Part shown: positions 1 through 64,000 of the stretch, one piece after another
Layout of the letters: each line of letters starts with the position of its first letter
Position numbering within the stretch: the first letter of the stretch is position 1
From: Chitinophagaceae bacterium
Lineage (GTDB): Bacteria > Bacteroidota > Bacteroidia > Chitinophagales > Chitinophagaceae
Reading direction: 5' to 3'
Length of the DNA stretch: 64,000 nt
Assembly (NCBI GenBank): GCA_947455215.1
Contig: CANGNA010000012.1
Location: forward strand, 1 to 64,000
Notes under the pieces: generated by a model
The model's input: only the letters and a program-made list of their open reading frames with translations
Told to the model about the DNA's origin: nothing
Database searches by the model: none
Translations under genes and position numbers: made by a program

Positions 1-657
1 AATGTAAAGAACCCCATAGTGCTGGCTAAAGAGATCATGCTGCATAGCGGGCATGTGTTTTTGAGTGGCAGCGGTGCATCAGACTTCGCGCTGACGCGTG
101 GTATACAGATAGAGCCCGATAGCTACTTCTTTAACCAGAGCCGCTACGACCAGTGGGTAGAGATACGCGATACCAACTTTACCCAGCTGGACCATAAGGG
201 CGATAACCTGAAGGGTAACGAAGTGCCCAATACAGGCCATAAGTTTGGTACCGTAGGCGCAGTGGCCTGCGATATGTATGGCAATATAGCAGGTGGTACC
301 TCTACCGGTGGTATGACCAACAAGCGCTTTGGCCGCATAGGCGATAGCCCTGTAATAGGCGCAGGCACATATGCCAACAATGCCACCTGTGCTATATCGT
401 GTACGGGCCATGGCGAGTTCTTTTTACGTGCGGTAGTGGCGCACGATATCAGCTGCCTGATAGAGTACAAAGGCCTTTCATTGCAGGAGGCTTGTGCCGT
501 AGTGGTAAAAGATAAGCTGGTGAAGATGGGTGGCGAAGGTGGCCTGATAGCAGTAAATGCCAAAGGTGAATATGACTTTTGCTTCAACTCTGCAGGTATG
601 TACCGCGGTATGCGCAACAGCGATGGTAAGGAGATAGTAGCGTATTACGGGGAGTAG
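1..657 (+). CDS. Isoaspartyl peptidase/L-asparaginase family protein, 5'-truncated by the window edge
   Basis: The frame is open from base 1, so only the C-terminal 218 residues or so are present and the true start lies outside. The product belongs to the N-terminal-nucleophile isoaspartyl peptidase (plant-type asparaginase) family, which hydrolyses beta-aspartyl dipeptides and asparagine after cutting itself into alpha and beta chains. The autocleavage and nucleophile site is visible: GTVGAVA, whose Thr codon is at 250..252, opens the beta chain, followed by the substrate-binding GGTSTGGMTNKRFGRIGD and GAGTYANN stretches and the TGHGE segment. All elements expected of an active beta chain are present. 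A rho-independent terminator follows, so this looks like the last gene of its unit. The family assignment is strong; exact substrate preference cannot be read from the sequence. Confidence 0.9.
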   Translation, partial: NVKNPIVLAKEIMLHSGHVFLSGSGASDFALTRGIQIEPDSYFFNQSRYDQWVEIRDTNFTQLDHKGDNLKGNEVPNTGHKFGTVGAVACDMYGNIAGGTSTGGMTNKRFGRIGDSPVIGAGTYANNATCAISCTGHGEFFLRAVVAHDISCLIEYKGLSLQEACAVVVKDKLVKMGGEGGLIAVNAKGEYDFCFNSAGMYRGMRNSDGKEIVAYYGE

Positions 658-686
658 TTTGTGAAAAGCTATTGCAGAAAAATATA

Positions 687-714
687 GGGCTGTCTTGTTA
701 GGGCAGCCCTTTTT
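687..714 (+). terminator. Rho-independent terminator after the asparaginase gene
   Basis: GGGCTG at 687..692 pairs with CAGCCC at 704..709 and is followed directly by five T residues. It sits 30 bases past the stop codon at 657 and between convergent genes. Confidence 0.75.
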
Positions 715-715
715 G

Positions 716-973
716 TTATTGGTCATAAACGTCTTTCCGATGACCTATAAGAACTACCATCACGGTCAATACATCATCTTCAATATTATAAATGATACGG
801 TAGTCACCCACTCTGATCCTAAATCCGGGACGCCCCTTCAATTTGATATATCCGTTTGGTCTGGGATTTGTTGCAAGATGCCGGAGTGCTTCGGTTAATG
901 CTGTATATGCTGGTTTGGGAATTTTTGACAATTGCTTGATGACCTGGCGTTCGACAACTACTTTATAGATCAT
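716..973 (-). CDS. RelE/ParE-superfamily toxin of a type II toxin-antitoxin pair
   Basis: This 85-residue protein has the RelE/ParE signature: an N-terminal strand, a helical pair around KQLSKIPKPAYTALTEAL, then the beta-sheet core with GRPGFRIRVGDYRIIYNIEDD and a C-terminal strand ending in IGHRKDVYD. The arginines in GFRIRVGDYRIIY and the terminal H-R-K-D-x-Y are the positions that carry RNase activity in RelE-like members, so an mRNA interferase of the RelE subgroup is more likely than a gyrase-poisoning ParE. The start codon overlaps the stop of the upstream antitoxin gene by four bases (ATGA), indicating translational coupling. Family knowledge gives the function; activity is inferred. 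Confidence 0.85.
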   Translation of the reverse strand: MIYKVVVERQVIKQLSKIPKPAYTALTEALRHLATNPRPNGYIKLKGRPGFRIRVGDYRIIYNIEDDVLTVMVVLIGHRKDVYDQ

Positions 974-1179
974 TTCTTTGTCTTTTTTCTCAATGTGTCC
1001 GCCTCCTTCAACGCAGCTTCAAGAGGGATATACTTTTGCTTTTTTTTCATAGCGTTGTCGTAAGCCTTCATGTCTTCCAGTTCTTCCAGTTCGCTAATTA
1101 ACTGTTCATATTTCTTTATCGGCACAATTGCTGATATTTTGTGCCCTTTGTCATCTACAATAAAGGTTGTAACCGTCAT
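970..1179 (-). CDS. Antitoxin partner (Phd/YefM- or RelB-like)
   Basis: A 69-residue acidic and lysine-rich protein starting at the ATG at 1179 (an in-frame TTG at 1188 is a weaker alternative). It begins with a short beta strand plus turn (TFIVDDKGHKISAIVPIKKYEQL), typical of Phd/YefM-like N-terminal DNA-binding halves, followed by helices (ISELEELEDMKAYDNAM) and a basic tail that would wrap the toxin. It overlaps the toxin start by four bases and precedes it, the usual antitoxin-first order that allows repression of the operon by the complex. The subfamily is uncertain because the sequence is short; pairing with the adjacent toxin is the main support. Confidence 0.75.
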   Translation of the reverse strand: MTVTTFIVDDKGHKISAIVPIKKYEQLISELEELEDMKAYDNAMKKKQKYIPLEAALKEADTLRKKTKK

Positions 1180-1258
1180 AATAACCAATTGTGTTGTAAA
1201 AATACCAAATGTATGTGATACGCAACAAGGCGCTTGATCGTCGCGGTCTCTTTTAACA

Positions 1259-2236
1259 CTAGTACTTTATGTCAATAAGATTCAATTGGCCGTAAATGGT
1301 GTTTTCCTGTATGGTGCCCGGGGCAACGTCGTATTGCAGTACTGTACAGGAATCGGGCCCTCCGGGAGCGTGTAACCATGCTACCATATGATATTTATTG
1401 TTACAGCCGTCGAGCGCTGCCACGCAACCATAAAAGCTACCTCCATAAGGTAGTGAAGCAATATGATGCGATATAAGCTGCGTAGTAGTGCCAGTTGCCG
1501 GGTCTATTTTTACTATTTTGACAGTGTCGAGGTTTGAAGAGTCGCGTGTGGCAGTGGCATATAACATATTATCGTTGGTATTGAATCTGAGCGAGCTTGG
1601 AAACACCGCCATCCCCGGTGTTACGGTAGATGTGGTGCCACTGCCCGGTATATACCTGGTGATCGGGGTGCCATTCATTGGGCACATATACACGGTGCCA
1701 TCTACCGGGTTCACTGTTATTCCAAAAGTATTGGCAGGTATAGACACGAGTGTTGTTAGTGTGTAAGTACTGCTACTGGTAGAAAGTACAGCGAGGCTAT
1801 TGTTAGTAATTGCCAGCATCCTGTTGTTGGCGGCGTCGTAAGCCATTGCGCGAATGTAATTGGTGTCATCGGGGGCAGCATACCAGGTAAGCATACCGGC
1901 AGCATCAGCTCTGCAAAGGTGGTGGGCGCTGTAATAAACGCCGCTCACCAGGTAGACGGAATCATAAGTTGCATAATAAGCATCATCGCCCTGATTCCAT
2001 GCTCCTGCCGCAAAGCTGACAGATGCTGTTGCCACGTTGGTAAAGATGGCTCCCCCCGCATCGTAGGTGCCTATATTATGGGTGGTATATGTGCTGGATA
2101 TTAGATTGCTGTTACGCACGCCGTATATGTACGTGGGGCAAGGAGTAGCCAGCGAGGTATGTTCATCTTTCTTGCAAGCGACAAACAATATGCTGCCAAC
2201 CAGCAGCGACAGTAGTGTGCGGATGAGGTACTTCAT
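1259..2236 (-). CDS. Surface or periplasmic lipoprotein, paralogue 1 of 3 (beta-propeller-like)
   Basis: 325 residues with a lipoprotein signal peptide: basic start MKYLIRT, hydrophobic core, lipobox ending in FVAC with Cys at about residue 21, followed by KKDE. The rest consists of short repeating strand pairs with turns such as DSTNLDTVKIVKIDPATGTT and IPANTFGITVNPVDGTVYM, the pattern of beta-propeller-type sequences with poorly conserved blades. It is clearly related to the proteins at 3544..4554 and 5077..6060: all three share the signal region, the phrase (A/V)NxVDGTxxxxM or equivalent near the middle, an H-N-(S/K)-N-D-(N/K)-(M/L)-L-Y-like segment, a CxxxCxN(K/R)(Y/F)-like segment near the end and a terminal (I/V)xxKY or VRY. 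No catalytic motif is seen. Function unknown. Confidence 0.7.
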   Translation of the reverse strand: MKYLIRTLLSLLVGSILFVACKKDEHTSLATPCPTYIYGVRNSNLISSTYTTHNIGTYDAGGAIFTNVATASVSFAAGAWNQGDDAYYATYDSVYLVSGVYYSAHHLCRADAAGMLTWYAAPDDTNYIRAMAYDAANNRMLAITNNSLAVLSTSSSTYTLTTLVSIPANTFGITVNPVDGTVYMCPMNGTPITRYIPGSGTTSTVTPGMAVFPSSLRFNTNDNMLYATATRDSSNLDTVKIVKIDPATGTTTQLISHHIASLPYGGSFYGCVAALDGCNNKYHMVAWLHAPGGPDSCTVLQYDVAPGTIQENTIYGQLNLIDIKY

Positions 2237-2338
2237 AGTTTGTTATAGTTATATGTGAAGATAGGTTAAAAACGTATAAAGATGGTATTTGTTGTGATGT
2301 GCGTTTGTTCTGTGCCAACTGCACGAAGGGGTATACAG

Positions 2339-2346
2339 TATATTTG
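2339..2346 (+). promoter_or_regulatory. Bacteroidota -7 element for the BatD-like gene
   Basis: TATATTTG matches TAnnTTTG exactly. It ends only 8 bases before the TTG start at 2355, so the transcript would be leaderless or nearly so. No convincing TTG -33 box at the usual spacing was found. Confidence 0.5.
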
Positions 2347-2354
2347 CATCTAAA

Positions 2355-3470
2355 TTGCTATTATGCTTCATTTTATTGTTTTCTACAGGTAGCAGCTTTG
2401 CGCAGCAACCGGCTGGCCCTTCGCTGGAGGCACAACTGAGGTTTACCAAGGTGAATGTGGATGAAGAGATAGAAGTGACATTCGTTTTCTATAATGGTGA
2501 GATGACCACTTTTGAAAAGCCCGACTTCAGTGAATTTAAATTGCTAATCGGCCCTATGCAGTCTTCGTCCCGAACCACGACCACGGAGCATGGGGTGGAG
2601 GTGACGAGGCAAAAGCTGAGCATGACATATATGCTTAAGGCAAAGCACAAGGGTATATATGAGATCGGAAAGGCCAAAGCAAAGACAGCGGATGGTAGGG
2701 AATATTATTCCCAGCCGGTGCGTATAGAAGTGGTGAGCACAAATGAGGCGATAGAGCGCGCAACCAATTACCCTACGATAGAAAAGGATATGTTTGGATT
2801 TTTGAGCGGGGTCAATAATCAAAATAGCCCTTATATCATTGCTACGGGACCATTGTTTTATCACAAATGGGCTGCTGCGCCCAGAACGCCCGGCGCGCTT
2901 GTAAAAGATATTACGGCGATCACAGATAAAAGCGGAGCATCGGAAATTCTGGGCATATACCTGTGGGATAGTACAAAGCCCCGGATATATATTGGCACAA
3001 AGGATACCGGCCATGTACTGGAAAAACTTGCACACCTGTATGCGGGTTATGGAAATGGGCAGTACTATACCAGGATAGGTACTATTGGTTCGTTCATGTT
3101 TGGTGAAAATGCGGGAACTCTTCGTTCTGTGCGCGATTACTACCTGGGCTTTGAGAACATGAAGCCCTGGTTGACAAGCCAGGGAAGAGATACGGTACAG
3201 CCACGTAAGCTACATTATACCTGGATATTTTCAAAGAAGGCCAGGAGAGATGCCTTTAATAACCTGGTGGCCCAAAAGGGTTATGCTATTGATAGCCTGG
3301 CACAGCAAGCTATGGGGTACGACAAATCGGTGATCTTTTACTTAGTTACCATATCGCAAACAGTAAAGTTGGAAGACAAAGAGTTGTGGCGCAAAGCAGA
3401 TGAACTGCTGGATATAGCTGAATCGCTGGGTGCTACGTTTGCCGGCATGACCGTGGAAAGAGATAAATAA
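2355..3470 (+). CDS. Secreted protein with BatD-like N-terminal domain
   Basis: The only plausible start in this frame is TTG at 2355; upstream the frame closes at 2295 without an ATG, and the ATG at 2363 is out of frame. The TTG gives a good signal peptide (hydrophobic run followed by SSFAQQ), although the n-region lacks a positive charge. Residues about 25-125 look like the Bacteroidota BatD/oxygen-tolerance N-terminal domain: VNVDEEIEVTF, PDFSEFKLLIGP, SSSRTTTTEHG and the YMLKAKHKGIYEIGKAKAK strand pattern. The remaining 240 residues are not recognised. Full BatD proteins are longer and sit in a bat operon; no other bat gene is present here, so this is an orphan domain. Envelope location is inferred from the signal peptide. 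Confidence 0.6.
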   Translation: MLLCFILLFSTGSSFAQQPAGPSLEAQLRFTKVNVDEEIEVTFVFYNGEMTTFEKPDFSEFKLLIGPMQSSSRTTTTEHGVEVTRQKLSMTYMLKAKHKGIYEIGKAKAKTADGREYYSQPVRIEVVSTNEAIERATNYPTIEKDMFGFLSGVNNQNSPYIIATGPLFYHKWAAAPRTPGALVKDITAITDKSGASEILGIYLWDSTKPRIYIGTKDTGHVLEKLAHLYAGYGNGQYYTRIGTIGSFMFGENAGTLRSVRDYYLGFENMKPWLTSQGRDTVQPRKLHYTWIFSKKARRDAFNNLVAQKGYAIDSLAQQAMGYDKSVIFYLVTISQTVKLEDKELWRKADELLDIAESLGATFAGMTVERDK

Positions 3471-3494
3471 CAGAGCTACTTGCAGCAAATAAAG

Positions 3495-3517
3495 AAGGCG
3501 CCCCGAACAGGCGCCTT
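3495..3517. terminator. Intergenic hairpin between convergent genes
   Basis: AAGGCGCC (3495..3502) pairs perfectly with GGCGCCTT (3510..3517) around a 7-base loop. It lies between the ends of the BatD-like gene (+) and lipoprotein paralogue 2 (-) and has modest T-rich sequence on both sides, so it may serve both directions. Confidence 0.6.
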
Positions 3518-3543
3518 GCTTATTTGAATATGTTGCGTTTTAG

Positions 3544-4554
3544 TTAGTAGCGTACTTCCAGGCCCATGATGATACCTGTTTTGTCTGTGTACTGCATACC
3601 ACCTGCTGTAGTTGCATTCACCTGGTAAACGGCCGTCTGGGCTGTATCCCACAGTCCACCAACCATCTTTGTAGTAGAAATGATGAACTTGTTGTCACAA
3701 ACATCCAGGCAGGCAGAATACCTGTCGCGGTCTATGTCGAAGCCCAGTGTATCAGCATCTGCCTGTGCACCGGTGGTGGCGTTCATCTTTACCAGGTAAG
3801 ATCCGTTGGTGGCCAGTGTCTGCTGTATGCCGTACAGCTGCTTATCCTGTTTGTTGTGGCGGATACCCAGCAGGAACTGGTTATTACCTGAAGCTATCTG
3901 GTTAAGCACTGTAGTGCCCGGAGTATAAGTGAACAGCTTGTAGCCTGTTGGTGAAGTGTAGTTCATGGCCAGGAATAATGTGCCATCTACCTGGTTTACT
4001 GTTGATGAGGCCAGGCGGGTAGCACCTAATGGTGTCTGAACAATGTTGGTAGTAGTAAAGTCAGATGTGCCTTCGTTGATCACAACGAAAGTATCAGTAA
4101 AAGTGATACCCTTCTTTACTGCATACATCTTGTTGGAGTAGCTGTTATACACCAGCGCCTCGAAACGTGCCTGGGTAAAGGTGGCCAGCGGTTTCCTGGT
4201 CACAACGCCCGAATTATCTATTTTCAGTAACACTGGTATACCCACAGAGTCTGTGAATACATAGTAGCAATAAGTATGGCTATTATAAGTGCCCTGGTTG
4301 TTATAGCCCGGCATCTTCAGCGAATCCTGCATGTTTATGGTAGCGCCGGTAAGATTAAAGCTACCATACTGCCAGCGTGTATAGGGGCCATAGCCCGTAT
4401 CCAGGCAGCGGGCGCTGTAGGCATAGAACGATGCATTACATACCGTAGATGAGTCGACAGGATTGGTTGTAGGGTTAGAGCTGCCCTTGCTACAAGAGGC
4501 AACGATAAGGCCAAAAAACGCAGCTATCAGTGCTGCTGAAAAGAAAGTCCTCAT
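3544..4554 (-). CDS. Lipoprotein, paralogue 2 of 3 (beta-propeller-like)
   Basis: 336 residues. The signal peptide MRTFFSAALIAAFFGLIVAS ends in a lipobox Cys (residue 20 or 21) followed by SKGSSN, indicating lipidation. The body resembles the neighbours at 1259..2236 and 5077..6060: mid-protein NQVDGTLFLAMNY corresponds to NPVDGTVYM of paralogue 1, GIRHNKQDKQLYGI corresponds to a shared strand-turn, CLDVCDNKFIIST to the C-x-x-x-C-x-N/H-x-Y/F block, and the last residues LEVRY to IDIKY and IAVKY. These shared blocks at matching distances suggest duplication of a single ancestor. Role unknown; a propeller-type binding protein exposed at the membrane is an inference. Confidence 0.7.
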   Translation of the reverse strand: MRTFFSAALIAAFFGLIVASCSKGSSNPTTNPVDSSTVCNASFYAYSARCLDTGYGPYTRWQYGSFNLTGATINMQDSLKMPGYNNQGTYNSHTYCYYVFTDSVGIPVLLKIDNSGVVTRKPLATFTQARFEALVYNSYSNKMYAVKKGITFTDTFVVINEGTSDFTTTNIVQTPLGATRLASSTVNQVDGTLFLAMNYTSPTGYKLFTYTPGTTVLNQIASGNNQFLLGIRHNKQDKQLYGIQQTLATNGSYLVKMNATTGAQADADTLGFDIDRDRYSACLDVCDNKFIISTTKMVGGLWDTAQTAVYQVNATTAGGMQYTDKTGIIMGLEVRY

Positions 4555-4682
4555 AGACCGATTACTTTTTTTGATTTGAATGGTTACAGACCACAGCCCT
4601 GTTTAGGGCTATATTCAGGTTGCAATATAGCTATTTGTGCCATATTATGCAACTAAATTGGGGTGTTGATCCCTGCCGAGGT

Positions 4683-5024
4683 TTATTTCTTTGCTTTGGG
4701 CTTTTTAGGTGCTACTTCTATATTGCGAACATAATTCATGGCTATGGTAGCCAGTTTTTTCCATTTTGTGCTGTGCACTTCAGATAGTTGCACCCAGCCG
4801 TTCATCGGGCGGCCGTCCATAGGGGTAAACATCTTTGCACCTTCCAGTTGCAGCGCTTTTTCCTGATCGGCTGGGGGCAGCTTAAAGATCATGTAGTCTT
4901 TCCACAGCATTACGCCTGCTTTTCCGTTGGGCGCTTTGATGCATAAGGCACCAAACATTTTTCCCTTTATGGTATCAGGCAGGGCTGCTGCTATACTGTC
5001 AAACATTTCTATGGGTGTGGCCAT
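4683..5024 (-). CDS. TfoX/Sxy N-terminal-domain-like protein
   Basis: 113 residues from the ATG at 5024; an in-frame TTG at 5048 would add eight basic residues and is less likely. The sequence fits the TfoX N-terminal-like fold: an opening helix (TPIEMFDSIAAALPDTI), the strand KGKMFGALCIKAPNGKAGVMLWKDYMIFKLP, where the family has MFGG followed by a Gly-rich turn, a helix around ADQEKALQLEGAKMF, and a final helix with WKKLATIAMNYVRN. The C-terminus is a lysine-rich tail (PKKPKAKK). Small single-domain proteins of this kind are widespread and mostly uncharacterised; a role in competence, as for full-length Sxy, should not be assumed. It interrupts the series of lipoprotein paralogues on the same strand. 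Confidence 0.7.
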   Translation of the reverse strand: MATPIEMFDSIAAALPDTIKGKMFGALCIKAPNGKAGVMLWKDYMIFKLPPADQEKALQLEGAKMFTPMDGRPMNGWVQLSEVHSTKWKKLATIAMNYVRNIEVAPKKPKAKK

Positions 5025-5076
5025 TGGATGCGGTTTCTTATGTCGCAATTTAGCGCATTGCCGGAAATTGTCAGCC

Positions 5077-6060
5077 TTAGTACTTTACCGCTATGCCGCC
5101 ATAAACACCAGGTATATTATACCGCTGCACCAATGTGCCCGACATATTGTATTGATAAACGGTGCTGCTGTCTTCTATATAGCTGGTGGTTGCTGAATCA
5201 TAAGCCATAGTGGCGATTATGTACCTGTTGTGGCAGGCATCGATGCAGGAGGTTTGAAAGTCGCCATTCATTTTTTCGTGCATGGTGGCTACAACAGTGG
5301 GTGTGCCTCCTGTTGCTGGTATCGATACCAGTCTTGTAGTTATTGTGGCCGTATCACCATCCCAATACCTATAGTAAAGTTTATTGTCGTTGCTATTATG
5401 GCACATGCCGCGTATTGCGCCCGGAATACCGCTTACCAGCAAAGTGCCCGCCGATGCGCCCGGGCTTATCCTGCCTATGCTGCACATTGACGTGGTCATA
5501 TCGAATGAATTATAGAAAGCGGTGCCGGTAGCGTTATCTATGCTAAAGCCTATCGTTAAACCACCCGGCAATGCAGCGATACAGTTGTAGCTGAAAGTAC
5601 CGGACCCCAGGGTAATGACAGCCAGAGAATCTGTACTGCCACGTTTAACGCCCATCAGCTGGTGCGTGTAATTATTGTACCCTGCAATGCCTATCAAATT
5701 GTCGGGGTAAGTATAAACTGTAGGGATGCCTCCTGCCATAGGTACTTTATATAGTCGTGGGAAGTAGCTGGGTGAATCTGCTGTCAGGTAATAAATACCG
5801 TTAGAGATATCAATAGAGCCGCCCGATCCATATACATTGGCGCTTACATTACCTATAGTGGTTGCAACACCGGTTGCCGGGTCAAAACTGCTTATGGCTC
5901 CGCTTGTTGCGCCAATATAATTGTTAATATGAAAACCATATATGGTTGCGGTGCAGGCGGTTGATGGTGGATCGATGGTTGGTGTGGTGCTTTGTTCCTT
6001 TTTACAGGAGAAAATGGTTGTAAGAGCGGCTATGGCAGCCAGGCGGAAAAAAGACTTCAT
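5077..6060 (-). CDS. Lipoprotein, paralogue 3 of 3 (beta-propeller-like)
   Basis: 327 residues with a lipoprotein signal: MKSFFRLAAIAALTTIFSC followed by KKEQST, Cys at residue 19. As in paralogue 1, the mature part starts with a short Ser/Thr/Pro linker and a Cys-containing strand (TACTATIYGFHINNY versus TPCPTYIYGVRNSNL). It then runs through repeated strand-turn units, including HNSNDNKLYYRYW and SCIDACHNRYIIATM, blocks also found in the two paralogues, and ends in GGIAVKY. Upstream (6061-6222) lies the divergent murF-alr promoter region. No enzymatic motif. The three copies lie within 5 kb on one strand but are separated by unrelated genes, so they are probably not one operon. Confidence 0.7.
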   Translation of the reverse strand: MKSFFRLAAIAALTTIFSCKKEQSTTPTIDPPSTACTATIYGFHINNYIGATSGAISSFDPATGVATTIGNVSANVYGSGGSIDISNGIYYLTADSPSYFPRLYKVPMAGGIPTVYTYPDNLIGIAGYNNYTHQLMGVKRGSTDSLAVITLGSGTFSYNCIAALPGGLTIGFSIDNATGTAFYNSFDMTTSMCSIGRISPGASAGTLLVSGIPGAIRGMCHNSNDNKLYYRYWDGDTATITTRLVSIPATGGTPTVVATMHEKMNGDFQTSCIDACHNRYIIATMAYDSATTSYIEDSSTVYQYNMSGTLVQRYNIPGVYGGIAVKY

Positions 6061-6270
6061 AATGTGTAAGTTTGGTTATCAATATAGACGTATCGTTAGG
6101 AAGTTACCTTGGGCGTTTCTTTAAATTTAATCCTGCTACATGTTTAAGATGCCTGGAACAAATTAAATAGTCAAGAACTCAATGATCTTCCTGTATACGT
6201 TCTTACCCGCAATTTAGGATATTTGCCTTTACGACAGGGCAGCTTACATAAAATAGGCTGCATAGCAGGT

Positions 6271-8760
6271 ATGAACAATATAGAACAGCTAAGAAAGTGG
6301 TGCAACGGCAACTGGCAGGCAGGTGGCGCAGAAAATACGGTGATAGCAGAGCTGGCAACAGACAGCCGTCATATAGAGCACCCGGAAGCAGCATTGTTCA
6401 TAGCCATTAAAACCAACCTGCGCGATGGACATATTTACATCCCGGATGCTTATGCCGCAGGTGTGCGTAACTTTCTGGTGTCACAGCCTGTAGATACTGC
6501 CGATCTGCAAGGCGCCCAGGTAATGCAGGTAAAAGATACACTGGTAGCGCTGCAACAAATAGCTGCGGGGCATCGCAAGCAATATAAGGTGCCGGTAATA
6601 GGCATCACCGGTAGTAATGGTAAAACAGTGGTGAAAGAATGGCTATATCAGTTGATGGCCGGTCATTTCAAAATAGCCCGCAGCCCTAAAAGCTACAACT
6701 CGCAGGTGGGTGTGCCATTATCTGTTTGGCTGATGGAGCAGGATGATCAGTTGGGCATTTTTGAAGCCGGTATATCGCAGCCGGGCGAGATGGAGAAGCT
6801 GGAGAAGATAATAGCGCCGACCATCGGGGTGTTCACCAATATAGGCGAGGCGCACAGCGAGGGCTTCCTGAACATAAGGCAAAAGATAAACGAGAAGCTG
6901 ATCCTCTTCCGCAATGCCAACTACCTGGTATACTGTCACGACCATGCACAGCTGAATGAATGTATAGTGCAGTATGTGCACCATGTGGAAGGCATAAAGC
7001 TGTTTACATGGTCGGCGAAGCAAGAGGCAGATCTGCGTATCACCCGCATCAACAAGCAGGGCAATAAGACACACATCACCGCAGTGTATAACGGAGCAGA
7101 AGCCACAGTAGTGATACCATTTACCGATGGCGCCTCCATAGAAAATGGCATGCATTGCTGGTGTGTGGGCCTACTAATGGGTATGAGCCAGGACGATATC
7201 AATGCAGGCCTGGCAGCACTGCAACCTGTATCTATGCGCCTGGAACTGAAGCATGGTCTTAACGATTGCACCATCATTAACGACGCATATAATTCTGACC
7301 TCACATCGCTGCAACTGGCCCTCAGTTACCTGGATCAGCAAAAGCAACATGTATTACATACGGTCATTATGTCGGATATGTTGCAGATGGGCAAAGCCGA
7401 CCTTGACCTGTATGACGAGGTAGCAGCGCAGATCATCCGCAGGGGTATACAACGCTTCATTGGTATTGGTCCTGCGCTGTATAAGAACAAAGGCTCCTTC
7501 CGCAAATACAAGAACCTGCGCAGTATCTTTTTTAAATCTACCGACGATTTCCTGAGGAATTTCCACCTGCTTACATTCAGCAAGGAAGCCATTTTATTGA
7601 AGGGTGCCCGTGTATTTGCTTTTGAGAAGATAGGATTACTGTTGGAACAGCAAGTACACCAAACGGTGATGACCATCAACCTGGCAGCAATGAAACACAA
7701 CCTGGACGTGTTCCGGGCTGAGTTATCGCCGGGTGTAAAGACCATGGCCATGGTAAAGGCATTTGCCTACGGAAGCGGCAGCTACGAGATAGCCAGCCTG
7801 CTGCAGCATGCAGATATAGACTATCTTACCGTAGCCTATACCGACGAGGGCATATCGCTGCGTAAGTCGGGCATAACGTTGCCTATTATGGTGATGAGCC
7901 CAGATGCTACATCATTCGACAGGATGATAGCCTGGAACCTGGAGCCGGAGCTGTTCAATTTCCGCTCACTGGATATGTTCATGCAGATAGCCCGCACACT
8001 GCAGGTGAAGAATTATCCCGTGCACATAAAGCTGGATACCGGCATGCACAGGTTGGGATTCGGCGAATCTGACATAGATGCTCTGTCGGAGCAATTGGCC
8101 GATAACGCACACCTACAGGTGGCCAGTATCTTCAGCCATCTTGCTGCCAGCGATGATCCTACCGAAGATGCGTTCACGCTGCTGCAGGCAAAGCGATTCG
8201 AGGAGATGAGCAACAGGCTGATGCGTGTACTGCCCAATAGCCCGTTAAGGCATCTGTGTAATTCGGCAGCTATTGCCCGTCATCACTCCCTGCATTACGA
8301 TATGGTAAGGCTGGGCCTTGGCCTGTATGGGGTAGACGGCAGCAAAACGCTGGAAGGTAAACTGCAACAGATAAGCACATTAAAGACCATGATAGCGCAG
8401 GTGCGCGATGTGCCTGCTGGTGAAAGTGTTGGCTACGGCCATAAAGCTATTGCCGATCACGACAGGCGAATAGCTACCATATGCATAGGCTATGCCGACG
8501 GGTATATGCGGGAGCTGGGCAATGGCAATGCTTACGTGCTGGTACATAGCAGTAAAGCGTATACCGTTGGCTCTATATGCATGGATATGTGCATGATCGA
8601 CATCACCGACATTGCTGATGCTAAAGAAGGAGACGAAGTAGTGGTATTTGGTAAAGAACTATCGGTAACCCAGCTGGGCGAATGGGCCGGCACCATATCT
8701 TACGAGATAATGACCAGCATATCGCAAAGGGTAAAGCGGGTGTATATTAATGAAGAATAA
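6271..8760 (+). CDS. murF-alr: Bifunctional MurF ligase / alanine racemase
   Basis: 829 residues from the ATG at 6271 (an upstream in-frame TTG at 6223 falls in a GATATTTG promoter-like box and is rejected). The N-terminal half is UDP-MurNAc-tripeptide:D-Ala-D-Ala ligase: ATP loop GITGSNGKT at residues about 111-119, KSYNSQVGVPLS, the FEAGISQPGEME segment and the C-terminal domain with NDAYNSDLTSL. From about residue 467 it continues without a linker into a fold type III alanine racemase: PLP Lys496 in MAMVKAFAYGSG, HIKLDTGMHRLG, catalytic Tyr722 in SVGYGHKA and VGSICMDMCMIDIT. The fusion, known in Bacteroidota, joins production of D-Ala with use of D-Ala-D-Ala in cytoplasmic peptidoglycan precursor synthesis. 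All key residues are present in both halves. Confidence 0.95.
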   Translation: MNNIEQLRKWCNGNWQAGGAENTVIAELATDSRHIEHPEAALFIAIKTNLRDGHIYIPDAYAAGVRNFLVSQPVDTADLQGAQVMQVKDTLVALQQIAAGHRKQYKVPVIGITGSNGKTVVKEWLYQLMAGHFKIARSPKSYNSQVGVPLSVWLMEQDDQLGIFEAGISQPGEMEKLEKIIAPTIGVFTNIGEAHSEGFLNIRQKINEKLILFRNANYLVYCHDHAQLNECIVQYVHHVEGIKLFTWSAKQEADLRITRINKQGNKTHITAVYNGAEATVVIPFTDGASIENGMHCWCVGLLMGMSQDDINAGLAALQPVSMRLELKHGLNDCTIINDAYNSDLTSLQLALSYLDQQKQHVLHTVIMSDMLQMGKADLDLYDEVAAQIIRRGIQRFIGIGPALYKNKGSFRKYKNLRSIFFKSTDDFLRNFHLLTFSKEAILLKGARVFAFEKIGLLLEQQVHQTVMTINLAAMKHNLDVFRAELSPGVKTMAMVKAFAYGSGSYEIASLLQHADIDYLTVAYTDEGISLRKSGITLPIMVMSPDATSFDRMIAWNLEPELFNFRSLDMFMQIARTLQVKNYPVHIKLDTGMHRLGFGESDIDALSEQLADNAHLQVASIFSHLAASDDPTEDAFTLLQAKRFEEMSNRLMRVLPNSPLRHLCNSAAIARHHSLHYDMVRLGLGLYGVDGSKTLEGKLQQISTLKTMIAQVRDVPAGESVGYGHKAIADHDRRIATICIGYADGYMRELGNGNAYVLVHSSKAYTVGSICMDMCMIDITDIADAKEGDEVVVFGKELSVTQLGEWAGTISYEIMTSISQRVKRVYINEE

Positions 8761-8767
8761 TTTTTTT

Positions 8768-8804
8768 AATGGCTCAATGGCTGAATAGCTTAATGGCTCA
8801 ATTC
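8768..8804 (+). repeat. 8-nt degenerate tandem repeat at a gene 3' end (AATGGCTC family, copy A)
   Basis: Four to five imperfect 8-base units (AATGGCTC, AATGGCTG, AATAGCTT, AATGGCTC) start eight bases after the murF-alr stop codon in the sense orientation. Further copies are at 8911, 15372, 28804 and 53640. Confidence 0.8.
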
Positions 8805-8822
8805 CCAAGAGAATTAAATAAT

Positions 8823-8859
8823 AATGCGGTAAGGTGAACTCACTCTTACCGCATTTTTG
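8823..8859 (+). terminator. Rho-independent terminator of murF-alr
   Basis: An 11-bp stem AATGCGGTAAG (8823..8833) / CTTACCGCATT (8845..8855) with an 11-base loop, running into TTTTT. It follows the copy-A repeat, so the repeat is transcribed as part of the 3' untranslated region. Confidence 0.8.
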
Positions 8860-8910
8860 CTATTGCTTATTAAATTTCAATACATCAAAATCTGCACCAT
8901 GCAGGTGGGC

Positions 8911-8946
8911 ATTGAGCCATTGAGCTATTCAGCCATTGAGCCATTA
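8911..8946 (-). repeat. AATGGCTC-family 3'-end repeat, copy B
   Basis: On the minus strand it reads as 8-base units (AATGGCTC, AATGGCTG, AATAGCTC, AATGGCTC). It encodes the last residues (N-G-S-M-A-E) and the stop codon of the AhpD-like gene and continues past it. Confidence 0.8.
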
Positions 8947-9281
8947 CCAATCAGTTCCTCCCAATATTCTGCGCCCCTTCTTGTGTGTGGGATAACTATT
9001 GTTCCGCCTACAATGTTGGCTACAGCAAATATCTCGTAAATCTCTTCGGTGGTAATGCCTTCCTCGTGGCATTTGCCCAAGTGGTATTTTATGCAGTCGT
9101 CGCAGCGCAGTACCATACTGGCTACCAGGCCCAGCATTTCCTTGGTCTTGGTGCTCAATGCGCCGTCCATGTAGGTATTGGTGTCCAGGTTGAACAGGCG
9201 ATTGATCACCTTGTTCTGTTTACCCAGTATCACCTCGTTCATTTTGGCCCTGTAATCGTTAAATTCCTGTATCTGGCTCAT
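8925..9281 (-). CDS. Carboxymuconolactone decarboxylase family (AhpD-like) protein
   Basis: 118 residues, all-helical, with the AhpD-type redox motif CDDCIKYHLGKC: Cys-x-x-Cys, then His four residues after the second Cys. The preceding MLGLVASMVLRCDDC and the following EEGITTEEIYEIFAVANIVGGTIVIPHTRRG match the small single-domain CMD family. Members act as alkylhydroperoxidases or thiol-disulfide reductases; the paired cysteines and His support redox activity rather than lactone decarboxylation, but the substrate is unknown. The C-terminal residues NGSMAE and the stop codon are supplied by a dispersed 8-nt repeat, so the natural C-terminus may have been altered by repeat insertion. It stands alone on the minus strand between two plus-strand units. 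Confidence 0.85.
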   Translation of the reverse strand: MSQIQEFNDYRAKMNEVILGKQNKVINRLFNLDTNTYMDGALSTKTKEMLGLVASMVLRCDDCIKYHLGKCHEEGITTEEIYEIFAVANIVGGTIVIPHTRRGAEYWEELIGNGSMAE

Positions 9282-9352
9282 ATAGTTGTTTTTTGGTGCG
9301 TCAAAAGTAAGGGGTTTGGTCGTTCCGTCTTTCGGTTGTCAATATAAGAGTG

Positions 9353-9360
9353 TAAATTTG
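9353..9360 (+). promoter_or_regulatory. Bacteroidota -7 element for the DUF3467 gene
   Basis: TAAATTTG fits TAnnTTTG. It lies 25 bases before the ATG at 9386, giving a short leader. Confidence 0.55.
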
Positions 9361-9385
9361 CGGTCTCATTATAAAAATAATCTTC

Positions 9386-9700
9386 ATGCAAGACCAACAG
9401 CCTGCTGAGCAGCAATTGAATATAGAACTGACCGAAGAAATGGCAGACGGTACTTATGCCAACCTGGCCATCATTACTCATTCATTTGCCGAGTTTGTAA
9501 TAGACTTTGTGAATGTGATGCCCAATGTGCCTAAGGCAAAGGTAAAATCGCGCATTGTGATGACCCCTGCCCATGCCAAAAGGCTGATGAAGGCCCTGAT
9601 AGATAACGTGAAGCGCTACGAAGCACAGAACGGCAACATCAAAGACCAGGATCAGCAGACAATGCCATTCAATTTTGGTACACCAACAGCGCAGGCTTAA
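9386..9700 (+). CDS. DUF3467 family protein
   Basis: 104 residues. The layout is that of DUF3467: a Gln-rich start, then LNIELTEEMADGTYANLAIITHSFAEFVIDFVNVMPNVPKAKVKSRIVMTPAHAKRLMKALIDNVKRYEA, and a polar tail with FNFG. The family is small and conserved across Bacteroidota and some other phyla, and its function is not established. No signal peptide or membrane segment is present, so it is probably cytoplasmic. It has its own promoter and lies 88 bases ahead of guaA on the same strand, separated by an AAAAGT-rich repeat; cotranscription with guaA is possible but unproven. Confidence 0.85.
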   Translation: MQDQQPAEQQLNIELTEEMADGTYANLAIITHSFAEFVIDFVNVMPNVPKAKVKSRIVMTPAHAKRLMKALIDNVKRYEAQNGNIKDQDQQTMPFNFGTPTAQA

Positions 9701-9734
9701 AAAGTGAAAACTTAAAAGTAAAAAGTAAAAATTG
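9701..9734 (+). repeat. AAAAGT-type degenerate repeat following a stop codon
   Basis: Immediately after the DUF3467 stop comes a run of AAAAGTGAAAACTTAAAAGT-like units with AAAAGT at roughly 7-base spacing, in sense orientation. It resembles the other 3'-end repeats in layout but not in sequence. Confidence 0.55.
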
Positions 9735-9787
9735 CCCTGCTCCGGGTGGTTATATTTATAAGGTCGCTTTTCCTTTTCAACCATACA

Positions 9788-11329
9788 ATGAACGATAAGA
9801 TACTTATACTCGATTTTGGCTCGCAGTTCACACAGCTGATAGCGCGCAGGCTACGCGAACTGAATGTGTACTGCGAGATACAGCCGTGCACCAAGCCGGT
9901 GCCTGAAAATGATGCAGCTTTAAAAGGGGTGATACTTGCGGGTAGCCCCTTTTCTGTTAATGACCCTAACGCCCCGAAGCCGGACGTTAAAGCCATAGCA
10001 GATAAATGGCCGGTGCTGGCTGTATGCTATGGTGCACAGCTGGTAGCACAGCAGAGCGGTGGCGAAGTAGGACAGAGCACACACCGCGAATATGGCCGTG
10101 CACACCTGCATGACGTATTGGCGACACCTCTGTTCAGTACCATTACCGATGGGTCGCAGGTATGGATGAGCCATAGCGATACCATCAAACGCTTGCCGGA
10201 AGGGTTCACCATCATAGCGCGTACCGAGAGCATACCGGTGGCTGCATTCAGGTCGTCTGACAGCTATGCTAAGCATGTGATCTATGGCATTCAGTTCCAC
10301 CCCGAGGTGACGCATAGTACCGACGGTGGCCAGTTGCTGAAAAACTTCATCGTAGATATCTGTGGTTGTAAGCAAGACTGGACGCCGGCAGCTTTTATAG
10401 AAGAAACTGTAGCCCGCATCAAGAATGAAGTAGGCGATAGCAAGGTAGTGATGGCGCTTAGCGGCGGCGTAGATTCCACCGTTGCTGCTATTCTCATCAA
10501 TAAAGCGATTGGTGATAACCTGTACTGCATATTTGTAGACAATGGCCTGCTACGCAAAAATGAGTTTCAGCAGGTACTCGATGGTTACAAGCACCTGGGC
10601 CTGAACACGCAGGGCATAGATGCGCACGAGCGTTTCTATAGCGAACTGGCAGGGGTAAGTGATCCTGAGAAGAAACGTAAAATAATAGGCCGACTGTTCA
10701 TCGATGTGTTCCATGAGGAAGCCATCAAGATAAAGGATGTAAAATTCCTGGGCCAGGGTACCATATACCCTGATGTGATCGAATCTATGTCTGTTCATGG
10801 CCCGTCGGCTACCATCAAGTCGCATCACAACGTTGGTGGCTTGCCGGAGATCATGCACATGAGCCTGGTAGAGCCACTGCGTATGTTGTTTAAAGACGAG
10901 GTGCGCCGTGTAGGCCGCGAGCTGGGTATAGATGAGATATTCATTGGCCGTCATCCGTTTCCGGGTCCTGGTCTGGGTATACGCATACTTGGCGCTGTTG
11001 AAGAAAGCAAGGTAAAGATGCTGCAGGAAGCAGATGCTATATACATACAGCACCTACGCGATAGTGGCTGGTATCATAAAGTATGGCAGGCAGGCGCGAT
11101 ACTGCTGCCGGTACAGAGTGTAGGCGTAATGGGCGATGAGCGTACTTACGAATTTACCTGTGCGCTGCGTGCAGTGACATCGGTAGATGGCATGACCGCC
11201 GACTGGAGCCACCTGCCTTACGATCTGCTGGCTAAGATATCTAACGATATCATCAACCGCGTTAAGGGCATTAACCGTGTTGTTTACGATATCAGTTCTA
11301 AGCCGCCTGCTACCATAGAATGGGAGTAA
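9788..11329 (+). CDS. guaA: GMP synthase (glutamine-hydrolysing)
   Basis: 513 residues from the ATG at 9788; an in-frame upstream extension to 9746 is only open frame. The class I glutamine amidotransferase domain occupies residues 1-190: nucleophile Cys80 in AVCYGAQ, and His171 and Glu173 in QFHPEV. The ATP pyrophosphatase domain has the PP-loop SGGVDST from Ser225. The C-terminal dimerisation domain ends with the family-typical [19 protein letters not shown]. The enzyme converts XMP to GMP with glutamine and ATP in de novo purine synthesis in the cytoplasm. Length and motifs are complete. A TATATTTATA box about 35 bases upstream may be its promoter. The next gene follows 25 bases later on the same strand. 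Confidence 0.97.
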
Positions 11330-11354
11330 ACCTTTTATCAAATTGTACAGCTCA

Positions 11355-12812
11355 ATGACAAGAAGATCATTAATAACTGTTCTGTTACTTACGGTGTTTG
11401 CTGTGGGTTATTCAGGCAATGCAGAGGCTCAATTCTGGAAGCGTAAGAAGAAACATAAAACGCACCAGAAGAAGACTGAAGATGCTGATAAGAAAAGCGA
11501 CAATGAGGAAGATGCACGCTCAAACAGCGAGCCTAAAGAGCATGTATTGACCAAAAAGGAAAAGAAGGAGCTGAAGAAAAAGGAGAAGCACGACAAGAAG
11601 GAGCGGGAGAAAAAAGAGCGTAAGGAAAAGAAGGAAAAGGATGCCGCTGAAAAGAAGAGCAAAAAGAAAAAGGGTAAGAACGCACCTGTGGCAAAACAGC
11701 CCGAGGTAGTGGTACGTAAGTGGAGCGATATAGAATATGCACCTACGCAAAAAAAAGACCGCTATCGCGTAGAACTGCTGGCACCGCTATACCTGGATGA
11801 GCTGGTGAGGAACGGCTACGCGGCTAAAGATATACCGGCCAAGGCGCAGGACGGGATCAATTTTTACAAAGGGGTACAAATTGCTGCCGATTCGCTGAAG
11901 AAGGCAGGTTTCAACATAGACATCTATGTGCGGGATATTGCTTCTATCATGGAATCCTGCGACATGCTGATACGTAAAAATGCGCTCGATACGTCTGATC
12001 TGCTGATAGGCGTGGTATCTGCCAAAGACGTGCCTGTGCTGGCCAACTATGCCAAAGCCAAGCACATCAATTTTATATCTGCCACTTCGGCGGCCGATGG
12101 TAGCATGCGCGATAATCCGTATTTCACTATGCTGCAGCCATCGCTCAAAAGCCAGTGCGAATGGATAGCCTCGGTAATAGAAGAAAAGCATGCGAAAGCC
12201 TTGCTGTTGCATCGCACCTATATACAGGCCGATGACCAGGCATACCATGCCCTTACTGATGATACTACCTATCGCAGGATGTTTATGTCCGTATTGTGCA
12301 ACAACCTGCCAAAGAAGCAAGACCTTGTCGGCCTGGTAGATTCAATGCACACCAATATAGTTGTGGTGCCGGTAATGGATAATGTATATGCCGATAGCTT
12401 GCTGAGGGGTTTACGCAGGGACTTCCCTAAGGCTAAGTTTGAAGTGTATGGTATGGCCAGCTGGAGCACAATGCCGGCTGTGGCCAAACCTGGTAGTTAT
12501 ACTAACATCAGCGTTAATGTACCTGTGCCGTTTATGTACGATGCTGCCAACCCTACTGTACAATACATAGATCGTATTTTTCGCAAAGAATATGGTGGCA
12601 AGCCGCAGGATATGGTATATCGTGGTTATGAGACCTTGTTCTGGTATGCCAACCTGTTAAAGCGCCACGGTACTGTCTTCAACAAACATTTTAACGAAGA
12701 TGAGCTGGCACCTATGACCAAATTCCAGGTGCGCCCGCAGTGGGATAAAACCGGCAATGTGCTGTATATGGAGAACAAAAAGGTATCCATCCGCAGGTAC
12801 GATGCTAACTGA
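11355..12812 (+). CDS. Secreted periplasmic-binding-protein-like protein with K/E-rich region
   Basis: 485 residues from the ATG at 11355. A signal peptide (MTRRSLITVLLLTVFAVGYSG then NAEAQ) is followed by an extremely Lys/Glu-rich segment (about residues 27-115) that is probably extended or coiled. The rest resembles the type I periplasmic binding fold of the branched-chain amino-acid receptor class: RVELLAPLYLDE, GINFYKGVQIAADSLKKAGFNIDIYVRDI, DLLIGVVSAKDVPVLANYAKAKHINFISAT, then the second lobe with YRGYETLFWYANLL. In many Bacteroidota a similar binding-protein-like gene with LysM domains follows guaA; here no LysM domain is seen and the basic segment may take its place in wall or envelope attachment. 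The ligand is unknown. Confidence 0.7.
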   Translation: MTRRSLITVLLLTVFAVGYSGNAEAQFWKRKKKHKTHQKKTEDADKKSDNEEDARSNSEPKEHVLTKKEKKELKKKEKHDKKEREKKERKEKKEKDAAEKKSKKKKGKNAPVAKQPEVVVRKWSDIEYAPTQKKDRYRVELLAPLYLDELVRNGYAAKDIPAKAQDGINFYKGVQIAADSLKKAGFNIDIYVRDIASIMESCDMLIRKNALDTSDLLIGVVSAKDVPVLANYAKAKHINFISATSAADGSMRDNPYFTMLQPSLKSQCEWIASVIEEKHAKALLLHRTYIQADDQAYHALTDDTTYRRMFMSVLCNNLPKKQDLVGLVDSMHTNIVVVPVMDNVYADSLLRGLRRDFPKAKFEVYGMASWSTMPAVAKPGSYTNISVNVPVPFMYDAANPTVQYIDRIFRKEYGGKPQDMVYRGYETLFWYANLLKRHGTVFNKHFNEDELAPMTKFQVRPQWDKTGNVLYMENKKVSIRRYDAN

Positions 12813-12850
12813 TAATTTAACTGAACCGGGGCGATAAAATTGATTTGCGT

Positions 12851-12858
12851 TACATTTG
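12851..12858 (+). promoter_or_regulatory. Bacteroidota -7 element for psd
   Basis: TACATTTG matches TAnnTTTG and lies 27 bases before the ATG at 12886. Confidence 0.55.
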
Positions 12859-12885
12859 CCGTCCGACAAAAAACAAAAGAAGATC

Positions 12886-13548
12886 ATGACACTTCATCGC
12901 GAAGGATATAAATACATAGCACTGGCCACGGTAATAATGATCGTGGCGGCTGTAGCTTCTGTTAACTACATGCCGGAGTCGCCGCTGATGCTGGGCCTGG
13001 TAGCATTCATCAACCTGGTTATTTTCCTGCTGTGGTTCTGGATAGTAGCGTTCTTCCGCCTGCCATCGCGCACACATACCACCGGCGATAGTAAGATCAT
13101 ATGCCCTGCCGATGGTAAAGTGGTAGTGATAGAAGAGGCCGTGGAAACAGAGTATTTTAAAGACAAGCGCCTGCAGGTGTCTGTGTTCATGTCGCCTATC
13201 AATGTGCACATCAACCGCAACCCTATAAGTGGTATCGTTAAGTACATGAAATACCACCCGGGTAAATACCTTGTAGCCTGGCATCCTAAATCATCTACAG
13301 AGAACGAGCGTACGACAATAGTACTGGGTAACGACCGTACAGAGATCTTGATGCGCCAGATTGCAGGCGCATTGGCCCGCCGTATTTGTTACTACGTAAA
13401 AGAAGGCGATAAAGTACAGCAGAACGATGAGTTTGGTTTCATTCGCTTTGGTTCCCGAGTAGACCTTTACCTGCCGGTAGGTACTAAGCTCGATGTGAAG
13501 ATAGGCGATGTGGTAAAAGGCGGTGTTACCGTTATAGGTCATTACTAA
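12886..13548 (+). CDS. psd: Phosphatidylserine decarboxylase, short form
   Basis: 220 residues from the ATG at 12886. Two N-terminal membrane helices (LATVIMIVAAVASVNYM and LVAFINLVIFLLWFWIVAF) precede the decarboxylase domain: CPADGKVV, VSVFMSPINVHINRNP, YHPGKYLVAWHPKSSTENERT, and the autocatalytic cleavage site FGS-R, where Ser190 would become the pyruvoyl group of the alpha chain. This is the short archaeal-like class used in Bacteroidota to make phosphatidylethanolamine from phosphatidylserine at the inner membrane. The expected motifs are all intact. The gene has its own promoter and terminator and thus appears monocistronic. Confidence 0.93.
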   Translation: MTLHREGYKYIALATVIMIVAAVASVNYMPESPLMLGLVAFINLVIFLLWFWIVAFFRLPSRTHTTGDSKIICPADGKVVVIEEAVETEYFKDKRLQVSVFMSPINVHINRNPISGIVKYMKYHPGKYLVAWHPKSSTENERTTIVLGNDRTEILMRQIAGALARRICYYVKEGDKVQQNDEFGFIRFGSRVDLYLPVGTKLDVKIGDVVKGGVTVIGHY

Positions 13549-13568
13549 GTTGCAATTCAAATAATGTT

Positions 13569-13605
13569 CAAGCCCCGTCTGTACATCAGGCGGGGCTTGC
13601 TTTTT
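13569..13605 (+). terminator. Rho-independent terminator of psd
   Basis: CAAGCCCCG (13569..13577) pairs perfectly with CGGGGCTTG (13591..13599), followed by CTTTTT. It also lies just beyond the stop of the convergent tonB gene. Confidence 0.85.
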
Positions 13606-13608
13606 ATG

Positions 13609-14406
13609 TTACTCTAACTTAAAGGTGATGACCTGTGTAAACAGCACTTTCAGTGCTACACCATTCTGCTTGCCGGGCTTCCATTTAGGCATAGAGCGTA
13701 TCACGCGCAGTGCTTCTTCATCGCAACCACCACCTATGCCGCGGGCTACTTTGGCATCGGTTATGGTGCCGTCTTCGTTCACTACAAAGGTGATGCCTAC
13801 ACGGCCCTGTATATTGGCCTCCTTGGCTGCTGCCGGGTAGTTGATGTGGCTGGCCAGGTAATCCTGCATATTGCCCATGAACTGCGGCATCTGCTCCACA
13901 AACGTAGGCAGTGCTGGCTTGCCTGCCGGTTCAGTGACAACGGCTACTCTTCTGTCGCCATCGCCCGGAGGCATGATGCTCTCGGCGCTGCCGGTGTCTA
14001 CTGTGTGCAACCCAACATTTGCATCGTGCAGTTTGCTGACTTCTGTCATAGAATTATCCGGCTTCACCTCCTCATTTTCGACAATTTTAGGAGGGGTAAA
14101 GATGGCTGTCTTTGCCGGTGGTGCAGGAGGCGGTGGTGGTGTTATACTCTTAGGATGCGGTGGGGTAGGGGGTAATATATTCACAACGGTAGGGCAGGCA
14201 ATAAATGGTGTAGCCACATTCTTCGGCTTATCCATCCTGATAAAAGAAAAGCTGGCAACGGCACTCACGCCCAGCATCAGGAAGGCCACCCCTTTTTTTA
14301 CGCGCCTGTCGTAGTTTCTGCGTAGTTCGTAGCCGCCGTATGCCTTGTTGCGGTTGTCGAAGATGATGTCAAGGTAATCTGCGTTCAATAATTTCTTCTG
14401 GTCCAT
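13609..14406 (-). CDS. TonB-family energy transducer
   Basis: 265 residues. The start (MDQKKLLNADYLDIIFDNRNKAYGGYELRRNYDRR) is the usual cytoplasmic head of Bacteroidota TonB proteins, then comes one membrane helix (VAFLMLGVSAVASFSFI), a proline-rich periplasmic spacer (PPTPPHPKSITPPPPPAPP) and a C-terminal TonB domain (residues about 185-265) with YPAAAKEANIQGRVGITFVVNEDGTITDAKVARGIGGGCDEEALRVIRSMPKWKPG and final TFKLE. It would transmit proton-motive force from an ExbB/ExbD complex to outer-membrane receptors. An exbD gene lies 282 bases upstream on the same strand; no exbB is in the window, so its motor partners may be encoded elsewhere. Confidence 0.92.
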   Translation of the reverse strand: MDQKKLLNADYLDIIFDNRNKAYGGYELRRNYDRRVKKGVAFLMLGVSAVASFSFIRMDKPKNVATPFIACPTVVNILPPTPPHPKSITPPPPPAPPAKTAIFTPPKIVENEEVKPDNSMTEVSKLHDANVGLHTVDTGSAESIMPPGDGDRRVAVVTEPAGKPALPTFVEQMPQFMGNMQDYLASHINYPAAAKEANIQGRVGITFVVNEDGTITDAKVARGIGGGCDEEALRVIRSMPKWKPGKQNGVALKVLFTQVITFKLE

Positions 14407-14628
14407 AAAATTTAATTTTAGAGGTTTTTGTTGTTACATATCAGAAGCATGCATCGCTATGATTCCATAAGAAAAGTGAAAATTATTTTTTGGCTGAAAT
14501 CCTTTACTGTAAAGGGTTTTGGGGAATTATAGGCAATAGATGGTCAGGCCCTTTATGGAGGCGGATAGAGGGTTGGTTGCTGAGCCCTACATAGCTGTTA
14601 TAATTTACTTAGCTCGTGTCCGCGTCGC

Positions 14629-14685
14629 CCTTCGATACTTCGGCAAACTCAGTATAAACTAAGCTCAGGGTGACACTCCGTGGGA
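14629..14685. repeat. Dispersed TTCGA...GGGTGAC element between exbD and tonB
   Basis: The segment holds CCCTTCGATACTTCGGC, then ACTAAGCTCAGGGTGACACT. The reverse complement resembles GTCACCCTGAGCTTGTCGAA found at 48051 and, with one change, at 53470. The remainder of the 14407-14688 gap shows no gene. Confidence 0.5.
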
Positions 14686-14688
14686 AGC

Positions 14689-15204
14689 TTACTTCACCAG
14701 TACAGCCTCATCAGCTGTCAATGTAGCCAATGTGTAGTAGGGCACGTTCAGTATGTTCATTTCATCCATCATCTGCACCACATCTTCGTACTTCGAACTA
14801 TTGTCGGGTTTTATGAGCACGTGCAGCTGGTGCGCATTTTTTGAGAACGTGGCCGGTAGTGCCGCCGCATGCAGCTGCTGTGCCTGTAGTATGCTTCGTA
14901 TCTTGTTGTTATCTGCCACATGCATATCGGCTGGGCTGTTCAGCAAGCCGGTGTAGTAATAACACTGGTGTCTGCCTGCGGGTATCAGCGTCACTGTCGA
15001 TTCTTCGGGGAAAGCCGTGCCATCAACTACCGCGTCGGAATTATCCGGCACGTTCACCTGCATAGCCTTGGGCTGTGCCATAGTAGTGGTGAGCATGAAA
15101 AAGGTTATGAGCAGAAAGCCCAGGTCTACCATCGGGGTAAGATCAACCCGTAGTGAATGTATTTTGCGTTTGCCACTCTTTTGCGGCAGTATCATCTCGG
15201 CCAT
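14689..15204 (-). CDS. ExbD/TolR-family biopolymer transport protein
   Basis: 171 residues. The N-terminal cytoplasmic stretch leads to the signature LRVDLTPMVDLGFLLITFFML, with the proton-path aspartate at residue 27 in the single membrane helix, followed by a periplasmic domain with LHVLIKPDNSSKYEDVVQMMDEMNI near the end. ExbD works with ExbB as a proton-driven rotor or stator that energises TonB. It precedes the tonB-like gene at 13609..14406 with a 282-base gap containing a dispersed repeat, so cotranscription is uncertain. Absence of exbB immediately upstream is unusual; the upstream gene is an unrelated phosphoesterase. Confidence 0.92.
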   Translation of the reverse strand: MAEMILPQKSGKRKIHSLRVDLTPMVDLGFLLITFFMLTTTMAQPKAMQVNVPDNSDAVVDGTAFPEESTVTLIPAGRHQCYYYTGLLNSPADMHVADNNKIRSILQAQQLHAAALPATFSKNAHQLHVLIKPDNSSKYEDVVQMMDEMNILNVPYYTLATLTADEAVLVK

Positions 15205-15276
15205 AGTAAGTGTGTTTGCATATAAGATGCAGTGTCACTTCCTATTCCATAAAACCTTTTAGAAAAATATTTCTTA

Positions 15277-15302
15277 CAGTAGGTTCACGCAAAGAACGCA
15301 AA
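15277..15302 (+). repeat. CGCAAAG-type repeat
   Basis: TTCACGCAAAGAACGCAAAGG: two 9-base-spaced CGCAAAG units. A longer degenerate version lies at 54158..54230 on the opposite strand. This copy is antisense to the gene that ends at 15406. Confidence 0.5.
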
Positions 15303-15371
15303 GGCATAAGAGAGACAGAGTGCTCAAAGTCACCTTTATTTCACCATTGTTATCTTCTATTCTCCATGCTA

Positions 15372-15408
15372 AATTGAGCCATTAAGCTATTCAGCCATTG
15401 AGCCATTA
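15372..15408 (-). repeat. AATGGCTC-family 3'-end repeat, copy C
   Basis: On the minus strand the units AATGGCTC, AATGGCTG, AATAGCTT, AATGGCTC begin within the TAA stop codon of the metallophosphoesterase and extend downstream; nearly identical to copy A over its length. Confidence 0.8.
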
Positions 15409-16656
15409 TACTAATTCTATCACCGTTATCTCCGGCAATATCCCCAGCCTGCCAGGGTAACCCAAAAAGCCAAAGCCGCGGTTCACATACAGGCATTGGT
15501 TGCCCTCGTGGTAGTCGCCGGCCCATTGCTTGTATATATATTGTACGGGGCTCCACTTAAATATCTTGCTGTCTATACCCAGCTGCATACCATGCGTGTG
15601 GCCGCTCAGGGTCAGCTGTATGTCCGGGTATTCTGTGCGCACCTGTGCATCCCAGTGGCTGGGGTCGTGCGACATCAGTATTTTAAATGGTACATTCTTT
15701 TCCTTCAGCCCGTTCACTGCAGCCTTCATATCCCCATACTTAGGGAAGTGTGCTTTTGCTCCCCAGTTCTCAATGCCTATCAGGGCTATCTTGTCATTGC
15801 CGCGTTCAAACACCAGGTGTTCGTTCATCATCAGCTTCCAGCCCATTTTGGCGTGTATGCCTTTCAGTCTGTTCAGGTTGGCCACCTTAGCTTCTTCGCT
15901 CTCCCATTGCACATAGTCGCCATAGTCGTGGTTACCCAGCGTACTGTACACACCCATTGGTGCTTTCAGGCGAGCAAATATTTCCTGGTATTTTTCGTCT
16001 ACCTCGGTGCTTACATTATTTACCAGGTCGCCGGTAAACAGTATGATGTCTGCTTTCTGGTCAAGAATGCGGTCTATGCCATGGGCAACGGCACTATGAT
16101 TGTCGAAACTACCCGTATGTATATCCGATATCTGCACGATCTTCAAACCCTTGAAGGCGTCGGGCAGGCCGGCAAGTTTCAGTTTTATTTTACGCACATG
16201 GTAGTTATACCTGTTGCGTACGCCATAGCCAAAGCCAAATATAGAAAGCCCCGCCAGCACAATGGCCATATTCTTCAGAAAAGCCGAGCGCTCTATAGGC
16301 TGAGATATGCCATCTGATGTTGGTGAATTATGAAAGGCCACCGCAGCCACTACCGATGTGATCAGTCTTCTCAGGTCGTCTATCAGCATCACCAGCAGTA
16401 TCAGCACCTTGCCTATCAGCATGCCCAGCGCCAGGGCAGTGTACAGGTTGCGCAGCAGGTGCGGCATTGCCGAGCTTTGTATTTGCCTGAAGAAAACGAA
16501 GCCGGCCCAGCACAGCAGGGTAATGGCCACATAACCCACTATCACCGATGTACGCCATACCGGCGACAAATTGCGCGCCATACTGCGCACCAATATAAAA
16601 CTGTAAAACTCGGCAAGGCCCAGTAAAGAAAGGATAATGGCAAAACGAAGACCCAT
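15406..16656 (-). CDS. Membrane-anchored calcineurin-like metallophosphoesterase
   Basis: 416 residues. About four hydrophobic segments occupy residues 1-160 (for example GLRFAIILSLLGLAEFYSFI, VIVGYVAITLLCWAGFVFF, LALGMLIGKVLILLVMLI and NMAIVLAGLSIFGFGYGV). The catalytic domain carries all metal-binding blocks in order: VQISDIHTGSF, LFTGDLVNN, STLGNHDYGDY, LMSHDP and LSGHTHGMQLG. This is the YaeI/YkuE-type arrangement of a membrane-bound phosphoesterase; related enzymes act on lipid-linked or UDP-diacylglucosamine-type substrates, but the substrate here is not decidable. The gene starts 12 bases after the end of the FMN reductase gene, so the two are probably cotranscribed. Its stop codon lies at the edge of a dispersed 8-nt repeat. 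Confidence 0.9.
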   Translation of the reverse strand: MGLRFAIILSLLGLAEFYSFILVRSMARNLSPVWRTSVIVGYVAITLLCWAGFVFFRQIQSSAMPHLLRNLYTALALGMLIGKVLILLVMLIDDLRRLITSVVAAVAFHNSPTSDGISQPIERSAFLKNMAIVLAGLSIFGFGYGVRNRYNYHVRKIKLKLAGLPDAFKGLKIVQISDIHTGSFDNHSAVAHGIDRILDQKADIILFTGDLVNNVSTEVDEKYQEIFARLKAPMGVYSTLGNHDYGDYVQWESEEAKVANLNRLKGIHAKMGWKLMMNEHLVFERGNDKIALIGIENWGAKAHFPKYGDMKAAVNGLKEKNVPFKILMSHDPSHWDAQVRTEYPDIQLTLSGHTHGMQLGIDSKIFKWSPVQYIYKQWAGDYHEGNQCLYVNRGFGFLGYPGRLGILPEITVIELV

Positions 16657-16668
16657 CGGGCTAAAAAA

Positions 16669-17169
16669 TTAAAATTTGAGGAATTCAGCTATCTGCTGGC
16701 GGATGGCCTGCTCTGTTTCCGGCTTTTTTACCGAACTGTCTGCAGCTATCTCGTCGTTTATTTTCGATAAAAGTAGCTTATTGTAGTGTACGTTCACCTT
16801 CATGTAGTGTAAAATGCTGGTCATATGCTCTATGCCGCGCAGGTTACCCGCCCTGCCGTCCGATACGCCGGTGAGCAGCGCTTTTTTATACCACCATACT
16901 TTTTTGATGTCGCTATTGTCCATCATTACTTTCAATATACCGGGGAAACTGGCATTGTATTCCGGCATAATGATGATAAATTTCTCGGCAGGGATAAGGT
17001 ATTGTTGTTCCAGTTCCAGCATTGCCTCGTTTCGCTCCCAAACAGCCTTGCCTTCCAGCGACAACAGCTGGGCCGGTACGCCCATTTCCTGCAATATGTT
17101 CAGGTATGCATTGGCCGTTCTCAGCGTCATACTGTTGGCCCTGTTCGTTCCAGATATTATTGTGATCAT
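16669..17169 (-). CDS. NADPH-dependent FMN reductase family protein
   Basis: 166 residues of the flavodoxin-like NAD(P)H-dependent FMN reductase fold: opening strand and phosphate-binding loop ITIISGTNRANSMT, the central FIIIMPEYNASFPGILKVMMDN motif that contacts the flavin ring, then WWYKKALLTGVSDGRAGNLRGIEHMTSILHYM. Members reduce FMN or quinones in the cytoplasm; the physiological acceptor is unknown. It is the first gene of a likely two-gene unit with the phosphoesterase 12 bases downstream and is divergent from the large adhesin gene at 17489. Confidence 0.88.
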   Translation of the reverse strand: MITIISGTNRANSMTLRTANAYLNILQEMGVPAQLLSLEGKAVWERNEAMLELEQQYLIPAEKFIIIMPEYNASFPGILKVMMDNSDIKKVWWYKKALLTGVSDGRAGNLRGIEHMTSILHYMKVNVHYNKLLLSKINDEIAADSSVKKPETEQAIRQQIAEFLKF

Positions 17170-17488
17170 AATCCGGGCGCCAAATTAGTTTGTTTGCCGT
17201 TACGCACGATTATTCATTTTCAATGCAATCATACCTAATCCTTATTGCTACACATATAAATTATATTGCTGAATATTTTCTTTATTTGCAACAGCCAATT
17301 AAAAACTTCAGGTTCTATCCAACTATTAGTTCAACATGCACTGTCTGTATAGGATGCGACCATCTGTCGGCCCAGATTCGGCATGAGGGGTTGTTTAGTG
17401 TGTTTTATTTATATTATTATAGTTATATTTGTTGTTGTTGTTTTTTCACTATATTTGAAACGTTACGCTCTTTTTGAAAGATATATTT
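17170..17488. promoter_or_regulatory. Intergenic region with TATATTTG promoter of the large adhesin gene
   Basis: A 319-base AT-rich gap between divergent genes. TATATTTG at 17450..17457 is a perfect -7 element, 32 bases before the ATG at 17489; the GTTGTTGTTG run at 17431..17440 could supply a -33 TTG. Nothing else was recognised. Confidence 0.6.
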
Positions 17489-20400
17489 ATGAAGAACAAA
17501 TTTTTACTCGCACTATTATTCAGCTGTTTATCGATTGTTTCGTATGGGCAGGTCACTATCACTGTTCCAACCGGTCCGGACACTGTTGTTTGCGACGGTG
17601 CCCCGCTGACCATGCAGGCAGTAAAAGGTGGTTTTGTGCCCAATCCGGTAACCTGGCCTTATTCACGCGATGATGGTTATACTCCTTCCTATCCGATAGG
17701 CTTTACTTTTAACTTCTATGGTAATAACTACACAAACTTTGTTATCTCCAGTAATGGTTTCATTACTTTTAATACAAGTCTTGCCTCAAGTTATTCAGCA
17801 TATTCCATTGCTTCAGGTATTCCGGGAAACGCTGCCACACCTAACGCTGTATTAGGTAGCTACTCCGATCTGGTGATAGCTGCGGGTACTTCAACTGTGG
17901 TTTATGGTGTTACCGGTGTGGCTCCTTATCGTAAGCTGGTAGTCCGCTACTGCGATGCAACTCACTTTAGTTGCACCTCGTTGCGCACGAGTATGGAGAT
18001 CATCTTGTACGAAACTACAAACATCGCGGAAGTTCATATTCAACACAAGGACGCTTGTAGTAGCTGGAACTCCGGCTCTGCCATAGAAGGTGTTCAAAAT
18101 AATGGTGCGACTGCAGCAACCCCTGCTCCTGGCCGTAATTATCCCGGTACCTGGACCGTAACTACACCAGATGCCCGCAGGTTTACACCAAATGCGGCGT
18201 CTACCGCATATACTTGCGATACTATACCGTATAATCCTATTCCTGATACCGGCGCGATACTCATGTGGTATTCAGGCACTACACTTATCACATCGGCAAC
18301 TACATCAACGCCTATTGTTACTGTTAATCCAAGCGTTCCTACGGTATACACCGCCTTGGCGGTTTCTTGCCACGACTCTTCCCGCGATATGGTAAACGTA
18401 GTTATCGGCACCGGTCCGGTAATTTCGTCGATAGACGCAATACCGCCTTCAGTTTGCGGTCTGTGTAATGGAAAGATCACTTTGCATGGTCTTGCTCCCG
18501 GCACTTCTGATACCGTTAAATATTATTTGGGTGCTGTGCTGCAGCCAGTATTTGTGGGTGTCCCCGATGCGGCTGGAGATCTGACTATTACTGGTCTTTG
18601 TTCGGGTACTTATACCAACTTCACCGTTAAGGTGGGCTACTGTACGTCGCCCCCTTACGCATCTGTTACTGTTCCCGTTCCGCCATTTACAGTTTCATCA
18701 GTAGCCATCGTCGATCCCACCATTTGCGGTATATGCGACGGCAAAATGACGTTCTATGGCCTCGAACCTGGCTATTCCGATACCGTTAACTTTACTTATA
18801 ATGGAACGCCTCAGCCGGCGCAGGTATTTGTGGTAGCTGCCGATGGTAGCATTACGCTTACTGGCTTGTGTGCCGGTTCTTACACCGCTATCACAGTTAA
18901 AATGAATAACTGTATTGCTAATGCGCCAAACCAGGTGCTCACCAATCCATCTTTTGTTATTGGTTCTGTTTCTAACACGCAGCCAAGTGTTTGCGGTGCG
19001 TGCAATGCGTCTATAACTATCAACGGCCTGGTTCCGGGCTACACTGACACCGTTAATTTTGTAAAGGATGGTGTACCGCAAACGCCGGTAATACTAACTG
19101 TGCCGGCTTCAGGCACTATAGTGCTCACCAACTTGTGTGCCGGTACCTATACCAACATTACCGTAAAAATGAACTCTTGTACTACCCCGGCGGTAGGGCC
19201 GATCAATATCATCAATCCGCCATTCGGAGTATCTGATACGTCTTCTACCAACGCAACATGTTCTGCCTGCGATGGTACGATCACACTTTACGGATTGACG
19301 CCGAACCAAACCATAGTAGTTAACTATATCTACAACGGTGTGCCTCATGCGCCGGTTACGCTTACGTCATCAGCCACCGGTCAGGTAACGCTCACCAATC
19401 TGTGTCCTGGTACTTATACCAACATTACTGCTTCACTTAATACCTGTATTTCTGCTGCATGGGGACCTATCATTATCTCTGCACCGCCACTTATCCCTAT
19501 TGCGGTTACTGCAGTAGTGCAGCCTACAGAGTGTGGTATGTGTAACGGTCGTATCACTATCAAGGGTGTACCTCCAGGTCCTATTGATACGATATTCTAT
19601 AACCTGAACGGTGTGCCTCAAACACCTTTGTTATATTCTGCCAGCTCTGATAGTGTTATTACTATCTACAACCTTTGCGAAGGTACTTACAGTAATTTCT
19701 ACATCAAGTGCGGACCTTGCCCAACTACTACTATTACCACTCCGGTAGTGCTCACCGCAGGCGCACTGGTACCTGGTTTTACATACACTACAATTATGGG
19801 TTGTAGCTTCGATATCTTCAATTTCTTCAATACCTCTACGTCGCCAACAGGCAATCTGTGGTTCGTATGGGATTTTGGGGACGGTACCAGTGATACCTCC
19901 CGTAATCCTTCTCATAGTTACGGGCCAGGTACTTACCACGTAGTGCTTACCATTACCAACCATTATTGTACACAAACGTTTTCGGCAGATATAACGGTCA
20001 ACCATTCGATCAATTCCATCTTTACGTCCGATACGCTGGCCTGTCAGAAAAATCCGGTGGCTTTCACCAACAGCAGCACGGGCACACCTACGCCGCTTAC
20101 TTACTTGTGGTCTTTCGGCGATGGCACTACTACAACGCAGCAAAACCCTACACACACCTATAATAATGTAGGTACGTATACGGTAATGCTGATATCAGCG
20201 AATAACATACCTTGCTACGATACGTCTTATACACACATCTTCGTAGATTCGCTCAGCCCGCTGTCTATGACGCTCACAGATACCGTGTTTTGCCGCGCTA
20301 CATATGTAACCATGGAAGCCCTGCACAGCGATGTGGGCTACACCGGCATTACCTGGGATTTTGGTAATGGCGACAGCATAAAAGATGTGAATCCTGTCAT

Positions 20401-21004
20401 CTACGCTTACAACAACACGGGTACGTTCAATGTCACCACAACGGTCAACTTCCGGATATGTCCGGATCTGTCTGTGAGCCGCGCAGTAACCGTATTACCG
20501 CAGCCTTCTATTGCGTTGGGTCCCGATACGTCCATCTGCCAGGGCAGCGAGAGCATTGAGCTGGCAGATATGCTGAATGGCGGCAACGCATCAGCTACCT
20601 GGATGTGGAACACCGGCGAGACCACCTATAATATGTTGGTAACTGGTCCCGGCGATTATTACACTACGGTTACCATAGGCAACTGTCATGCATCGGATAC
20701 AGTGCATATAACCGAAGATTGTTACCTGAGCGCGCCAAACATCTTTACGCCAAACGGCGATGGTGTCAATGATTACTTCAACCCACGTAGCATGTTGTCC
20801 AGTGGCCTTACAGCCTTCAAGATGGATATATACAACCGTTGGGGTCAGTTGATATTCTCTACTTCGTCACTCGATGGTCGTGGCTGGGATGGTAAATTCA
20901 ATGGCGAGACACAGCCGGAAGAAGTATACGTATACATTATAGATGCTACCTTCCGCGATGGTAAGAAGGAACACCATCAGGGTAACGTTACCTTGCTCCG
21001 GTAA
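17489..21004 (+). CDS. Large secreted adhesin: CGxC repeats, PKD domains, T9SS type B (CHU_C) tail
   Basis: 1171 residues from the ATG at 17489, with signal peptide MKNKFLLALLFSCLSIVSYG. Residues about 45-220 form a beta-sandwich-like domain (FTFNFYGNNYTNFVISSNGFITF). Then come five repeats of 89-91 residues, each opening with a CGxC[ND]G-type motif: first Cys at residues 323, 413, 502, 591 (CSAC) and 682. Each repeat ends in a GLC-x-GTYTN-x-TVK-like strand with a further Cys. Three PKD domains follow near residues 794 (WDFGDG), 873 (WSFGDG) and 957 (WDFGNG). The C-terminal 90 residues (PNIFTPNGDGVNDYF, IYNRWGQLIF, GWDGKFNG, GNVTLLR) are the gliding-motility-associated CHU_C domain that directs type IX secretion and surface attachment. 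A role in adhesion is inferred. Confidence 0.88.
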   Translation: MKNKFLLALLFSCLSIVSYGQVTITVPTGPDTVVCDGAPLTMQAVKGGFVPNPVTWPYSRDDGYTPSYPIGFTFNFYGNNYTNFVISSNGFITFNTSLASSYSAYSIASGIPGNAATPNAVLGSYSDLVIAAGTSTVVYGVTGVAPYRKLVVRYCDATHFSCTSLRTSMEIILYETTNIAEVHIQHKDACSSWNSGSAIEGVQNNGATAATPAPGRNYPGTWTVTTPDARRFTPNAASTAYTCDTIPYNPIPDTGAILMWYSGTTLITSATTSTPIVTVNPSVPTVYTALAVSCHDSSRDMVNVVIGTGPVISSIDAIPPSVCGLCNGKITLHGLAPGTSDTVKYYLGAVLQPVFVGVPDAAGDLTITGLCSGTYTNFTVKVGYCTSPPYASVTVPVPPFTVSSVAIVDPTICGICDGKMTFYGLEPGYSDTVNFTYNGTPQPAQVFVVAADGSITLTGLCAGSYTAITVKMNNCIANAPNQVLTNPSFVIGSVSNTQPSVCGACNASITINGLVPGYTDTVNFVKDGVPQTPVILTVPASGTIVLTNLCAGTYTNITVKMNSCTTPAVGPINIINPPFGVSDTSSTNATCSACDGTITLYGLTPNQTIVVNYIYNGVPHAPVTLTSSATGQVTLTNLCPGTYTNITASLNTCISAAWGPIIISAPPLIPIAVTAVVQPTECGMCNGRITIKGVPPGPIDTIFYNLNGVPQTPLLYSASSDSVITIYNLCEGTYSNFYIKCGPCPTTTITTPVVLTAGALVPGFTYTTIMGCSFDIFNFFNTSTSPTGNLWFVWDFGDGTSDTSRNPSHSYGPGTYHVVLTITNHYCTQTFSADITVNHSINSIFTSDTLACQKNPVAFTNSSTGTPTPLTYLWSFGDGTTTTQQNPTHTYNNVGTYTVMLISANNIPCYDTSYTHIFVDSLSPLSMTLTDTVFCRATYVTMEALHSDVGYTGITWDFGNGDSIKDVNPVIYAYNNTGTFNVTTTVNFRICPDLSVSRAVTVLPQPSIALGPDTSICQGSESIELADMLNGGNASATWMWNTGETTYNMLVTGPGDYYTTVTIGNCHASDTVHITEDCYLSAPNIFTPNGDGVNDYFNPRSMLSSGLTAFKMDIYNRWGQLIFSTSSLDGRGWDGKFNGETQPEEVYVYIIDATFRDGKKEHHQGNVTLLR

Positions 21005-21024
21005 GGTGACCTGCCTATTCAAAT

Positions 21025-21064
21025 AATAATACAGCCGGGCCTTGCGCCCGGCTGTATTATTTCT
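21025..21064 (+). terminator. Strong terminator of the large adhesin gene
   Basis: A 16-bp perfect stem from 21025 to 21061 (core ACAGCCGGGC / GCCCGGCTGT) with loop CTTGC, ending in a short T run. Confidence 0.85.
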
Positions 21065-21118
21065 GCTACCGGGCAACACTTTATCAATTACACCGTTTAA
21101 TAAGTATTTTTACCGTCC

Positions 21119-22588
21119 ATGCGTCGTTTTTTTGTCAAGAACATCATTTTCGTAGTTGCCATCAACATTTTGGTGAAGCCGGTATGGGTGTTTTTTATAG
21201 ACAGGGTAGTGCAGAACAGGGTGCCGGGCGGCGAATATGGTACTTACCAGGCTTTGCTCAGCCTGGGCATCATCTTCCAGATCGTGCTCGACTTTGGCAT
21301 CACCAGTTACAATAGCCGCACCATAGCCCGAGACCCCGAGCAATTGGGTGAGGTGTTCCCATCCATGCTATCGGCCCGCATGGTGTTGATGGGGTTGTAT
21401 ATGATACTGGGCTATGGCTGGGGCATGTTGCTTGGTTACAAAGGGTGGGAGCTAAACTTGCTGGCAGGTATATTGCTCTTCCAGTCGCTGAGCGCATTGC
21501 TATCGTTCATTCGCAGTAACATAGCCGCCCTCCACCGCTTCAAGACCGATGGCATTCTCTCCATCACCGACAGGCTGATGATGGTGGTGATCTGCGGTTT
21601 TTTATTGGTATATCCGCCCACGGCAAGTCATTTTCGTATAGAATGGTTCGTTATTACCCAGGCTGCCTGCTACCTGGTAACAGCCATCATTGCCTGGTTC
21701 GTACTGAAGCGTATATCCGGCATACATCTTCGTTTCTCATTTCATTTGCCCACTGTCTGGGGTATCATCAAACAGAGCTTCCCTTATGCCCTGCTTATCT
21801 TCCAGATGAGTATATACAACCGGGCCGATGCCATGATGATAGAGCGTATGTGTGCCGATGGTAAGGCACAGGCCGACATTTGGGCCTCAGCCTTCCGCCA
21901 GCTCGATATGGTCAATATCCTGGGGTTGATGTTTGCTACTATGCTGCTCCCCATGTATGGGCGTATGCTTTCTAATAAGCACGATATACAGCCAATAGTA
22001 AAGCTGTGTGCCAATATATTGCTGCCCTTTTCATTTGCAGTGGCAGTAGCTTGTATCTTTTACAGTGCCAACATCATGCAGGTATTGTATCGCGGTGCCA
22101 ATGCCGATAATATCCGGCAATATCGTTTGGTGTTCTCATGGCTCATGGCCAGCTTCCCGGCCTGGTGCCTTATGTACATTTACAGTACATTGCTCACTGC
22201 AAACGGTAGCATGAAAACAATGAACATCATTGCGTTTGTGGGCGTGATATTCAACCTGTCGCTCAACTTCTACCTCATCCCCCGCTATTTTGCTGCAGGC
22301 GGGGCTGTTACCTCTTTCCTCACGCAGTCGATGCTGGCAGTGGTATTCATCCTGGCGTGCAACCGTATTTTTGAATTACCGGTAAATATCAGGTGGGTCG
22401 GGGCTCACCTGGGTTACCTGTGTATAGTAGCCGTTTTGGCATGGGCGGCGGCCAACTTGTTGAGTGTCAACTGGATGGTAAGTGCCGGAGCGTTCTTTGC
22501 CTGCAGCGTAGTGCTGATGTTCGTATTTCGTTTCGTTTCTGCGGCGTCTATCAGGCAGCTCATTAGCAAAAAAAATGCGGCCGAATAG
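21119..22588 (+). CDS. Polysaccharide flippase-like (MATE/Wzx superfamily) membrane protein
   Basis: 489 residues with twelve or more hydrophobic segments distributed along the whole length and no soluble domain. The N-terminus (FVKNIIFVVAINILVKPVWVFFIDRVVQNRVPGGEYGTYQALLSLGIIFQIVLDFGI) matches the opening of oligosaccharide flippases, with the conserved G-x-Y-G-x-Y-x-A-L-like stretch; later regions include RADAMMIERM and a helix pair with FNLSLNFYLIPRYFAAGGA. It would move lipid-linked sugar across the inner membrane. No glycosyltransferase genes adjoin it, so its substrate is unclear; Wzz- and ligase-like genes lie 4 kb downstream. The basic, aromatic-rich start supports the ATG at 21119. 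Confidence 0.85.
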   Translation: MRRFFVKNIIFVVAINILVKPVWVFFIDRVVQNRVPGGEYGTYQALLSLGIIFQIVLDFGITSYNSRTIARDPEQLGEVFPSMLSARMVLMGLYMILGYGWGMLLGYKGWELNLLAGILLFQSLSALLSFIRSNIAALHRFKTDGILSITDRLMMVVICGFLLVYPPTASHFRIEWFVITQAACYLVTAIIAWFVLKRISGIHLRFSFHLPTVWGIIKQSFPYALLIFQMSIYNRADAMMIERMCADGKAQADIWASAFRQLDMVNILGLMFATMLLPMYGRMLSNKHDIQPIVKLCANILLPFSFAVAVACIFYSANIMQVLYRGANADNIRQYRLVFSWLMASFPAWCLMYIYSTLLTANGSMKTMNIIAFVGVIFNLSLNFYLIPRYFAAGGAVTSFLTQSMLAVVFILACNRIFELPVNIRWVGAHLGYLCIVAVLAWAAANLLSVNWMVSAGAFFACSVVLMFVFRFVSAASIRQLISKKNAAE

Positions 22589-22663
22589 CGCTTACTGCCA
22601 ATATTTTTCTTAAATTAGGAGGAGAAATCATTGACTTTCAGTGTAAAAATCGCTCCACCTCCC

Positions 22664-23131
22664 ATGACTTATCATTTACCCAAAAGAATATTTACGGACG
22701 CGGATTTCGACAGCATGAGCTGGCACGATTGCACCATTTATAAAGTGCGGCTGGCCGATGACCTGGAAATGGATATAGACTACATTGTGGAGTGGATAGA
22801 GCCCGAGGCCGACGGCTTTCCTTTCTCTTACTGGGTGTCACCCGCCACATTAGTGTTTAAAAAGGTGCGCAACGTGGCCTTCGAGTTTGACGCCATGATG
22901 CTGGAACCGATAGAAATAGAAGAGATAGAACAGCAGGTAGTGCGGGACGGCATAAAGTGGACCATCACCACCCGCCAGGGCGAAATGGAGTTTCTCAGCC
23001 CCGGTTTCGAACAGTTCGTCCGTCAAGATCCGTTCTTCCGCTTGTCGCAGGCCATATCTGTCAAAGAGCGCAATGGTATCAGCCTGGAGCGTACTACCGA
23101 TCAGCCTAATCCTTATAGATTGTTGGTATAG
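22664..23131 (+). CDS. Conserved hypothetical protein, about 155 residues
   Basis: Start chosen at the ATG at 22664 because MTYHLPKRIFTDADFDSMSWHDCTIYKVRL begins a clean domain; an in-frame TTG at 22631 would prepend 11 unlikely residues. The protein is soluble and acidic, with the segments MSWHDCTIYKVRLADDLEMDIDYIVEW, FSYWVSPATLVFKKVRNVAFEF, and a later stretch KWTITTRQGEMEFLSPGFEQFVRQDP. The alternating strand pattern and W-H-D motif look like a small beta-rich domain of a kind seen in conserved hypotheticals. I do not recognise a named family. It has no signal peptide and lies between a flippase gene and a T9SS gene on the same strand. Confidence 0.65.
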   Translation: MTYHLPKRIFTDADFDSMSWHDCTIYKVRLADDLEMDIDYIVEWIEPEADGFPFSYWVSPATLVFKKVRNVAFEFDAMMLEPIEIEEIEQQVVRDGIKWTITTRQGEMEFLSPGFEQFVRQDPFFRLSQAISVKERNGISLERTTDQPNPYRLLV

Positions 23132-23157
23132 CTAGTCTAATAATTGTTATTTTTTTA

Positions 23158-23165
23158 TATTTTTG
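23158..23165 (+). promoter_or_regulatory. Bacteroidota -7 element for the T9SS beta-propeller gene
   Basis: TATTTTTG fits TAnnTTTG, 15 bases before the ATG at 23181; the upstream sequence is T-rich. Confidence 0.5.
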
Positions 23166-23180
23166 CCGAAATTATTTTCA

Positions 23181-24956
23181 ATGACTCGAACCTCATTACT
23201 ATGCACTTTTGTGCTCTTTTTCTGCTTTTCTCTAAGTTATTCGCAAACCCTCACCTGGATAGAACACATTGGGGGAAGTGATACTTGTAACAAGGTCTTT
23301 ACAGTCAGGTGTATGACCATTGACAAAAATAGTAGAATATACTTGTCTGGTATGCTGAGCTGCGATGCAGATATGGATCCCGGATCCGGTGCCACCTTTC
23401 TGCATGCCGATGGCGACTCCTGCGCATATATTCAGAAACTCACCGCATCAAGAGAGCTGATGTGGGCTAAAGTCCTGAATAGCTCCGACTATATCGATAT
23501 TTCTGACATGACCACCGACGACACGGGGAACCTTTTAATAACAGGAACGTTTCGTGGATCGGTAGATTTTGACCTGGATCCATTTGCAGAATATATCTTA
23601 AATCCCACCCAGCTAAATAACCATGTGTACACCGCCAAGTACGATTCTCTCGGAAACTTTAAATGGGTAACTTCAACAGAGTCGTTTCTTAGCTATGGTA
23701 TTTTTGGCCGGTCCATCAAGCTTGACGCAAACAATAACATCTATATTGGCGGGCATTTTGGCGGTGAAGCTCATTTTAACGGTACAACTGTTTCCGAAAC
23801 GCTTTATTCGTCTATGGTCTCCTACGATGCCTTCATTGAGAAAATGACCCCTGCAGGCGACCATTTGTGGGCCAGGTCGCTCGGGGCTGGATTTCTGGAT
23901 AGCTTATGCAGCCTGGGTATCGATAAAGCTGGTTACCTCTATTGTGTAGGCACCTACCAGGGCGTAGTTGATATAGATCCGGGTCCTGGTAATACTACTT
24001 TTGGCGGAACCGGTAACGGCGATGCTTTTATTGTAAAAATGGATGGTGATGCCAATGTGATATGGGCTAAACATCTGGAGAGCATTTCAACAGCTTCTGT
24101 AGTATCGCGTCTTTCCAACTTAAAGCTCAATATAGACACGGCCGATAACTTACTGATATGTGGTGCTTTTAATGGCTTCGTGGATTTTAACCCGTCCCCT
24201 GCGGCTCTTGATACAACTATTTTACAGGCTGGCAGCCTTACTCCTGGCGAGATAGGATCTGCTTTTGTATTGAAATTGGATCAAAATGGCAATCTGATAT
24301 GGGTTAACCAGGTCAACGGTGCTGCTCATGCCTATGATATTAAAACAGACGCGTTTTTGAATGTTTATGTGACAGGTGCTTATGCATGGGCTGGAGGGGC
24401 AGACTTCGATCCCGGTCCGGCAGAGTATTACATACCCCCTATAGGTGGCGACGATCCTAAAGGCTATATGCAAAAGCTTACCCCCGATGGTCATTTAGCA
24501 TGGGTGGCCGGAATAGGGTGCCCGGCAACAGGATTCATACGTCCTCAATGCATTCAATTATTAGATACTAACGACATCGTAATTGGTGGTCATTTTATCG
24601 GCACAGGCGATTTTGCTCCCGATACCGCGACGGTATATCTTACCGATAATACGAATGTACACGGCTTTATAGCAAGATACAAGTATAACTGGCCGGCAAT
24701 AGTAACACCGGGAAGTGTAGAGGATGTAACTGCACATACAAGCATATACCCGAACCCAACAACTGGAACGCTCAATATTTTCTCGCGTAATACAATGGAT
24801 AAAATAACCGTTTCTGATGTTTTAGGCCGGTGTGTTTATTCTTCGCAGCCGGGTAAAGCCTATGAGACATTGATATTAGATCAGCCTGGGCTTTATTTAG
24901 TGACCATTGCAATTGGTGGCCGGTCTTTTTCGTATAAGGTTTTGGTCAATAAATAA
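23181..24956 (+). CDS. Secreted beta-propeller-type protein with T9SS type A sorting domain
   Basis: 591 residues from the ATG at 23181, with signal peptide (LLCTFVLFFCFSLSYS then QTLTW). The body is made of repeating units of the SBBP/delta-60 type: phrases such as KNSRIYLSGMLSCDADMDPGSG, DDTGNLLITGTFRGSVDFDLDP, KLDANNNIYIGGHFGG, KAGYLYCVGTYQGVVDIDPGPG and DTADNLLICGAFNGFVDFNPSP recur about every 55-65 residues, each with a G(x)F-x-G-x-V/A-D-F/I-D-P core. That suggests a six- or seven-bladed propeller. The last 75 residues (SIYPNPTTGTLNIFS, VSDVLGRCVYS, GLYLVTIAIGGRSFSYKVLVNK) are the Por secretion-type C-terminal sorting domain. Ligand unknown; exported across the outer membrane by the type IX system. 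Confidence 0.87.
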   Translation: MTRTSLLCTFVLFFCFSLSYSQTLTWIEHIGGSDTCNKVFTVRCMTIDKNSRIYLSGMLSCDADMDPGSGATFLHADGDSCAYIQKLTASRELMWAKVLNSSDYIDISDMTTDDTGNLLITGTFRGSVDFDLDPFAEYILNPTQLNNHVYTAKYDSLGNFKWVTSTESFLSYGIFGRSIKLDANNNIYIGGHFGGEAHFNGTTVSETLYSSMVSYDAFIEKMTPAGDHLWARSLGAGFLDSLCSLGIDKAGYLYCVGTYQGVVDIDPGPGNTTFGGTGNGDAFIVKMDGDANVIWAKHLESISTASVVSRLSNLKLNIDTADNLLICGAFNGFVDFNPSPAALDTTILQAGSLTPGEIGSAFVLKLDQNGNLIWVNQVNGAAHAYDIKTDAFLNVYVTGAYAWAGGADFDPGPAEYYIPPIGGDDPKGYMQKLTPDGHLAWVAGIGCPATGFIRPQCIQLLDTNDIVIGGHFIGTGDFAPDTATVYLTDNTNVHGFIARYKYNWPAIVTPGSVEDVTAHTSIYPNPTTGTLNIFSRNTMDKITVSDVLGRCVYSSQPGKAYETLILDQPGLYLVTIAIGGRSFSYKVLVNK

Positions 24957-25028
24957 ACAGAGATATTACGTGTAAGTTGCACCAGCCATCATCTGAAACA
25001 AAATAGGACTATTTAGCATTTAAAAAAG

Positions 25029-25036
25029 TAACTTTG
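25029..25036 (+). promoter_or_regulatory. Bacteroidota -7 element for prfA
   Basis: TAACTTTG matches TAnnTTTG and is 63 bases before the prfA ATG; the leader contains a strong hairpin. Confidence 0.55.
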
Positions 25037-25038
25037 CA

Positions 25039-25080
25039 CACCTCATTAAAACCGCCCAGGTTTTAGTGGGGTGTTTTATT
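25039..25080 (+). promoter_or_regulatory. Terminator-like hairpin in the prfA 5' leader
   Basis: CACCTCATTAAAACC (25039..25053) pairs over 15 positions with GGTTTTAGTGGGGTG (25059..25073), two of them G-U pairs, around the loop GCCCA, followed by TTTTATT. It begins two bases after the -7 element of prfA, so it would be the very 5' end of the transcript. It could be an attenuator, a 5' stabilising stem, or a terminator for readthrough from upstream. Confidence 0.55.
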
Positions 25081-25099
25081 GTATTATTTCAGATACTGA

Positions 25100-26185
25100 A
25101 TGAGCTCGATTATAGAAAAGCTGGAGGCGATAGAGGCCAGGTTCAACGACCTGGGTGTAGCGCTTACCAACCCGGAGATAGTTAATGATAATAAGAAGTT
25201 CTCGCAGGTAAGTAAGGAATACCGCAAGCTGGAAGGCATTGTGGCCGTGAACAAAAAATACAAAACCTGCCTGGATAGCACTGCTTTTGCGCGCGAGGTG
25301 TTAGAGACCGAAAGCGACGACGAACTGCGTACCATGGCCAAAGAGGACCTGGAAACGCTTGCCGCAGAAAAGGAAAAGCTGGAAGAAGAGATCCGCACCC
25401 TGCTGATACCTAAGGATCCGCAGGACGAGAAGAACGCCATCCTGGAAATACGTGCGGGTACCGGTGGCGATGAGGCCAGCCTGTTTGCCGGCGACCTGAT
25501 GCGTATGTACATGCGCTACTGCGAGCGCCGCGGCTGGAAGGTAGCCCTGCTTACCGAGACCGAGGGCAGTGTAGGCGGCTTTAAGGAAGTGCAGCTGGAA
25601 GTGACCGGCGATGATGTTTATGGTACGCTGAAGTTTGAAAGTGGTGTACACCGCGTGCAGCGCGTGCCCGATACAGAGGCCAGCGGCCGTGTGCATACAT
25701 CGGCAGCTACAGTGGCGGTAATGCCTGAGGCTGAAGAAATTGACTTTGAACTTAAGGAAAGCGACCTGAAAATGGAAACCGCCCGAAGTGGTGGTGCCGG
25801 TGGCCAGAACGTGAACAAGGTGGAAACGAAGGTGATACTGACCCACGTGCCTACGGGTACCGTGATCATATGCCAGACAGAGCGTACACAGCTGGGCAAC
25901 CGCGAAAAGGCCACGGCCATGATGCGTACCCGCCTGTACGAAGAGCAGGTGCGCAAGCAGGAAGATGAGATATCGCGCCGCAGGAAGAGCCTCGTAAGCA
26001 CCGGCGACCGTTCTGCCAAGATTCGCACCTACAATTACCCACAGGGGCGCATCACAGATCACCGCATCAATATGACCATTTATAACCTCGACGACTTTAT
26101 GAACGGTAATATACAGGAGATGCTGGACGCACTGCAGTTTGCAGAGAACGCAGAAAAAATGCAGGCAGGCGAAACCGTTATCTAA
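25100..26185 (+). CDS. prfA: Peptide chain release factor 1
   Basis: 361 residues, the normal length of RF1. The stop-codon recognition tripeptide lies in [17 protein letters not shown], where P-D-T occupies the P-x-T position that marks RF1 (UAA/UAG); E. coli has P-A-T. The catalytic GGQ loop is in [17 protein letters not shown] with the glutamine at residue 236. The N-terminal helical domain 1 and the C-terminal region ending in [16 protein letters not shown] are complete. It releases finished peptides on the ribosome in the cytoplasm. It has a dedicated promoter and a strong leader hairpin, and a hairpin repeat of the CCCTCTCC type follows the stop codon. Confidence 0.97.
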
Positions 26186-26204
26186 TGATTTAAATGTCAG
26201 AACA

Positions 26205-26243
26205 CCTCCCTCTCCTTTTGGAGAGGGTCGGGGTGAGGCTTAA
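26205..26243 (+). repeat. CCCTCTCC hairpin repeat, copy 1, downstream of prfA
   Basis: CCCTCTCC-TTTT-GGAGAGGG (26208..26227) followed by TCGGGGTGAGGCTTAA. An almost identical element follows the gene ending at 41194. Sense orientation in both cases; it may act as a 3' hairpin. Confidence 0.7.
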
Positions 26244-26332
26244 TAAATTGAAATACAATAAACAGTGGCCGTTCGCGTTTTGATTGCTGGTAGCCACTCG
26301 CATAATTTTTTGAATTTAACCATACACAAAAA

Positions 26333-27259
26333 ATGTCAACACCATCTTTTGATCTGATAGATGTAGTACGTACCATTCAAAAGCAGAAACGTATCATCAT
26401 CATCATTACAGCCATAGCCATAGCACTTGGCGGTATCTTCTTCGTGGTTAAGCGTAAGAAATTCAAAGCCTCATCAAAGTTCCTGGTCAATAACCCGCTG
26501 TATGGCGACAGGAATACCCTGTTCCGTAACTACGAACAGCGCTACGTGGATTACTTTGGCGGCGATGACGACCTGGACAGGGTAACAGCATTGCTGGCTT
26601 CTGATACGGTTAAGGACCGGATCATCCGCAACTGCCAGTTCCAGGTGGTGTATAATTCCGACATCAACTCAGAGAAGGGACACGCCTTCCTGATGAGTGT
26701 CTTCGATAAGAACTTCAATGTAAAGCGCTCCGAATACAAAGAAATGGAAGTAAGCTATATAGCCTACGACTCTATGACAGCCGCCAACGTGGCCAATATG
26801 GCCGTAAAGGTGTGCGAAGAATCTTTCCGCAACTACTATACCACCATGAAGATGGGTATGGCCAAGTCTATAAGGGATAAGGTAAAACAGATAGATAGTA
26901 CCATAGCCCGTAATGGGGATATTCTTGATGGGCACAAGGCTATTGCAGACTTAAGGCACATGACAGGTGATACTGCTACAGAACCGGTTATGACCAACCA
27001 GAAAGCACTGGGCATAGAACAAGACCAGTTAATGCAGGACCGCGCCAAATACATATCGCTCATCAACGAGATAGAGGCGACCACGAACAGCTCTATGGAT
27101 TACCTGAAGGTAACTACACGCGCCTTGCCACCAACATCGGCTATGGGCCCAACGCTTACTATGGTGCTCATAGTTGCCGCTTGTCTCGGCCTGTTCTTCA
27201 GCACATTACTGGTGCTGGTTTTGGCTTACTATAACAAATTGATGGCCGTAGAGCGCTAA
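26333..27259 (+). CDS. Wzz/chain-length-determinant-like membrane protein
   Basis: 308 residues with the two-helix Wzz topology: N-terminal segment IIIIITAIAIALGGIFFVV at about residues 24-42 and C-terminal LTMVLIVAACLGLFFSTLLVLVLAYY. Between them lies a periplasmic, mostly helical domain with an early KFKASSKFLVNN strand, the usual first strand after the Wzz helix, and coiled-coil-prone stretches such as SIRDKVKQIDSTIARNGDILDGHKAIADL. No C-terminal kinase domain is attached. It overlaps the following O-antigen ligase-like gene by one base (TAATG), so the two are translationally coupled. Together they suggest length control and polymerisation or ligation of a surface polysaccharide. Confidence 0.82.
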   Translation: MSTPSFDLIDVVRTIQKQKRIIIIITAIAIALGGIFFVVKRKKFKASSKFLVNNPLYGDRNTLFRNYEQRYVDYFGGDDDLDRVTALLASDTVKDRIIRNCQFQVVYNSDINSEKGHAFLMSVFDKNFNVKRSEYKEMEVSYIAYDSMTAANVANMAVKVCEESFRNYYTTMKMGMAKSIRDKVKQIDSTIARNGDILDGHKAIADLRHMTGDTATEPVMTNQKALGIEQDQLMQDRAKYISLINEIEATTNSSMDYLKVTTRALPPTSAMGPTLTMVLIVAACLGLFFSTLLVLVLAYYNKLMAVER

Positions 27260-28740
27260 TGGAATTACTGCTGAAAAATAAGTGGCTGAGCCTCGCATCG
27301 CTGTCGGTATTGTTTCTTACCGTAGTGCTGTTTACATGGACAGGATATTACTTCCTGCTGGCCATTCCTTTCGGCTACCTATACTTTTTACTGTGCGGGC
27401 TTAACTGGAAGACAGCTTACTGGCTGTTCCTGTTCACCATTCCGTTCTCCATACAATTAAGTTTCGCCGGCGACTCTATGTCGCTTACTCTGCCCGATCA
27501 GCCTATGATGTGGTGCATGCTCGGCATCGTGCTCATCGCCTGGGCACGTAACCCAAAGCTGATGCCGGAGTGGTGGTGGCGCGATAAGATCACCTTCATC
27601 ACTGTATTGCAGTTCCTGTGGCTGGTAGTAGCAGTGTTGTGCTCGCAGATGATCTTCTTCTCCTTCAAATTCCTTTTGGTAAAGACGTGGCTCATTGCCT
27701 GCTACTTCATTTTGCCGGTGCTGATCTTTAAAGAAAAGAGAGACTACATACGCGCGTTCCGCCTGCTGCTGGTATCTACATTGGTAACGGTTATCATCAT
27801 TCTGATACACCACGCCATGCTGGGCTTCCGGTTCGATAAGGTGCAGCGTTCGCTGGCATTCCTGGGGCAGAGCCTTTATTATAACCACGTAGATTACTCT
27901 TCGGTTACTTCTATGCTGTTTCCGCTGCTGCTGATAGCGGTACCTTTATCTAAGCATCGCAGCCTGGCCACAAAACTCGGGTTGCTGGTCATCATTCTCA
28001 TATTCATTGCGGGTATCATCTTCGCACAAACGCGTGCCGCATATATAGCGGTGTTCTTTGCGCTGGGTGTGGGCATGGCCATTAGGCTCAGGCTGGTGAA
28101 TATCATTATGCCCACCATCTATGCGCTCATCATACTGCTGTTTTGCTATATGGTGCCCAACAATAAGTACATGGCCTTCAGGCCCGACTATAACAAGACC
28201 TACATGCACAAAGAGTTCATGGATCACATCATCTCTACCTTCAGGGGTAAAGATATGTCGAGCATGGAGCGCGTGTACCGCTGGATAGCCACCGTAAGGA
28301 TGAGCACCGATTACCCTGTTACAGGTGTAGGGCCACGGGCATTCTATTATTATTACAAGCCTTATGCGGTCAGCTCTTTCCAAACCTATGTAAGCCGCAA
28401 CAAAGAGCAGTCTACCACGCACAACTATTACCTGTATATGCTGGCCGAGCAAGGCTGGCCCGCCATGCTGCTGTATGCATTGTTAGTGCCCGTTGTTTTT
28501 GCTAAAGCACAAAAGGTATATCATCGTTTCAAAGACAAATTCTATCGCACGGTAACAGTTGGCCTGGCTATGTGTATTGCTGCGGGCTTCATCAACAACT
28601 TCTTCTCCGAACTCATAGAAACCCACAAGGTGGGTGCGCTATTCTACATCCCCGTAGCCCTGCTCATAGTACTTGACAGGAAAAGCAAAGAATTAGAAAA
28701 GGAAGCCTCAACGGCTGATAGTCCGATAGCTGAGTTGTAA
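27259..28740 (+). CDS. O-antigen ligase/polymerase family membrane protein
   Basis: 493 residues with about twelve hydrophobic segments. The Wzy/WaaL signature region is visible: a cytoplasmic-side FAQTRAAYIAVFFALGVGMAIRLR (the family's R-G/A-A/x motif) followed by a large periplasmic loop, residues about 300-395, containing STFRGKDMSSMERVYRWIATVRMSTDYPVTGVGPRAFYYYY and the THNYYLYMLAEQGWPAMLLY block, where a conserved H-N-x-x-L follows. Members join or polymerise undecaprenyl-linked O-antigen or related glycans. The start overlaps the stop of the Wzz-like gene. Ligase and polymerase cannot be told apart from the sequence alone. Confidence 0.87.
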   Translation: MELLLKNKWLSLASLSVLFLTVVLFTWTGYYFLLAIPFGYLYFLLCGLNWKTAYWLFLFTIPFSIQLSFAGDSMSLTLPDQPMMWCMLGIVLIAWARNPKLMPEWWWRDKITFITVLQFLWLVVAVLCSQMIFFSFKFLLVKTWLIACYFILPVLIFKEKRDYIRAFRLLLVSTLVTVIIILIHHAMLGFRFDKVQRSLAFLGQSLYYNHVDYSSVTSMLFPLLLIAVPLSKHRSLATKLGLLVIILIFIAGIIFAQTRAAYIAVFFALGVGMAIRLRLVNIIMPTIYALIILLFCYMVPNNKYMAFRPDYNKTYMHKEFMDHIISTFRGKDMSSMERVYRWIATVRMSTDYPVTGVGPRAFYYYYKPYAVSSFQTYVSRNKEQSTTHNYYLYMLAEQGWPAMLLYALLVPVVFAKAQKVYHRFKDKFYRTVTVGLAMCIAAGFINNFFSELIETHKVGALFYIPVALLIVLDRKSKELEKEASTADSPIAEL

Positions 28741-28803
28741 TTTCCTTTATAGTGGCTGCAGAGGACACGCACTAACAATGAATGGCCTTGCCGTATTAAA
28801 TAA

Positions 28804-28845
28804 GGCATTGAGCTATCGAGCCATTAGGCAATTCAGCCATTATCC
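28804..28845 (-). repeat. AATGGCTC-family 3'-end repeat, copy D
   Basis: On the minus strand: AATGGCTG, AATTGCCT, AATGGCTC, GATAGCTC, AATGCC. The ispG stop codon (TGA) and last Gly codon are within the first unit. This is the most diverged copy. Confidence 0.75.
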
Positions 28846-30815
28846 ACCCACGCACCGTGTTCCTTCAGCAGGTTGATGAGTTCCTCAACTGCCACCTCGC
28901 TCGGTACATTCTTCTTCATCACTTCCTTGCTCTTGTATAGCGTTATCTTACCTGGTCCGCTGCCTACATAGCCAAAGTCTGCATCTGCCATTTCTCCCGG
29001 GCCATTAACTATACAGCCCATTATAGCGATCTTCACGCCTTTAAGGTGGTTCGTAGCAGCGCGTATCTTGGCAGTGGTCTCTTGTAGGTCGAACAAAGTA
29101 CGGCCGCAGCTCGGGCAGCTGATGTATTCTGTTTTGCTGATGCGGGTACGTGTAGCCTGTAATATGGAGAAGGCAGTGTTGTTCAGGAATTGTTCATTGC
29201 TTTTCACCTCCAGGTACGTACGGCCTGTTATTTTGTCGTTCTTTATCCAGCCTATATCGTTAGTAAGCCACACGCCATCACCCATGCCATCCAAAAGAAG
29301 TCCACCTGTGTTAGTGGCAAAAGCTATTAATTGTTCATCAACACTCGGGGCATGACTGTCACCATGTAGTATCACGGGGCAATGAATACCATGTTTCGCT
29401 AACATGGAAAAGAACTTACGTACATGGCCAAATCCGTTGTCATCTGCGGAGAGCAGCAGTACTACGTTTTTGTTGCTTTTTAATTTCTCCGCCAGGACAT
29501 TTCCATAATTTTTCCATGGGGTTATCATTACAAAGTGCATCACATCAGGTTGCTCATTTGCTGCTAAATACTCCTCAGTGACGTATAATGGATGGCATTT
29601 CGTTTTGTCTTCAAGTGCTTTCCATTTTGTATGGTGTACTATTACTTGCAGTGTGCCCGGTAAAGCAAAATCCGGCATCTTGTCGCCGGTATAAACATAA
29701 TCTGCGGCTCCATCATTTATATGCCACTTATCAGAAGATTCATCGTATTTATAGCCAATGTCTCTGAAGTTATTAACGTCCAAGTTTTTGGTGTTGCTCA
29801 GGTCGGCCAGTACAACCGGCACATGGCCTCCGCCAATATTCCCAACAGCTTCAGTTGCCCTGCGCTTATAAACGAACGGATTGTATGGCAGCGCCAGTTG
29901 TTCTTCAGGCACAATAAGCCCGCTTTTACGGGTACTATAGCGCTTCACTATATCCTTACACACCGGTATCTCAAATTCAGGGTCTTCTGTCAGCGATACC
30001 CGTATCGTGTCCCCAATGCCATCTTCCAGCAGCGTACCAATGCCTATTGCGCTTTTGATGCGGCCATCTTCACCGTCCCCTGCTTCGGTAACGCCCAGGT
30101 GCAGCGGGTAGCACTCGCCAAATTCTTCATCCATTTTCTGCACCAGCAGCCTGTAGGCTTGTACCATCACTTGCGGGTTGCTGCTCTTCATGCTCAGTAT
30201 TATCTGGTGATAATCCTCATCACGGGCTATGCGCAAAAACTCCATGGCGCTCTCTACCATGCCTATAGGTGTATCTCCATAGCGGCTCATGATACGGTCA
30301 CTAAGCGATCCGTGGTTGGTGCCTATACGCATAGCAGTGCCATGCTCTTTGCATATCCTTACCAGTGGGGTAAACCGCTTGCGGATGTGTTCTATCTCCT
30401 CTGCATATGCTGCATCGGTGTATTCAATAAAGTCAAACTTCTTTTTGTCTACATAGTTGCCCGGGTTCACGCGCACCTTTTCTACTATGCGTGCGGCTAT
30501 CTCGGCCGCATTCGGCGTAAAGTGTATGTCGGCTATCAGCGGGGTGTCATACCCGCGGGCGCGCACCTCGGCTTTTATATTACGCAGGTTCTCTGCTTCG
30601 TTCTTGCTGGGCGCTGTTATGCGCACCAGCTCTGCACCCGCTTCTATACAGCGTATGGTTTGGGCTACAGTAGCAGCCGTATCCATAGTGTCTGTAGTGG
30701 TCATGGTCTGTATCCGTATAGGATGGCCATTGCCCAGCAGCAGGTCTCCGATCTTTACTTCGCGGGTTTTCAGTCTTTTATAGTCCGTCAGGGAAGCGCA
30801 GTATTGTTGAAGCAT
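28833..30815 (-). CDS. ispG: 4-hydroxy-3-methylbut-2-en-1-yl diphosphate synthase, long Bacteroidota form
   Basis: 660 residues, far longer than the roughly 370 of E. coli IspG. The N-terminal TIM barrel (residues about 15-280) shows REVKIGDLLLGNGHPIRIQTMTTTDT, PLIADIHFTPNAA, VRVNPGNY and the MKSSNPQVMVQAYR helix. A large insertion (about residues 290-545) separates it from the Fe-S domain, where the [4Fe-4S] ligands Cys567, Cys570 (CPSCGRTLFDLQ) and Cys601 (MGCIVNGPGE) are all present. The enzyme performs the reductive step of the MEP isoprenoid pathway. The insert is the known third domain of plant and Bacteroidota-type enzymes. A perfect -7 element sits five bases before the ATG, so the mRNA may be leaderless; the 3' end runs into a dispersed repeat. 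Confidence 0.96.
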   Translation of the reverse strand: MLQQYCASLTDYKRLKTREVKIGDLLLGNGHPIRIQTMTTTDTMDTAATVAQTIRCIEAGAELVRITAPSKNEAENLRNIKAEVRARGYDTPLIADIHFTPNAAEIAARIVEKVRVNPGNYVDKKKFDFIEYTDAAYAEEIEHIRKRFTPLVRICKEHGTAMRIGTNHGSLSDRIMSRYGDTPIGMVESAMEFLRIARDEDYHQIILSMKSSNPQVMVQAYRLLVQKMDEEFGECYPLHLGVTEAGDGEDGRIKSAIGIGTLLEDGIGDTIRVSLTEDPEFEIPVCKDIVKRYSTRKSGLIVPEEQLALPYNPFVYKRRATEAVGNIGGGHVPVVLADLSNTKNLDVNNFRDIGYKYDESSDKWHINDGAADYVYTGDKMPDFALPGTLQVIVHHTKWKALEDKTKCHPLYVTEEYLAANEQPDVMHFVMITPWKNYGNVLAEKLKSNKNVVLLLSADDNGFGHVRKFFSMLAKHGIHCPVILHGDSHAPSVDEQLIAFATNTGGLLLDGMGDGVWLTNDIGWIKNDKITGRTYLEVKSNEQFLNNTAFSILQATRTRISKTEYISCPSCGRTLFDLQETTAKIRAATNHLKGVKIAIMGCIVNGPGEMADADFGYVGSGPGKITLYKSKEVMKKNVPSEVAVEELINLLKEHGAWVDNG

Positions 30816-30819
30816 AGCG

Positions 30820-30827
30820 CAAAGTTA
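30820..30827 (-). promoter_or_regulatory. Bacteroidota -7 element abutting the ispG start codon
   Basis: On the minus strand TAACTTTG matches TAnnTTTG and ends four bases before the ispG ATG (30815). The expected transcription start therefore falls on or next to the start codon. Confidence 0.55.
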
Positions 30828-30923
30828 AACAAATGCACCTCCCCCGCATCGTTGCCGATGTGAAAAAAAGTGAATGCCTGTTGCTTGCCGGCTGCGGTTA
30901 ACAGATGGCCAGTTGCAATGGTA

Positions 30924-31241
30924 TTAATGCAGCATTTTGTTCACAAAATACATGAACGACAGAATGATCATAGAGCCGAATACTGCGCCAATGATATTAC
31001 ACTGAACATAGAATTTTCGCTCCGATCGCGATGTGACTTTGGAAAGGAAGAACCGACCATAAACACGGAATAGCTTGTAGTATATTGGTTTCTTCTGTTT
31101 TCTTTTTACATAGTTGTTATAGTGCGTCCGCATAATAACGATGTACGCAATATTGGAAAAGGTGAATACGATTATAGTGACCAGGTTCGGCACAAACTTC
31201 GGCAACTCACGCAATCCTTGCAGCAGGTTATGTAAACTCAT
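30924..31241 (-). CDS. Small membrane protein, two predicted helices
   Basis: 105 residues. Hydrophobic segments at LVTIIVFTFSNIAYIVIM (about residues 21-38) and VQCNIIGAVFGSMIILSFMYFV (about 79-100) flank a strongly basic loop (NNYVKRKQKKPIYYKLFRVYGRFFLSKVTSRSERKF) that would face the cytoplasm. No family was recognised. The open frame, plausible start and coherent topology support a real gene, but it has no recognised homologue or operon partner; it lies between ispG and the TPR membrane protein on the same strand. Confidence 0.5.
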   Translation of the reverse strand: MSLHNLLQGLRELPKFVPNLVTIIVFTFSNIAYIVIMRTHYNNYVKRKQKKPIYYKLFRVYGRFFLSKVTSRSERKFYVQCNIIGAVFGSMIILSFMYFVNKMLH

Positions 31242-31351
31242 AAAGTGTTAAAACTTTCGGGTAATAAAGCGATGTGTGACGAAAGTATTTACTACTAGCC
31301 AATATACCCACTAACATATTGTTATTCACTTTATGATATGGGTTATATTTA

Positions 31352-33235
31352 TTATTTGCTTGCAGCGCTATTTGCATTATTTAATTCGATGGTGGCTGTG
31401 TTGATACTCTGTTGCGCCAATATGTAGTCTGGTTTTAGCCGCAACGCAGTCTTCCACATCTCTATTGCTTCTGGTAGTCTCTTATGGAAGTAAAAGTTCA
31501 CACCCACGTTGTAAAAGGTTTCGTGGATATTAGCGTAGTTGGGGTACATCTGTATCACTTTCTCCAGGTTCACCCTGGCACTATCGGGCTGGTCCATAAA
31601 GAAATAGCACAGCCCCTTGTTCAGATAGCCTATCACAAAGGTCTTGTGTATGTCTGTGGCCTTTATATAATAAGGCAGCGCTTGCGCAGCAAACATCCGT
31701 TTCTTGGTGCTATCTGTCTGCGATTCCGCCTGGTGCAGGTAGTAGAAACCTACGTTCGAGTTCACAAGCGCGCTGTTGGGCGATGTTTTGATGTCGGTAA
31801 GAAAAAGGGAGTAATCGTTTTTCCAGGCACTGTTGCGCGGTATGGCTATAAGGCAATATACCAGTGCTATGCCTCCTGCTACGCCGGCGGCTACTATCGC
31901 TCGGTTTTGCGCCGCTATTTTTTGTGCGCCTTCATAAAGCAGGTAGGCTATAATAACAGCAAACCCCACAGATGAGTGATACGCCAGGCGTTCACCCATT
32001 GTTGCTCCTATATTAAAAAGGAAATTATTGATGAGCAGCAAATGGAAGAGATAGAAGGCCAATCCGAAACAAATGATCCTGTTCCGCTTAAAGAAATAAA
32101 CTATACCCCCAACTATGCCTGCATGCACCAGTAGCGATATCCATACCATTGGATGGCCAAACGATTTGTAGGGAATAGTGTTGTAAGAATAATCGCTGGA
32201 AAGCGGGTAGGGCACAAGCAGTAATTTCAGGTAGTTGAGCGATGTAGCTATTTGTGTGGCCAGCTTCTCTGCGGGCGACGCAAAGGCATATGGGTTATTA
32301 AGTATGTCAGCATCAGAAGCGGGATTGGACTCTGCTGCCACCTGTAGCCTGAGCAAACCGTATATGCCTATCACAATAAGGTAAGGCAGGAATGATTTGA
32401 TGCTCTGTACAGGCGTCTGCTTGTCGAACAAAACAAATGCTAATGGCAGCAATAACACCGTAGCTATAGCATATTCCTTAGATAGGAAGGCCAGCAAAAA
32501 GCAAAGCATGCTCAAGGCCAGGGAAGTTATCTTTTTATCTGCCCGGTATCTGAACGCAGTAACGAACGTAAGGCAGATGAACAACAGCGATAATATCTCG
32601 TCGCGGCTTTTCACATTGGCCACCACTTCTGTGTGTAGCGGGTGTGCCGTAAATATCAGGGTAGCAATAAATGCCGCTACCGGCGTTGATCTGAATATTA
32701 TGGTTCGCAAAAAGTAGAGCAGTACCACCACTGCGAGCGCATATAGTAGTGTATTCACTACATGGCGCACCCGCATATCGTGTAATAGCTTTTGTTCAGA
32801 TTTCGATTGCATCTCGAACGTCACATTGCCATTGCTTACAGAATCAGTGCCCAGTAGTTGCTGTTCTATGGCAAAGGTGATGATGGATAGTGGCCTGTAG
32901 CGCCCGCCCGATAGTTGGTTCGATGAGTTCTGCTGGCGATAGTAGCTGTCAAATGCATCCTTGGTCAGTATGTCTTTTATACCGGCAAACCCTTCCCACA
33001 CATATTCATTCTTTACTATTACTATAGTGTCATCCAGGGCAAACTCGTGCTGCCAGGTATTAGCATACATAACAATAGCCAGTAGCGCCACAATTATTGC
33101 CTGGAATCTGAACGATAGCCAGCCTGTACCGTTTTGTTCAGGTAAAGCGCTTGGCTTTGTGTCTGCAATTGTTGTTTTGAGCTCCTGGTGCACCTGTGGT
33201 GTGCTATTGCCTGCTTTTTTGTTTTTCTTTGCCAT
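31352..33235 (-). CDS. Multi-spanning glycosyltransferase-like membrane protein with C-terminal TPRs
   Basis: 627 residues. After a basic N-terminus (MAKKNKKAGN) come about ten hydrophobic helices. The first periplasmic loop contains EFALDDTIVIVKNEYVWEGFAGIKDILTKDAFDSYYR, the D-D motif typical of the GT-C/TMTC-like family, and a later FIATLIFTAHPLHTEVVANVKSRDEILSLLF stretch, also characteristic of TMTC-like proteins. Residues about 500-615 form tetratricopeptide-like helix pairs (ALPYYIKATDIHKTFVIGYLNKGLCYFFMDQPDSARVNLEKVIQMYPNYANIHETFYNVGVNFYF). These proteins are thought to glycosylate exported proteins from lipid-linked donors; target and donor are unknown here. Confidence 0.8.
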   Translation of the reverse strand: MAKKNKKAGNSTPQVHQELKTTIADTKPSALPEQNGTGWLSFRFQAIIVALLAIVMYANTWQHEFALDDTIVIVKNEYVWEGFAGIKDILTKDAFDSYYRQQNSSNQLSGGRYRPLSIITFAIEQQLLGTDSVSNGNVTFEMQSKSEQKLLHDMRVRHVVNTLLYALAVVVLLYFLRTIIFRSTPVAAFIATLIFTAHPLHTEVVANVKSRDEILSLLFICLTFVTAFRYRADKKITSLALSMLCFLLAFLSKEYAIATVLLLPLAFVLFDKQTPVQSIKSFLPYLIVIGIYGLLRLQVAAESNPASDADILNNPYAFASPAEKLATQIATSLNYLKLLLVPYPLSSDYSYNTIPYKSFGHPMVWISLLVHAGIVGGIVYFFKRNRIICFGLAFYLFHLLLINNFLFNIGATMGERLAYHSSVGFAVIIAYLLYEGAQKIAAQNRAIVAAGVAGGIALVYCLIAIPRNSAWKNDYSLFLTDIKTSPNSALVNSNVGFYYLHQAESQTDSTKKRMFAAQALPYYIKATDIHKTFVIGYLNKGLCYFFMDQPDSARVNLEKVIQMYPNYANIHETFYNVGVNFYFHKRLPEAIEMWKTALRLKPDYILAQQSINTATIELNNANSAASK

Positions 33236-33343
33236 GAAACAGTAACCTGTTTGCGTATAATAAAAGATACTTGGCTTAAAAATACAAAATGCAGGTATAT
33301 AATCACTTGATAAATTACCAGCCGGGCTATCGTCACCCTCTGT

Positions 33344-35485
33344 TTACCTCAGCAACGTTACATTGCCCGATCGTTTCAGGTGGCTGCCATCTTTAAAACC
33401 AGCCTCTATAGTATACACAAAAACACCCATGGGCTGTAGTTCTCCGTTAAACCGGCCATCCCATCCTCCGCCATCCAGGGAGGTTGTTGTAAATATTTCC
33501 TGTCCCCACCTGTTATAGATGGTCATATGGAAATCCGTCAGTCCCATGCTTAGTGCTTGCCTTGGGAAAAAGTAGTCATTGATACCGTCTCCATTCGGTG
33601 TGAAAACATTAGGAATGGCAGCAAAACAATCGGGGCCTATGTTTATGGTGTCGCTGGCCTGGCAGCCGTCAGCCGTAACTGTCGCATAGTATATCCCGGG
33701 GGCGTCAATACCTATACTATTGGTGGTTGCACCGGTATTCCAGAGCCATGTTGCAGCCGATGGTGCCCCACCGTAGGTGTCGTGCAGTACAATAGCAGTA
33801 TTGCCGGGGCATATGGTCGTATCTGCTCCCAGGTAAATGAACGGCGAAGCATATACGCGTATCGTTTTTATGGCAGGCAGCCCGCAGCCACCGAACGTAG
33901 GGCCGGCAACAATATTATATATACCGGCATTGGCCCATGCGTGTATCACAGACAGAGGGCCGGTAACGGTGTCGTTGGGACCAAAGCTCCAGAATATTTG
34001 CTGTTGGTGGGCGTTTTTTATCGAAAATCTATAGTACGTGCCCGTGCAGAATACACTGTCGCCGGCAATAGTGCCCAGGCTAAAAAGATTCATCCCGGCC
34101 GTCACCGTTCGTATAGTTGGCAGGCAACCTGCATTGGGGTAAATGGCAGATAGCGTATACACAGTGGCTACACCAGGGGTGGCAACCGGCTGTAACACGG
34201 TCGATGAGTTCAGGCTGGCAGCCGGTGCCCAGCTATACGATAGACCGGCGGCGCCTGTTGCCCGTATGGTAAACGCCTGGCCCGGACATACCAGTGTATC
34301 TGGGGTCAATATCTTTACAGCGGGTGTGTCCAGCACAGTGATGGTCAGGTCGTCAGCATTACCGCATGGCGTTACTATGTGAACACCCAGGCTCACAGGG
34401 CCGTTGACCGTTGTTGCAAGCCCCTGCACGTCGAAAGATACAGAGGTGTTGCCTGCCGGTAATACCAGCGAAGAGGGTAGGGTATTTACATCCACGTTCT
34501 GAACCGCAGTGCCGCTATAGGTAAGGTATACCGTGTTGGGTAACGGGCTCACGTGGTCGGCTACTATTGTTACCGTAGCGGGAGAGCAGCCTTTTACTAT
34601 AGAGTGTTGCACGCCATTGATCGTTGTCCCGATAGAGTCCGTAAGCGAAAACCGGAAAGAATTAGAGGCAAGGCTGCCCTTCTCCAGGAAAACGCCGGAA
34701 TCGTATTGCCAGTTGCCTGCATCTACTATAGATAGTTTTAAGTGGTATTGCTGGCAAGGCGTTACCGCATGAAATGCCTTTAGCTTAGCTGTATAGCCCC
34801 GGTAGGCAAGATCTGCGCCACCCGCATTATTTACGTAATAAGAAGTAAAGGGCGAGCCCGGGCCCATAGAGGTGCAATTGGCTATATTGGCACTTGGCAC
34901 TGTGCCGGGTGTGCCGCTATTGATCGTGTTGATCTCCACAGGGATGGTAGTGCCGGGCACCAGTGCCATATTATTGGTTCCCGCAATGCCGGGGCCGGAT
35001 ATAAAGAACGCAAACACATCGGTGAAATCGCTGCATACAGCCTGCCTGTACTCTTCCGACCCGAATTGATAGTTGAAAGCAATGGTATCACCCGACGGTA
35101 TAAGGTCAAATTCCAGTATACATGCATCGTAAGTGTTGGCGCCTGCCGGCAGATAGGGTGCCATATCCGGATCGCCGGGCGCACTGTTATTAAAGTTCAC
35201 CAGTGGTGGCTCAGCACCGGCCGCAGCCGCAGCGTGCCCCGTGGTCAGTAAAATGCCGTTGTTGATGTTTAAGGTAGTACCGGTATAGGTAAAGGTGCCG
35301 TTGGCTGCTGCCGGGCATGTCAATACAGGGTTAAGTATGGTTACTCCGCCGCCCGCCAGCGCACCTGCCAGGGTTGCGGCACTTTGTCCCGGCGTTACGG
35401 TCAGCTGGCCGTACGATGCGGTAACAATGAATACAAACAATACAAATAAACCTGATAATCGATACATAACGGTACTTCGGTACAT
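33344..35485 (-). CDS. Secreted protein: choice-of-anchor L domain, PKD-like domains, CHU_C T9SS tail
   Basis: About 713 residues; several in-frame starts exist (35509, 35485, 35467), and the ATG at 35467 gives the neatest signal peptide (MYRLSGLFVLFVFIVTASYG). Residues after the signal match the choice-of-anchor L domain: LTVTPGQSAATLAGALAGGGVTI, NNGILLTTGHAAAA, ACILEFDLIPSGDTIAFNYQFGSEEY, DVFAFFISGPGI and the GGADLAYRGYTAKLKA block. An Ig/PKD-like middle follows (CPGQAFTIRATGAAGLSYSWAPA; IFWSFGPNDTVTG). The final 90 residues (IPNVFTPNGDGINDYFFP, IYNRWGQEIFTTTS, GWDGRFNG, RSGNVTLLR) are the CHU_C sorting domain and closely resemble the tail of the 1171-residue adhesin. Surface location by type IX secretion is expected. 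Confidence 0.87.
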   Translation of the reverse strand: MYRSTVMYRLSGLFVLFVFIVTASYGQLTVTPGQSAATLAGALAGGGVTILNPVLTCPAAANGTFTYTGTTLNINNGILLTTGHAAAAAGAEPPLVNFNNSAPGDPDMAPYLPAGANTYDACILEFDLIPSGDTIAFNYQFGSEEYRQAVCSDFTDVFAFFISGPGIAGTNNMALVPGTTIPVEINTINSGTPGTVPSANIANCTSMGPGSPFTSYYVNNAGGADLAYRGYTAKLKAFHAVTPCQQYHLKLSIVDAGNWQYDSGVFLEKGSLASNSFRFSLTDSIGTTINGVQHSIVKGCSPATVTIVADHVSPLPNTVYLTYSGTAVQNVDVNTLPSSLVLPAGNTSVSFDVQGLATTVNGPVSLGVHIVTPCGNADDLTITVLDTPAVKILTPDTLVCPGQAFTIRATGAAGLSYSWAPAASLNSSTVLQPVATPGVATVYTLSAIYPNAGCLPTIRTVTAGMNLFSLGTIAGDSVFCTGTYYRFSIKNAHQQQIFWSFGPNDTVTGPLSVIHAWANAGIYNIVAGPTFGGCGLPAIKTIRVYASPFIYLGADTTICPGNTAIVLHDTYGGAPSAATWLWNTGATTNSIGIDAPGIYYATVTADGCQASDTINIGPDCFAAIPNVFTPNGDGINDYFFPRQALSMGLTDFHMTIYNRWGQEIFTTTSLDGGGWDGRFNGELQPMGVFVYTIEAGFKDGSHLKRSGNVTLLR

Positions 35486-35509
35486 TGAACTGTGCAAATT
35501 ACAACGCAA

Positions 35510-35764
35510 CCTGTCCTTATATATTAGCGCAATATTATTTTTATTAAAACACTGTTAATCATTTTAATATATTCATGCAGATAGTTTGTAATGGATATTA
35601 GGTTTACTTGTCCTTGAAAATTACGTGCCGGAAAGGCCGTATTTTGGAGGGTTAGATCGGTAAATTCTCTCACCTTGGATATTGTTTTTCCTTAATCGGT
35701 TGTTAAACCGGGGTCTCTTTTCACATTTGGGGAAAAAAACTTCTTACTATTGTGTCGAATTAAT
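35510..35764. other. Divergent intergenic region, no gene seen
   Basis: AT-rich 255-base gap between the minus-strand adhesin and the plus-strand RelA/SpoT-like gene. Promoter-like ACATTTGG near 35723 and minus-strand GTAATTTG near 35497 only partly match TAnnTTTG. No repeat or hairpin was recognised. Confidence 0.4.
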
Positions 35765-37480
35765 ATGATGAGTATGCCATCAAAAAAACATCAGTCGTCA
35801 ATTGAAGCCAATTCGGCCTTCATGATGAAAATGGAAGAGTTAGTAAAGGAAATTGTGATACAGAACAACATTCCTTACTACAGGATAGAGTCGAGGATGG
35901 AGCACCAGCACAGCGCTTCGGGCGAGAATATCTACATGCCCGTTATTCGTGTAGTTACTTATTTCGAAGATTCGGTTAGTAAGATATCTGAGGTCGTTTC
36001 AGCCGAATTTGACGTTCAGAACGAACGCTCTAAGGATAAGAAAAAAGTGCGCATGGATAGCTTTTCTTATAAGCACGTTCAGCTTTCCGCCGCACTTAAG
36101 CCGGCAAGGCAGGAATTAATAGAATATCGCCGCTCTGGTAGCAAGCGTTTCGAGATACATGTTTGTTCTATGCTCCAGGATGCCTGGGCAGGTATAGAAA
36201 AGGAGCTCGGTTACGATAACGCTACGTTCCCCGACGATATGAAGCGCGACTTCTATCGCGTAGGGGCCCTGCTGGAAATGGCCGATCTCGAGTTCCTCAA
36301 GATACGCAGTCAGCTTAACGCTAAATATGGTTGGGTAGAGCCAGCACAAAACGAAGAGTCATTTATAGAGGAAACACCTCAGCAGGCTCCGGTTATGCAG
36401 GCTCCGGTACAGCCGCAACCGGCACCTATGGCTCCGGTTAGCGAAGTGCCGCTGCAAACAGCACAGTTTGTGCCGCAGCCCGCTCCGATACCACAGCAGG
36501 TAGCCCCTGTAGCGGAAATACCGCAACCCGCTCCTGTAGCCCAGATGCCGGTACCTGAAGTAGCGCCTGTTATGCAGGCTCCTGTGCCACAGCCGGCTCC
36601 CGTAGTAGCTATTCCTGTAGTGCAGGCTCCTATGCCGCAGCCCGTTCCGGTAGTAGAAATGCCACAGCCTGCGCCTGTTGCTCCGGCTCCTCCACAGCCT
36701 GTTATGCAGCCTGTAGCGCCGGTGTACAATACTAACGAATATGTACCGCAGCCTGTTGCGCAGCAGATACCACAAGTGCAGATACCACAAGTGCAAATGC
36801 CGGCACCACAGCCGGTACCACAAGTGGCGTATGTGCCCGTGCCGGAGCCTGTAGCGCAATACATACCGCAGCCGGCACCACAGCCTGCGCCTGCCTCGAT
36901 ACCCCAACCCGTAGCGCAGCCTGTGCAGCAGCCTGTGCAAAATGCAGCGCCGGCCCAGCCAATGCCGCAGGAAGTAGATGATGTTCCTTTCTACAATCGC
37001 GAGCCGGAACCCGCTCCCGCACCGGTAAACGATGAGAACTCGCAGATGACCGATGCTACCCTTAAGCAGTACATCGCATCAAGCAAGGTCATTAAAGAGA
37101 TAGACAGCGAGATCGCCCGCCGTGCAGGTGCTACGCTCAATGGCGATATAGATGTAGAAGGCGATGTGGAAAGGCTGAAATACCTGAAAGTATATTCATT
37201 GAAACAACTGCACGAGCGTGTGGTGGATAATAAAAATGACATCATCGCATTCGCGGAAAAATGGATAGGTAAAGACAATGGCGGCTCATTCGATTCCGGC
37301 ATATGCCTTTTCTATCTCGAATACCTGCTTGTGGGTAAGAAGAACGACCCTGCCTTTGCGGTAGAGTATGTGCTCAAGTTCATCTCCGATAACGATTACA
37401 GCGCGCGCTTCATCATCCCTACTTACAATTCAATAAGCAAAAATGATAAGCCGATAGCTTCTCATCTTACGCTGAAATAG
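35765..37480 (+). CDS. Divergent RelA/SpoT-fold protein with Pro/Gln/Val-rich linker and unique C-terminal domain
   Basis: 571 residues from the ATG at 35765 (35768 and 35774 are alternatives). Residues about 10-195 align by eye with the (p)ppGpp-synthetase fold: IRVVTYFEDSVSKISEVVSAEF near residue 61 corresponds to the R-I-x-T-Y-F-E-D-D-V segment of small synthetases, FSYKHVQ near 100-106 to their G-Y-x-S-x-H block, and FEIHVCSMLQDAWAGIEKELGY from 129 to the E-I-Q-V-R-T-x-x-Q-x-A-W-A-E-I-E-H block, followed by MKRDFYRVGALLEMADLEFLKIR. The Glu at 130 is kept, but the D-L-x-G-I-R aspartate and the Y-x-S-x-H spacing are not, so activity is doubtful. Residues about 205-425 are a repetitive PAPV/QPAP linker; 425-571 is an unrecognised helical domain. 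Confidence 0.65.
   Translation: MMSMPSKKHQSSIEANSAFMMKMEELVKEIVIQNNIPYYRIESRMEHQHSASGENIYMPVIRVVTYFEDSVSKISEVVSAEFDVQNERSKDKKKVRMDSFSYKHVQLSAALKPARQELIEYRRSGSKRFEIHVCSMLQDAWAGIEKELGYDNATFPDDMKRDFYRVGALLEMADLEFLKIRSQLNAKYGWVEPAQNEESFIEETPQQAPVMQAPVQPQPAPMAPVSEVPLQTAQFVPQPAPIPQQVAPVAEIPQPAPVAQMPVPEVAPVMQAPVPQPAPVVAIPVVQAPMPQPVPVVEMPQPAPVAPAPPQPVMQPVAPVYNTNEYVPQPVAQQIPQVQIPQVQMPAPQPVPQVAYVPVPEPVAQYIPQPAPQPAPASIPQPVAQPVQQPVQNAAPAQPMPQEVDDVPFYNREPEPAPAPVNDENSQMTDATLKQYIASSKVIKEIDSEIARRAGATLNGDIDVEGDVERLKYLKVYSLKQLHERVVDNKNDIIAFAEKWIGKDNGGSFDSGICLFYLEYLLVGKKNDPAFAVEYVLKFISDNDYSARFIIPTYNSISKNDKPIASHLTLK
36376..36972 (+). repeat. Coding low-complexity repeat region (Pro/Gln/Val/Ala)
   Basis: Inside the RelA/SpoT-like gene, codons for Q-A-P-V, P-Q-P-A-P and P-V-A-Q recur over about 600 bases with GCTCC, CCGCAGCC and GTAGCGCC words. 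Long open frames on the opposite strand here are artefacts of this composition. Confidence 0.8.
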
Positions 37481-37500
37481 TTGTAACAAAATTGATAGTT

Positions 37501-37529
37501 AAGAGCTCCCCGAAAAGGGAGCTCTTTTT
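37501..37529 (+). terminator. Rho-independent terminator of the RelA/SpoT-like gene
   Basis: AAGAGCTCCC (37501..37510) pairs with GGGAGCTCTT (37517..37526) around CGAAAA and runs into a T tract. The rest of the 37481-37817 gap holds only promoter-like sequence. Confidence 0.85.
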
Positions 37530-37735
37530 GTTTGCAGCGAGTCCGCGCATGGTAGCAAGGCGGTCTGTCCGCAGGTTGTTTTATATCACGATCTATTTGG
37601 GACGGATCGCTGGCCAAAATGTTCAGGAGTAGCGATTTTGCAATGGTTTTGTTGGGATATATTGTCCACACGGTCCATGAATTGCACAAGTTTTGCACTA
37701 ATTCCGTAACTGTGAAACAATTTTTTTTAAAAAGG

Positions 37736-37767
37736 TTGCACTTTACAGAAAATAATCAGTATCATTG
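37736..37767 (+). promoter_or_regulatory. Candidate promoter of the T9SS protein gene at 37818
   Basis: TTG at 37736 is 21 bases upstream of TATCATTG (37760..37767), a one-mismatch TAnnTTTG box; this fits Bacteroidota -33/-7 spacing. The leader would be about 45 bases. Confidence 0.45.
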
Positions 37768-37817
37768 TACAGTTTTTTATATCAGAACACAACCATATTC
37801 AAATTAAATTGCCATTT

Positions 37818-39125
37818 ATGAAAAGATTGAAGCTACTCTTCACACTTGCAATACCTGTACTTCTGATGCATGATGCACAGGCTCAAACGTCATCCAGGCT
37901 CATCGCAGCAGCGAACTGGTATAACAATGGTGCTATCTTCAAGCCTCTCGACAGCACTGCATACACGTACACCAACCCTAGGGGTGGTGATCTGATGCAC
38001 ACATTGAAGTACAATACAGCAACTAACTGGCAGGTAATGACTGGTGACACTGTGTACTCCAACAACACTACTGCTTATCAGCAGTTTGACGCGAGCAACA
38101 ATATCATCAGCCAGACAAATACAGTATGGAACAGTGTTACCTCAATGTGGGATAACACAACTAAAACATTGTATTTTTATGACGCTACAAACCGCGTAGA
38201 TACTATGGTATCTCAGGTATGGGGTGGCTCTAACTGGGTAAACGTTTCAAGGGACGTATACACTTATACAGCAGGTACAGCTTCTCATCTGTTCTCTATT
38301 CAGCACCAGCTGTGGAACAGCGCTACTTCTGGCTTCGATGCTAACACGCAGAAGACTTTCTACTACAACGTAGGCGGTAACCTGATCCAGGAAATTGGCC
38401 AGGTGTACAACACCACTACAAGCACTTATAACTACACAGATAAGTACGACTATACGTATACTACAGGTAACATGCCTGCTACTACTACTTACAGCGTATG
38501 GACAGGTGGCGGATGGGTTGCCAGCAACATGTATACTTATACATACGATGCCAGCAACAACCGTACTTCTGAAATGTATCAGACTTACAACGCTACATCT
38601 ATGGGTTGGGATAACGTTACCGTGGAAAACTACAGCAGTTTCGTAAGCGGTAACCCTCAGCTGGAGATCGATCAGCGTTGGGATACTGCAGCTGGTGGTT
38701 CATGGGTTAACAACCTCGAAAGGACTTACGCTTACAACTCTTACAATCAGCTCACAAACTCTGTTGACGAGTCTTGGAACATTGCTGGTTTCTGGGAGCA
38801 CGCTAACGGCGACCGCGCTGCTAACTACTACTACGAAACATACACTACTTCTGGTGTAAACAACGTAGCTGCTAACGGCGAAGTAAGCATCTTCCCAATT
38901 CCTGCTCAGAACACGCTGAACATCAAGCTGAACTGGAACGAAGCTCAGGCTTTCACAGTGGCTATCTATGATATGAACGGCGCTGTTGTTCGTATGTGGA
39001 GTGTTCCTGCAACTGCTCAGTACACTACTGGTATCTCTACTGCAAACTTTGCTTCTGGCAACTATGTAGTGAAGATCGCAGGTACTAACGGTCAGATAGT
39101 TAAACAAGTAGTGGTAGCTCACTAA
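37818..39125 (+). CDS. Secreted protein with T9SS type A sorting domain, probably highly expressed
   Basis: 435 residues from the ATG at 37818, with signal peptide (KLLFTLAIPVLLMHDAQA). The body contains repeating Tyr/Thr/Asn-rich units of roughly 45-50 residues with phrases such as TVWNSVTSMWDNTTKTLYFYD, QVWGGSNWVNVSRDVYTYT, QLWNSATSGFDANTQKTFYY and SVWTGGGWVASNMYTYTYD, alternating W-N/G-x-x-x-W elements with aromatic strands. The C-terminal 75 residues (SIFPIPAQNTLNIKL, IYDMNGAVVRMW, ASGNYVVKIAGTNGQIVKQVVVAH) are a Por-type sorting domain. Codon use (many AAC, TAC, GCT, ACT) differs from the GC-ending, more mixed use in its neighbours and suggests strong expression. A perfect terminator follows. 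Function unknown. Confidence 0.82.
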   Translation: MKRLKLLFTLAIPVLLMHDAQAQTSSRLIAAANWYNNGAIFKPLDSTAYTYTNPRGGDLMHTLKYNTATNWQVMTGDTVYSNNTTAYQQFDASNNIISQTNTVWNSVTSMWDNTTKTLYFYDATNRVDTMVSQVWGGSNWVNVSRDVYTYTAGTASHLFSIQHQLWNSATSGFDANTQKTFYYNVGGNLIQEIGQVYNTTTSTYNYTDKYDYTYTTGNMPATTTYSVWTGGGWVASNMYTYTYDASNNRTSEMYQTYNATSMGWDNVTVENYSSFVSGNPQLEIDQRWDTAAGGSWVNNLERTYAYNSYNQLTNSVDESWNIAGFWEHANGDRAANYYYETYTTSGVNNVAANGEVSIFPIPAQNTLNIKLNWNEAQAFTVAIYDMNGAVVRMWSVPATAQYTTGISTANFASGNYVVKIAGTNGQIVKQVVVAH

Positions 39126-39147
39126 TCTTAAATAGTTTTAAATAAAC

Positions 39148-39177
39148 AAAAGCTTCCGGGAGACCGGAAGCTTTTTT
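39148..39177 (+). terminator. Rho-independent terminator of the T9SS gene
   Basis: AAAAGCTTCCGG (39148..39159) / CCGGAAGCTTTT (39164..39175), loop GAGA, with a T6 run. A 12-bp perfect stem. Confidence 0.9.
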
Positions 39178-39339
39178 GTTTTAGGTGTGTCTGCTCTGAA
39201 ATCGCGACACCCCAAAAAATATGGTATGGAACTGAAGACTTTTGCTAGCCATAGCGCGCTAATATCACTTCCCTTTTGATCTGCCACTAAAGATATTGCG
39301 GCACGCTGTAGGGCAAAGTCCTTTAGTTAACAAAACTAC

Positions 39340-39383
39340 GGTCTGAAAGACCGAAAGATAATAGCCCGGGATGCAGTCCCGGG
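39340..39383 (+). repeat. Double-hairpin repeat (GGTCTGAAAGACC type), single copy
   Basis: Hairpin GGTCTGAAAGACC, linker GAAAGATAATAG, hairpin CCCGGGATGCAGTCCCGGG. The same unit forms the tandem array at 56175..56374. Around it, 39181-39580 also holds GCCGTAGCATTTTGCTACGGC and GCCGGATTCTGTCCGGC hairpins and no gene. Confidence 0.8.
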
Positions 39384-39556
39384 TGAGATTAAAGAAGTTG
39401 GACCAAGCTCCGCGTTTGCCGTAGCATTTTGCTACGGCAGGTCTGGTAGCCGGATTCTGTCCGGCGAAAAAAGGAAAGGCAAGGAACACCTGGGCAATCC
39501 TTTGATCAAAAACACGGTTCAGACAAACAAAAAGGGCCAGCCACGGCCAACCCATA

Positions 39557-39594
39557 TTAACTCTTTAACCTTTTAACCCTTTAACTCTTCAACC
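39557..39594 (-). repeat. GTTAAAGG-type degenerate repeat at the threonine aldolase 3' end
   Basis: On the minus strand: GGTTGAAGAGTTAAAGGG then TTAAAAGGTTAAAGAGTTAA, about 9-base units. It overlaps the last four codons and the stop of the gene, sense orientation. Confidence 0.65.
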
Positions 39595-40606
39595 TCCCGA
39601 TCGCCTCGCCAAACTTTATAATATCATTTTCCGTAGTATCCCAGCTGCACATCAGTCTTACCTCATGGGTGCTATCCTTCCATACATAGAACGGGAAATG
39701 CTCCTGCAGTGGCTCATACCAATGCCTGGGTATCTCGGCAAATATTGCATTGGCGTGTGTGGGCTTGGTTATCTTCACTTCAGGATACTGAGTAAGGGTA
39801 GTACGCAGTAGTTGCGCCATTTTATTTGCATGGCTGGCCGTGGTGCGCCATAGTTCATCTTTCAGCATAGTTTCGAACTGCGCAGCAATAAAGCGCGTTT
39901 TAGAGGCCAGTTGCATCACCTGCTTGTGCTTGTAGGCTATATGCTTGTTCAGGTCTTTATTAAAAACTAGCACAGCCTCGCCATACATCATGCCTGCCTT
40001 CGTGCCCCCCAGCGATAATATATCCACGCCGCAAGCGCTGCTGATGTCCTTCAGCCCGCAATTGCTGGCAGCCGTAGCATTAAAAAAGCGCGATCCGTCC
40101 ATGTGCAGGTATAAACCATTTTCATGCGCCAGGTCGGCTATGGCTTTTATCTCTTCGGGGGTGTAGATAGTACCATATTCAGTGCTTTGCGTTATCGATA
40201 TCAGCGCTGTTTGTGCATAGTGTATATCGCCCTTGCGGATCAGTCTTTCCCTTATTACTTCCGGTGTTATTTTCCCTTCCTCATTGGCCGGCAGCGCAAA
40301 GAAACGGCAGCCCGTAAATGTTTCCGGTGCCGACGATTCATCGCAGTAGATATGCGATGTGTCTGCACAAAGTATAGCGTTGTAAGATTGTGTTGCGCTG
40401 CTGATGCTCAGCACATTAGCGCCCGTGCCGTTGAATACGAAATAAGCCCACAGTTCACAGCCAAATACCTCACGCAGCAGCGCAGTGGTCCGCTCGGTTA
40501 TTTTGTCAGCTCCGTAAGAGCGGGCATGGTCTGTATTGGCAGCATGCAGCGCCGCCATCACCTGGGGCAGCACGCCTGCATAGTTATCACTCGCAAAGCT
40601 TTTCAT
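39581..40606 (-). CDS. ltaE: Low-specificity L-threonine aldolase family protein
   Basis: 341 residues of the fold type I PLP enzyme family (beta-eliminating lyases). Key features: SFASDNYAGVLPQV at the start, GTGANVLSI, YCDESSAPETFTGCRFFALP, the HMDGSRFFNA motif with Asp170 and Arg173 for cofactor and carboxylate binding, and the Schiff-base Lys203 in LSLGGTKAGMMYGEA. It cleaves threonine or allo-threonine to glycine and acetaldehyde in the cytoplasm. It is divergent from the secreted protein gene at 40661 and appears monocistronic. The 3' end overlaps a GTTAAAGG-type repeat, which may have supplied the last residues. Other beta-hydroxy amino acids are possible substrates. Confidence 0.92.
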   Translation of the reverse strand: MKSFASDNYAGVLPQVMAALHAANTDHARSYGADKITERTTALLREVFGCELWAYFVFNGTGANVLSISSATQSYNAILCADTSHIYCDESSAPETFTGCRFFALPANEEGKITPEVIRERLIRKGDIHYAQTALISITQSTEYGTIYTPEEIKAIADLAHENGLYLHMDGSRFFNATAASNCGLKDISSACGVDILSLGGTKAGMMYGEAVLVFNKDLNKHIAYKHKQVMQLASKTRFIAAQFETMLKDELWRTTASHANKMAQLLRTTLTQYPEVKITKPTHANAIFAEIPRHWYEPLQEHFPFYVWKDSTHEVRLMCSWDTTENDIIKFGEAIGRLKS

Positions 40607-40660
40607 TAACAGATATTTTAGCGTTAAAATTAAGCCTTTTGCGTACTTTAGACACAGGAA

Positions 40661-41194
40661 ATGATACAGATGAAAAGGTTATCGTTTTTTTTGTTCTTAT
40701 TTCTTCTGCCGGTAATGACACCGGCCCAGCACCCGCAGAAAATGCGCAACCTGTGGACCACGCCGCAGGTGCACGTATTTTTTGGTGAATACAGGGTATC
40801 GTTCGCCATCCGCGATATTAATAAAACACTCGCATTGCTCCGCCAGAACGGAGATAGCCTGCATGCGGCCAACTGTGGTTTAGACACCAATGGCAATTAC
40901 TCTTACGAACTGTATCCCGGTGAACACACCCAATACAGGAGCGCTACCGAACCACTGCTGCAGAATGTGGTGGGCTGTTACCTGCTTACCGCAGGCATGG
41001 CACAGGTAGAATGCAAAAAGAACAAACGGAAAATAAAACAGCTGAAAGAAGTACTTGTCGATATGAAATACACCTCCCTTGGGGGCGATTCCGTCTTCGT
41101 AGATTTCTTCGATCCAGAGACCAACAAAATGCTGTTCTCCGGCCAGATGCCCCTAATATTGTACAAAGCAGATATCGGCATCGACGACTGGTAG
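40661..41194 (+). CDS. Secreted hypothetical protein
   Basis: 177 residues from the ATG at 40661 (40670 is an alternative and gives MKRLSFF). The signal peptide LSFFLFLFLLPVMTPAQH ends in a type I cleavage-like A-Q. The mature protein is about 155 residues with PQVHVFFGEYRVSFAIRDINKTLALLRQNGDSL, a Tyr-rich middle (NYSYELYPGEHTQYRSA), two cysteines that could pair (NVVGCYLL and QVECKK), and a late SVFVDFFDPETNKMLF strand. I do not recognise the family and see no catalytic motif. It is divergent from threonine aldolase and is followed by the second copy of a CCCTCTCC hairpin repeat. Confidence 0.65.
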   Translation: MIQMKRLSFFLFLFLLPVMTPAQHPQKMRNLWTTPQVHVFFGEYRVSFAIRDINKTLALLRQNGDSLHAANCGLDTNGNYSYELYPGEHTQYRSATEPLLQNVVGCYLLTAGMAQVECKKNKRKIKQLKEVLVDMKYTSLGGDSVFVDFFDPETNKMLFSGQMPLILYKADIGIDDW

Positions 41195-41214
41195 ACGCGG
41201 CAATCTAACAGGCC

Positions 41215-41253
41215 ATCCCCCTCTCCTTTGGAGAGGGCCGGGGTGAGGCTTAA
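41215..41253 (+). repeat. CCCTCTCC hairpin repeat, copy 2
   Basis: CCCTCTCC-TTT-GGAGAGGG (41219..41237) then CCGGGGTGAGGCTTAA, 20 bases after the stop at 41194 and 20 bases before the next ATG. Matches the copy after prfA except for loop length and one base. Confidence 0.7.
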
Positions 41254-41272
41254 AAAACAAAAACAACAAACC

Positions 41273-42181
41273 ATGGAATTCGGAAAAGTAGACGACGCTA
41301 CACTGGAACAGATAGACTTCACGCTGCCCGCAGACCCGGCGGCCAACAAGAAGATACTGGCCAAAGGCAAGGGCAAAACAAAATTCTACATCGGCTGCGC
41401 CAAGTGGGGCCGTAAAGACTGGATAGGGAAGTTATACCCTAAAGGCACAAAAGAAAAAGACTTCCTGGCGCAGTATGCCACCCAGTTCAACAGTATAGAG
41501 TTTAATGGCTTTTTCTATAGTTCGCATTCGCGCGAGCAGGTAGAGAAATGGGTAAGTATGGTACCTAAGGATTTTATCTTCTGTCCTAAGTTTACACAGT
41601 CCATCACCCACCTGCGCAGGCTTAAAAACGCACAGGCCGAGACCGACAACTTCATCAACATTGTAGAAGCCTTCGGAAAGCATCTCGGCCCGCTATTCCT
41701 GATGCCGCACCCGCAAATGAACCTCGACAAACGCGAGACCATCGAAGAGTTCATCACCAGTCTGCCCAAGGATCTTGATCTGTTCCTGGAACTGCGCCAT
41801 GAGGCCTGGTACACCGACAAAAGCGGTTACGACAAACAGTTGTACGACTTTATGGCAAAGCAAAAGAGGGGACTGGTAATAACCGATGCCGCTGGTCGCC
41901 GCGATTGCGTGCATATGCACCTCTCCACCCCCAAATGCTTCATCCGCTTTGTAGGCAACGCCCTGCACAAAACAGACTATACCCGCATAGACGAGTGGGT
42001 GCAGCGCATCAAACAATGGATGGACGAAGGCCTGGAAACCTGCTACTTCTTTATGCACCAGCACGAAGAACTCCACTCCCCCGAACTCATCGCTTACTTC
42101 ATCAAAGAACTCAACAAGCACGCCGGTACCACCATCCCACTACCTAAGTTGTATAACGAAGGAGAAGGTTCTTTATTTTAA
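41273..42181 (+). CDS. DUF72 (YecE-like) family protein
   Basis: 302 residues from the ATG at 41273. The DUF72 TIM-barrel-like pattern is clear: FYIGCAKWGRKDWIGKLYPKGTKEKDFLAQYATQFNSIEFNGFFY, FIFCPKFTQSITH, LGPLFLMPHPQMNL, LDLFLELRHEAWY, LVITDAAGR, CFIRFVGNALHKTDYTRIDEWVQRIKQW and CYFFMHQHEELHSPELIAYF. The family's conserved Glu (in SIEFNG), Arg-His (LRHEAW) and the final H-x-x-x-x-x-P are present. Members are found in most bacteria; their biochemical role is not established. Length is slightly above average because of the N-terminal 40 residues. Confidence 0.9.
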   Translation: MEFGKVDDATLEQIDFTLPADPAANKKILAKGKGKTKFYIGCAKWGRKDWIGKLYPKGTKEKDFLAQYATQFNSIEFNGFFYSSHSREQVEKWVSMVPKDFIFCPKFTQSITHLRRLKNAQAETDNFINIVEAFGKHLGPLFLMPHPQMNLDKRETIEEFITSLPKDLDLFLELRHEAWYTDKSGYDKQLYDFMAKQKRGLVITDAAGRRDCVHMHLSTPKCFIRFVGNALHKTDYTRIDEWVQRIKQWMDEGLETCYFFMHQHEELHSPELIAYFIKELNKHAGTTIPLPKLYNEGEGSLF

Positions 42182-42500
42182 AAGTTGAGTAGTCGCAAAG
42201 ACACCTACGGAGTGTCACACTGAGTAAACAATTAGCTGCGCTCAAGAACTTTGCAAATGACACAGGGTCTCTGCGAGCCTGCCTGCCGACAGGCAGGGAA
42301 CGAAGCCATCTCACGTCGGGACGTATTCGTTTTCGGCAAATCCCCTCTTTGCCAAGCCTTGTGCGTTGGCCCAAAGAGGGGACGATATTTGACCATTCTC
42401 GGATTAGCCGAGATTGGTCAAATGTAGGGGGTGATTGCTGTGTCGGGACGTATTCGTTTTAGGATGTTGGAACGATAACTGCGGGAATTGATCCAGACGA
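42182..42500. repeat. Repeat island 1 with two GGACGTATTCG tails and hairpins
   Basis: No gene. The constant tail GGGACGTATTCGTTTTCGG occurs at 42318..42336 and, with one change, at 42445..42463. Between them are two hairpins: TCCCCTCTTTG pairing with CAAAGAGGGGA, and TTTGACCA-x-TCTCGG pairing with CCGAGA-x-TGGTCAAA. Upstream, 42209 onward carries GTGTCACACTGAG, related to the elements at 48050 and 53468, and CTGCCTGCCGACAGGCAG. Confidence 0.75.
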
Positions 42501-42929
42501 TCATTTCAACAACCCCTTCATATCCACAACCAGCTTCCTGCACCTTATGCTGGTTACCTTTATCGTAGAAATGCTATCGGCGCTGCAAAACCAGAACTGA
42601 CCAATGCTATCAACAGGCAATATAGTTGTATGCACGGGGTAAATGATTTTGACACTAACAAGTTTGTTCTCCAGCATATTGCATAATGGTGTAACAACAC
42701 GCCCATATATCATAGAGTCATTAAGTCGGGTCAGCAGAAGAGAAGCCTGTTCCTCAACAATACAACCATCCCTCCGAAATAATGCGTAGTCTGGCACCCT
42801 GTTTACAATATGCCTGTTATGTTTATGACCGTTATAGAAAAAGTCTGATAGCTTATAAGGATAATCACTTCGTGCACTTCTGCATGATAGCGCGGAAAGA
42901 AGAAATATAAATAACCATAACTTACCCAT
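42501..42929 (-). CDS. Putative small lipoprotein, hypothetical
   Basis: 142 residues from the ATG at 42929. A short signal peptide (GKLWLFIFLLSALSC) ends in a lipobox Cys at about residue 16, followed by R-S-A-R-S. The mature part is mixed beta-rich without recognised motifs; it contains cysteines in RDGCIVEE, TPLCNML, FWFCSAD and TSIRCRK. It lies between repeat islands with no same-strand partner nearby. No family recognised; kept because signal peptide and full-length frame are coherent. Confidence 0.5.
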   Translation of the reverse strand: MGKLWLFIFLLSALSCRSARSDYPYKLSDFFYNGHKHNRHIVNRVPDYALFRRDGCIVEEQASLLLTRLNDSMIYGRVVTPLCNMLENKLVSVKIIYPVHTTILPVDSIGQFWFCSADSISTIKVTSIRCRKLVVDMKGLLK

Positions 42930-42988
42930 CAAAAGAATAACGGAAAGCGGTCATCAAATATTTCAACCTAATTCAAAAAAGGAAGATC

Positions 42989-43053
42989 CGTAACTGTCGC
43001 GAGAGTTCAGCGCTCTCGTGACCACACAAATAAGCGAATCTCCTGATTCGCCG
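42989..43053. repeat. GTCGCGAGAG double-hairpin repeat, copy 1
   Basis: Hairpin 1 at 42996..43022 (GTC-G-CGAGAG / CTCTCG-T-GAC), linker ACACAAATAA, hairpin 2 at 43034..43051 (GCGAATC / GATTCGC). A second copy is at 51707..51774. Confidence 0.75.
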
Positions 43054-43099
43054 AACAAAATACTAATAGATCCTATTAATAACAGCTACAAAACAAAGC

Positions 43100-43142
43100 A
43101 ATCCTGTAAATCCTTAAATCCTGACCATCCTGATTCAGACAA
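43100..43142 (-). repeat. TTGTCTGAATCAGGAT-type 3'-end repeat, copy 1
   Basis: On the minus strand: TTGTCTGAATCAGGATGG, then TCAGGATTTAAGGATTTA, then CAGGATT, 9-base AGGATT units. It starts two bases after the holA stop codon. A second copy lies at 52012..52055 behind the GNAT gene, also sense. Confidence 0.75.
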
Positions 43143-43143
43143 A

Positions 43144-44136
43144 CTAATTCAGCAGTTGCCCCACCAGCTCCTTCAGCAACTCCCTGTCATCAGCCGTGCT
43201 TTTAATACCCACGGCCATAGTGCTGTACTTGCCTAAGAGCATCAGCGCGCGCTCGGTGCGCGGGCGTGGCCACTGCTGTAGGGCGGCCATTGTTTCCTTC
43301 AGCTTCCAGTAGCCAAGGGCAGCGGCTATCTCCTTATCGCTCTTACCCTGCACAAAGCTGGCCTGGTACAGCTTGCTGAAGTGACTGTAAAAACTGCCTA
43401 TCAGCAGCGGCATAGGTGCCGCCTTGGGGCTGCTGATAAAGTAATGCAGCATACGGAACATTTTATCACGGTCATTGCCCGTAATAGCCTCTGGAAATTC
43501 GAAAATGTTATACTCCCTGCTGATGCCGATGTACTTCTGTATCATGGCCGCCGTAAGCTCCTTCTCGTCCGGCACATTGATGCGCACCTTCTGTATCTCG
43601 TTCACTACCTTCTGCAGGTCATTACCTAAAAAGGTAGCCAGTATCTGTGCCTCACGCTCGGGTATGGTAAAGCCTATGTGTTTACCATAGTCCATTATCC
43701 AGCCTGGCATGGCAGTGTCTTTTATCTTCTCGCTGTTAAAGTAAAAGCCTTTTTCCTTGGCCAGCTTCACGGCCTTGGTCTTGCTATCAGCCTTCTTAAA
43801 ACGGTATTCTATCAGCAGTATAGTAGTGGGCGAGGGTTTCTCAAAATAGCCGGCCAGCTCGGTAAACTCCTTTAGTTGCCCTGCTTCTTTTAATATCACC
43901 ACCTGCTTTTCCGCAAACATCGGGAAGCGGCGGCAGGCATTTACTACATCGGCCCAGGTCACATCCTTGCCATATAGTGTTATCAGGTTAAAGTCGCGCT
44001 CGTGCGGCGGTAGTATATTTTCAAAGTGTGTGCTCAGTTCATCTATATAATAGGGTTCCTCACCGTCTACCAGGTACACGGGTGCGTATTGCTTCAGCTG
44101 CAGCGATTGCAGTATTTTGGTGTATTCAGCATTCAT
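43144..44136 (-). CDS. holA: DNA polymerase III subunit delta
   Basis: 330 residues. The clamp-loader delta architecture is visible: N-terminal YAPVYLVDGEEPYYIDELSTHFENILPPHERDFNLITLYGKDV, WADVVNACRRFPMFAEKQVVILKEAG, the AAA+ lid-like FLGNDLQKVVNEIQKVRI and FEFPEAITGNDRDKMFRMLHYFI, and a C-terminal helical domain (ALGYWKLKETMAALQQW). Delta opens the beta clamp during loading onto DNA. It starts one base after the end of the upstream exonuclease gene, so the two are very probably cotranscribed. A degenerate repeat follows directly after the stop codon. Confidence 0.92.
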   Translation of the reverse strand: MNAEYTKILQSLQLKQYAPVYLVDGEEPYYIDELSTHFENILPPHERDFNLITLYGKDVTWADVVNACRRFPMFAEKQVVILKEAGQLKEFTELAGYFEKPSPTTILLIEYRFKKADSKTKAVKLAKEKGFYFNSEKIKDTAMPGWIMDYGKHIGFTIPEREAQILATFLGNDLQKVVNEIQKVRINVPDEKELTAAMIQKYIGISREYNIFEFPEAITGNDRDKMFRMLHYFISSPKAAPMPLLIGSFYSHFSKLYQASFVQGKSDKEIAAALGYWKLKETMAALQQWPRPRTERALMLLGKYSTMAVGIKSTADDRELLKELVGQLLN

Positions 44137-44137
44137 A

Positions 44138-44866
44138 CTATTCTGTCACTATCTCTTGTTCCAACTCTATATTGCCCATACCTGCCAGCCGCAGATACAC
44201 CTTGGCCGATGTATATACATCCTGCAGGCAGTAGCGGCCTATACGGTCCAGGTCTTTTTCTTTGTAAAACACCCCTGACACCTGGCTGCCGTCAATGTCA
44301 GATTTAGGCGAAGGTATGTCTAAAACTGCCGCCAGCAGCGACAGCGAAGTGAAATTTTTATAGTCGCCAAAGCGCCACATATCCATGGTATCTATATGCG
44401 TTACCTCCCATGGCTTCTTGCCCCACAGTTGCAGGCATTCCGGCAGCGCCTGCCCGTTGATGATCATCCTGCGAGACAAGAATGGTATGTCAAATTCTTT
44501 GATGTTATGCCCGCAAAAACGCATGCCCGGGTGCACTTTGTTGAACTTGCTCACCACCGTACAAAAATCATTTAACAAAACCTTTTCGTCAGTTCCTGTC
44601 AACGATTTCAGCCGCATTTTCCATTTGTTATCGGCCATATAAAGGCTGCCTAAACCAATGCAAACCACCTTGGCAAATTCCGAAAAAACACCTGCCTTTT
44701 CCTCGAAAAGGCTTGCCGGCTCTGCATTTTCATGCCCTGGGGCAGGTTTTATCACTTTGGCCTTCCGCACCCATTCATGCTGTAAACGCTCTGTTAAAGA
44801 TGCGTAATGCTCTGTAATTGGTACGGTTTCTATGTCGATGAACAGTATACCCGTCAGTTGCTCCAT
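44138..44866 (-). CDS. DEDD-type 3'-5' exonuclease (PolB-like proofreading fold)
   Basis: 242 residues of the ribonuclease H-like exonuclease fold. Exo I is LFIDIETVP (Asp and Glu), Exo II is FCGHNIKEFDIPFLSRRM (Asp), and Exo III contains GRYCLQDVYTSAKVYLRL (Y-x-x-x-D, the DEDDy form). The intermediate HIDTMDMWRFGDYKNFTSLSLLAAVLDI segment is typical of the predicted PolB-like exonuclease family in Bacteroidota. It probably trims or proofreads DNA; the substrate is untested. Located one base ahead of holA on the same strand, suggesting a replication or repair role. Confidence 0.88.
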   Translation of the reverse strand: MEQLTGILFIDIETVPITEHYASLTERLQHEWVRKAKVIKPAPGHENAEPASLFEEKAGVFSEFAKVVCIGLGSLYMADNKWKMRLKSLTGTDEKVLLNDFCTVVSKFNKVHPGMRFCGHNIKEFDIPFLSRRMIINGQALPECLQLWGKKPWEVTHIDTMDMWRFGDYKNFTSLSLLAAVLDIPSPKSDIDGSQVSGVFYKEKDLDRIGRYCLQDVYTSAKVYLRLAGMGNIELEQEIVTE

Positions 44867-44879
44867 TGGAAACTATGTA

Positions 44880-44887
44880 TATATTTG
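44880..44887 (+). promoter_or_regulatory. Bacteroidota -7 element for the coiled-coil membrane protein
   Basis: TATATTTG, exact TAnnTTTG match, 42 bases before the ATG at 44930. Confidence 0.6.
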
Positions 44888-44929
44888 CACAGAATTTAAT
44901 CAGTTAAGTAAAATCACACATCCACAATT

Positions 44930-45874
44930 ATGAGCCAATTTAATGATTCCGGCGCAAATATGCCGGCTCAAAACGAGAATAAGAGCAAACCAATAGTGTA
45001 TTGGGTTGTTATCGCTGTGCTGCTCGTGGCTTGCATAGCACTTTTTGTAAGTAAAAATCAGCAGGCTACCGACAGCGAAGCTAAAGAAAAAGCCATGCAA
45101 TCGCAGCTCGATTCTGTTCGTACTGATCGCGCTTCCCTTGATGCTGACTTCAAGGCGGCTTCAGCTAAGATAGATGAGTTGGTATCTCAGAATGCCAAGC
45201 TCGATAGCAACATGCAGAAAGACAAGTCTGAATTGCTCGCTATGCAGTCTAAGATAAAAGGCATGCTGGCCAAAGGCAATGCCACCGCTGCTGAGCTGAA
45301 GAAGGCACGCCAGATGATCACCGAACTCACAGATAAGGTAGGCCGCTACGAGGCGCGTATCGCTGAGCTCGAGAAAGAGAATGGTGTCCTCACCAACAAG
45401 AACCAGGTCCTCACCAAGGAGCGCGACTCCACAGTGGCACAGAACATCAATATCAAAAGGATAGGTTCTGTACTGCACGCTTCTAACATCCGCATGGAGC
45501 CTATACACAAGAAGAAGAATGGTAAGGAAAAAGAAACTACCAAGGCTAAGAAGGTAGACGTATTCCGCATCAAGTTCGATATCGATGAGAACCGCATCGC
45601 TGAAAGCGGCACTAAGCAGATCTACATCCGCATGGTAGCTCCTGATGGTTCTGTAATGAGCAGTGCTTCTAATGGCTCTGGTAAAATGACAACAGCTAAG
45701 GGCGAGAACATCAGCTTCTCTATCATGAAGGAAATATCTCTGGTAAAGGAGCAGCCTGTTAAAGACGTGGTTATCGACTGGAACCAGGATGGCGACTTCG
45801 CAAAGGGTAGCTACCTTATCGAGATCTTCAGCGAAGGTTATAAAGTAGGCGGCGGCAACGTTGTTCTGCGCTAA
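44930..45874 (+). CDS. Single-pass membrane protein with periplasmic coiled coil
   Basis: 314 residues. A polar N-terminus is followed by a membrane helix (VYWVVIAVLLVACIALFV, about residues 24-41), then a long heptad-type coiled coil (about 50-175; for example QLDSVRTDRASLDADFKAASAKIDELVSQNAKLDS and RIAELEKENGVLTNKNQVLTKERDS) and a C-terminal beta domain (VFRIKFDIDENRIAESGTKQIYIRMVAPDG; VVIDWNQDGDFAKGSYLIEIFSEGYKVGGGNVVLR). Similar proteins occur in many Bacteroidota as conserved hypotheticals. It could span or organise the periplasm; no enzymatic motif. Codon use is biased toward abundant-protein codons. Confidence 0.75.
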   Translation: MSQFNDSGANMPAQNENKSKPIVYWVVIAVLLVACIALFVSKNQQATDSEAKEKAMQSQLDSVRTDRASLDADFKAASAKIDELVSQNAKLDSNMQKDKSELLAMQSKIKGMLAKGNATAAELKKARQMITELTDKVGRYEARIAELEKENGVLTNKNQVLTKERDSTVAQNINIKRIGSVLHASNIRMEPIHKKKNGKEKETTKAKKVDVFRIKFDIDENRIAESGTKQIYIRMVAPDGSVMSSASNGSGKMTTAKGENISFSIMKEISLVKEQPVKDVVIDWNQDGDFAKGSYLIEIFSEGYKVGGGNVVLR

Positions 45875-45906
45875 GTAGTAGCTAAGAGCCCCCGAAACAT
45901 GGTCAA

Positions 45907-45951
45907 GCCCTGAAAGGGCGTGCTATTATAGCGCAGGGTTTCAACCCTGCG
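45907..45951 (+). repeat. Double-hairpin repeat, variant with covarying stems
   Basis: GCCCTGAAAGGGC, linker GTGCTATTATAG, then GCAGGGTTTCAACCCTGC. Same architecture as the units at 39340, 47938, 48185, 48405 and 56175, but both stems have different paired sequences. Confidence 0.75.
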
Positions 45952-45982
45952 GCTTAAGCGGGCAGAAAAATATAGAACATAC

Positions 45983-46035
45983 AATACGGCATTATAAAAT
46001 TCACTTAACAATTTTATAATGCCGTATTTTTTTTT
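45983..46035 (+). terminator. Very strong terminator before the two-component genes
   Basis: A 19-bp perfect stem (45983..46001 with 46010..46028; core AATACGGCATTATAAAATT) and loop CACTTAAC, followed by nine T residues. It ends the transcript of the coiled-coil protein gene. Confidence 0.9.
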
Positions 46036-46080
46036 GTTACTCGCCTCTATGGTAATATTGCTTTGTATTAAGTACAAATT

Positions 46081-46767
46081 ATGGATCTATTCCCCGGGAA
46101 GATACTGATAGTAGATGATGAACCAGATATTGTAGAGTTTATCAGCTACAATCTCAAAAACAAAGGATACCTTATTGCCACTGCCAACGACGGCGTACAG
46201 GCTATCCGGAAAGCAAAAGAATTCCGCCCCGACCTCATTCTCATGGACGTTATGATGCCCAACAAAGATGGCATGGAAGCAGTAAAAGAACTGCGCATGC
46301 TGCCTGAGTTCGAAGACACAGCCATCATATTCCTTACCGCACTCAACGATGAGAAGTACGAGATAGAGGGCCTGAAGATCGGTGCCGATGACTTTATCTC
46401 CAAGCCTATAAAGCCGGAAGTATTAGCCACCCGTATAGCTGCTACCTTGCGCAGGTTCAAGAAAGAAGAGAACCAGGAACAGAAGCTTACTTTCGGTGAT
46501 CTCGAGATCAACAAAACCAAATTCACCGTTTACTACAAGGGCGAAGAGATACAGCTGGCCAAGAAAGAATTTGAACTGCTTTCGCTGCTGGCCTCAAAGC
46601 CGGGTAGGGTATTCCTCCGCAACGAGATATTGCAGCGCGTATGGGGCACCGATGTTATAGTTGGCGACCGTACTATCGATGTACATATCCGCAAGATCAG
46701 GCAAAAAGCCGGTATCGATCTCATCACTACCGTAAAAGGTGTTGGTTATAAGTTCGAATTAGAGTAG
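46081..46767 (+). CDS. OmpR/PhoB-family response regulator
   Basis: 228 residues. Receiver domain (residues about 8-120): acidic pair in VDDEPDIVEF, phospho-acceptor Asp56 in LILMDVMMPNKDG, Thr/Ala switch in IIFLTALND and Lys in DFISKPIKPE. The winged-helix output domain (about 132-228) has LTFGDLEINKTKFTVYYKGEEIQLAKKEFELLSLLASKPGRVFLRNEILQRVWGTDVIVGDRTIDVHIRKIRQKAG and GVGYKFE, as in PhoB. A histidine kinase gene starts ten bases after its stop codon. The pair resembles PhoB/PhoR; phosphate control is an inference supported only loosely by a PstS-like gene 2 kb away. Confidence 0.95.
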   Translation: MDLFPGKILIVDDEPDIVEFISYNLKNKGYLIATANDGVQAIRKAKEFRPDLILMDVMMPNKDGMEAVKELRMLPEFEDTAIIFLTALNDEKYEIEGLKIGADDFISKPIKPEVLATRIAATLRRFKKEENQEQKLTFGDLEINKTKFTVYYKGEEIQLAKKEFELLSLLASKPGRVFLRNEILQRVWGTDVIVGDRTIDVHIRKIRQKAGIDLITTVKGVGYKFELE

Positions 46768-46777
46768 TTTTAGTATC

Positions 46778-47848
46778 ATGTCGGTACTCGATACTAAAAA
46801 TATCACGCCGGGCTCTCTGTCTTTTTTTACAGCGCTCATCATTTCAGTCATCAATGCTGCTCTAAGCTTGCTGGTACACCCGCTGTGGTATACGCCTGTC
46901 ATTGTATTCACAATTACATTCGTTATCATCTACAGCCTGTATTACTATACCCTGCAGCGCTTCATTTATCGCAAGATTAAGCTCATCTACAAGTTCATTT
47001 ACCAAACCAAGGCCACTAAGAAGGAAGAGATATTTTATAAGCATATCCTCCCTCAGAAAACCATAGAAGAGGTAAGCGACGACGTAGAAAAATGGGCGCA
47101 GCAACGCAACGACCAGATAGAGTTACTGCAAAAGAATGAACAGTTCCGCAAAGAGTTCCTCATGAACCTGGCCCATGAACTGCGCACCCCCATATTCTCT
47201 GTTCAGGGCTATGTCGATACTTTGCTCAACGGAGCGCTGGAAGATGAGAATGTCAACCGTAAATTCCTTTCTAACACTTCCAAAAGTATTGATCGCCTGG
47301 TAAGGCTGGTCGATGATCTCGACGAGATATCTAAGCTGGAATCCGGCAAGATACCCATCATACAGGAGTCCTTCATTATACAAGAGCTCATCAGCGATGT
47401 GTATGAAGAATTCATGCTGAAGGCCAAGGAAAAGACCACCGAACTCTTGTTCAAAAAGGGCACAGAACGCCCGTTATGGGTTAAGGCAGACAGGGCCAAG
47501 ATCAAACAGGTGTTGGTGAACCTGGTGGAGAACGCACTGAAATACGGTAACGAAGGTGGCACCATAACAGCCGGCTGCTATGTGGTCGATGAAAAGTCGA
47601 TATATATAGAGATATCGGACAATGGCCCCGGCATTGCCGAGGAGCACCTGCCCCGCATCTTCGAACGCTTTTACCGTGCCGACCGCAGCCGCGCCCGCCA
47701 CATCGGCGGCACCGGACTGGGTCTGGCCATTGTAAAGCACATCATAGAAGCCCATGGCCAAACGGTAAACGTCCGCAGTAAACTCGGTGTCGGCTCCTCC
47801 TTCGGCTTCACCCTCGACAAAAGCGAAGCCACACAGCGCTTCATCTAA
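46778..47848 (+). CDS. PhoR-like sensor histidine kinase
   Basis: 356 residues. Two N-terminal hydrophobic segments (FFTALIISVINAALSLLV and YTPVIVFTITFVIIYSLYYY) with almost no periplasmic loop, then a short linker and the dimerisation domain with phospho-acceptor His133 in NLAHELRTPIFSVQGY. The ATPase domain contains the N box (NLVENALKYGNEGG), G1 (ISDNGPGIAEEHLPRIFERFYR) and G2 (GGTGLGLAIVKHI). With virtually no extracytoplasmic sensor it probably senses membrane or cytoplasmic signals, or depends on partner proteins, as PhoR does. It forms an operon with the response regulator ten bases upstream. Confidence 0.95.
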   Translation: MSVLDTKNITPGSLSFFTALIISVINAALSLLVHPLWYTPVIVFTITFVIIYSLYYYTLQRFIYRKIKLIYKFIYQTKATKKEEIFYKHILPQKTIEEVSDDVEKWAQQRNDQIELLQKNEQFRKEFLMNLAHELRTPIFSVQGYVDTLLNGALEDENVNRKFLSNTSKSIDRLVRLVDDLDEISKLESGKIPIIQESFIIQELISDVYEEFMLKAKEKTTELLFKKGTERPLWVKADRAKIKQVLVNLVENALKYGNEGGTITAGCYVVDEKSIYIEISDNGPGIAEEHLPRIFERFYRADRSRARHIGGTGLGLAIVKHIIEAHGQTVNVRSKLGVGSSFGFTLDKSEATQRFI

Positions 47849-48474
47849 CCCTCTCGCTCACTCAAACGCCGCTGTCCTGTCTTCAGACTGACAGCTCCCG
47901 GGACGTATTCGTTTTCGGATCGACAACCCATCCCCACCGTCCTGTAAGGACGGGCTACCATAGCCCGGGGTTTCAACCCCGGGAATCTTGGGACGTATTC
48001 GTTTTTGGACACCCCGCAATAATTCTCAATGACGATAACCACCACATAGTGTCACCCTGAGCTTGTCGAAGGGCGGCACGGACATGGGCTCTCGCAATCA
48101 CTCGGAGCACTAACATCACCTCCGCGCCACAGGTAAAGCTATTACGGCATGCGGTAGGGCCAAGGTTTAATTAAGCATCCCCACCGTCCTGTAAGGACGG
48201 GCTATCATAGCCCGGGGTTTCAACCCCGGGACACCCGGGACGTATTCGTTTTCGGAAAACTATAACAACACGCCGCCGTTGTGCCTCCCGTCCAACGGCC
48301 ACTGGACGTATTCGTTTTCGGATACAACAAAAGCGCCGCTGTCCTGTCTTCAGACTGACAGCTCCCGGGACGTATTCGTTTTCGGATCGACAACCCATCC
48401 CCACCGTCCTGTAAGGACGGGCTATCATAGCCCGGGGTTTCAACCCCGGGAAATCGGGACGTATTCGTTTTCGG
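47849..48474. repeat. Repeat island 2: six GGACGTATTCG tails, three double hairpins, duplicated blocks
   Basis: No gene. Constant tails at 47900, 47990, 48237, 48303, 48367 and 48456 (each 19 bases). Double hairpins CGTCCTGTAAGGACG / CCCGGGGTTTCAACCCCGGG at 47938..47983, 48185..48230 and 48405..48450. The block 47868..47983 is nearly identical to 48329..48450. The segment 48012..48093 is shared with 53431..53513. Predicted peptides across this island are chance frames through the repeats. Confidence 0.85.
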
Positions 48475-48545
48475 ACATTCCATCACATTCCATCACATTC
48501 CATCACATTCCATCACATTCCATCACATTCCATTCCATCACATTT
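48475..48545. repeat. 10-bp tandem repeat (CATCACATTC)
   Basis: Five perfect copies of CATCACATTC at 48481..48530, with partial copies on both sides (ACATTC before; CATTCCATCACATTT after). It starts directly at the last GGACGTATTCG tail and lies about 50 bases upstream of the promoter at 48596. Confidence 0.9.
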
Positions 48546-48595
48546 ATGGAAAACCACCACACACACCGTCTTTATTAAAATGCCGCACTAATAAC

Positions 48596-48603
48596 TACAT
48601 TTG
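48596..48603 (+). promoter_or_regulatory. Bacteroidota -7 element for the small-membrane-protein/pstS-like/TPR operon
   Basis: TACATTTG, exact TAnnTTTG match, 18 bases before the ATG at 48622. Confidence 0.6.
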
Positions 48604-48621
48604 CGGCGGAAACAAACACAC

Positions 48622-48855
48622 ATGAGCGCAGAAGACAATCAGAACGCCAACAGTAAAGCAGCCTCTTTCAGGGCTATACTCGATTTTGTTATGGGTACCA
48701 TCTATGTCGTCCTTGCCGGTGTTATCCTTTATAGCAGGCACTTCGGTACTATCGAGCTGCCGCCGGCCACTGTTTACGGCATGAGCGGGCTACTGATAGT
48801 ATATGGTATATTCCGTTTGTACCTGGGCTATAAAAGGTATAAGCAGGAGCGTTGA
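48622..48855 (+). CDS. Small two-helix membrane protein
   Basis: 77 residues from the ATG at 48622. A polar, Asn/Ser-rich head (SAEDNQNANSKAASFR) leads to two hydrophobic helices (DFVMGTIYVVLAGVILYS and VYGMSGLLIVYGIFRLYLG) and a basic tail (YKRYKQER). Such short proteins are found next to PstS-like and TPR genes in Bacteroidota TonB-associated clusters. It has its own -7 element and is the first gene of a three-gene unit; the next gene begins 96 bases later. Function unknown; membrane location is predicted. Confidence 0.7.
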   Translation: MSAEDNQNANSKAASFRAILDFVMGTIYVVLAGVILYSRHFGTIELPPATVYGMSGLLIVYGIFRLYLGYKRYKQER

Positions 48856-48951
48856 TCAACGTTTGAAGCCCAGCATTTTGCTGTTAAATTATTGTTACAA
48901 ACATTTGTTGCAGCAGGCTGTTTTTTTGAATAATTACTAAACTTGTGGTTT

Positions 48952-49866
48952 ATGCGTAGTCGGGCGTTTTTATTGCTGATAGCTTCTTTTACTTTCCTGG
49001 GTGTTTCCTGCGATGATGGACCTAAACACCCCGATACGCCCACTTCCGGTGCTATCGATATTTCTGTTGATGAGACCTACAGGTCTGTAATAGAAGAACA
49101 GTCAAAAGTATTCGACAGCAGCTTCCCCAATGCAAAGGTTACCGTGCACTACAAGCCCGAGGCCGAATGCTTCAAAGACTATTTCGATAATAAGGCCCGC
49201 ATCATATTGGTTACGCGCGAGCTTACGCCCGAAGAAAAGAAGGTGGCCGATCAGAAGCAGTTCTATCCAACATCGGTTGGTTTGGTGAAAGATGCAGTGG
49301 CGCTCATCGTTAATAAAGAGAACCCCGATAGCATCATGGATGTGCCTATGATCAAGGGCATCCTCACTGGCGAATACACCAAAAAGAAATACACAGTGGT
49401 GTTCGACAATCAGTCGTCGAGCCTCGTACGCTATATCACCGATTCTTTGCTCAAAGGTCAGAAGCTGGGTCCCAACGTATACGCTGCCAAAAGTGCCAAA
49501 GCGGTCATCGATTACGTGAAGGAGAATCCCAACGCGCTCGGCTTCTCCGGCCTTTGCGATATTGGCGACACGGCCGACCCGGGCAACACCGGCACCTTCC
49601 TCAAGAGTGTTCAGGTAGTGTCCGTATATAACGATACGTTAAAACAATACCTCAAGCCATACCTCGCGTATATTGGTTTGAAGGAATACCCGTTTGTTCG
49701 TAAGTTATATTACATTAGCCGCGAAAGTTACCAGGGACTTGGCACGGGCTTTGCAAACTTTTTAATGGGCAACCGCGGACAGCTTATATTTGCGTACGCT
49801 CACCTGTACCCCCTGCGTATGGAGGTAACAATAAGAGAAGCTGAAATAAACACAAACAAAAAATAA
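48952..49866 (+). CDS. PstS-like phosphate-binding-family lipoprotein
   Basis: 304 residues from the ATG at 48952 (TTG at 48943 rejected). The signal peptide RAFLLLIASFTFLGVSC carries a lipobox with Cys at about 20, followed by D-D-G-P. The body follows the type II periplasmic binding fold of PstS: GAIDISVDETYRSVIEEQSKVFDSSFPNAKVTVHYKPEAECFKDYFDNKARIILVTRELTPEE, VGLVKDAVALIVNKENPDSIMDVPMIKGILTGEYT, and a C-terminal lobe with NALGFSGLCDIGD. No pstCAB transporter genes are adjacent; these orphan PstS-like lipoproteins often accompany TonB/TPR genes in this phylum. The bound ligand may or may not be phosphate. Confidence 0.85.
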   Translation: MRSRAFLLLIASFTFLGVSCDDGPKHPDTPTSGAIDISVDETYRSVIEEQSKVFDSSFPNAKVTVHYKPEAECFKDYFDNKARIILVTRELTPEEKKVADQKQFYPTSVGLVKDAVALIVNKENPDSIMDVPMIKGILTGEYTKKKYTVVFDNQSSSLVRYITDSLLKGQKLGPNVYAAKSAKAVIDYVKENPNALGFSGLCDIGDTADPGNTGTFLKSVQVVSVYNDTLKQYLKPYLAYIGLKEYPFVRKLYYISRESYQGLGTGFANFLMGNRGQLIFAYAHLYPLRMEVTIREAEINTNKK

Positions 49867-49888
49867 ATAGTAAACAGGGTTAAATAAA

Positions 49889-51523
49889 ATGAGAAAATTC
49901 ATCACGTTCACCGCTGCTCTGGCTATCTCTGCGGCGGCAACAGCACAAACCACTAATGATGGTATCAAGCTGTACAATTATCATAACTACGTAAGCGCTG
50001 AGAAAGTGCTTACCCCGCTATCTGTAAAAGATGCTTTGGCCAACTATTATCTTGGCTTGTCTTACCTCGAAGGGGGTAACATCAGCAAAGCAAAGTACCA
50101 GTTCGAAAAGTATCCTGAAGATGCTGCGAACATCTCCGGTACTGCACGCGTGGCCTTTGCACAAAAGGATGCTGCAAAAGGTATGCAGATAGCACAGGGC
50201 CTGGCTGCCAAGGCTAAGAAGAAGGACTATATGCCATGGGTATATGCTGCCGATGCGCTTACTTATTCTGAAGACGCCGATTACCAGCAGGCTGTTAACT
50301 GGTACAAGAGTGCCCTCGCTGCCAATCCAAACGATGCGCACGTTCATCTCGGCCTGGCCGATGCTTACCGCAAGGTAATGGGCGGTGGCGGCGAAGCCAT
50401 GAACAACTACGAATGGATAGTGGACAAGGACCCTAAGAATTCATTGGTGTTCAGCCGCATTGGCGACCTTTGGTACGATGCCCGCAACTACAATAGCGCA
50501 CTCGAATTTTACAACAAGGCCAAGGATGCTGATGCTACCAACCCACTGCCATACCGCTCACTTTCCCTGGCGTTCCAGCGCTCGGGTAAGTACGATGTGG
50601 CGCTGACCAACATCAAAGAGTACATCAAACTGTCAGATAACACCGTTGCCGACCAGATCAGCTATGCCGGTATCCTGTACCAGGCGAAGAGCTACTGCGA
50701 TGCTGCCAGGCTGGCTAACGACCTGATGACCCAACAGGTGCCTGACGATAAGAAGGCCGAACTGGTGGGTATCCTCGGTTTCTCACAGGCAGAATGTGGC
50801 GACTCTATCGAGGCTGCTAAGAACATCCGCAAATACTTCAGCATCCAGAAGCCTAAGAACATACTGCCTGCTACTTACATAGAGTATGGTAAGCTGTGGC
50901 TGAAGCTGAATAACGTAGACTCTGCAAGCTATTATTACAATAAGGGTATAGCTGCAGATACTGCTGCTAACAAGACCGACATCTACCGCCAGATAGCAGA
51001 AGCTTACCGCACGCGTAAAGAATACTGCAGCGCCGGCGACTGGTATGCTAACCTTGTAAAGAGCAACCCTAACACACAGGCGCTCGACTATTTCTGGGGT
51101 ACAGTAATGTATTACTACTGTAAGGATTGGAAGAAGTCACTCAAGTTTGCCGAAGACTTCGAAACCAAGTATACCGACCAGGTATCTGCTACCTACTGGC
51201 ACGCCCGCGTACAGTCTGCTATCGACTCTGAAGCTACAACCGGTATGGCTGCACCGTCATTCGAAAAATGGCTCGACAAGCTTGGTCCTGATGTAGCTAA
51301 GCCGGAAAAGAAGGCTGATGTGGTTCGTGCTTACCAGTACCTGCTGTTCTACAATTACAATGCTAAGAACAAGGACAAGCAAAAAATGTACATGGACAAG
51401 CTGCGCGCAGTGGATCCTAACGATGGCCTCATCAAGCAGATAGAAGAAATGGAAAAAGGCGGTGGCACCCCTAAGAAAAGCGGCGCAACAACCAAGCCCG
51501 CAACCACCCCAAAAAAAAAGTAA
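49889..51523 (+). CDS. Secreted tetratricopeptide-repeat protein
   Basis: 544 residues with signal peptide MRKFITFTAALAISAAATAQ. Tandem TPR-like helix pairs cover residues about 25-500; clear units include YMPWVYAADALTYSEDADYQQAVNWYKSALAANPNDAHVHLGLADAYRKVMG, NSLVFSRIGDLWYDARNYNSALEFYNKAKDADATNPLPYRSLSLAFQRSGKYDVALTNIKEYI and a late YRQIAEAYRTRKEYCSAGDWYANLVKSNPNTQALDYFWGTVMYYY. The C-terminus is a basic, Gly/Thr/Lys-rich tail. It starts 22 bases after the PstS-like gene. A periplasmic scaffolding role in a TonB- or envelope-associated assembly is inferred from repeats and context. Codon use suggests high expression. Confidence 0.85.
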   Translation: MRKFITFTAALAISAAATAQTTNDGIKLYNYHNYVSAEKVLTPLSVKDALANYYLGLSYLEGGNISKAKYQFEKYPEDAANISGTARVAFAQKDAAKGMQIAQGLAAKAKKKDYMPWVYAADALTYSEDADYQQAVNWYKSALAANPNDAHVHLGLADAYRKVMGGGGEAMNNYEWIVDKDPKNSLVFSRIGDLWYDARNYNSALEFYNKAKDADATNPLPYRSLSLAFQRSGKYDVALTNIKEYIKLSDNTVADQISYAGILYQAKSYCDAARLANDLMTQQVPDDKKAELVGILGFSQAECGDSIEAAKNIRKYFSIQKPKNILPATYIEYGKLWLKLNNVDSASYYYNKGIAADTAANKTDIYRQIAEAYRTRKEYCSAGDWYANLVKSNPNTQALDYFWGTVMYYYCKDWKKSLKFAEDFETKYTDQVSATYWHARVQSAIDSEATTGMAAPSFEKWLDKLGPDVAKPEKKADVVRAYQYLLFYNYNAKNKDKQKMYMDKLRAVDPNDGLIKQIEEMEKGGGTPKKSGATTKPATTPKKK

Positions 51524-51538
51524 AAAAATAAAGTAATT

Positions 51539-51577
51539 ATACAACAAGAGCCGCTCACAGAGCGGCTCTTGTTGTAT
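51539..51577 (+). terminator. Terminator-like hairpin after the TPR operon
   Basis: An 18-bp perfect stem from ATACAACAAGAGCCGCTC (51539..51556) with ACA loop, followed by TTTAAA. Confidence 0.8.
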
Positions 51578-51585
51578 TTAAAATC

Positions 51586-52011
51586 CTGGTCGAAGCGTCC
51601 CGCTTCGTCCACACTACATCCTCGTCCTCGTTTGTAACGAGGATGCACCGGCGGCGCGTTTGTAACGCGCGTGCAACATCAGTCATTACACCCACACATC
51701 CCATATCGTAACTGTCGCGAGAGTTCAGCGCAGCGCTCTCGCGACTACGCAAGTAAGCGAATCCCCCGATTCGCCGGATAAAACATTGATTGTTGTCGGT
51801 GGTGATTACTGCTTTGTCCTCGCCGAGTCTCTCGAAGCTTGGTCGCTGTGCGTAAGCGAGGACTCGGCGATAACCACATGAGTGCTTAACCGCCCAAAAA
51901 TCATGAGCAACCCAACGCTGGTCGAAGCGTCCCGCTTCGTCCACAGCATTGCAAAACCCCGCTTGCGAAATGCTCGTCCTCGTTTGTAATGCGTGCACCA
52001 GAAGGGAACAC
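51586..52011. repeat. Repeat island 3: CGAAGCG hairpins, GTCGCGAGAG double hairpin, long stem
   Basis: No gene. CGAAGCGTCCCGCTTCG occurs at 51591..51607 and 51923..51939, each followed by TCCACA and a GTCCTCGTTTGTAA word. Further hairpins: CATCCTCG / CGAGGATG (51617..51645), GCGCGTT / AACGCGC (51654..51670), the GTCGCGAGAG double hairpin copy 2 (51714..51774), and TCGCCGAGTC / GACTCGGCGA (51820..51870). Confidence 0.75.
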
Positions 52012-52055
52012 AATTCTGTAAATTCTTTAATTCTGGCCAATTCTGATTCAGACAA
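52012..52055 (-). repeat. TTGTCTGAATCAGAAT-type 3'-end repeat, copy 2
   Basis: On the minus strand TTGTCTGAATCAGAATTGG, then CCAGAATTAAAGAATTTACAG, starting 11 bases after the GNAT stop codon. Compared with copy 1 at 43100 the unit word has changed from AGGATT to AGAATT throughout, as if the whole array converts together. Confidence 0.75.
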
Positions 52056-52065
52056 CCTCACACCC

Positions 52066-52350
52066 CTACACCAACACATCCCTTATCTCCTCCACCTTCT
52101 CAAATACCGCATTGGCATATGGGCACACAGGTATCACCTTTATCTCGTTCTTGCGGGCAAACGCCACCAGCCCATTCAGCAACTGCCGACCCAGGCTGCG
52201 CCCTTCAAATGCTTCCGCTACCTCGGTATGCTCTATCACCAGGTAGCCCTCGTCGGTGTAAGAATAATACATGCCGGCTATCTCGTTCCCGTCGCTGTCA
52301 TTAATGAAGAACTTGCCGCGTTTACCATTATCGTTTTGTAATACTTCCAT
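52066..52350 (-). CDS. GNAT-family N-acetyltransferase, short form
   Basis: 94 residues from the ATG at 52350; an upstream in-frame stretch to 52416 would add 22 residues without family character. The compact GNAT-like (NATD1/YjdJ) domain shows EIAGMYYSYTDEGYLVIEHTEVAEAFEGRSLGRQLLNGLVAFARKNEIKVIPVCPYANAVFEKVEEI, including the acetyl-CoA loop E-G-R-S-L-G-R-Q-L and the C-P-Y-A terminal block. Substrate unknown. It is isolated between repeat island 3 and a phage-like HTH gene on the opposite strand. Confidence 0.88.
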   Translation of the reverse strand: MEVLQNDNGKRGKFFINDSDGNEIAGMYYSYTDEGYLVIEHTEVAEAFEGRSLGRQLLNGLVAFARKNEIKVIPVCPYANAVFEKVEEIRDVLV

Positions 52351-52552
52351 GGCTTTTTTACTGTAAATATAAGCTGTCTGTAATGGTCTTTTGTTAATGT
52401 CGCCCGACATATCCACATTTTCCGCAGCACCTGCAAGCCAATACTGGCAAGGCTTTACAAAGCTACGATAGCCGATTTATGTGTATATCTCAGCCTGCAC
52501 CCAGTTGGCAGAGTGCCTGTTGCCACCATACCTTTACAGCAAACTTTATCTC

Positions 52553-53332
52553 ATGACCATGCAACAACAGCAAGCCTGGGCAACCTACACCTCGGGCAGT
52601 GCAACTCAAAAGCAGATCGCCGCGCAAGCGGGCGTTTCAGAAAAGACAGTGTACAACTGGACCAGGCAATTCGGCTGGCATGCACAGCGCCAGCAGCAAC
52701 ACGAATATTACAGCACCATATCCACTAATCTATGTACACAGATCATAGCCTGCCAGCAGGCCATCACCGATAGGGGAGACCTGCCCACACCTAAGGAATT
52801 CAATATGCATGCGCGGCTCATCAATAGCGTACTGAAGCTGGACAAAGCCGTGGGTAAAACAGCACCGGCCGATACCTTGACCGCATTCCTGGAGTATGTG
52901 GCCGGCTACAACGAAGAACTGGGTGGCCAGCTGCTCGATCTATACCTGGCCTATGCACAGTCGGTAGAAAAGAAAAAGACAGCCCGCAAACAACCGGTAA
53001 AAACCGGAAACCAATCGAAAACAACCAGTAACGACGCAGTAACAATACCGGCCACCGCAGTGCCGGAGAAGGCACCCATTACCGAACAAGACTTTAAAGA
53101 ATATAAACACCTGCTAAACACAAATCAACCGGTAACGGACAACCACACAACACGCTTCCGTGGCCGTTTCGTCAACACACGCTGGTTGCAATACAATCTG
53201 CTGCAATATTGCCTGCCGCCCACCGAGCGCCGCTTCATAGGCGATGCCCGCAAAATACGCACAGACACAGATCCCAACCTCATACAACAACAAATAGCCC
53301 AATACGGCAACACACTAAAGCCCGCCGCATGA
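52553..53332 (+). CDS. Orphan terminase-small-subunit-like HTH protein
   Basis: 259 residues from the ATG at 52553 (52559 alternative). The N-terminus is a helix-turn-helix of the phage terminase small-subunit or gpP-related type: SGSATQKQIAAQAGVSEKTVYNWTRQFGWHAQR. A helical middle (KEFNMHARLINSVLKLDKAVG; FLEYVAGYNEELGGQLLDLYLAYAQSVEKK) follows, then a basic, Thr/Pro-rich linker and a C-terminal segment with EYKHLLNTNQPV, RGRFVNTRWLQYNLLQYCLPPTERRF. No terminase large subunit, portal or other phage gene is near. It is flanked by repeat islands and reads with Gln- and Thr-rich composition unlike its neighbours. It may be a phage remnant or a domesticated DNA-binding protein. Confidence 0.65.
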   Translation: MTMQQQQAWATYTSGSATQKQIAAQAGVSEKTVYNWTRQFGWHAQRQQQHEYYSTISTNLCTQIIACQQAITDRGDLPTPKEFNMHARLINSVLKLDKAVGKTAPADTLTAFLEYVAGYNEELGGQLLDLYLAYAQSVEKKKTARKQPVKTGNQSKTTSNDAVTIPATAVPEKAPITEQDFKEYKHLLNTNQPVTDNHTTRFRGRFVNTRWLQYNLLQYCLPPTERRFIGDARKIRTDTDPNLIQQQIAQYGNTLKPAA

Positions 53333-53639
53333 TGTCACCAACCGCCGCCGTTGCGTCTTCTGACCAACGGCCACGGGACGTATTCGTTTTGTATCAAAAG
53401 CACGGGTCTTTGCGAGGTGTTATTCGGGAAGCCCGCAATCATTTTCCAATGACAGTAACCACCACATAGTGTCACACTGAGCTTGTCGAAGTGCGGCACG
53501 GACACGAGCTCTGTCATTGGCAGGAACGAAGCAATCTCGCATCGAAATGAACCTAAACCCACAAGTCTCACCAATAGAAAATTATTGCCACGGTGAGCCT
53601 GTCGAACCGCGATAATAATTTTCGCCACGGCATCGCCGC
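53333..53639. repeat. Repeat island 4
   Basis: No gene. CCGTTGCG...CCAACGG hairpin-like head (53349..53370) and the tail GGGACGTATTCGTTTT (53375..53390); the related head CCGTTGTG...CCAACGG precedes the tail at 48303. The segment 53431..53513 repeats 48012..48093, including GTCACACTGAGCTTGTCGAA. A further AATTATTGCCACGG / CGCGATAATAATTTTCG stretch lies at 53580..53625. Confidence 0.7.
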
Positions 53640-53675
53640 ATTAAGCCATCGAGCAATTAAGCCATCGAGCCATTA
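53640..53675 (-). repeat. AATGGCTC-family 3'-end repeat, copy E
   Basis: On the minus strand AATGGCTC, GATGGCTT, AATTGCTC, GATGGCTT. It encodes the last residues (N-G-S-M-A) and the stop codon of the SRPBCC gene, exactly as copy B does for the AhpD-like gene. Confidence 0.8.
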
Positions 53676-54127
53676 GATTCGCACAGCGCCTTTATTTGGT
53701 CCAGCACCGGCTTCCAGCCTTCGCCATTGTTGCGAGATTCCTCGTAGCGTTTCTGGCCCAGGGCTACGGTCGAGAAATCGCCCTGGCGCACATCCAGTCG
53801 GGTAGTGCCATTGGCTTCGGTAAGCGTATAGGTAACATGTACGTAGTTCTCCGGTACATCAGGCATATCGGGGTTGTTAGGGTCTATGGTGGTGTACTCC
53901 AGGAAACGGCCTGGCTCTATGGCTACCACCCAGCCCTTTACAGCTACCATATGCACGCCATTAAAAGTGCCTTCCCACGTCAGCGGGCTGCCGGGTTGGT
54001 AGTCCGACAAAGCTTCGCAGCCAAACATATAGCGCTTGGTCTGTTGCGGATTGGTAAGCATGTCCCACACCTTTTCTGCGGGAGCGTTAATGGTGATGCT
54101 GCTGTCTACATATAATGGCTGACTCAT
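53657..54127 (-). CDS. SRPBCC (AHSA1-type) domain protein
   Basis: 156 residues of the START/Bet v1-like AHSA1 family: the strand-loop start DSSITINAPAEKVWDMLTNPQQTKRYMFGCEALSDYQPGSPLTWEG, WVVAIEPGRFLEYTTI, YVHVTYTLTEANGTTRLDVRQGDFS and the C-terminal long helix NNGEGWKPVLDQIKALCESN. The hydrophobic-cavity fold binds ligands or clients; no specific role is visible. The C-terminal NGSMA and the stop are supplied by a dispersed 8-nt repeat. An AraC regulator gene lies 154 bases upstream on the same strand; the gap contains CTTTGCG-rich repeat sequence. Confidence 0.87.
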   Translation of the reverse strand: MSQPLYVDSSITINAPAEKVWDMLTNPQQTKRYMFGCEALSDYQPGSPLTWEGTFNGVHMVAVKGWVVAIEPGRFLEYTTIDPNNPDMPDVPENYVHVTYTLTEANGTTRLDVRQGDFSTVALGQKRYEESRNNGEGWKPVLDQIKALCESNGSMA

Positions 54128-54157
54128 GGTCTTGTGTTTTTATTTTTAAATGAAAGG

Positions 54158-54230
54158 TGCTTTGCGTTCTTTGCTAACCACAGGCTTTGCGGCCCTTTGC
54201 GAAAAAACTCTGCGGCTCTTTGCGTGAACT
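54158..54230 (-). repeat. CGCAAAG-type degenerate repeat downstream of the AraC gene
   Basis: On the minus strand GTTCACGCAAAGAGCCGCAG, TTTCGCAAAGGGCCGCAAAG, AACGCAAAGC. About 50 bases after the AraC-family stop codon, sense orientation. Related to 15277..15302. Confidence 0.6.
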
Positions 54231-54281
54231 TTAATTCAACGCCACAATATTAGCAGAAACCTGCAACAGCCCGATTGCGTT

Positions 54282-55184
54282 TTACGGATTATTTCTTATC
54301 GCTGCGGGTGTAACCCCAAACCGCTTCCGGAAGGCATTATTGAAATGCTGCGGAGTAGCATAGCCCAGGTCGGCCGATATCTCTGCGGCCGTCTTCCGGG
54401 TATCGGTAAGGTAGCGGTGCGCCAGGTGCATGCGCTGCTCTGTAAGATAGCCAAACACGGTAGTGTGGAAGGTCTCTTTAAAGCCCCGTTTCAGCTTGTA
54501 TTCGTTAAGGCCTACTATGCGGGTTATCTCGCTCAGGTTGGGTGGTGTTGTCACCCGCTCGTTGATGAGGTCGCGGGCGGCGATCAGCTTTTCCTTATCA
54601 GCTTTAGTGCGGATGAATGGCTCAGCGCGTGTAGAGGCTGCTGTACATGCCTCTGCACTTAACACCAATAACTCTATGCTCTTTGATAGTAAGAATACCT
54701 GCTCGGTATCGCCGGTATAATTGCTGTGCCGCACCTGTTGTATGGCCAGCTCTATAGCGGGTGTCATGGCACCCCATTCCCTGCCCAGCATCACACTCTT
54801 GCCGGACAGTATATCGTCTGCAAAACGCTGCAGCGTATCGCTTGCGCCCTGTGTATATTGTATGAACTGGTCTGTAGGAAATTGTATGCCGAAGGTCTCT
54901 ATCTCCAGCGTTTTGTTCTCCACCACCATATCGAACTGCGGCGAGTACATGATGTTGTGATGCCCGCCTATAAGATCGTAAGCGCGGTCCAGTTGCTTGT
55001 AGTAAAAGCGGTAGTCGCCCTTCAGTCCAAAGTGTACTCGTACCACATCGGCTGTGCCTGATGAGGCAGCGCTGCCCAGGCTGGTAGCCGTAGATATAGC
55101 ATGCCCCAGCCTGATGCCGTTACACGTCCATATAGTGCTCTGCCTTGTGCCTTGTGGTGTGGTGATGTTGCTTTGCTGTGCCAT
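54282..55184 (-). CDS. AraC-family transcriptional regulator
   Basis: 300 residues. The N-terminal 190 residues form an unrecognised sensing domain (VVRVHFGLKGDYRFYYKQLDRAYDLIGGHHNIMYSPQFDMVVENKTLEIETFGIQFPTDQF, like PchR-type Bacteroidota regulators). The C-terminal 100 residues hold the two AraC helix-turn-helix motifs: NLSEITRIVGLNEYKLKRGFKETFHTTVFGYLTEQRM and AAEISADLGYATPQHFNNAFRKRFGVTPAAIR. It begins four bases after the stop codon of the MBL hydrolase and is probably in one transcript with it. Regulation of an iron- or siderophore-like operon is only suggested by similarity to PchR. Confidence 0.92.
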   Translation of the reverse strand: MAQQSNITTPQGTRQSTIWTCNGIRLGHAISTATSLGSAASSGTADVVRVHFGLKGDYRFYYKQLDRAYDLIGGHHNIMYSPQFDMVVENKTLEIETFGIQFPTDQFIQYTQGASDTLQRFADDILSGKSVMLGREWGAMTPAIELAIQQVRHSNYTGDTEQVFLLSKSIELLVLSAEACTAASTRAEPFIRTKADKEKLIAARDLINERVTTPPNLSEITRIVGLNEYKLKRGFKETFHTTVFGYLTEQRMHLAHRYLTDTRKTAAEISADLGYATPQHFNNAFRKRFGVTPAAIRNNP

Positions 55185-55187
55185 AGC

Positions 55188-56033
55188 TTAGAACAAAGAT
55201 GTCTGCACGGGTTGTCGTGGTGCCTCCCTGTAGGGCTGGTAAGCCGTTGCAGCGGGTATTGGCATATCCGCAGTTATATGGAAAACAGACGACTCCTGGT
55301 AGCGCGATGCTACAGTAACGTGTGTATTGCCCGCATGCTCCACAAACAGTTGCAGGGCCAGGTCGGGGTTATTGTTATCTGCAGATAAATGCGAGAGCAG
55401 CAGGTGGCTGAGGTGTGGCTTACGGTAAGCCTTGAATAGTTCCAGCGCCTGCATGTTCGATAAGTGGCCCTCGCCGCCACGTATACGGTTCTTCAGGTGG
55501 TGCGGGTAACGGCCGGCCTCCAGCATGGCTTCGTCGTAGTTAGCCTCCAGGAACACCGCATGGCAGTCGCTGAAGTTATCTATAACATGACTGCATACGG
55601 CGCCAATATCGGTAAATACGCCAACGCGCACACCATTACCGGAGATCACAAAGCTATGAGGGTCAATAGCATCGTGTGCCTTGGGAAAGGCCAGAACGGA
55701 TAGCCCACCCACCGTTACCGCCTCATAAGCCTCAAAGTGCCTGCGGAAGCGCCCCACCATATACAGCCGGGCATTTTTAAAAGTCTTGTCGGTAACGTAG
55801 AGCGGCAGGCTATATTTATTGGCCAGGCCCTCAACACCCTTTATATGGTCGCCATGCTCGTGCGATATGAATATACCCTTAACAATACTCATATCCAGGC
55901 CCAGGCGTTTCATGCGCTTTTCAGTCTCGCGGCAAGACAGGCCGGCATCTACCAGCACCGCTTCCTGCTCATTACCCACGTAATAGCAATTCCCATTACT
56001 CCCCGAATTCAACGATGCTATATACAGCGACAT
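55188..56033 (-). CDS. MBL-fold metallohydrolase (YycJ-like)
   Basis: 281 residues. Metal-binding motifs of the metallo-beta-lactamase fold are in order: SNGNCYYVG, VDAGLSCRETEKRM, the HxHxDH motif as HEHGDHIKGVEGLANKY, PKAHDAIDPHSF, ANYDEAMLEAG and a final LSHLSADNNN. This is the YycJ/WalJ-type group implicated elsewhere in DNA or cell-wall-linked processes; the reaction is not known here. The last 30 residues (YREAPRQPVQTSLF) extend past the fold. The AraC-family gene starts right after it on the same strand. Confidence 0.9.
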   Translation of the reverse strand: MSLYIASLNSGSNGNCYYVGNEQEAVLVDAGLSCRETEKRMKRLGLDMSIVKGIFISHEHGDHIKGVEGLANKYSLPLYVTDKTFKNARLYMVGRFRRHFEAYEAVTVGGLSVLAFPKAHDAIDPHSFVISGNGVRVGVFTDIGAVCSHVIDNFSDCHAVFLEANYDEAMLEAGRYPHHLKNRIRGGEGHLSNMQALELFKAYRKPHLSHLLLSHLSADNNNPDLALQLFVEHAGNTHVTVASRYQESSVFHITADMPIPAATAYQPYREAPRQPVQTSLF

Positions 56034-56174
56034 ATTCGGGCAAAGGTCGGGAATTTTTGGTTGGCGATAAGCGGTGCGGGGTAATTAGTTAAAGGGGCAA
56101 ATAGTTTAAAGGGCAGGAGTTTAAAGTGTAAGGGCTGAGCACTGAAAATCAATATCATTCGTTAAAGAACATAA

Positions 56175-56374
56175 GGTCTGAAAGACCGAAAGACAATAGC
56201 CCGGGATGCAGTCCCGGGTATCGAAGTAAGAGTAAGGTCTGAAAGACCGAAAGATAATAGCCCGGGATGCAGTCCCGGGTATCGAAGTAAGAGTAAGGTC
56301 TGAAAGACCGAAAGATAATAGCCTGGGATGCAGTCCCGGGGTATCGTAGAAGTGCGAGCAAGGTCTGAAAGACC
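56175..56374 (+). repeat. Tandem array of 61-bp double-hairpin units
   Basis: GGTCTGAAAGACC begins at 56175, 56236 and 56297 (exactly 61 bp apart) and again at 56362. Each of the first three is followed by linker GAAAGA(C/T)AATAG and the CCCGGG/CCTGGG-ATGCAGT-CCCGGG hairpin, then GTATCGAAGTAAGAGTAA; the fourth has only the first hairpin. 56034-56174 otherwise shows only GTTAAAGGG-like words (56085..56140) and no gene. Confidence 0.9.
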
Positions 56375-56460
56375 GAAAGATACCCAACAGAAATTCGTTA
56401 AAATGAGACTGGTTATGGGAGAGACAGTAGTACCTTACCTCCCTCATTCAGGAAATGAAC

Positions 56461-56486
56461 AACGGCAGGTCGTAAGGCCTGCCGTT
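56461..56486 (-). terminator. Hairpin downstream of the K/E-rich small protein
   Basis: AACGGCAGG (56461..56469) pairs with CCTGCCGTT (56478..56486). It lies ten bases beyond the stop of the minus-strand gene at 56496; the T tract is weak. Confidence 0.5.
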
Positions 56487-56495
56487 ATAGTGTGC

Positions 56496-56726
56496 TTATT
56501 TGTGTTCTGCGTCCTTCATATCGGCCTTGTCTTCTTTCTTTTCGGCTTTCTCTTTCTTTTTCATTGCCTTACGATCGCTGCCCTTGGCGGCCTTCTTTTC
56601 AGCCTTTACTTCTTTCTTTTCGGCCTTGCTGTCTTTTTTCTTTTCTACCGGGCCATCCTGCGCAAAAGCAATACCCGATGCCAGCAGACCCATTGCCACG
56701 GCAATAGCCAATGTTACTTTCTTCAT
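56496..56726 (-). CDS. Small secreted Lys/Glu-rich protein
   Basis: 76 residues from the ATG at 56726; longer upstream frame is not supported. Signal peptide MKKVTLAIAVAMGLLASG then IAFAQDG with a clean A-x-A type cleavage site. The mature 50 residues are almost only Lys, Glu, Ala and Asp (for example KAEKKEVKAEKKAAK), so the chain is probably an extended helix or disordered in the periplasm. Such short charged proteins are common but unnamed in this phylum; the Lys/Glu pattern resembles the linker region of the protein at 11355..12812. Function unknown. Confidence 0.7.
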   Translation of the reverse strand: MKKVTLAIAVAMGLLASGIAFAQDGPVEKKKDSKAEKKEVKAEKKAAKGSDRKAMKKKEKAEKKEDKADMKDAEHK

Positions 56727-56787
56727 GTTCTTCAGTTTTTGGTGTGACTCAATACGGCACAGCGGTCTAAAAATCGTGCCAGAGCCG

Positions 56788-59340
56788 TTAGTCAATTTTA
56801 AGATCATCTGCTGCCGGTAACTTGAATTTGATTTTTCCGCGGTGGTTGCGGTATAGCCATTCATTGCCTTCGCGTTTGAAATGTCGTTTGGGCGATTCCA
56901 TGCCTGTAGTGGTCTGTATCACCCACTGTGTATAAACAAAGGGTGTTTTTATATGGCCTTTGCTGTCTATGGTGGCGTAGCCATTATACTTGTTGATCTT
57001 AACTGTCATTGGGGTGTGCCTGGCCCATGTGCTCAGATAGCTATACTTAAATGGCATCAGTACTTTCCCCCGCTTATTAATGATGCCGGTGGCATCATCA
57101 TAAGGATGTAATGTGTCTTTAAGTTCTACTACTGCGCCATGGTTATAGAAGAACTCTGCTGACGAGTAGATGCAGGGAATCACCAATTTGCCACGCTTGT
57201 TAATGTAGCCGTATTTGCCGTTGGTATCTTTAACTGCGATCCTACCGTTGTTGTAAAGCGAGGTTACTGAAAGGGAACTGTCAACGGCAGCCAGGCGCTT
57301 ACCTCTACTATTGAAGATAAAGTCCTGTTGCTTGTTGTTTTCTTCGCTCCATTCGCCTTTTGTCAGACATGCATATTTATGTTGCTGCCTTACAAAGCCA
57401 TCATATGCTAGTGGTACAATGATCTTTCCTTTCCGGTTGACCAGTCCATATTTGCCATCCTTGCCTATAACAAATGCATTACGCCATATCCGTCCCCATT
57501 CCTCATACTCGCAAGGCAAAGTAACCTTGCCATGCCTGTTGAAAAGGCCAAATTTTTCTCCTTTACGTAGCACGCCAAAACGGCTATACCACACCATTAT
57601 CTCTTTGCGCCACGGGAATATCACACTCCCTTTCCGGTTGATAAGACTATTCAAATTACCCGAATCTACCACCGCCCATTTATTGTAAAATTCACCGGGC
57701 GTAATATAGCGGCACGGAATAACTTCTTTACCGTGTTTGTTGATGTAGCCAGACAGCCCCGCAGCATTCTGCACCCTCGCCAGGCCGTGGTGAAATTCGT
57801 TTACCCAAACATATCCTTTGATACCTGCCGCTACTGCTGTTCTCTGTTTTTCGGATATTTCATAATGCAGAATGGCCGTGTTTTTGTCCTCATAATTTAC
57901 CGGTTCTGCCAGCCGCAAAGGGTTAATTGCCAGTATGCCCCAGTTACTGTCTATCCTTACCGGGAAATACTGCTTGCCGTTTTGTTGCGGATAGTTATCT
58001 ACCTCGTCAAAGATCACGCCGGTTGTATCATTTGCAGAGCCTATAAAGCCTTTGTTATTGTTTATCGAAACCTCGTAATAGTACGAACCGTTTGTGCCGT
58101 ATACCGGCCTTGCATTGTCGTACCTGAAGGTTGTTCGTTGCAGGCCGCTGGTATCTACCAGCGCGATTTTGCCTTTATGGTCCATGAACGGCAATAAGCC
58201 GCCCAGATACATGTGATCAATGTATGACCAGTAATTTATACTGTCGTAGATGCAGGGGATAGCCGCTGCACCTGCACTGTTTATAGTGCCATATTTGCCA
58301 TTTTGTTTCACTATTGTGCATCTGTACTTCCGGTAATTATCACTATGGTCAATTATTGTGTCATACCATGCAGTAATGCGGTTGCCGGTTTGGTCTATCA
58401 GGCACCATTTGCCTTGGTATCTTACTTCGGCCTGCCCGTTATTGAAGCGGTGTACTTTGTCATAGCATATCTCTGTTACGCAATGGCCGTTCGTATCAAT
58501 AAATCCCCATTTGCCATCAAGTTTTACTGCTGCTCGTCCCTCGGTAAAAGGGAATACATCCTGGTAAATAGTTGGTGCAACCATATTACCGGCGTAGTTA
58601 ATGAAGCCCCAACAGTCGCGCTGTTTAACGGCTGCAAGATCGTTGCTGAATGCTAAGGCTGCAGTGTATTGGCAAGGAATCGCTTCTTTACAATTACTGT
58701 CCAGGAAGCCCCATAGGCCATCTCTTTTAACTAGGCGCCTGTTCAATGGCCCCCTTTCAATTCTTGTATATACAAAAGGGGTCAATACTTCACCATCTGC
58801 ACTTATAAGGGCTAATTTGCCATCTCTGCTAACAACTCTTATGTTTAGGTGATCCCAGTAGGTTTCGCTATATAAGTCATAATCTATCCACCTTAGTCTG
58901 CGGTTGTTTATATTGTACAGCCCGATCTTTCCATTCTCTTTAATGAGTGCAACGGAGTCTATTATCTTAAGCGGATCATAATATCGGTCAGATAGTTTCG
59001 CGGCCCCAATACTGTCAAACTGCACAGGCACCAGTTCGTTGCCGGCAGTATCTACTATGCCATACTTACCATTCTTCTTTACCAACGCTTTGCTGTTTAT
59101 GAACGGCGTGGCTGAATCATAAATGCAAGGTATACGATCGTTAAGTGCGCTATCTATAAACCCATAACGGTCTTGCGCGTCAATAACAACCCGCCTGCCT
59201 TCCCGTAGTTCACCTATGTATACGTACTTCATAGTGCCATCGGGTTTTACAGGCCACCACGGTTTGTGTTTTCTGTCGTGGGCAGAAAGTAATATGGGCA
59301 ACAACACCACACTTATGAATATATACAGATAGCGAAGCAT
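56788..59340 (-). CDS. WG-repeat protein
   Basis: 850 residues with a signal peptide (LRYLYIFISVVLLPILLSAH). Nearly the whole mature chain is made of about eighteen WG-type repeats of 40-50 residues, each with a K/R-(W/Y)-G-(F/L/I)-(I/V/L)-(D/N) core and a following G-x-x-(V/I)-x-P-x-x-Y-D: KYGIVDTAGNELVPVQFD, LWGFLDSNCKEAIPCQYT, KWGFIDTNGHCVTEICYD, KYGTINSAGAAAIPCIYD, KFGLFNRHGKVTLPCEYE, KYGLVNRKGKIIVPLAYD, KYGYINKRGKLVIPCIYS. WG proteins are predicted beta-rich solenoids or propellers of unknown function, often surface or periplasmic. No sorting domain is present, so it is probably periplasmic. Flanking genes do not indicate a partner. Confidence 0.85.
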   Translation of the reverse strand: MLRYLYIFISVVLLPILLSAHDRKHKPWWPVKPDGTMKYVYIGELREGRRVVIDAQDRYGFIDSALNDRIPCIYDSATPFINSKALVKKNGKYGIVDTAGNELVPVQFDSIGAAKLSDRYYDPLKIIDSVALIKENGKIGLYNINNRRLRWIDYDLYSETYWDHLNIRVVSRDGKLALISADGEVLTPFVYTRIERGPLNRRLVKRDGLWGFLDSNCKEAIPCQYTAALAFSNDLAAVKQRDCWGFINYAGNMVAPTIYQDVFPFTEGRAAVKLDGKWGFIDTNGHCVTEICYDKVHRFNNGQAEVRYQGKWCLIDQTGNRITAWYDTIIDHSDNYRKYRCTIVKQNGKYGTINSAGAAAIPCIYDSINYWSYIDHMYLGGLLPFMDHKGKIALVDTSGLQRTTFRYDNARPVYGTNGSYYYEVSINNNKGFIGSANDTTGVIFDEVDNYPQQNGKQYFPVRIDSNWGILAINPLRLAEPVNYEDKNTAILHYEISEKQRTAVAAGIKGYVWVNEFHHGLARVQNAAGLSGYINKHGKEVIPCRYITPGEFYNKWAVVDSGNLNSLINRKGSVIFPWRKEIMVWYSRFGVLRKGEKFGLFNRHGKVTLPCEYEEWGRIWRNAFVIGKDGKYGLVNRKGKIIVPLAYDGFVRQQHKYACLTKGEWSEENNKQQDFIFNSRGKRLAAVDSSLSVTSLYNNGRIAVKDTNGKYGYINKRGKLVIPCIYSSAEFFYNHGAVVELKDTLHPYDDATGIINKRGKVLMPFKYSYLSTWARHTPMTVKINKYNGYATIDSKGHIKTPFVYTQWVIQTTTGMESPKRHFKREGNEWLYRNHRGKIKFKLPAADDLKID

Positions 59341-59396
59341 AGGCTTATTTAAAGACGAGAGCGCCCCGTTTTTTCTTGGGTGGCCGTCATAAAAAA

Positions 59397-59420
59397 GCGG
59401 CCCCGCAAGTGCGGGGCCGC
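59397..59420 (-). terminator. Terminator of the metalloprotease gene
   Basis: GCGGCCCCGC / GCGGGGCCGC with loop of four bases, followed on the minus strand by TTTTTT. It is 29 bases after the stop at 59449. Confidence 0.9.
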
Positions 59421-59448
59421 TGGTATAAAACTGTTTAAAAGGTATCGA

Positions 59449-61776
59449 CTACTGGAGTACGAAAGACTTAACAGCCCTTTCGCCTTCGCTGCCCATTACC
59501 TGCATGTGGTATACGCCACGCGCCCATGTGCCTACTGCTACGGTTGTTTTACCGTTCACAGTGCCACGCCATACTGCCTGGCCTATGGCATTGTATACAA
59601 TAGCTTCAACATTGCCGTTCGCTGTGCTGCTGATGTTCAGTACATCGCTGGCAGGAACAGGGAATACGTTGATCGTTTCAGCAAAATTGTTCACATTGCT
59701 TACGGCAGATATGCCATTGTTAGTTACCGTAAAGTTAGATTTGTTAACATTGAAGAACACGTTTCCGCTACCCTTTACTTTGAAGCGGCACGTGCTCGAC
59801 GTAGCTGCAGGGTTTGGAAGGGTGACCGTGGCCGATCCATTATTAGGGAACGTACCGAGGTTGTAAGGCCATGTAGTGCCGCCGTCTTTCGACATGTAGA
59901 TAACCACGTTAGCAGCGTTAACCGGTGCCGCGTTAGAACCTACTACATCCCAGGTAACTGTCTGCGTGCTGCCGCCAGTGTAAGACAGGCCTGTAGTACC
60001 TTGGCTGGTAACCTTGAAGCCGGTGCGTGTAGATGTCTGTACTGCATCCAGGTGGATGGTATCGTCAGGGAACAGGAAGCAACCATAGCCGTTCAGGAAG
60101 TTGCGAACGGTAAGCTTGAAGGTAAGGAAGCGGGCAGTATCCGGAGCTTTTTCGCCCTGGTTGCCTTCAGTACCTGCGTCGCTCAGTGTGCCTGCCAGTA
60201 CCTTGCTCATGCGCGGGAATACGCGTGTTTCGGTATACACCGGGAACCATGAACGGAAGATAGGACCCTTAACATATGTATTCACAAACCTTGAGCTGGC
60301 AGAACCTGTTGCTGCACCCTTGTTCCACTGTTCCCAGCAATACTGTGTAGCAGTATCGGCAACAGAGTCAACAGCTGTAGGAGAAGTGAGCTCGAACGGT
60401 GTTTTGTAAGGGATAGAATAAGAAGTAGAGAAAGTAGCCAGGGAAACCAGCTTGTTACCTGTAAGGGTAGTTGATGCGCAGGTATTCTCTGTAGTTACCA
60501 GTTTGCCCTGTATCTGCACCAGGCTTGATGCGTGGAAGTAGGCTTCGCTGTGCATAGCCAGGTCATCAGGAGAGCAGATGCCGGCATAAGCCATAATGGT
60601 AGTACCGCTACCTGGTTCGTATGCGTAGTTAGCTACAGCGTTTGTCTGGCAGCTACCATCGTAGTTGTTGGCAAAAGTATGCTCAGATCCAAATTCGTGG
60701 CCCATTTCGTGTGCTACGTAGTCGATATCATAACCATCGCCAGTGGGAGAAGGAGAACCTGTACAGCTGCTGGCTTTGCTACCATTGGTACAAACAACGC
60801 CCAGGTAAGATACGCCACCACCGCCGGTAGTGAACACGTGACCTACGTCGTAGTTGGCCGATGTGATACGGGAGTCAGCAGTTGTCTGGTTCTGAGACAG
60901 GCAAGCGCCACCATTGTTGTCAATAGAGTTGAACGGATCGTTACCGTTGAGTGCATCAGGGTGTTTACGCCAGATGATCACTGTATCGTTGGCAACAATG
61001 TTCATGTGCACAGAGAACTCGCGCTCATAAACACCGTTCACACGATTCATCGTAGTGGTCATTTTAGACAAGCACTGCGCAAAAGTAGGGTTGGTGCTAC
61101 CTGTAGCTGCCTGGGTGTAGAAGTGGTCGGCAGTAAGTGCCAGCCTGTAGTTCTTGCGGTACCAGCCGTTACCGGTACGCTGCGCCAGCTTAGGCAGGCT
61201 CTTGGCAATGTCTGTATTCATTGCTTCGCCAGCCAGGCTCTCATCGTTATGGCCTTTGAATTCGCAACGCATGCGCTGCTCAGCCGTGCGTACTTCGTCC
61301 TTCTTGTAGTGCGCAAAGTAATAGCCGTCGTGGTAATTATCGTAAGGGTCAACAAAAGAGGTGTTCTCGCCATCAAATATCATTGCGTGGAAGCCGTAAG
61401 TGGTAAAGTCCAGCTTGGCAGTAACACGTGCATCACCCACAGCAGTACCGGTAAAGGTCTTGATGTCGGGGTACTGCATACCCAGTGGTTCCTCCATCAT
61501 CGGATCCTGCCATACCGTGAAGTTGCGGTAAGTACCATCCGGCATAGGCAGTTCTACGATCATACCATCTTTAGGATCGGTAGATAGCGACATCATCTGT
61601 GCCTTGAGCCATGGCTCGTTAAGTGTTAATACGAGGTAATCCTTCGGGTGGAACACCATCAACTTTTCTGAAGGTGCACTGGCCTTTGGCACCTGGTTCC
61701 ACAGGCTGCCTGCAAAGCTGGCACCTGCGCTCAGAAATGAAGCCGCGAGGGCTGATAAAGTAAATAATTTCTTCAT
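59449..61776 (-). CDS. Secreted reprolysin-like zinc metalloprotease with T9SS type A tail
   Basis: 775 residues with signal peptide (KLFTLSALAASFLSAGASFAG). A propeptide-like region precedes the catalytic domain with the full zinc motif HEMGHEFGSEHTF (His356, Glu357, His360, His366), preceded by GYDIDYVA and followed by AYAGICSPDDLAMHSEAYFHASSL, where Met before the third-ligand turn completes a metzincin-like fold. Beta-sandwich domains (about 560-690: TVTWDVVGSNAAPVNAANVVIYMSKDGG) follow, and the last 75 residues (INVFPVPASDVLNIS, IVYNAIGQAVWRG, ARGVYHMQVMGSEGERAVKSFVLQ) are the Por-type sorting domain. It should be exported by the type IX system and digest extracellular protein. Codon use is biased, suggesting strong expression; a perfect terminator follows. 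Confidence 0.92.
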   Translation of the reverse strand: MKKLFTLSALAASFLSAGASFAGSLWNQVPKASAPSEKLMVFHPKDYLVLTLNEPWLKAQMMSLSTDPKDGMIVELPMPDGTYRNFTVWQDPMMEEPLGMQYPDIKTFTGTAVGDARVTAKLDFTTYGFHAMIFDGENTSFVDPYDNYHDGYYFAHYKKDEVRTAEQRMRCEFKGHNDESLAGEAMNTDIAKSLPKLAQRTGNGWYRKNYRLALTADHFYTQAATGSTNPTFAQCLSKMTTTMNRVNGVYEREFSVHMNIVANDTVIIWRKHPDALNGNDPFNSIDNNGGACLSQNQTTADSRITSANYDVGHVFTTGGGGVSYLGVVCTNGSKASSCTGSPSPTGDGYDIDYVAHEMGHEFGSEHTFANNYDGSCQTNAVANYAYEPGSGTTIMAYAGICSPDDLAMHSEAYFHASSLVQIQGKLVTTENTCASTTLTGNKLVSLATFSTSYSIPYKTPFELTSPTAVDSVADTATQYCWEQWNKGAATGSASSRFVNTYVKGPIFRSWFPVYTETRVFPRMSKVLAGTLSDAGTEGNQGEKAPDTARFLTFKLTVRNFLNGYGCFLFPDDTIHLDAVQTSTRTGFKVTSQGTTGLSYTGGSTQTVTWDVVGSNAAPVNAANVVIYMSKDGGTTWPYNLGTFPNNGSATVTLPNPAATSSTCRFKVKGSGNVFFNVNKSNFTVTNNGISAVSNVNNFAETINVFPVPASDVLNISSTANGNVEAIVYNAIGQAVWRGTVNGKTTVAVGTWARGVYHMQVMGSEGERAVKSFVLQ

Positions 61777-61938
61777 TTTGTTTGGTTGTGTAATAATAAC
61801 TTACTTTAAATGACTGTTAAAAAATGGTTTTTGATGAAGAGGCCACGCAATATACCTATTATTGTTGGAACTAAAATTATCGAATACTGACTAAATTTGT
61901 AATAAATATCACCTCTTTTGGGGTGAAATATTTAAAAT

Positions 61939-62397
61939 ATGACAGAGAACATACTCGACCGTATATATACTTTAACTGATATAGAACTTGTTGTAAATGA
62001 ACTATGGAGCCTGATATCTCCCTATTCGGTGATTACTTTTAGTGGCGAAATGGGCGCAGGCAAGACCACCTTCATTCATCATCTGTGCGATATGCTGCAG
62101 GTGCCCGATGCTGTGAGCAGCCCCACTTTTGCCATCATCAACGAATATCATTTTAACGCAGCAGGCCGGGATAATATTATATACCATATGGACTGGTACC
62201 GGATAAAAAGCGAGGAGGAATTGATGGCCGCCGGTATAGAAGACTGTATGCTGCAGGCTGTGAAAGACAAAAATTACTGTTTTATAGAGTGGCCGGAACA
62301 AGCGCCGGGCATGATACCCAAGCCTTACGCACAGGTGAAGATAGCCGTGCTGGATGAACATACCCGCCAAATGAAGGTGGCAATTGTAACCAAATAA
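61939..62397 (+). CDS. tsaE: tRNA threonylcarbamoyladenosine biosynthesis protein TsaE
   Basis: 152 residues. The Walker A loop GEMGAGKT at residues 36-43 lies in ITFSGEMGAGKTTFIHHLCDML, followed by SSPTFAIINEYH and the HMDWYRIKSEEELMAAGIEDCML block with the invariant H-x-D-x-Y/W, and the VEWPEQ/I-E-W-P-E-Q motif near residue 115 (CFIEWPEQAPGMIP). TsaE is the ATPase that supports TsaB-TsaD in forming t6A37 on ANN-decoding tRNAs in the cytoplasm. Complete and normal length. The next gene, lspA, begins 110 bases later with its own -7 element. Confidence 0.95.
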   Translation: MTENILDRIYTLTDIELVVNELWSLISPYSVITFSGEMGAGKTTFIHHLCDMLQVPDAVSSPTFAIINEYHFNAAGRDNIIYHMDWYRIKSEEELMAAGIEDCMLQAVKDKNYCFIEWPEQAPGMIPKPYAQVKIAVLDEHTRQMKVAIVTK

Positions 62398-62476
62398 TAG
62401 GCGGCCACCCATCTGTATTAGAAATATATTAACTATTGTATAAGAGCGCTGCACCTGTGTGTGGCTGAGTTTACAT

Positions 62477-62484
62477 TATATTTG
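62477..62484 (+). promoter_or_regulatory. Bacteroidota -7 element for lspA-zapA
   Basis: TATATTTG, exact match, 23 bases before the TTG start of lspA at 62508. Confidence 0.6.
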
Positions 62485-62507
62485 CGCCAAATCAAGCATC
62501 AATTATT

Positions 62508-63203
62508 TTGAAATATCGTAGTGCTATACTGTTAATACTGCTCATTATTGTACTGGACCAGGTAATGAAGATCTACATAAAGACCCATTTTGTGAACGGG
62601 GATGATGTGAAGATATTAGGGGGCTGGTTCCGGCTGCATTTTATTGAGAATGAGGGCATGGCCTACGGGCTGAAGATCAGCGAGTCGGTTATCGGTAAGC
62701 TGATCCTGTCCACCTTCAGGCTGATAGCAGTTATTTTTGGTTTTTACCTGCTGAAACAGCTGGTGCAGAAGGGCTACAAAACGGGTGTCATCATCTGCGG
62801 ATCGCTGATACTGGCGGGCGCTATGGGCAATCTGATAGACAGCCTTTTTTACGGCGAGATATTTTCTGACAGTCCTTATTCCTGCTTTTCGGGCTACTAC
62901 GAGAGCCTGAGCAGCATGATGGCCAACCACAACCGCGATGCTGTGGCCCATTTTACCAGCTATGGGCACGGGTACGGTAAGTTTTTGCAGGGTAAGGTGG
63001 TGGATATGCTGTACTTTCCGCTGGTAGATACTACTATGCCCAAGTGGGTGCCTTTTTTGGGTGGTAAGCCGTTTGTATTCTTTGAGCCGGTATTCAATAT
63101 TGCTGATGCTGCTATATCTGTAGGTGTGGTGGTGTTGGTATTGTTCCAGAAGAGCCTGTTAACTAAAAAGACGCCGGTACCGGAGGCCGCACCCCAGATA
63201 TGA
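62508..63203 (+). CDS. lspA: Lipoprotein signal peptidase (signal peptidase II), long form
   Basis: 231 residues starting at TTG 62508; no ATG is available upstream, and the -7 element 23 bases before supports this start. The aspartyl peptidase residues are in place: Asp111 in AGAMGNLIDSLFYG and Asp200 in FNIADAAISVG; the LDQVMKIYIK and NEGMAYGL motifs of the family are also present. Four membrane helices are predicted. Compared with about 165 residues in E. coli, an insertion of roughly 45 residues (about 117-161, with SPYSCFSGYYESLSSMM) lies between the catalytic loops, as in other Bacteroidota. It cleaves prolipoproteins before the lipid-modified Cys, needed for the lipoproteins found in this window. 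Overlaps zapA by four bases. Confidence 0.95.
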   Translation: MKYRSAILLILLIIVLDQVMKIYIKTHFVNGDDVKILGGWFRLHFIENEGMAYGLKISESVIGKLILSTFRLIAVIFGFYLLKQLVQKGYKTGVIICGSLILAGAMGNLIDSLFYGEIFSDSPYSCFSGYYESLSSMMANHNRDAVAHFTSYGHGYGKFLQGKVVDMLYFPLVDTTMPKWVPFLGGKPFVFFEPVFNIADAAISVGVVVLVLFQKSLLTKKTPVPEAAPQI

Positions 63204-63481
63204 GCCAGGAAGAACTGATGCCCATTAATGTATGGCTGTCGGGCCGCAGCTACAGGCTGCGCATAAAGCCAGAAGAAGAAGAGGCAGTACGCAAAGCGGT
63301 AAAAGTGGCCGACGATAAAATAGCCGAAATGCGCCTGAGCTACCCCGGCGACGTGCAGGACTTTATGGCCATGACCATCTTATCTTACGCGGCCGATACA
63401 GCTGTAGAAGCAATGGCCAATCCGCTGGTGCAGGAAGAATTGAAAAAGCTGGCAGACAGGATAGATAAGCTGATAGCATAG
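63200..63481 (+). CDS. zapA: Cell division protein ZapA
   Basis: 93 residues. The ZapA globular head is readable in INVWLSGRSYRLRIKPEEEEAVRKAVKVADDKIAEMRLSYPGDVQDFMAMTILSYAADTAVEA, including the early strand pair and R-x-K-P/E-E helix; the C-terminal helix (NPLVQEELKKLADRIDKLIA) would form the coiled-coil dimer. ZapA bundles FtsZ filaments at the division ring. Its ATG overlaps the lspA stop by four bases (ATGA), so translation is coupled to lspA. It is followed by a gap holding a candidate structured RNA before metK. Confidence 0.9.
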   Translation: MSQEELMPINVWLSGRSYRLRIKPEEEEAVRKAVKVADDKIAEMRLSYPGDVQDFMAMTILSYAADTAVEAMANPLVQEELKKLADRIDKLIA

Positions 63482-63574
63482 CCGGTGGACGGCCTGCCTG
63501 ATCGCCTTACTGAGTGGGGCTCATATCAATGTCTGCCACATCTCAAAATCAATTATAAGTACGTTATAAAGTTT

Positions 63575-63681
63575 GTAGCCATCTATTACAGGGGGCACTG
63601 TACAATTGCCTGTGTGCTGGCAGCTTTTGGTATCACCACGATTTACACATAAAAGAATAGTGCTTAAAAGTTTAGGCTACA
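63575..63681 (+). ncRNA. Candidate structured RNA between zapA and metK (possible 6S RNA)
   Basis: TGTAGCC near the 5' edge pairs with GGCTACA near the 3' edge across about 95 bases; inside, CTATT pairs with AATAG, and GGCA/TGCC and GCAC/GTGC pairings are possible around GGGGGCACTGTACAATTGCC. A near -7 element (TAAAGTTTG, one extra base) lies at the 5' edge. The region has no open frame. In several phyla the 6S RNA gene lies beside zapA, which makes 6S RNA the leading guess, but no consensus core was verified and the true ends are uncertain. Confidence 0.3.
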
Positions 63682-63709
63682 GCTATAGTATAATAAACCT
63701 AACAATTCA

Positions 63710-63717
63710 TACATTTG
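63710..63717 (+). promoter_or_regulatory. Bacteroidota -7 element for metK, with leader hairpin
   Basis: TACATTTG, exact match, 51 bases before the ATG at 63769. Directly after it GTCCGCC/GGGCGAC-type pairing (CCGCCGCCTGAGGGCG) and a TTTTTT run form a small leader hairpin, recalling the arrangement ahead of prfA. Confidence 0.55.
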
Positions 63718-63768
63718 TCCGCCGCCTGAGGGCGACACTATTTTTTCATTAAAAAATCTGAATCAGAA

Positions 63769-64000
63769 ATGCCTTATTTATTCACTTCAGAGTCTGTATC
63801 GGAAGGGCACCCGGATAAAGTAGCCGACCAGATATCGGACGCATTGGTTGATAACTTTCTTGCATGGGACCCACAGTCTAAAATTGCCTGCGAAACGCTT
63901 GTGACCACAGGCCAGGTAGTATTGGCAGGTGAGGTAAAGTGCAGCACTTATATTGACGTGCAGTCTATTGCGCGCGAGGTGATCGCCCGTATCGGATACA
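63769..64000 (+). CDS. metK: S-adenosylmethionine synthetase, N-terminal part
   Basis: The frame opens at the ATG at 63769 and runs off the end of the window after 77 residues. The start [28 protein letters not shown] carries the family's ATP-binding GHPDK motif and metal-binding Asp, followed by [23 protein letters not shown], both typical of MetK. It forms S-adenosylmethionine from methionine and ATP in the cytoplasm. Only the N-terminal domain can be judged. The short leader has no room for a known SAM riboswitch class. Confidence 0.95.

What the first reader, a model, noticed from the sequence alone, without database searches (positions are those of the whole stretch)
42318..53390. Nine copies of a constant 19-base tail GGGACGTATTCGTTTTCGG behind variable hairpin heads
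Copies start at 42318, 42445, 47900, 47990, 48237, 48303, 48367, 48456 and 53375. All are on the plus strand and all are preceded by a hairpin or hairpin remnant: GCTGTC/GACAGC, CCGTTG/CAACGG, CCCGGGG/CCCCGGG, TTTGACCA/TGGTCAAA and others. A constant tail with exchangeable structured heads is not the layout of a simple REP and resembles a modular mobile or recombining element.
Basis: seen in the sequence. Interest (0 to 1): 0.65.

Follow-up and report, generated by a model that had tools for sequence, protein, structure and literature searches.

The report
Hairpin repeats sharing one swappable tail
One bacterial genus carries scores of tiny DNA elements in which unrelated hairpins are joined to the same short tail, and heads and tails have been exchanged during evolution, which is unusual because bacterial repeats of this size are normally fixed units.

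Summary
The constant part is a 15-base core, GGACGTATTCGTTTT: 9 times in the window, 62 exact copies in the genome (reversed control 0), in 7 of 11 genomes of the genus and 0 of 48 outside it. In this genome it ends units whose heads belong to four families: A (RAYT-like palindrome), B (resembles CGTC-type REPs), C (Rfam Acido-Lenti-1) and D; relatives add E. The layout is modular in both directions. Near-identical heads (94.6% over 74 bases, 97.0% over 67) carry this tail in one place and a second, related tail in another. At one orthologous site of two species the tail and both flanks agree while the heads differ. I read it as a new variant of REP-type non-autonomous elements with exchangeable hairpin heads and a common tail end. 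Movement and swapping by Y1 (HUH) transposases is inferred only: such genes are present in 10 of 11 genomes and some are flanked by head-type palindromes, but 0 of 33 Y1 loci examined carry the tail, and one tail-bearing genome has no Y1 hit. A landing-pad role, an RNA-level signal, an unknown recombination system and a passive mosaic remain rivals; an integron is disfavoured.

The parts
42265..42317 (+). family B head (GTCATTGCGAG-type repeat)
   Evidence: sequence; same head family before the tail in 13 of 61 own copies
42318..42336 (+). tail, exact 19-mer
42340..42444 (+). family D head (double hairpin, ends GGGGGTGATTGCTGTGTC)
   Evidence: fold z -4.31
42445..42463 (+). tail, 1 mismatch to the 19-mer
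47867..47899 (+). family A head (GCTGTC/GACAGC)
47900..47918 (+). tail, exact
47936..47989 (+). family C head; Acido-Lenti-1 on the minus strand at 47938-47983
47990..48008 (+). tail, 1 mismatch
48183..48236 (+). family C head; Acido-Lenti-1 on the minus strand at 48185-48230
48237..48255 (+). tail, exact
48271..48302 (+). family A head (CCGTTG/CAACGG)
48303..48321 (+). tail, 1 mismatch
48334..48366 (+). family A head (GCTGTC/GACAGC)
   Evidence: 48334-48452 repeats 47867-47985 with 1 difference in 119
48367..48385 (+). tail, exact
48403..48455 (+). family C head; Acido-Lenti-1 on the minus strand at 48405-48450
48456..48474 (+). tail, exact
53343..53374 (+). family A head (CCGTTG/CAACGG)
53375..53393 (+). 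tail; 15-base core at 53376-53390 exact, last three of the 19 bases differ

Best explanation
The nine copies belong to a genus-specific population of small modular palindromic elements. A unit is a hairpin head (about 30-110 bases), a linker of a few bases, and a tail that closes the unit. SHOWN by sequence comparison: one tail (T1) sits behind several unrelated head families; in sister species a second, related tail (T2) sits behind three of those families; near-identical heads carry either tail; one orthologous site has the same tail and flanks with different heads; the family A hairpin is kept by compensatory changes while the tail is kept as sequence. INFERRED: the units are non-autonomous REP/MITE-like elements spread as single strands by Y1 (HUH) transposases of the RAYT/IS200 kind acting in trans, the hairpin being the exchangeable recognition head and the tail the common cleaved end; swapping happens when the enzyme, or a template switch on the lagging strand, joins the foot of one hairpin to the tail of another unit; accumulation downstream of genes is where insertion is tolerated. 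I hold the modular part at about 0.85; the figure below is for the whole statement including the Y1 engine.
For: 62 exact copies against 0 in the control, 7 of 11 genus genomes and 0 of 48 others. Heads of 61 own copies: A or other hairpin 23, B 13, C 13, D 6, unassigned 6, two of which are A heads with a stem mismatch. Same heads with two tails: L166 and L277, 94.6% over 74 and 97.0% over 67; L174 and L250, 89.5% over 76. Same tail and flanks with different heads inside one 3.5-kb alignment at 91%. In G004, 15 matches to one 49-base G010 unit: 14 begin within four bases of the tail end; 15 matches to another unit: 8 run to the tail end, 6 stop at the head-tail junction, 1 runs past. Compensatory changes in the A stem, 14 cells against 3.4 in shuffles, 0 of 500. 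70 of 72 B, C, D or E copies have no older A head above them. For Y1: own Y1 genes are flanked by A-like and C-like palindromes; Acido-Lenti-1 flanks 4 of 17 Y1 loci, on both sides in two; the four genomes richest in tails, and G009, have strong Y1 hits.
Against: 0 of 33 Y1 loci examined (of 42 matches) has the tail at up to one mismatch within about 1.5 kb. G006 has two exact tails and no Y1 hit; G002 has strong Y1 hits and no exact tail, at 70% completeness. No clean empty site and no event of movement was seen. The different heads at one site could be two insertions at the same nucleotide. T1 and T2 resemble each other, so T2 may be a diverged T1. Family B with T2 rests on one copy. The number of further pair types in the A stem does not exceed shuffles (349 of 500), and the tail's own small hairpin shows no double-sided change.
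Confidence: 0.45

Rival explanations
1. Landing pad: the tail is a fixed target sequence, and different REP families insert just 5' of it; only heads move.
For: Same tail and flanks with different heads at one orthologous site; one tail with many head families.
Against: Tails without a head are few: 6 of 61 own copies unassigned, two of them A heads with a mismatch. The repeated unit in G004 runs to the tail end at many dispersed places. 70 of 72 non-A copies show no trace of an older A head. It does not say how the tail itself spread.
Confidence: 0.18
2. RNA-level signal: the hairpin plus tail is a 3' untranslated processing, stability or termination element kept by selection.
For: Exact copies between same-direction genes are 24 sense to 7 antisense, 13 convergent, 2 divergent; stem conservation; tail predicted to form a small hairpin.
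Against: Family C copies without tail are also sense-biased, 13 to 2. Only one of nine window copies is called terminator-like, with the tail inside the stem. Selection alone does not copy 15 exact bases to 62 places. Downstream of phoR 0 of 9 relatives have it.
Confidence: 0.1
3. An unidentified site-specific recombination system uses the tail as its site and shuffles hairpin cassettes, integron-like.
For: Head-to-tail cassettes between tails, 44 neighbouring pairs listed (only same-strand pairs were sought); heads and tails assort; two weak cases in which identity breaks inside the tail after GGACGTA.
Against: No integron integrase above its cut-off in any of 11 genomes, though Xer-like matches are in all. 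Genes between tails look like ordinary host genes (by eye). The G006 break could be point decay of the tail.
Confidence: 0.14
4. Passive mosaic: several REP families lay side by side and were copied together, as in BIMEs, with no functional tail.
For: A 119-base stretch with head, tail and next head is duplicated in the window array with one difference; a periodic array in L110.
Against: The tail is exact in seven species with different main heads. The E-like repeat of this genome never carries it, 0 of 15 in the sample. Heads pair with two tails.
Confidence: 0.13

Closest known systems
REP elements with RAYT (TnpA-REP) transposases; Bacteroidetes Y1 subclass 2.6 with atypical flanking structures (PMC6006769, passages and one section)
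   Same: Small intergenic palindromes, many copies, genus-specific, mostly downstream of genes; family A and C heads resemble palindromes beside Y1 genes of these genomes
   Different: A constant 15-base tail shared by unrelated hairpins; heads and tails exchange; the tail is not found beside Y1 genes
CGTC-tagged REPs (PMC3733652, abstract and passages)
   Same: Family B has the ATTGC..GCAAT stem and a GTC in front; no transposase of their own is known
   Different: Published families have a four-base tag and a tail of about three bases, and head-tail dimers are negligible; here tails are 15 bases and arrays run head to tail
Acido-Lenti-1 RNA (Rfam RF01687; PMC2864571, one passage)
   Same: Family C matches it above its cut-off on the minus strand
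   Different: Listed there as an RNA of Acidobacteria and Lentisphaerae; here it is a repeat that flanks Y1 genes and can carry the tail
Integron gene cassettes (recalled)
   Same: Head-to-tail cassettes between a recurring site; structure plus short sequence
   Different: No integron integrase above cut-off, no cassette genes
Eukaryotic SINE families sharing a LINE 3' tail (recalled analogy)
   Same: Unrelated bodies joined to one 3' tail
   Different: Bacterial, hairpin bodies; no link to a reverse transcriptase was tested

Membership tests
GTAG-type REP with RAYT | GTAG tag at the hairpin foot | tested here: not met
   Tail side reads GGACG or, on the other strand, CGTCC; no GTAG in the conserved tail
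GTAG-type REP with RAYT | Unit flanks a Y1 transposase gene | tested here: not met
   Tail at up to one mismatch in 0 of 33 Y1 loci; head-type palindromes without tail do flank some
CGTC-type REP | CGTC (or TGTC, CCTC) tag, stem starting AT, about three-base tail | tested here: inconclusive
   Family B has TGTC in several G010 copies and GGTC in others, with an ATTGC stem; its tail is 15 bases; stem length not measured. On the minus strand the T1 tail itself ends CGTCC before the head
Acido-Lenti-1 (RF01687) | Covariance-model score above the gathering cut-off | tested here: met
   Family C only: four window matches at 46.6-48.7 bits, cut-off 37
IS200/IS605-type miniature element | Precise ends, no target duplication, short fixed target on one side, mobilised by a Y1 enzyme | tested here: inconclusive
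   3' end near the tail end; a T-rich 5' target was suspected but the numbers are too small; mobilisation not tested
Integron cassette array | Integron integrase | tested here: not met
   0 of 11 genomes above the cut-off
Integron cassette array | attC site with conserved core | not tested
   No attC model was run
Intrinsic terminator | G+C-rich stem directly followed by a T run | tested here: not met
   1 of 9 window copies called (48289-48308), and there the stem uses the tail's own bases

The most novel reading that the evidence does not exclude
The tail is the working site of an undescribed single-strand recombination system that cuts and joins at hairpin feet and shuffles non-coding hairpins between tails genome-wide: an integron-like exchange for palindromes, in which structure marks the head and a 15-base sequence marks the tail, perhaps cutting in the TATT loop of the tail's small hairpin.
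Probability: 0.2. Interest if true: 0.85.

Novelty: new variant of a known kind. Interest (0 to 1): 0.58.

Why it matters
How REP-type repeats arise, change specificity and outlive their transposases is open. Here heads and tails recombine in a set of related species, so exchange can be dated and tested: one head with two tails, two heads at one site, and a tail unchanged across seven species. If one enzyme treats unrelated hairpins alike through a common end, recognition by structure plus a short tail could explain why many REP families have no transposase of their own. It also suggests that the Rfam 'RNA' Acido-Lenti-1 is, in this genus, a transposase-linked DNA element.

Tried and rejected
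Integron: 0 of 11 genomes above the integrase cut-off. A known RNA family for the tail: none; in 41500-54000 only family C passed its gathering score. A recurrent gene beside the tails as engine: comparison of 695 ORFs near tails gave, by my reading of the protein starts, no transposase; one recurrent HTH/terminase-small-subunit-like family emerged, but it lies within 200 bases of a tail in only 4 of 32 distinct loci, has no hit in G009, which has tails, and shows no known catalytic domain. The tail elsewhere in nature: scan of the genome-contig collection gave 8 stretches, 6 from three MAGs of this group and 2 without a hairpin repeat in front; the single viral hit has no recognised repeat in front. 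Sense bias as proof of an RNA role: not specific to tail-bearing copies. Empty site at phoR: 0 of 9 relatives have the tail there, but gene order differs and for G009 only 437 bases were available. A T-rich target 5' of family A: too few copies. A pairing of the CGCC foot with GGACG: fits 98% of cells but hardly varies, so uninformative. Papers: searches listed no description of hairpin families sharing one tail; apart from four papers seen in passages these were listings only.

Limits: the 450-kb sample is not random, since the C6, C10, C44, C57 and C62 stretches were chosen where tails were known. Collecting by exact match inflates the apparent conservation of the 15-mer. Head classes are my own patterns; 223 of 2000 random 75-mers pass the generic hairpin rule, and 34 of 188 T1 copies at up to one mismatch stay unassigned (9 of 83 own, 25 of 105 other). 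The 16 units of the stem test were chosen from 32 listed for equal layout. Of relatives I read 18 of 18 exact copies in G005, 8 of 8 in G009, 5 of 5 in G003, 2 of 2 in G006, 24 of 60 in G010 and only a few of 67 in G004. The second tail was found in loci fetched for other reasons, so 18 is no census. Gene orientation rests on a home-made caller, and neighbouring copies are not independent.
Full report
CHECK. The nine copies are real and at the stated places: five exact, three with one mismatch, one with three mismatches at its end; shuffles give 0.02. The invariant part is the 15-mer GGACGTATTCGTTTT. The genome holds 62 exact copies, 31 on each strand, none of the reversed control; with two mismatches 146 against 22. 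Of 59 genomes searched it is in 7 of 11 of the genus (G000 62, G004 67, G010 60, G005 18, G009 8, G003 5, G006 2) and in 0 of 48 others. A scan of named genomes gave 8 stretches: six from three MAGs labelled Chitinophagaceae or Flavipsychrobacter, two elsewhere without a hairpin repeat in front.

HEADS. All 62 own flanks were read. By pattern, 61 copies (one too near a stretch end) give A or other hairpin 23, B 13, C 13, D 6, unassigned 6, of which two are A heads with a stem mismatch; 223 of 2000 random 75-mers also pass the generic hairpin rule. The 60 bases upstream fold more stably (-18.2 kcal/mol, 59 copies) than those downstream (-13.6) or random 60-mers of the same loci (-11.6). Family A is CGCC, a stem with a core like GTCTTCTGAC, CATCG or similar, then the tail. 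B is the GTCATTGCGAG..GAAGCAATCTC repeat. C matches Rfam Acido-Lenti-1 on the opposite strand. D is a double hairpin of about 105 bases. E (GAATGTCACGG..CTCGAACCGCGACATTC) is the main head of G005 and one of those of G010; in G009 7 or 8 of the 8 copies look like A by eye. In a 450-kb sample that includes stretches chosen for tails, an E-like repeat of this genome never has the tail, 0 of 15, while D has it in 3 of 3 and C in 12 of 21 pattern hits. Of 49 family C contexts 20 carry the tail; by eye none of the variants beginning AGGCCCTG or GTCAAGCCCTG does.

STRUCTURE. Sixteen A units from five species, chosen from 32 for equal layout, were aligned. The two predicted helices pair in 95.4% of cells, with 14 double-sided changes in four pairs of the head stem (shuffles 3.4, 0 of 500 as high; slid controls 0-3 cells). 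The count of further pair types does not exceed shuffles (349 of 500). The tail is predicted as a small hairpin GGACG-TATT-CGTTTT without double-sided change. An alternative pairing of the CGCC foot with GGACG fits 98% of cells but hardly varies.

UNITS AND ARRAYS. Forty-four same-strand neighbouring tail pairs closer than 260 bases (tails at up to 3 mismatches; opposite-strand pairs were not sought) show cassettes between tails, mostly A, B, C or D. In the window array a 119-base A-tail-C stretch occurs twice with one difference. Between G010 and G004, 15 matches to one 49-base unit: 14 begin within four bases of the tail end; 15 matches to another unit: 8 run to the tail end, 6 stop at the head-tail junction, 1 runs past. 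So the tail closes a repeated unit, and the same head also occurs without this tail. In G006 several A units share a longer 3' end (GTATCARTAA or close) before differing sequence.

MODULARITY. (1) One tail, many heads, as above. (2) Two tails, same heads: in G004, G005 and G010 a second tail, GGCCGGTTCTCTTTGAG, resembling the first, was found in 18 copies behind A 13, E 3, B 1 and one unassigned. The head ending ACGGGTCTCTGACCCGAACATCG has it in L166 and the first tail in L277 (94.6% over 74 bases, 97.0% over 67); a second such head pairs L174 with L250 (89.5% over 76). The switch lies at the start of the tail (both tails begin GG). (3) Same site, different heads: within one 3.5-kb alignment at 91% (G010 C305, G004 C15) the gene before, the tail and the sequence after it agree, while between stop codon and tail G010 has a B head and G004, by eye, an E-like one. 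Two insertions at the same nucleotide are not excluded. At three other orthologous sites the same head is kept: A, D and A (where the tail differs in its second half). (4) Two weak cases of identity ending inside the tail after GGACGTA: the G006 duplication, which could be point decay, and G010/G004. Of 72 B, C, D or E copies at up to one mismatch in G000, G005 and G010, 70 have no older A head above them.

WHERE. Exact copies lie: convergent 13, same direction sense 24, same direction antisense 7, divergent 2, inside 1, unclear at an edge 15 (home-made gene calls). C elements without tail are also sense-biased, 13 to 2, so this reflects the repeats in general. Downstream of phoR, where six window copies sit, 0 of 9 relatives have the tail, with different gene order.

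ENGINE. Y1 transposase matches occur in 10 of 11 genomes, 42 in all. In this genome they are flanked by palindromes of A-like and C-like make, and Acido-Lenti-1 lies on both sides of the Y1 gene in L033 and L200 and on one side in L192 and L199, 4 of 17 loci tested. But of 33 Y1 loci examined none carries the tail at up to one mismatch, and G006 has tails without a Y1 hit. The four tail-rich genomes and G009 have strong Y1 hits; G002 (70% complete) has strong hits and no exact tail. That Y1 enzymes act in trans is therefore inferred. No integron integrase passes its cut-off.

KNOWN KINDS. From the abstract and passages of PMC3733652: most REPs carry a GTAG or CGTC tag; CGTC REPs lack a transposase, end in about three bases, and their head-tail dimers are negligible. 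From passages and one section of PMC6006769: Bacteroidetes subclass 2.6 Y1 genes are flanked by atypical structures. These are the nearest relatives of the heads. An exchangeable 15-base tail is not described in the passages I saw, nor listed by the searches. I file this as a new variant of REP-type elements, not as a member of a named REP family, since the GTAG tag and the Y1 linkage of the tail were tested and not met.

VERDICT. New here is that heads and tails assort both ways, with one same-site head difference; missing is the enzyme and a witnessed move.

Noticed in passing
window 45906-45951, 47938-47983, 48185-48230, 48405-48450 (minus strand); L033, L200, L199, L192: Rfam Acido-Lenti-1, listed as an sRNA, is here a dispersed palindrome that flanks Y1 transposase genes in inverted orientation (both sides in two loci, one side in two, of 17 tested); it may be a REP rather than an RNA gene.
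   Followed up: partly
window 52481-53332 and about 32 relatives (L148-L177 and others): Multi-copy gene family (HTH or terminase-small-subunit-like N-terminus in some members, conserved C-terminal WLxYNLxQYCLPxxxRxF; PHROG 4151 E 1.1e-14) beside Y1 genes in five places (gaps 221-492 bases); 22 of 31 upstream regions hold TATCCACA or TGTGGATA (DnaA-box-like, from recall) against 55 of 620 control windows, 8 as an inverted pair 69-71 bases apart.
   Followed up: partly
G006 C79 and C130 (L153, L161): Two copies of that gene, 93% identical over 859 bases, both end in a family A hairpin and tail; 3 of the 4 G006 tails matching GGACGTATTCRTTTT lie within 700 bases of this gene. It could be a captured or helper gene.
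   Followed up: partly
window 48475-48533: Perfect tandem array of ACATTCCATC, 5.9 copies, directly after the last tail of the array.
   Followed up: no
window 48041-48096 and 53461-53516: Another interspersed repeat (GTGTCACCCTGAGCTTGTCGAAGGGCGGCACGGACATGGG type) that lies among the units but never carries the tail in the sample, 0 of 15.
   Followed up: partly
L277 1560-1720 and L300: At an orthologous family A head G010 and G004 differ by a paired change (GCCGGTC..GACCGGC against GCCAGTC..GACTGGC).
   Followed up: no
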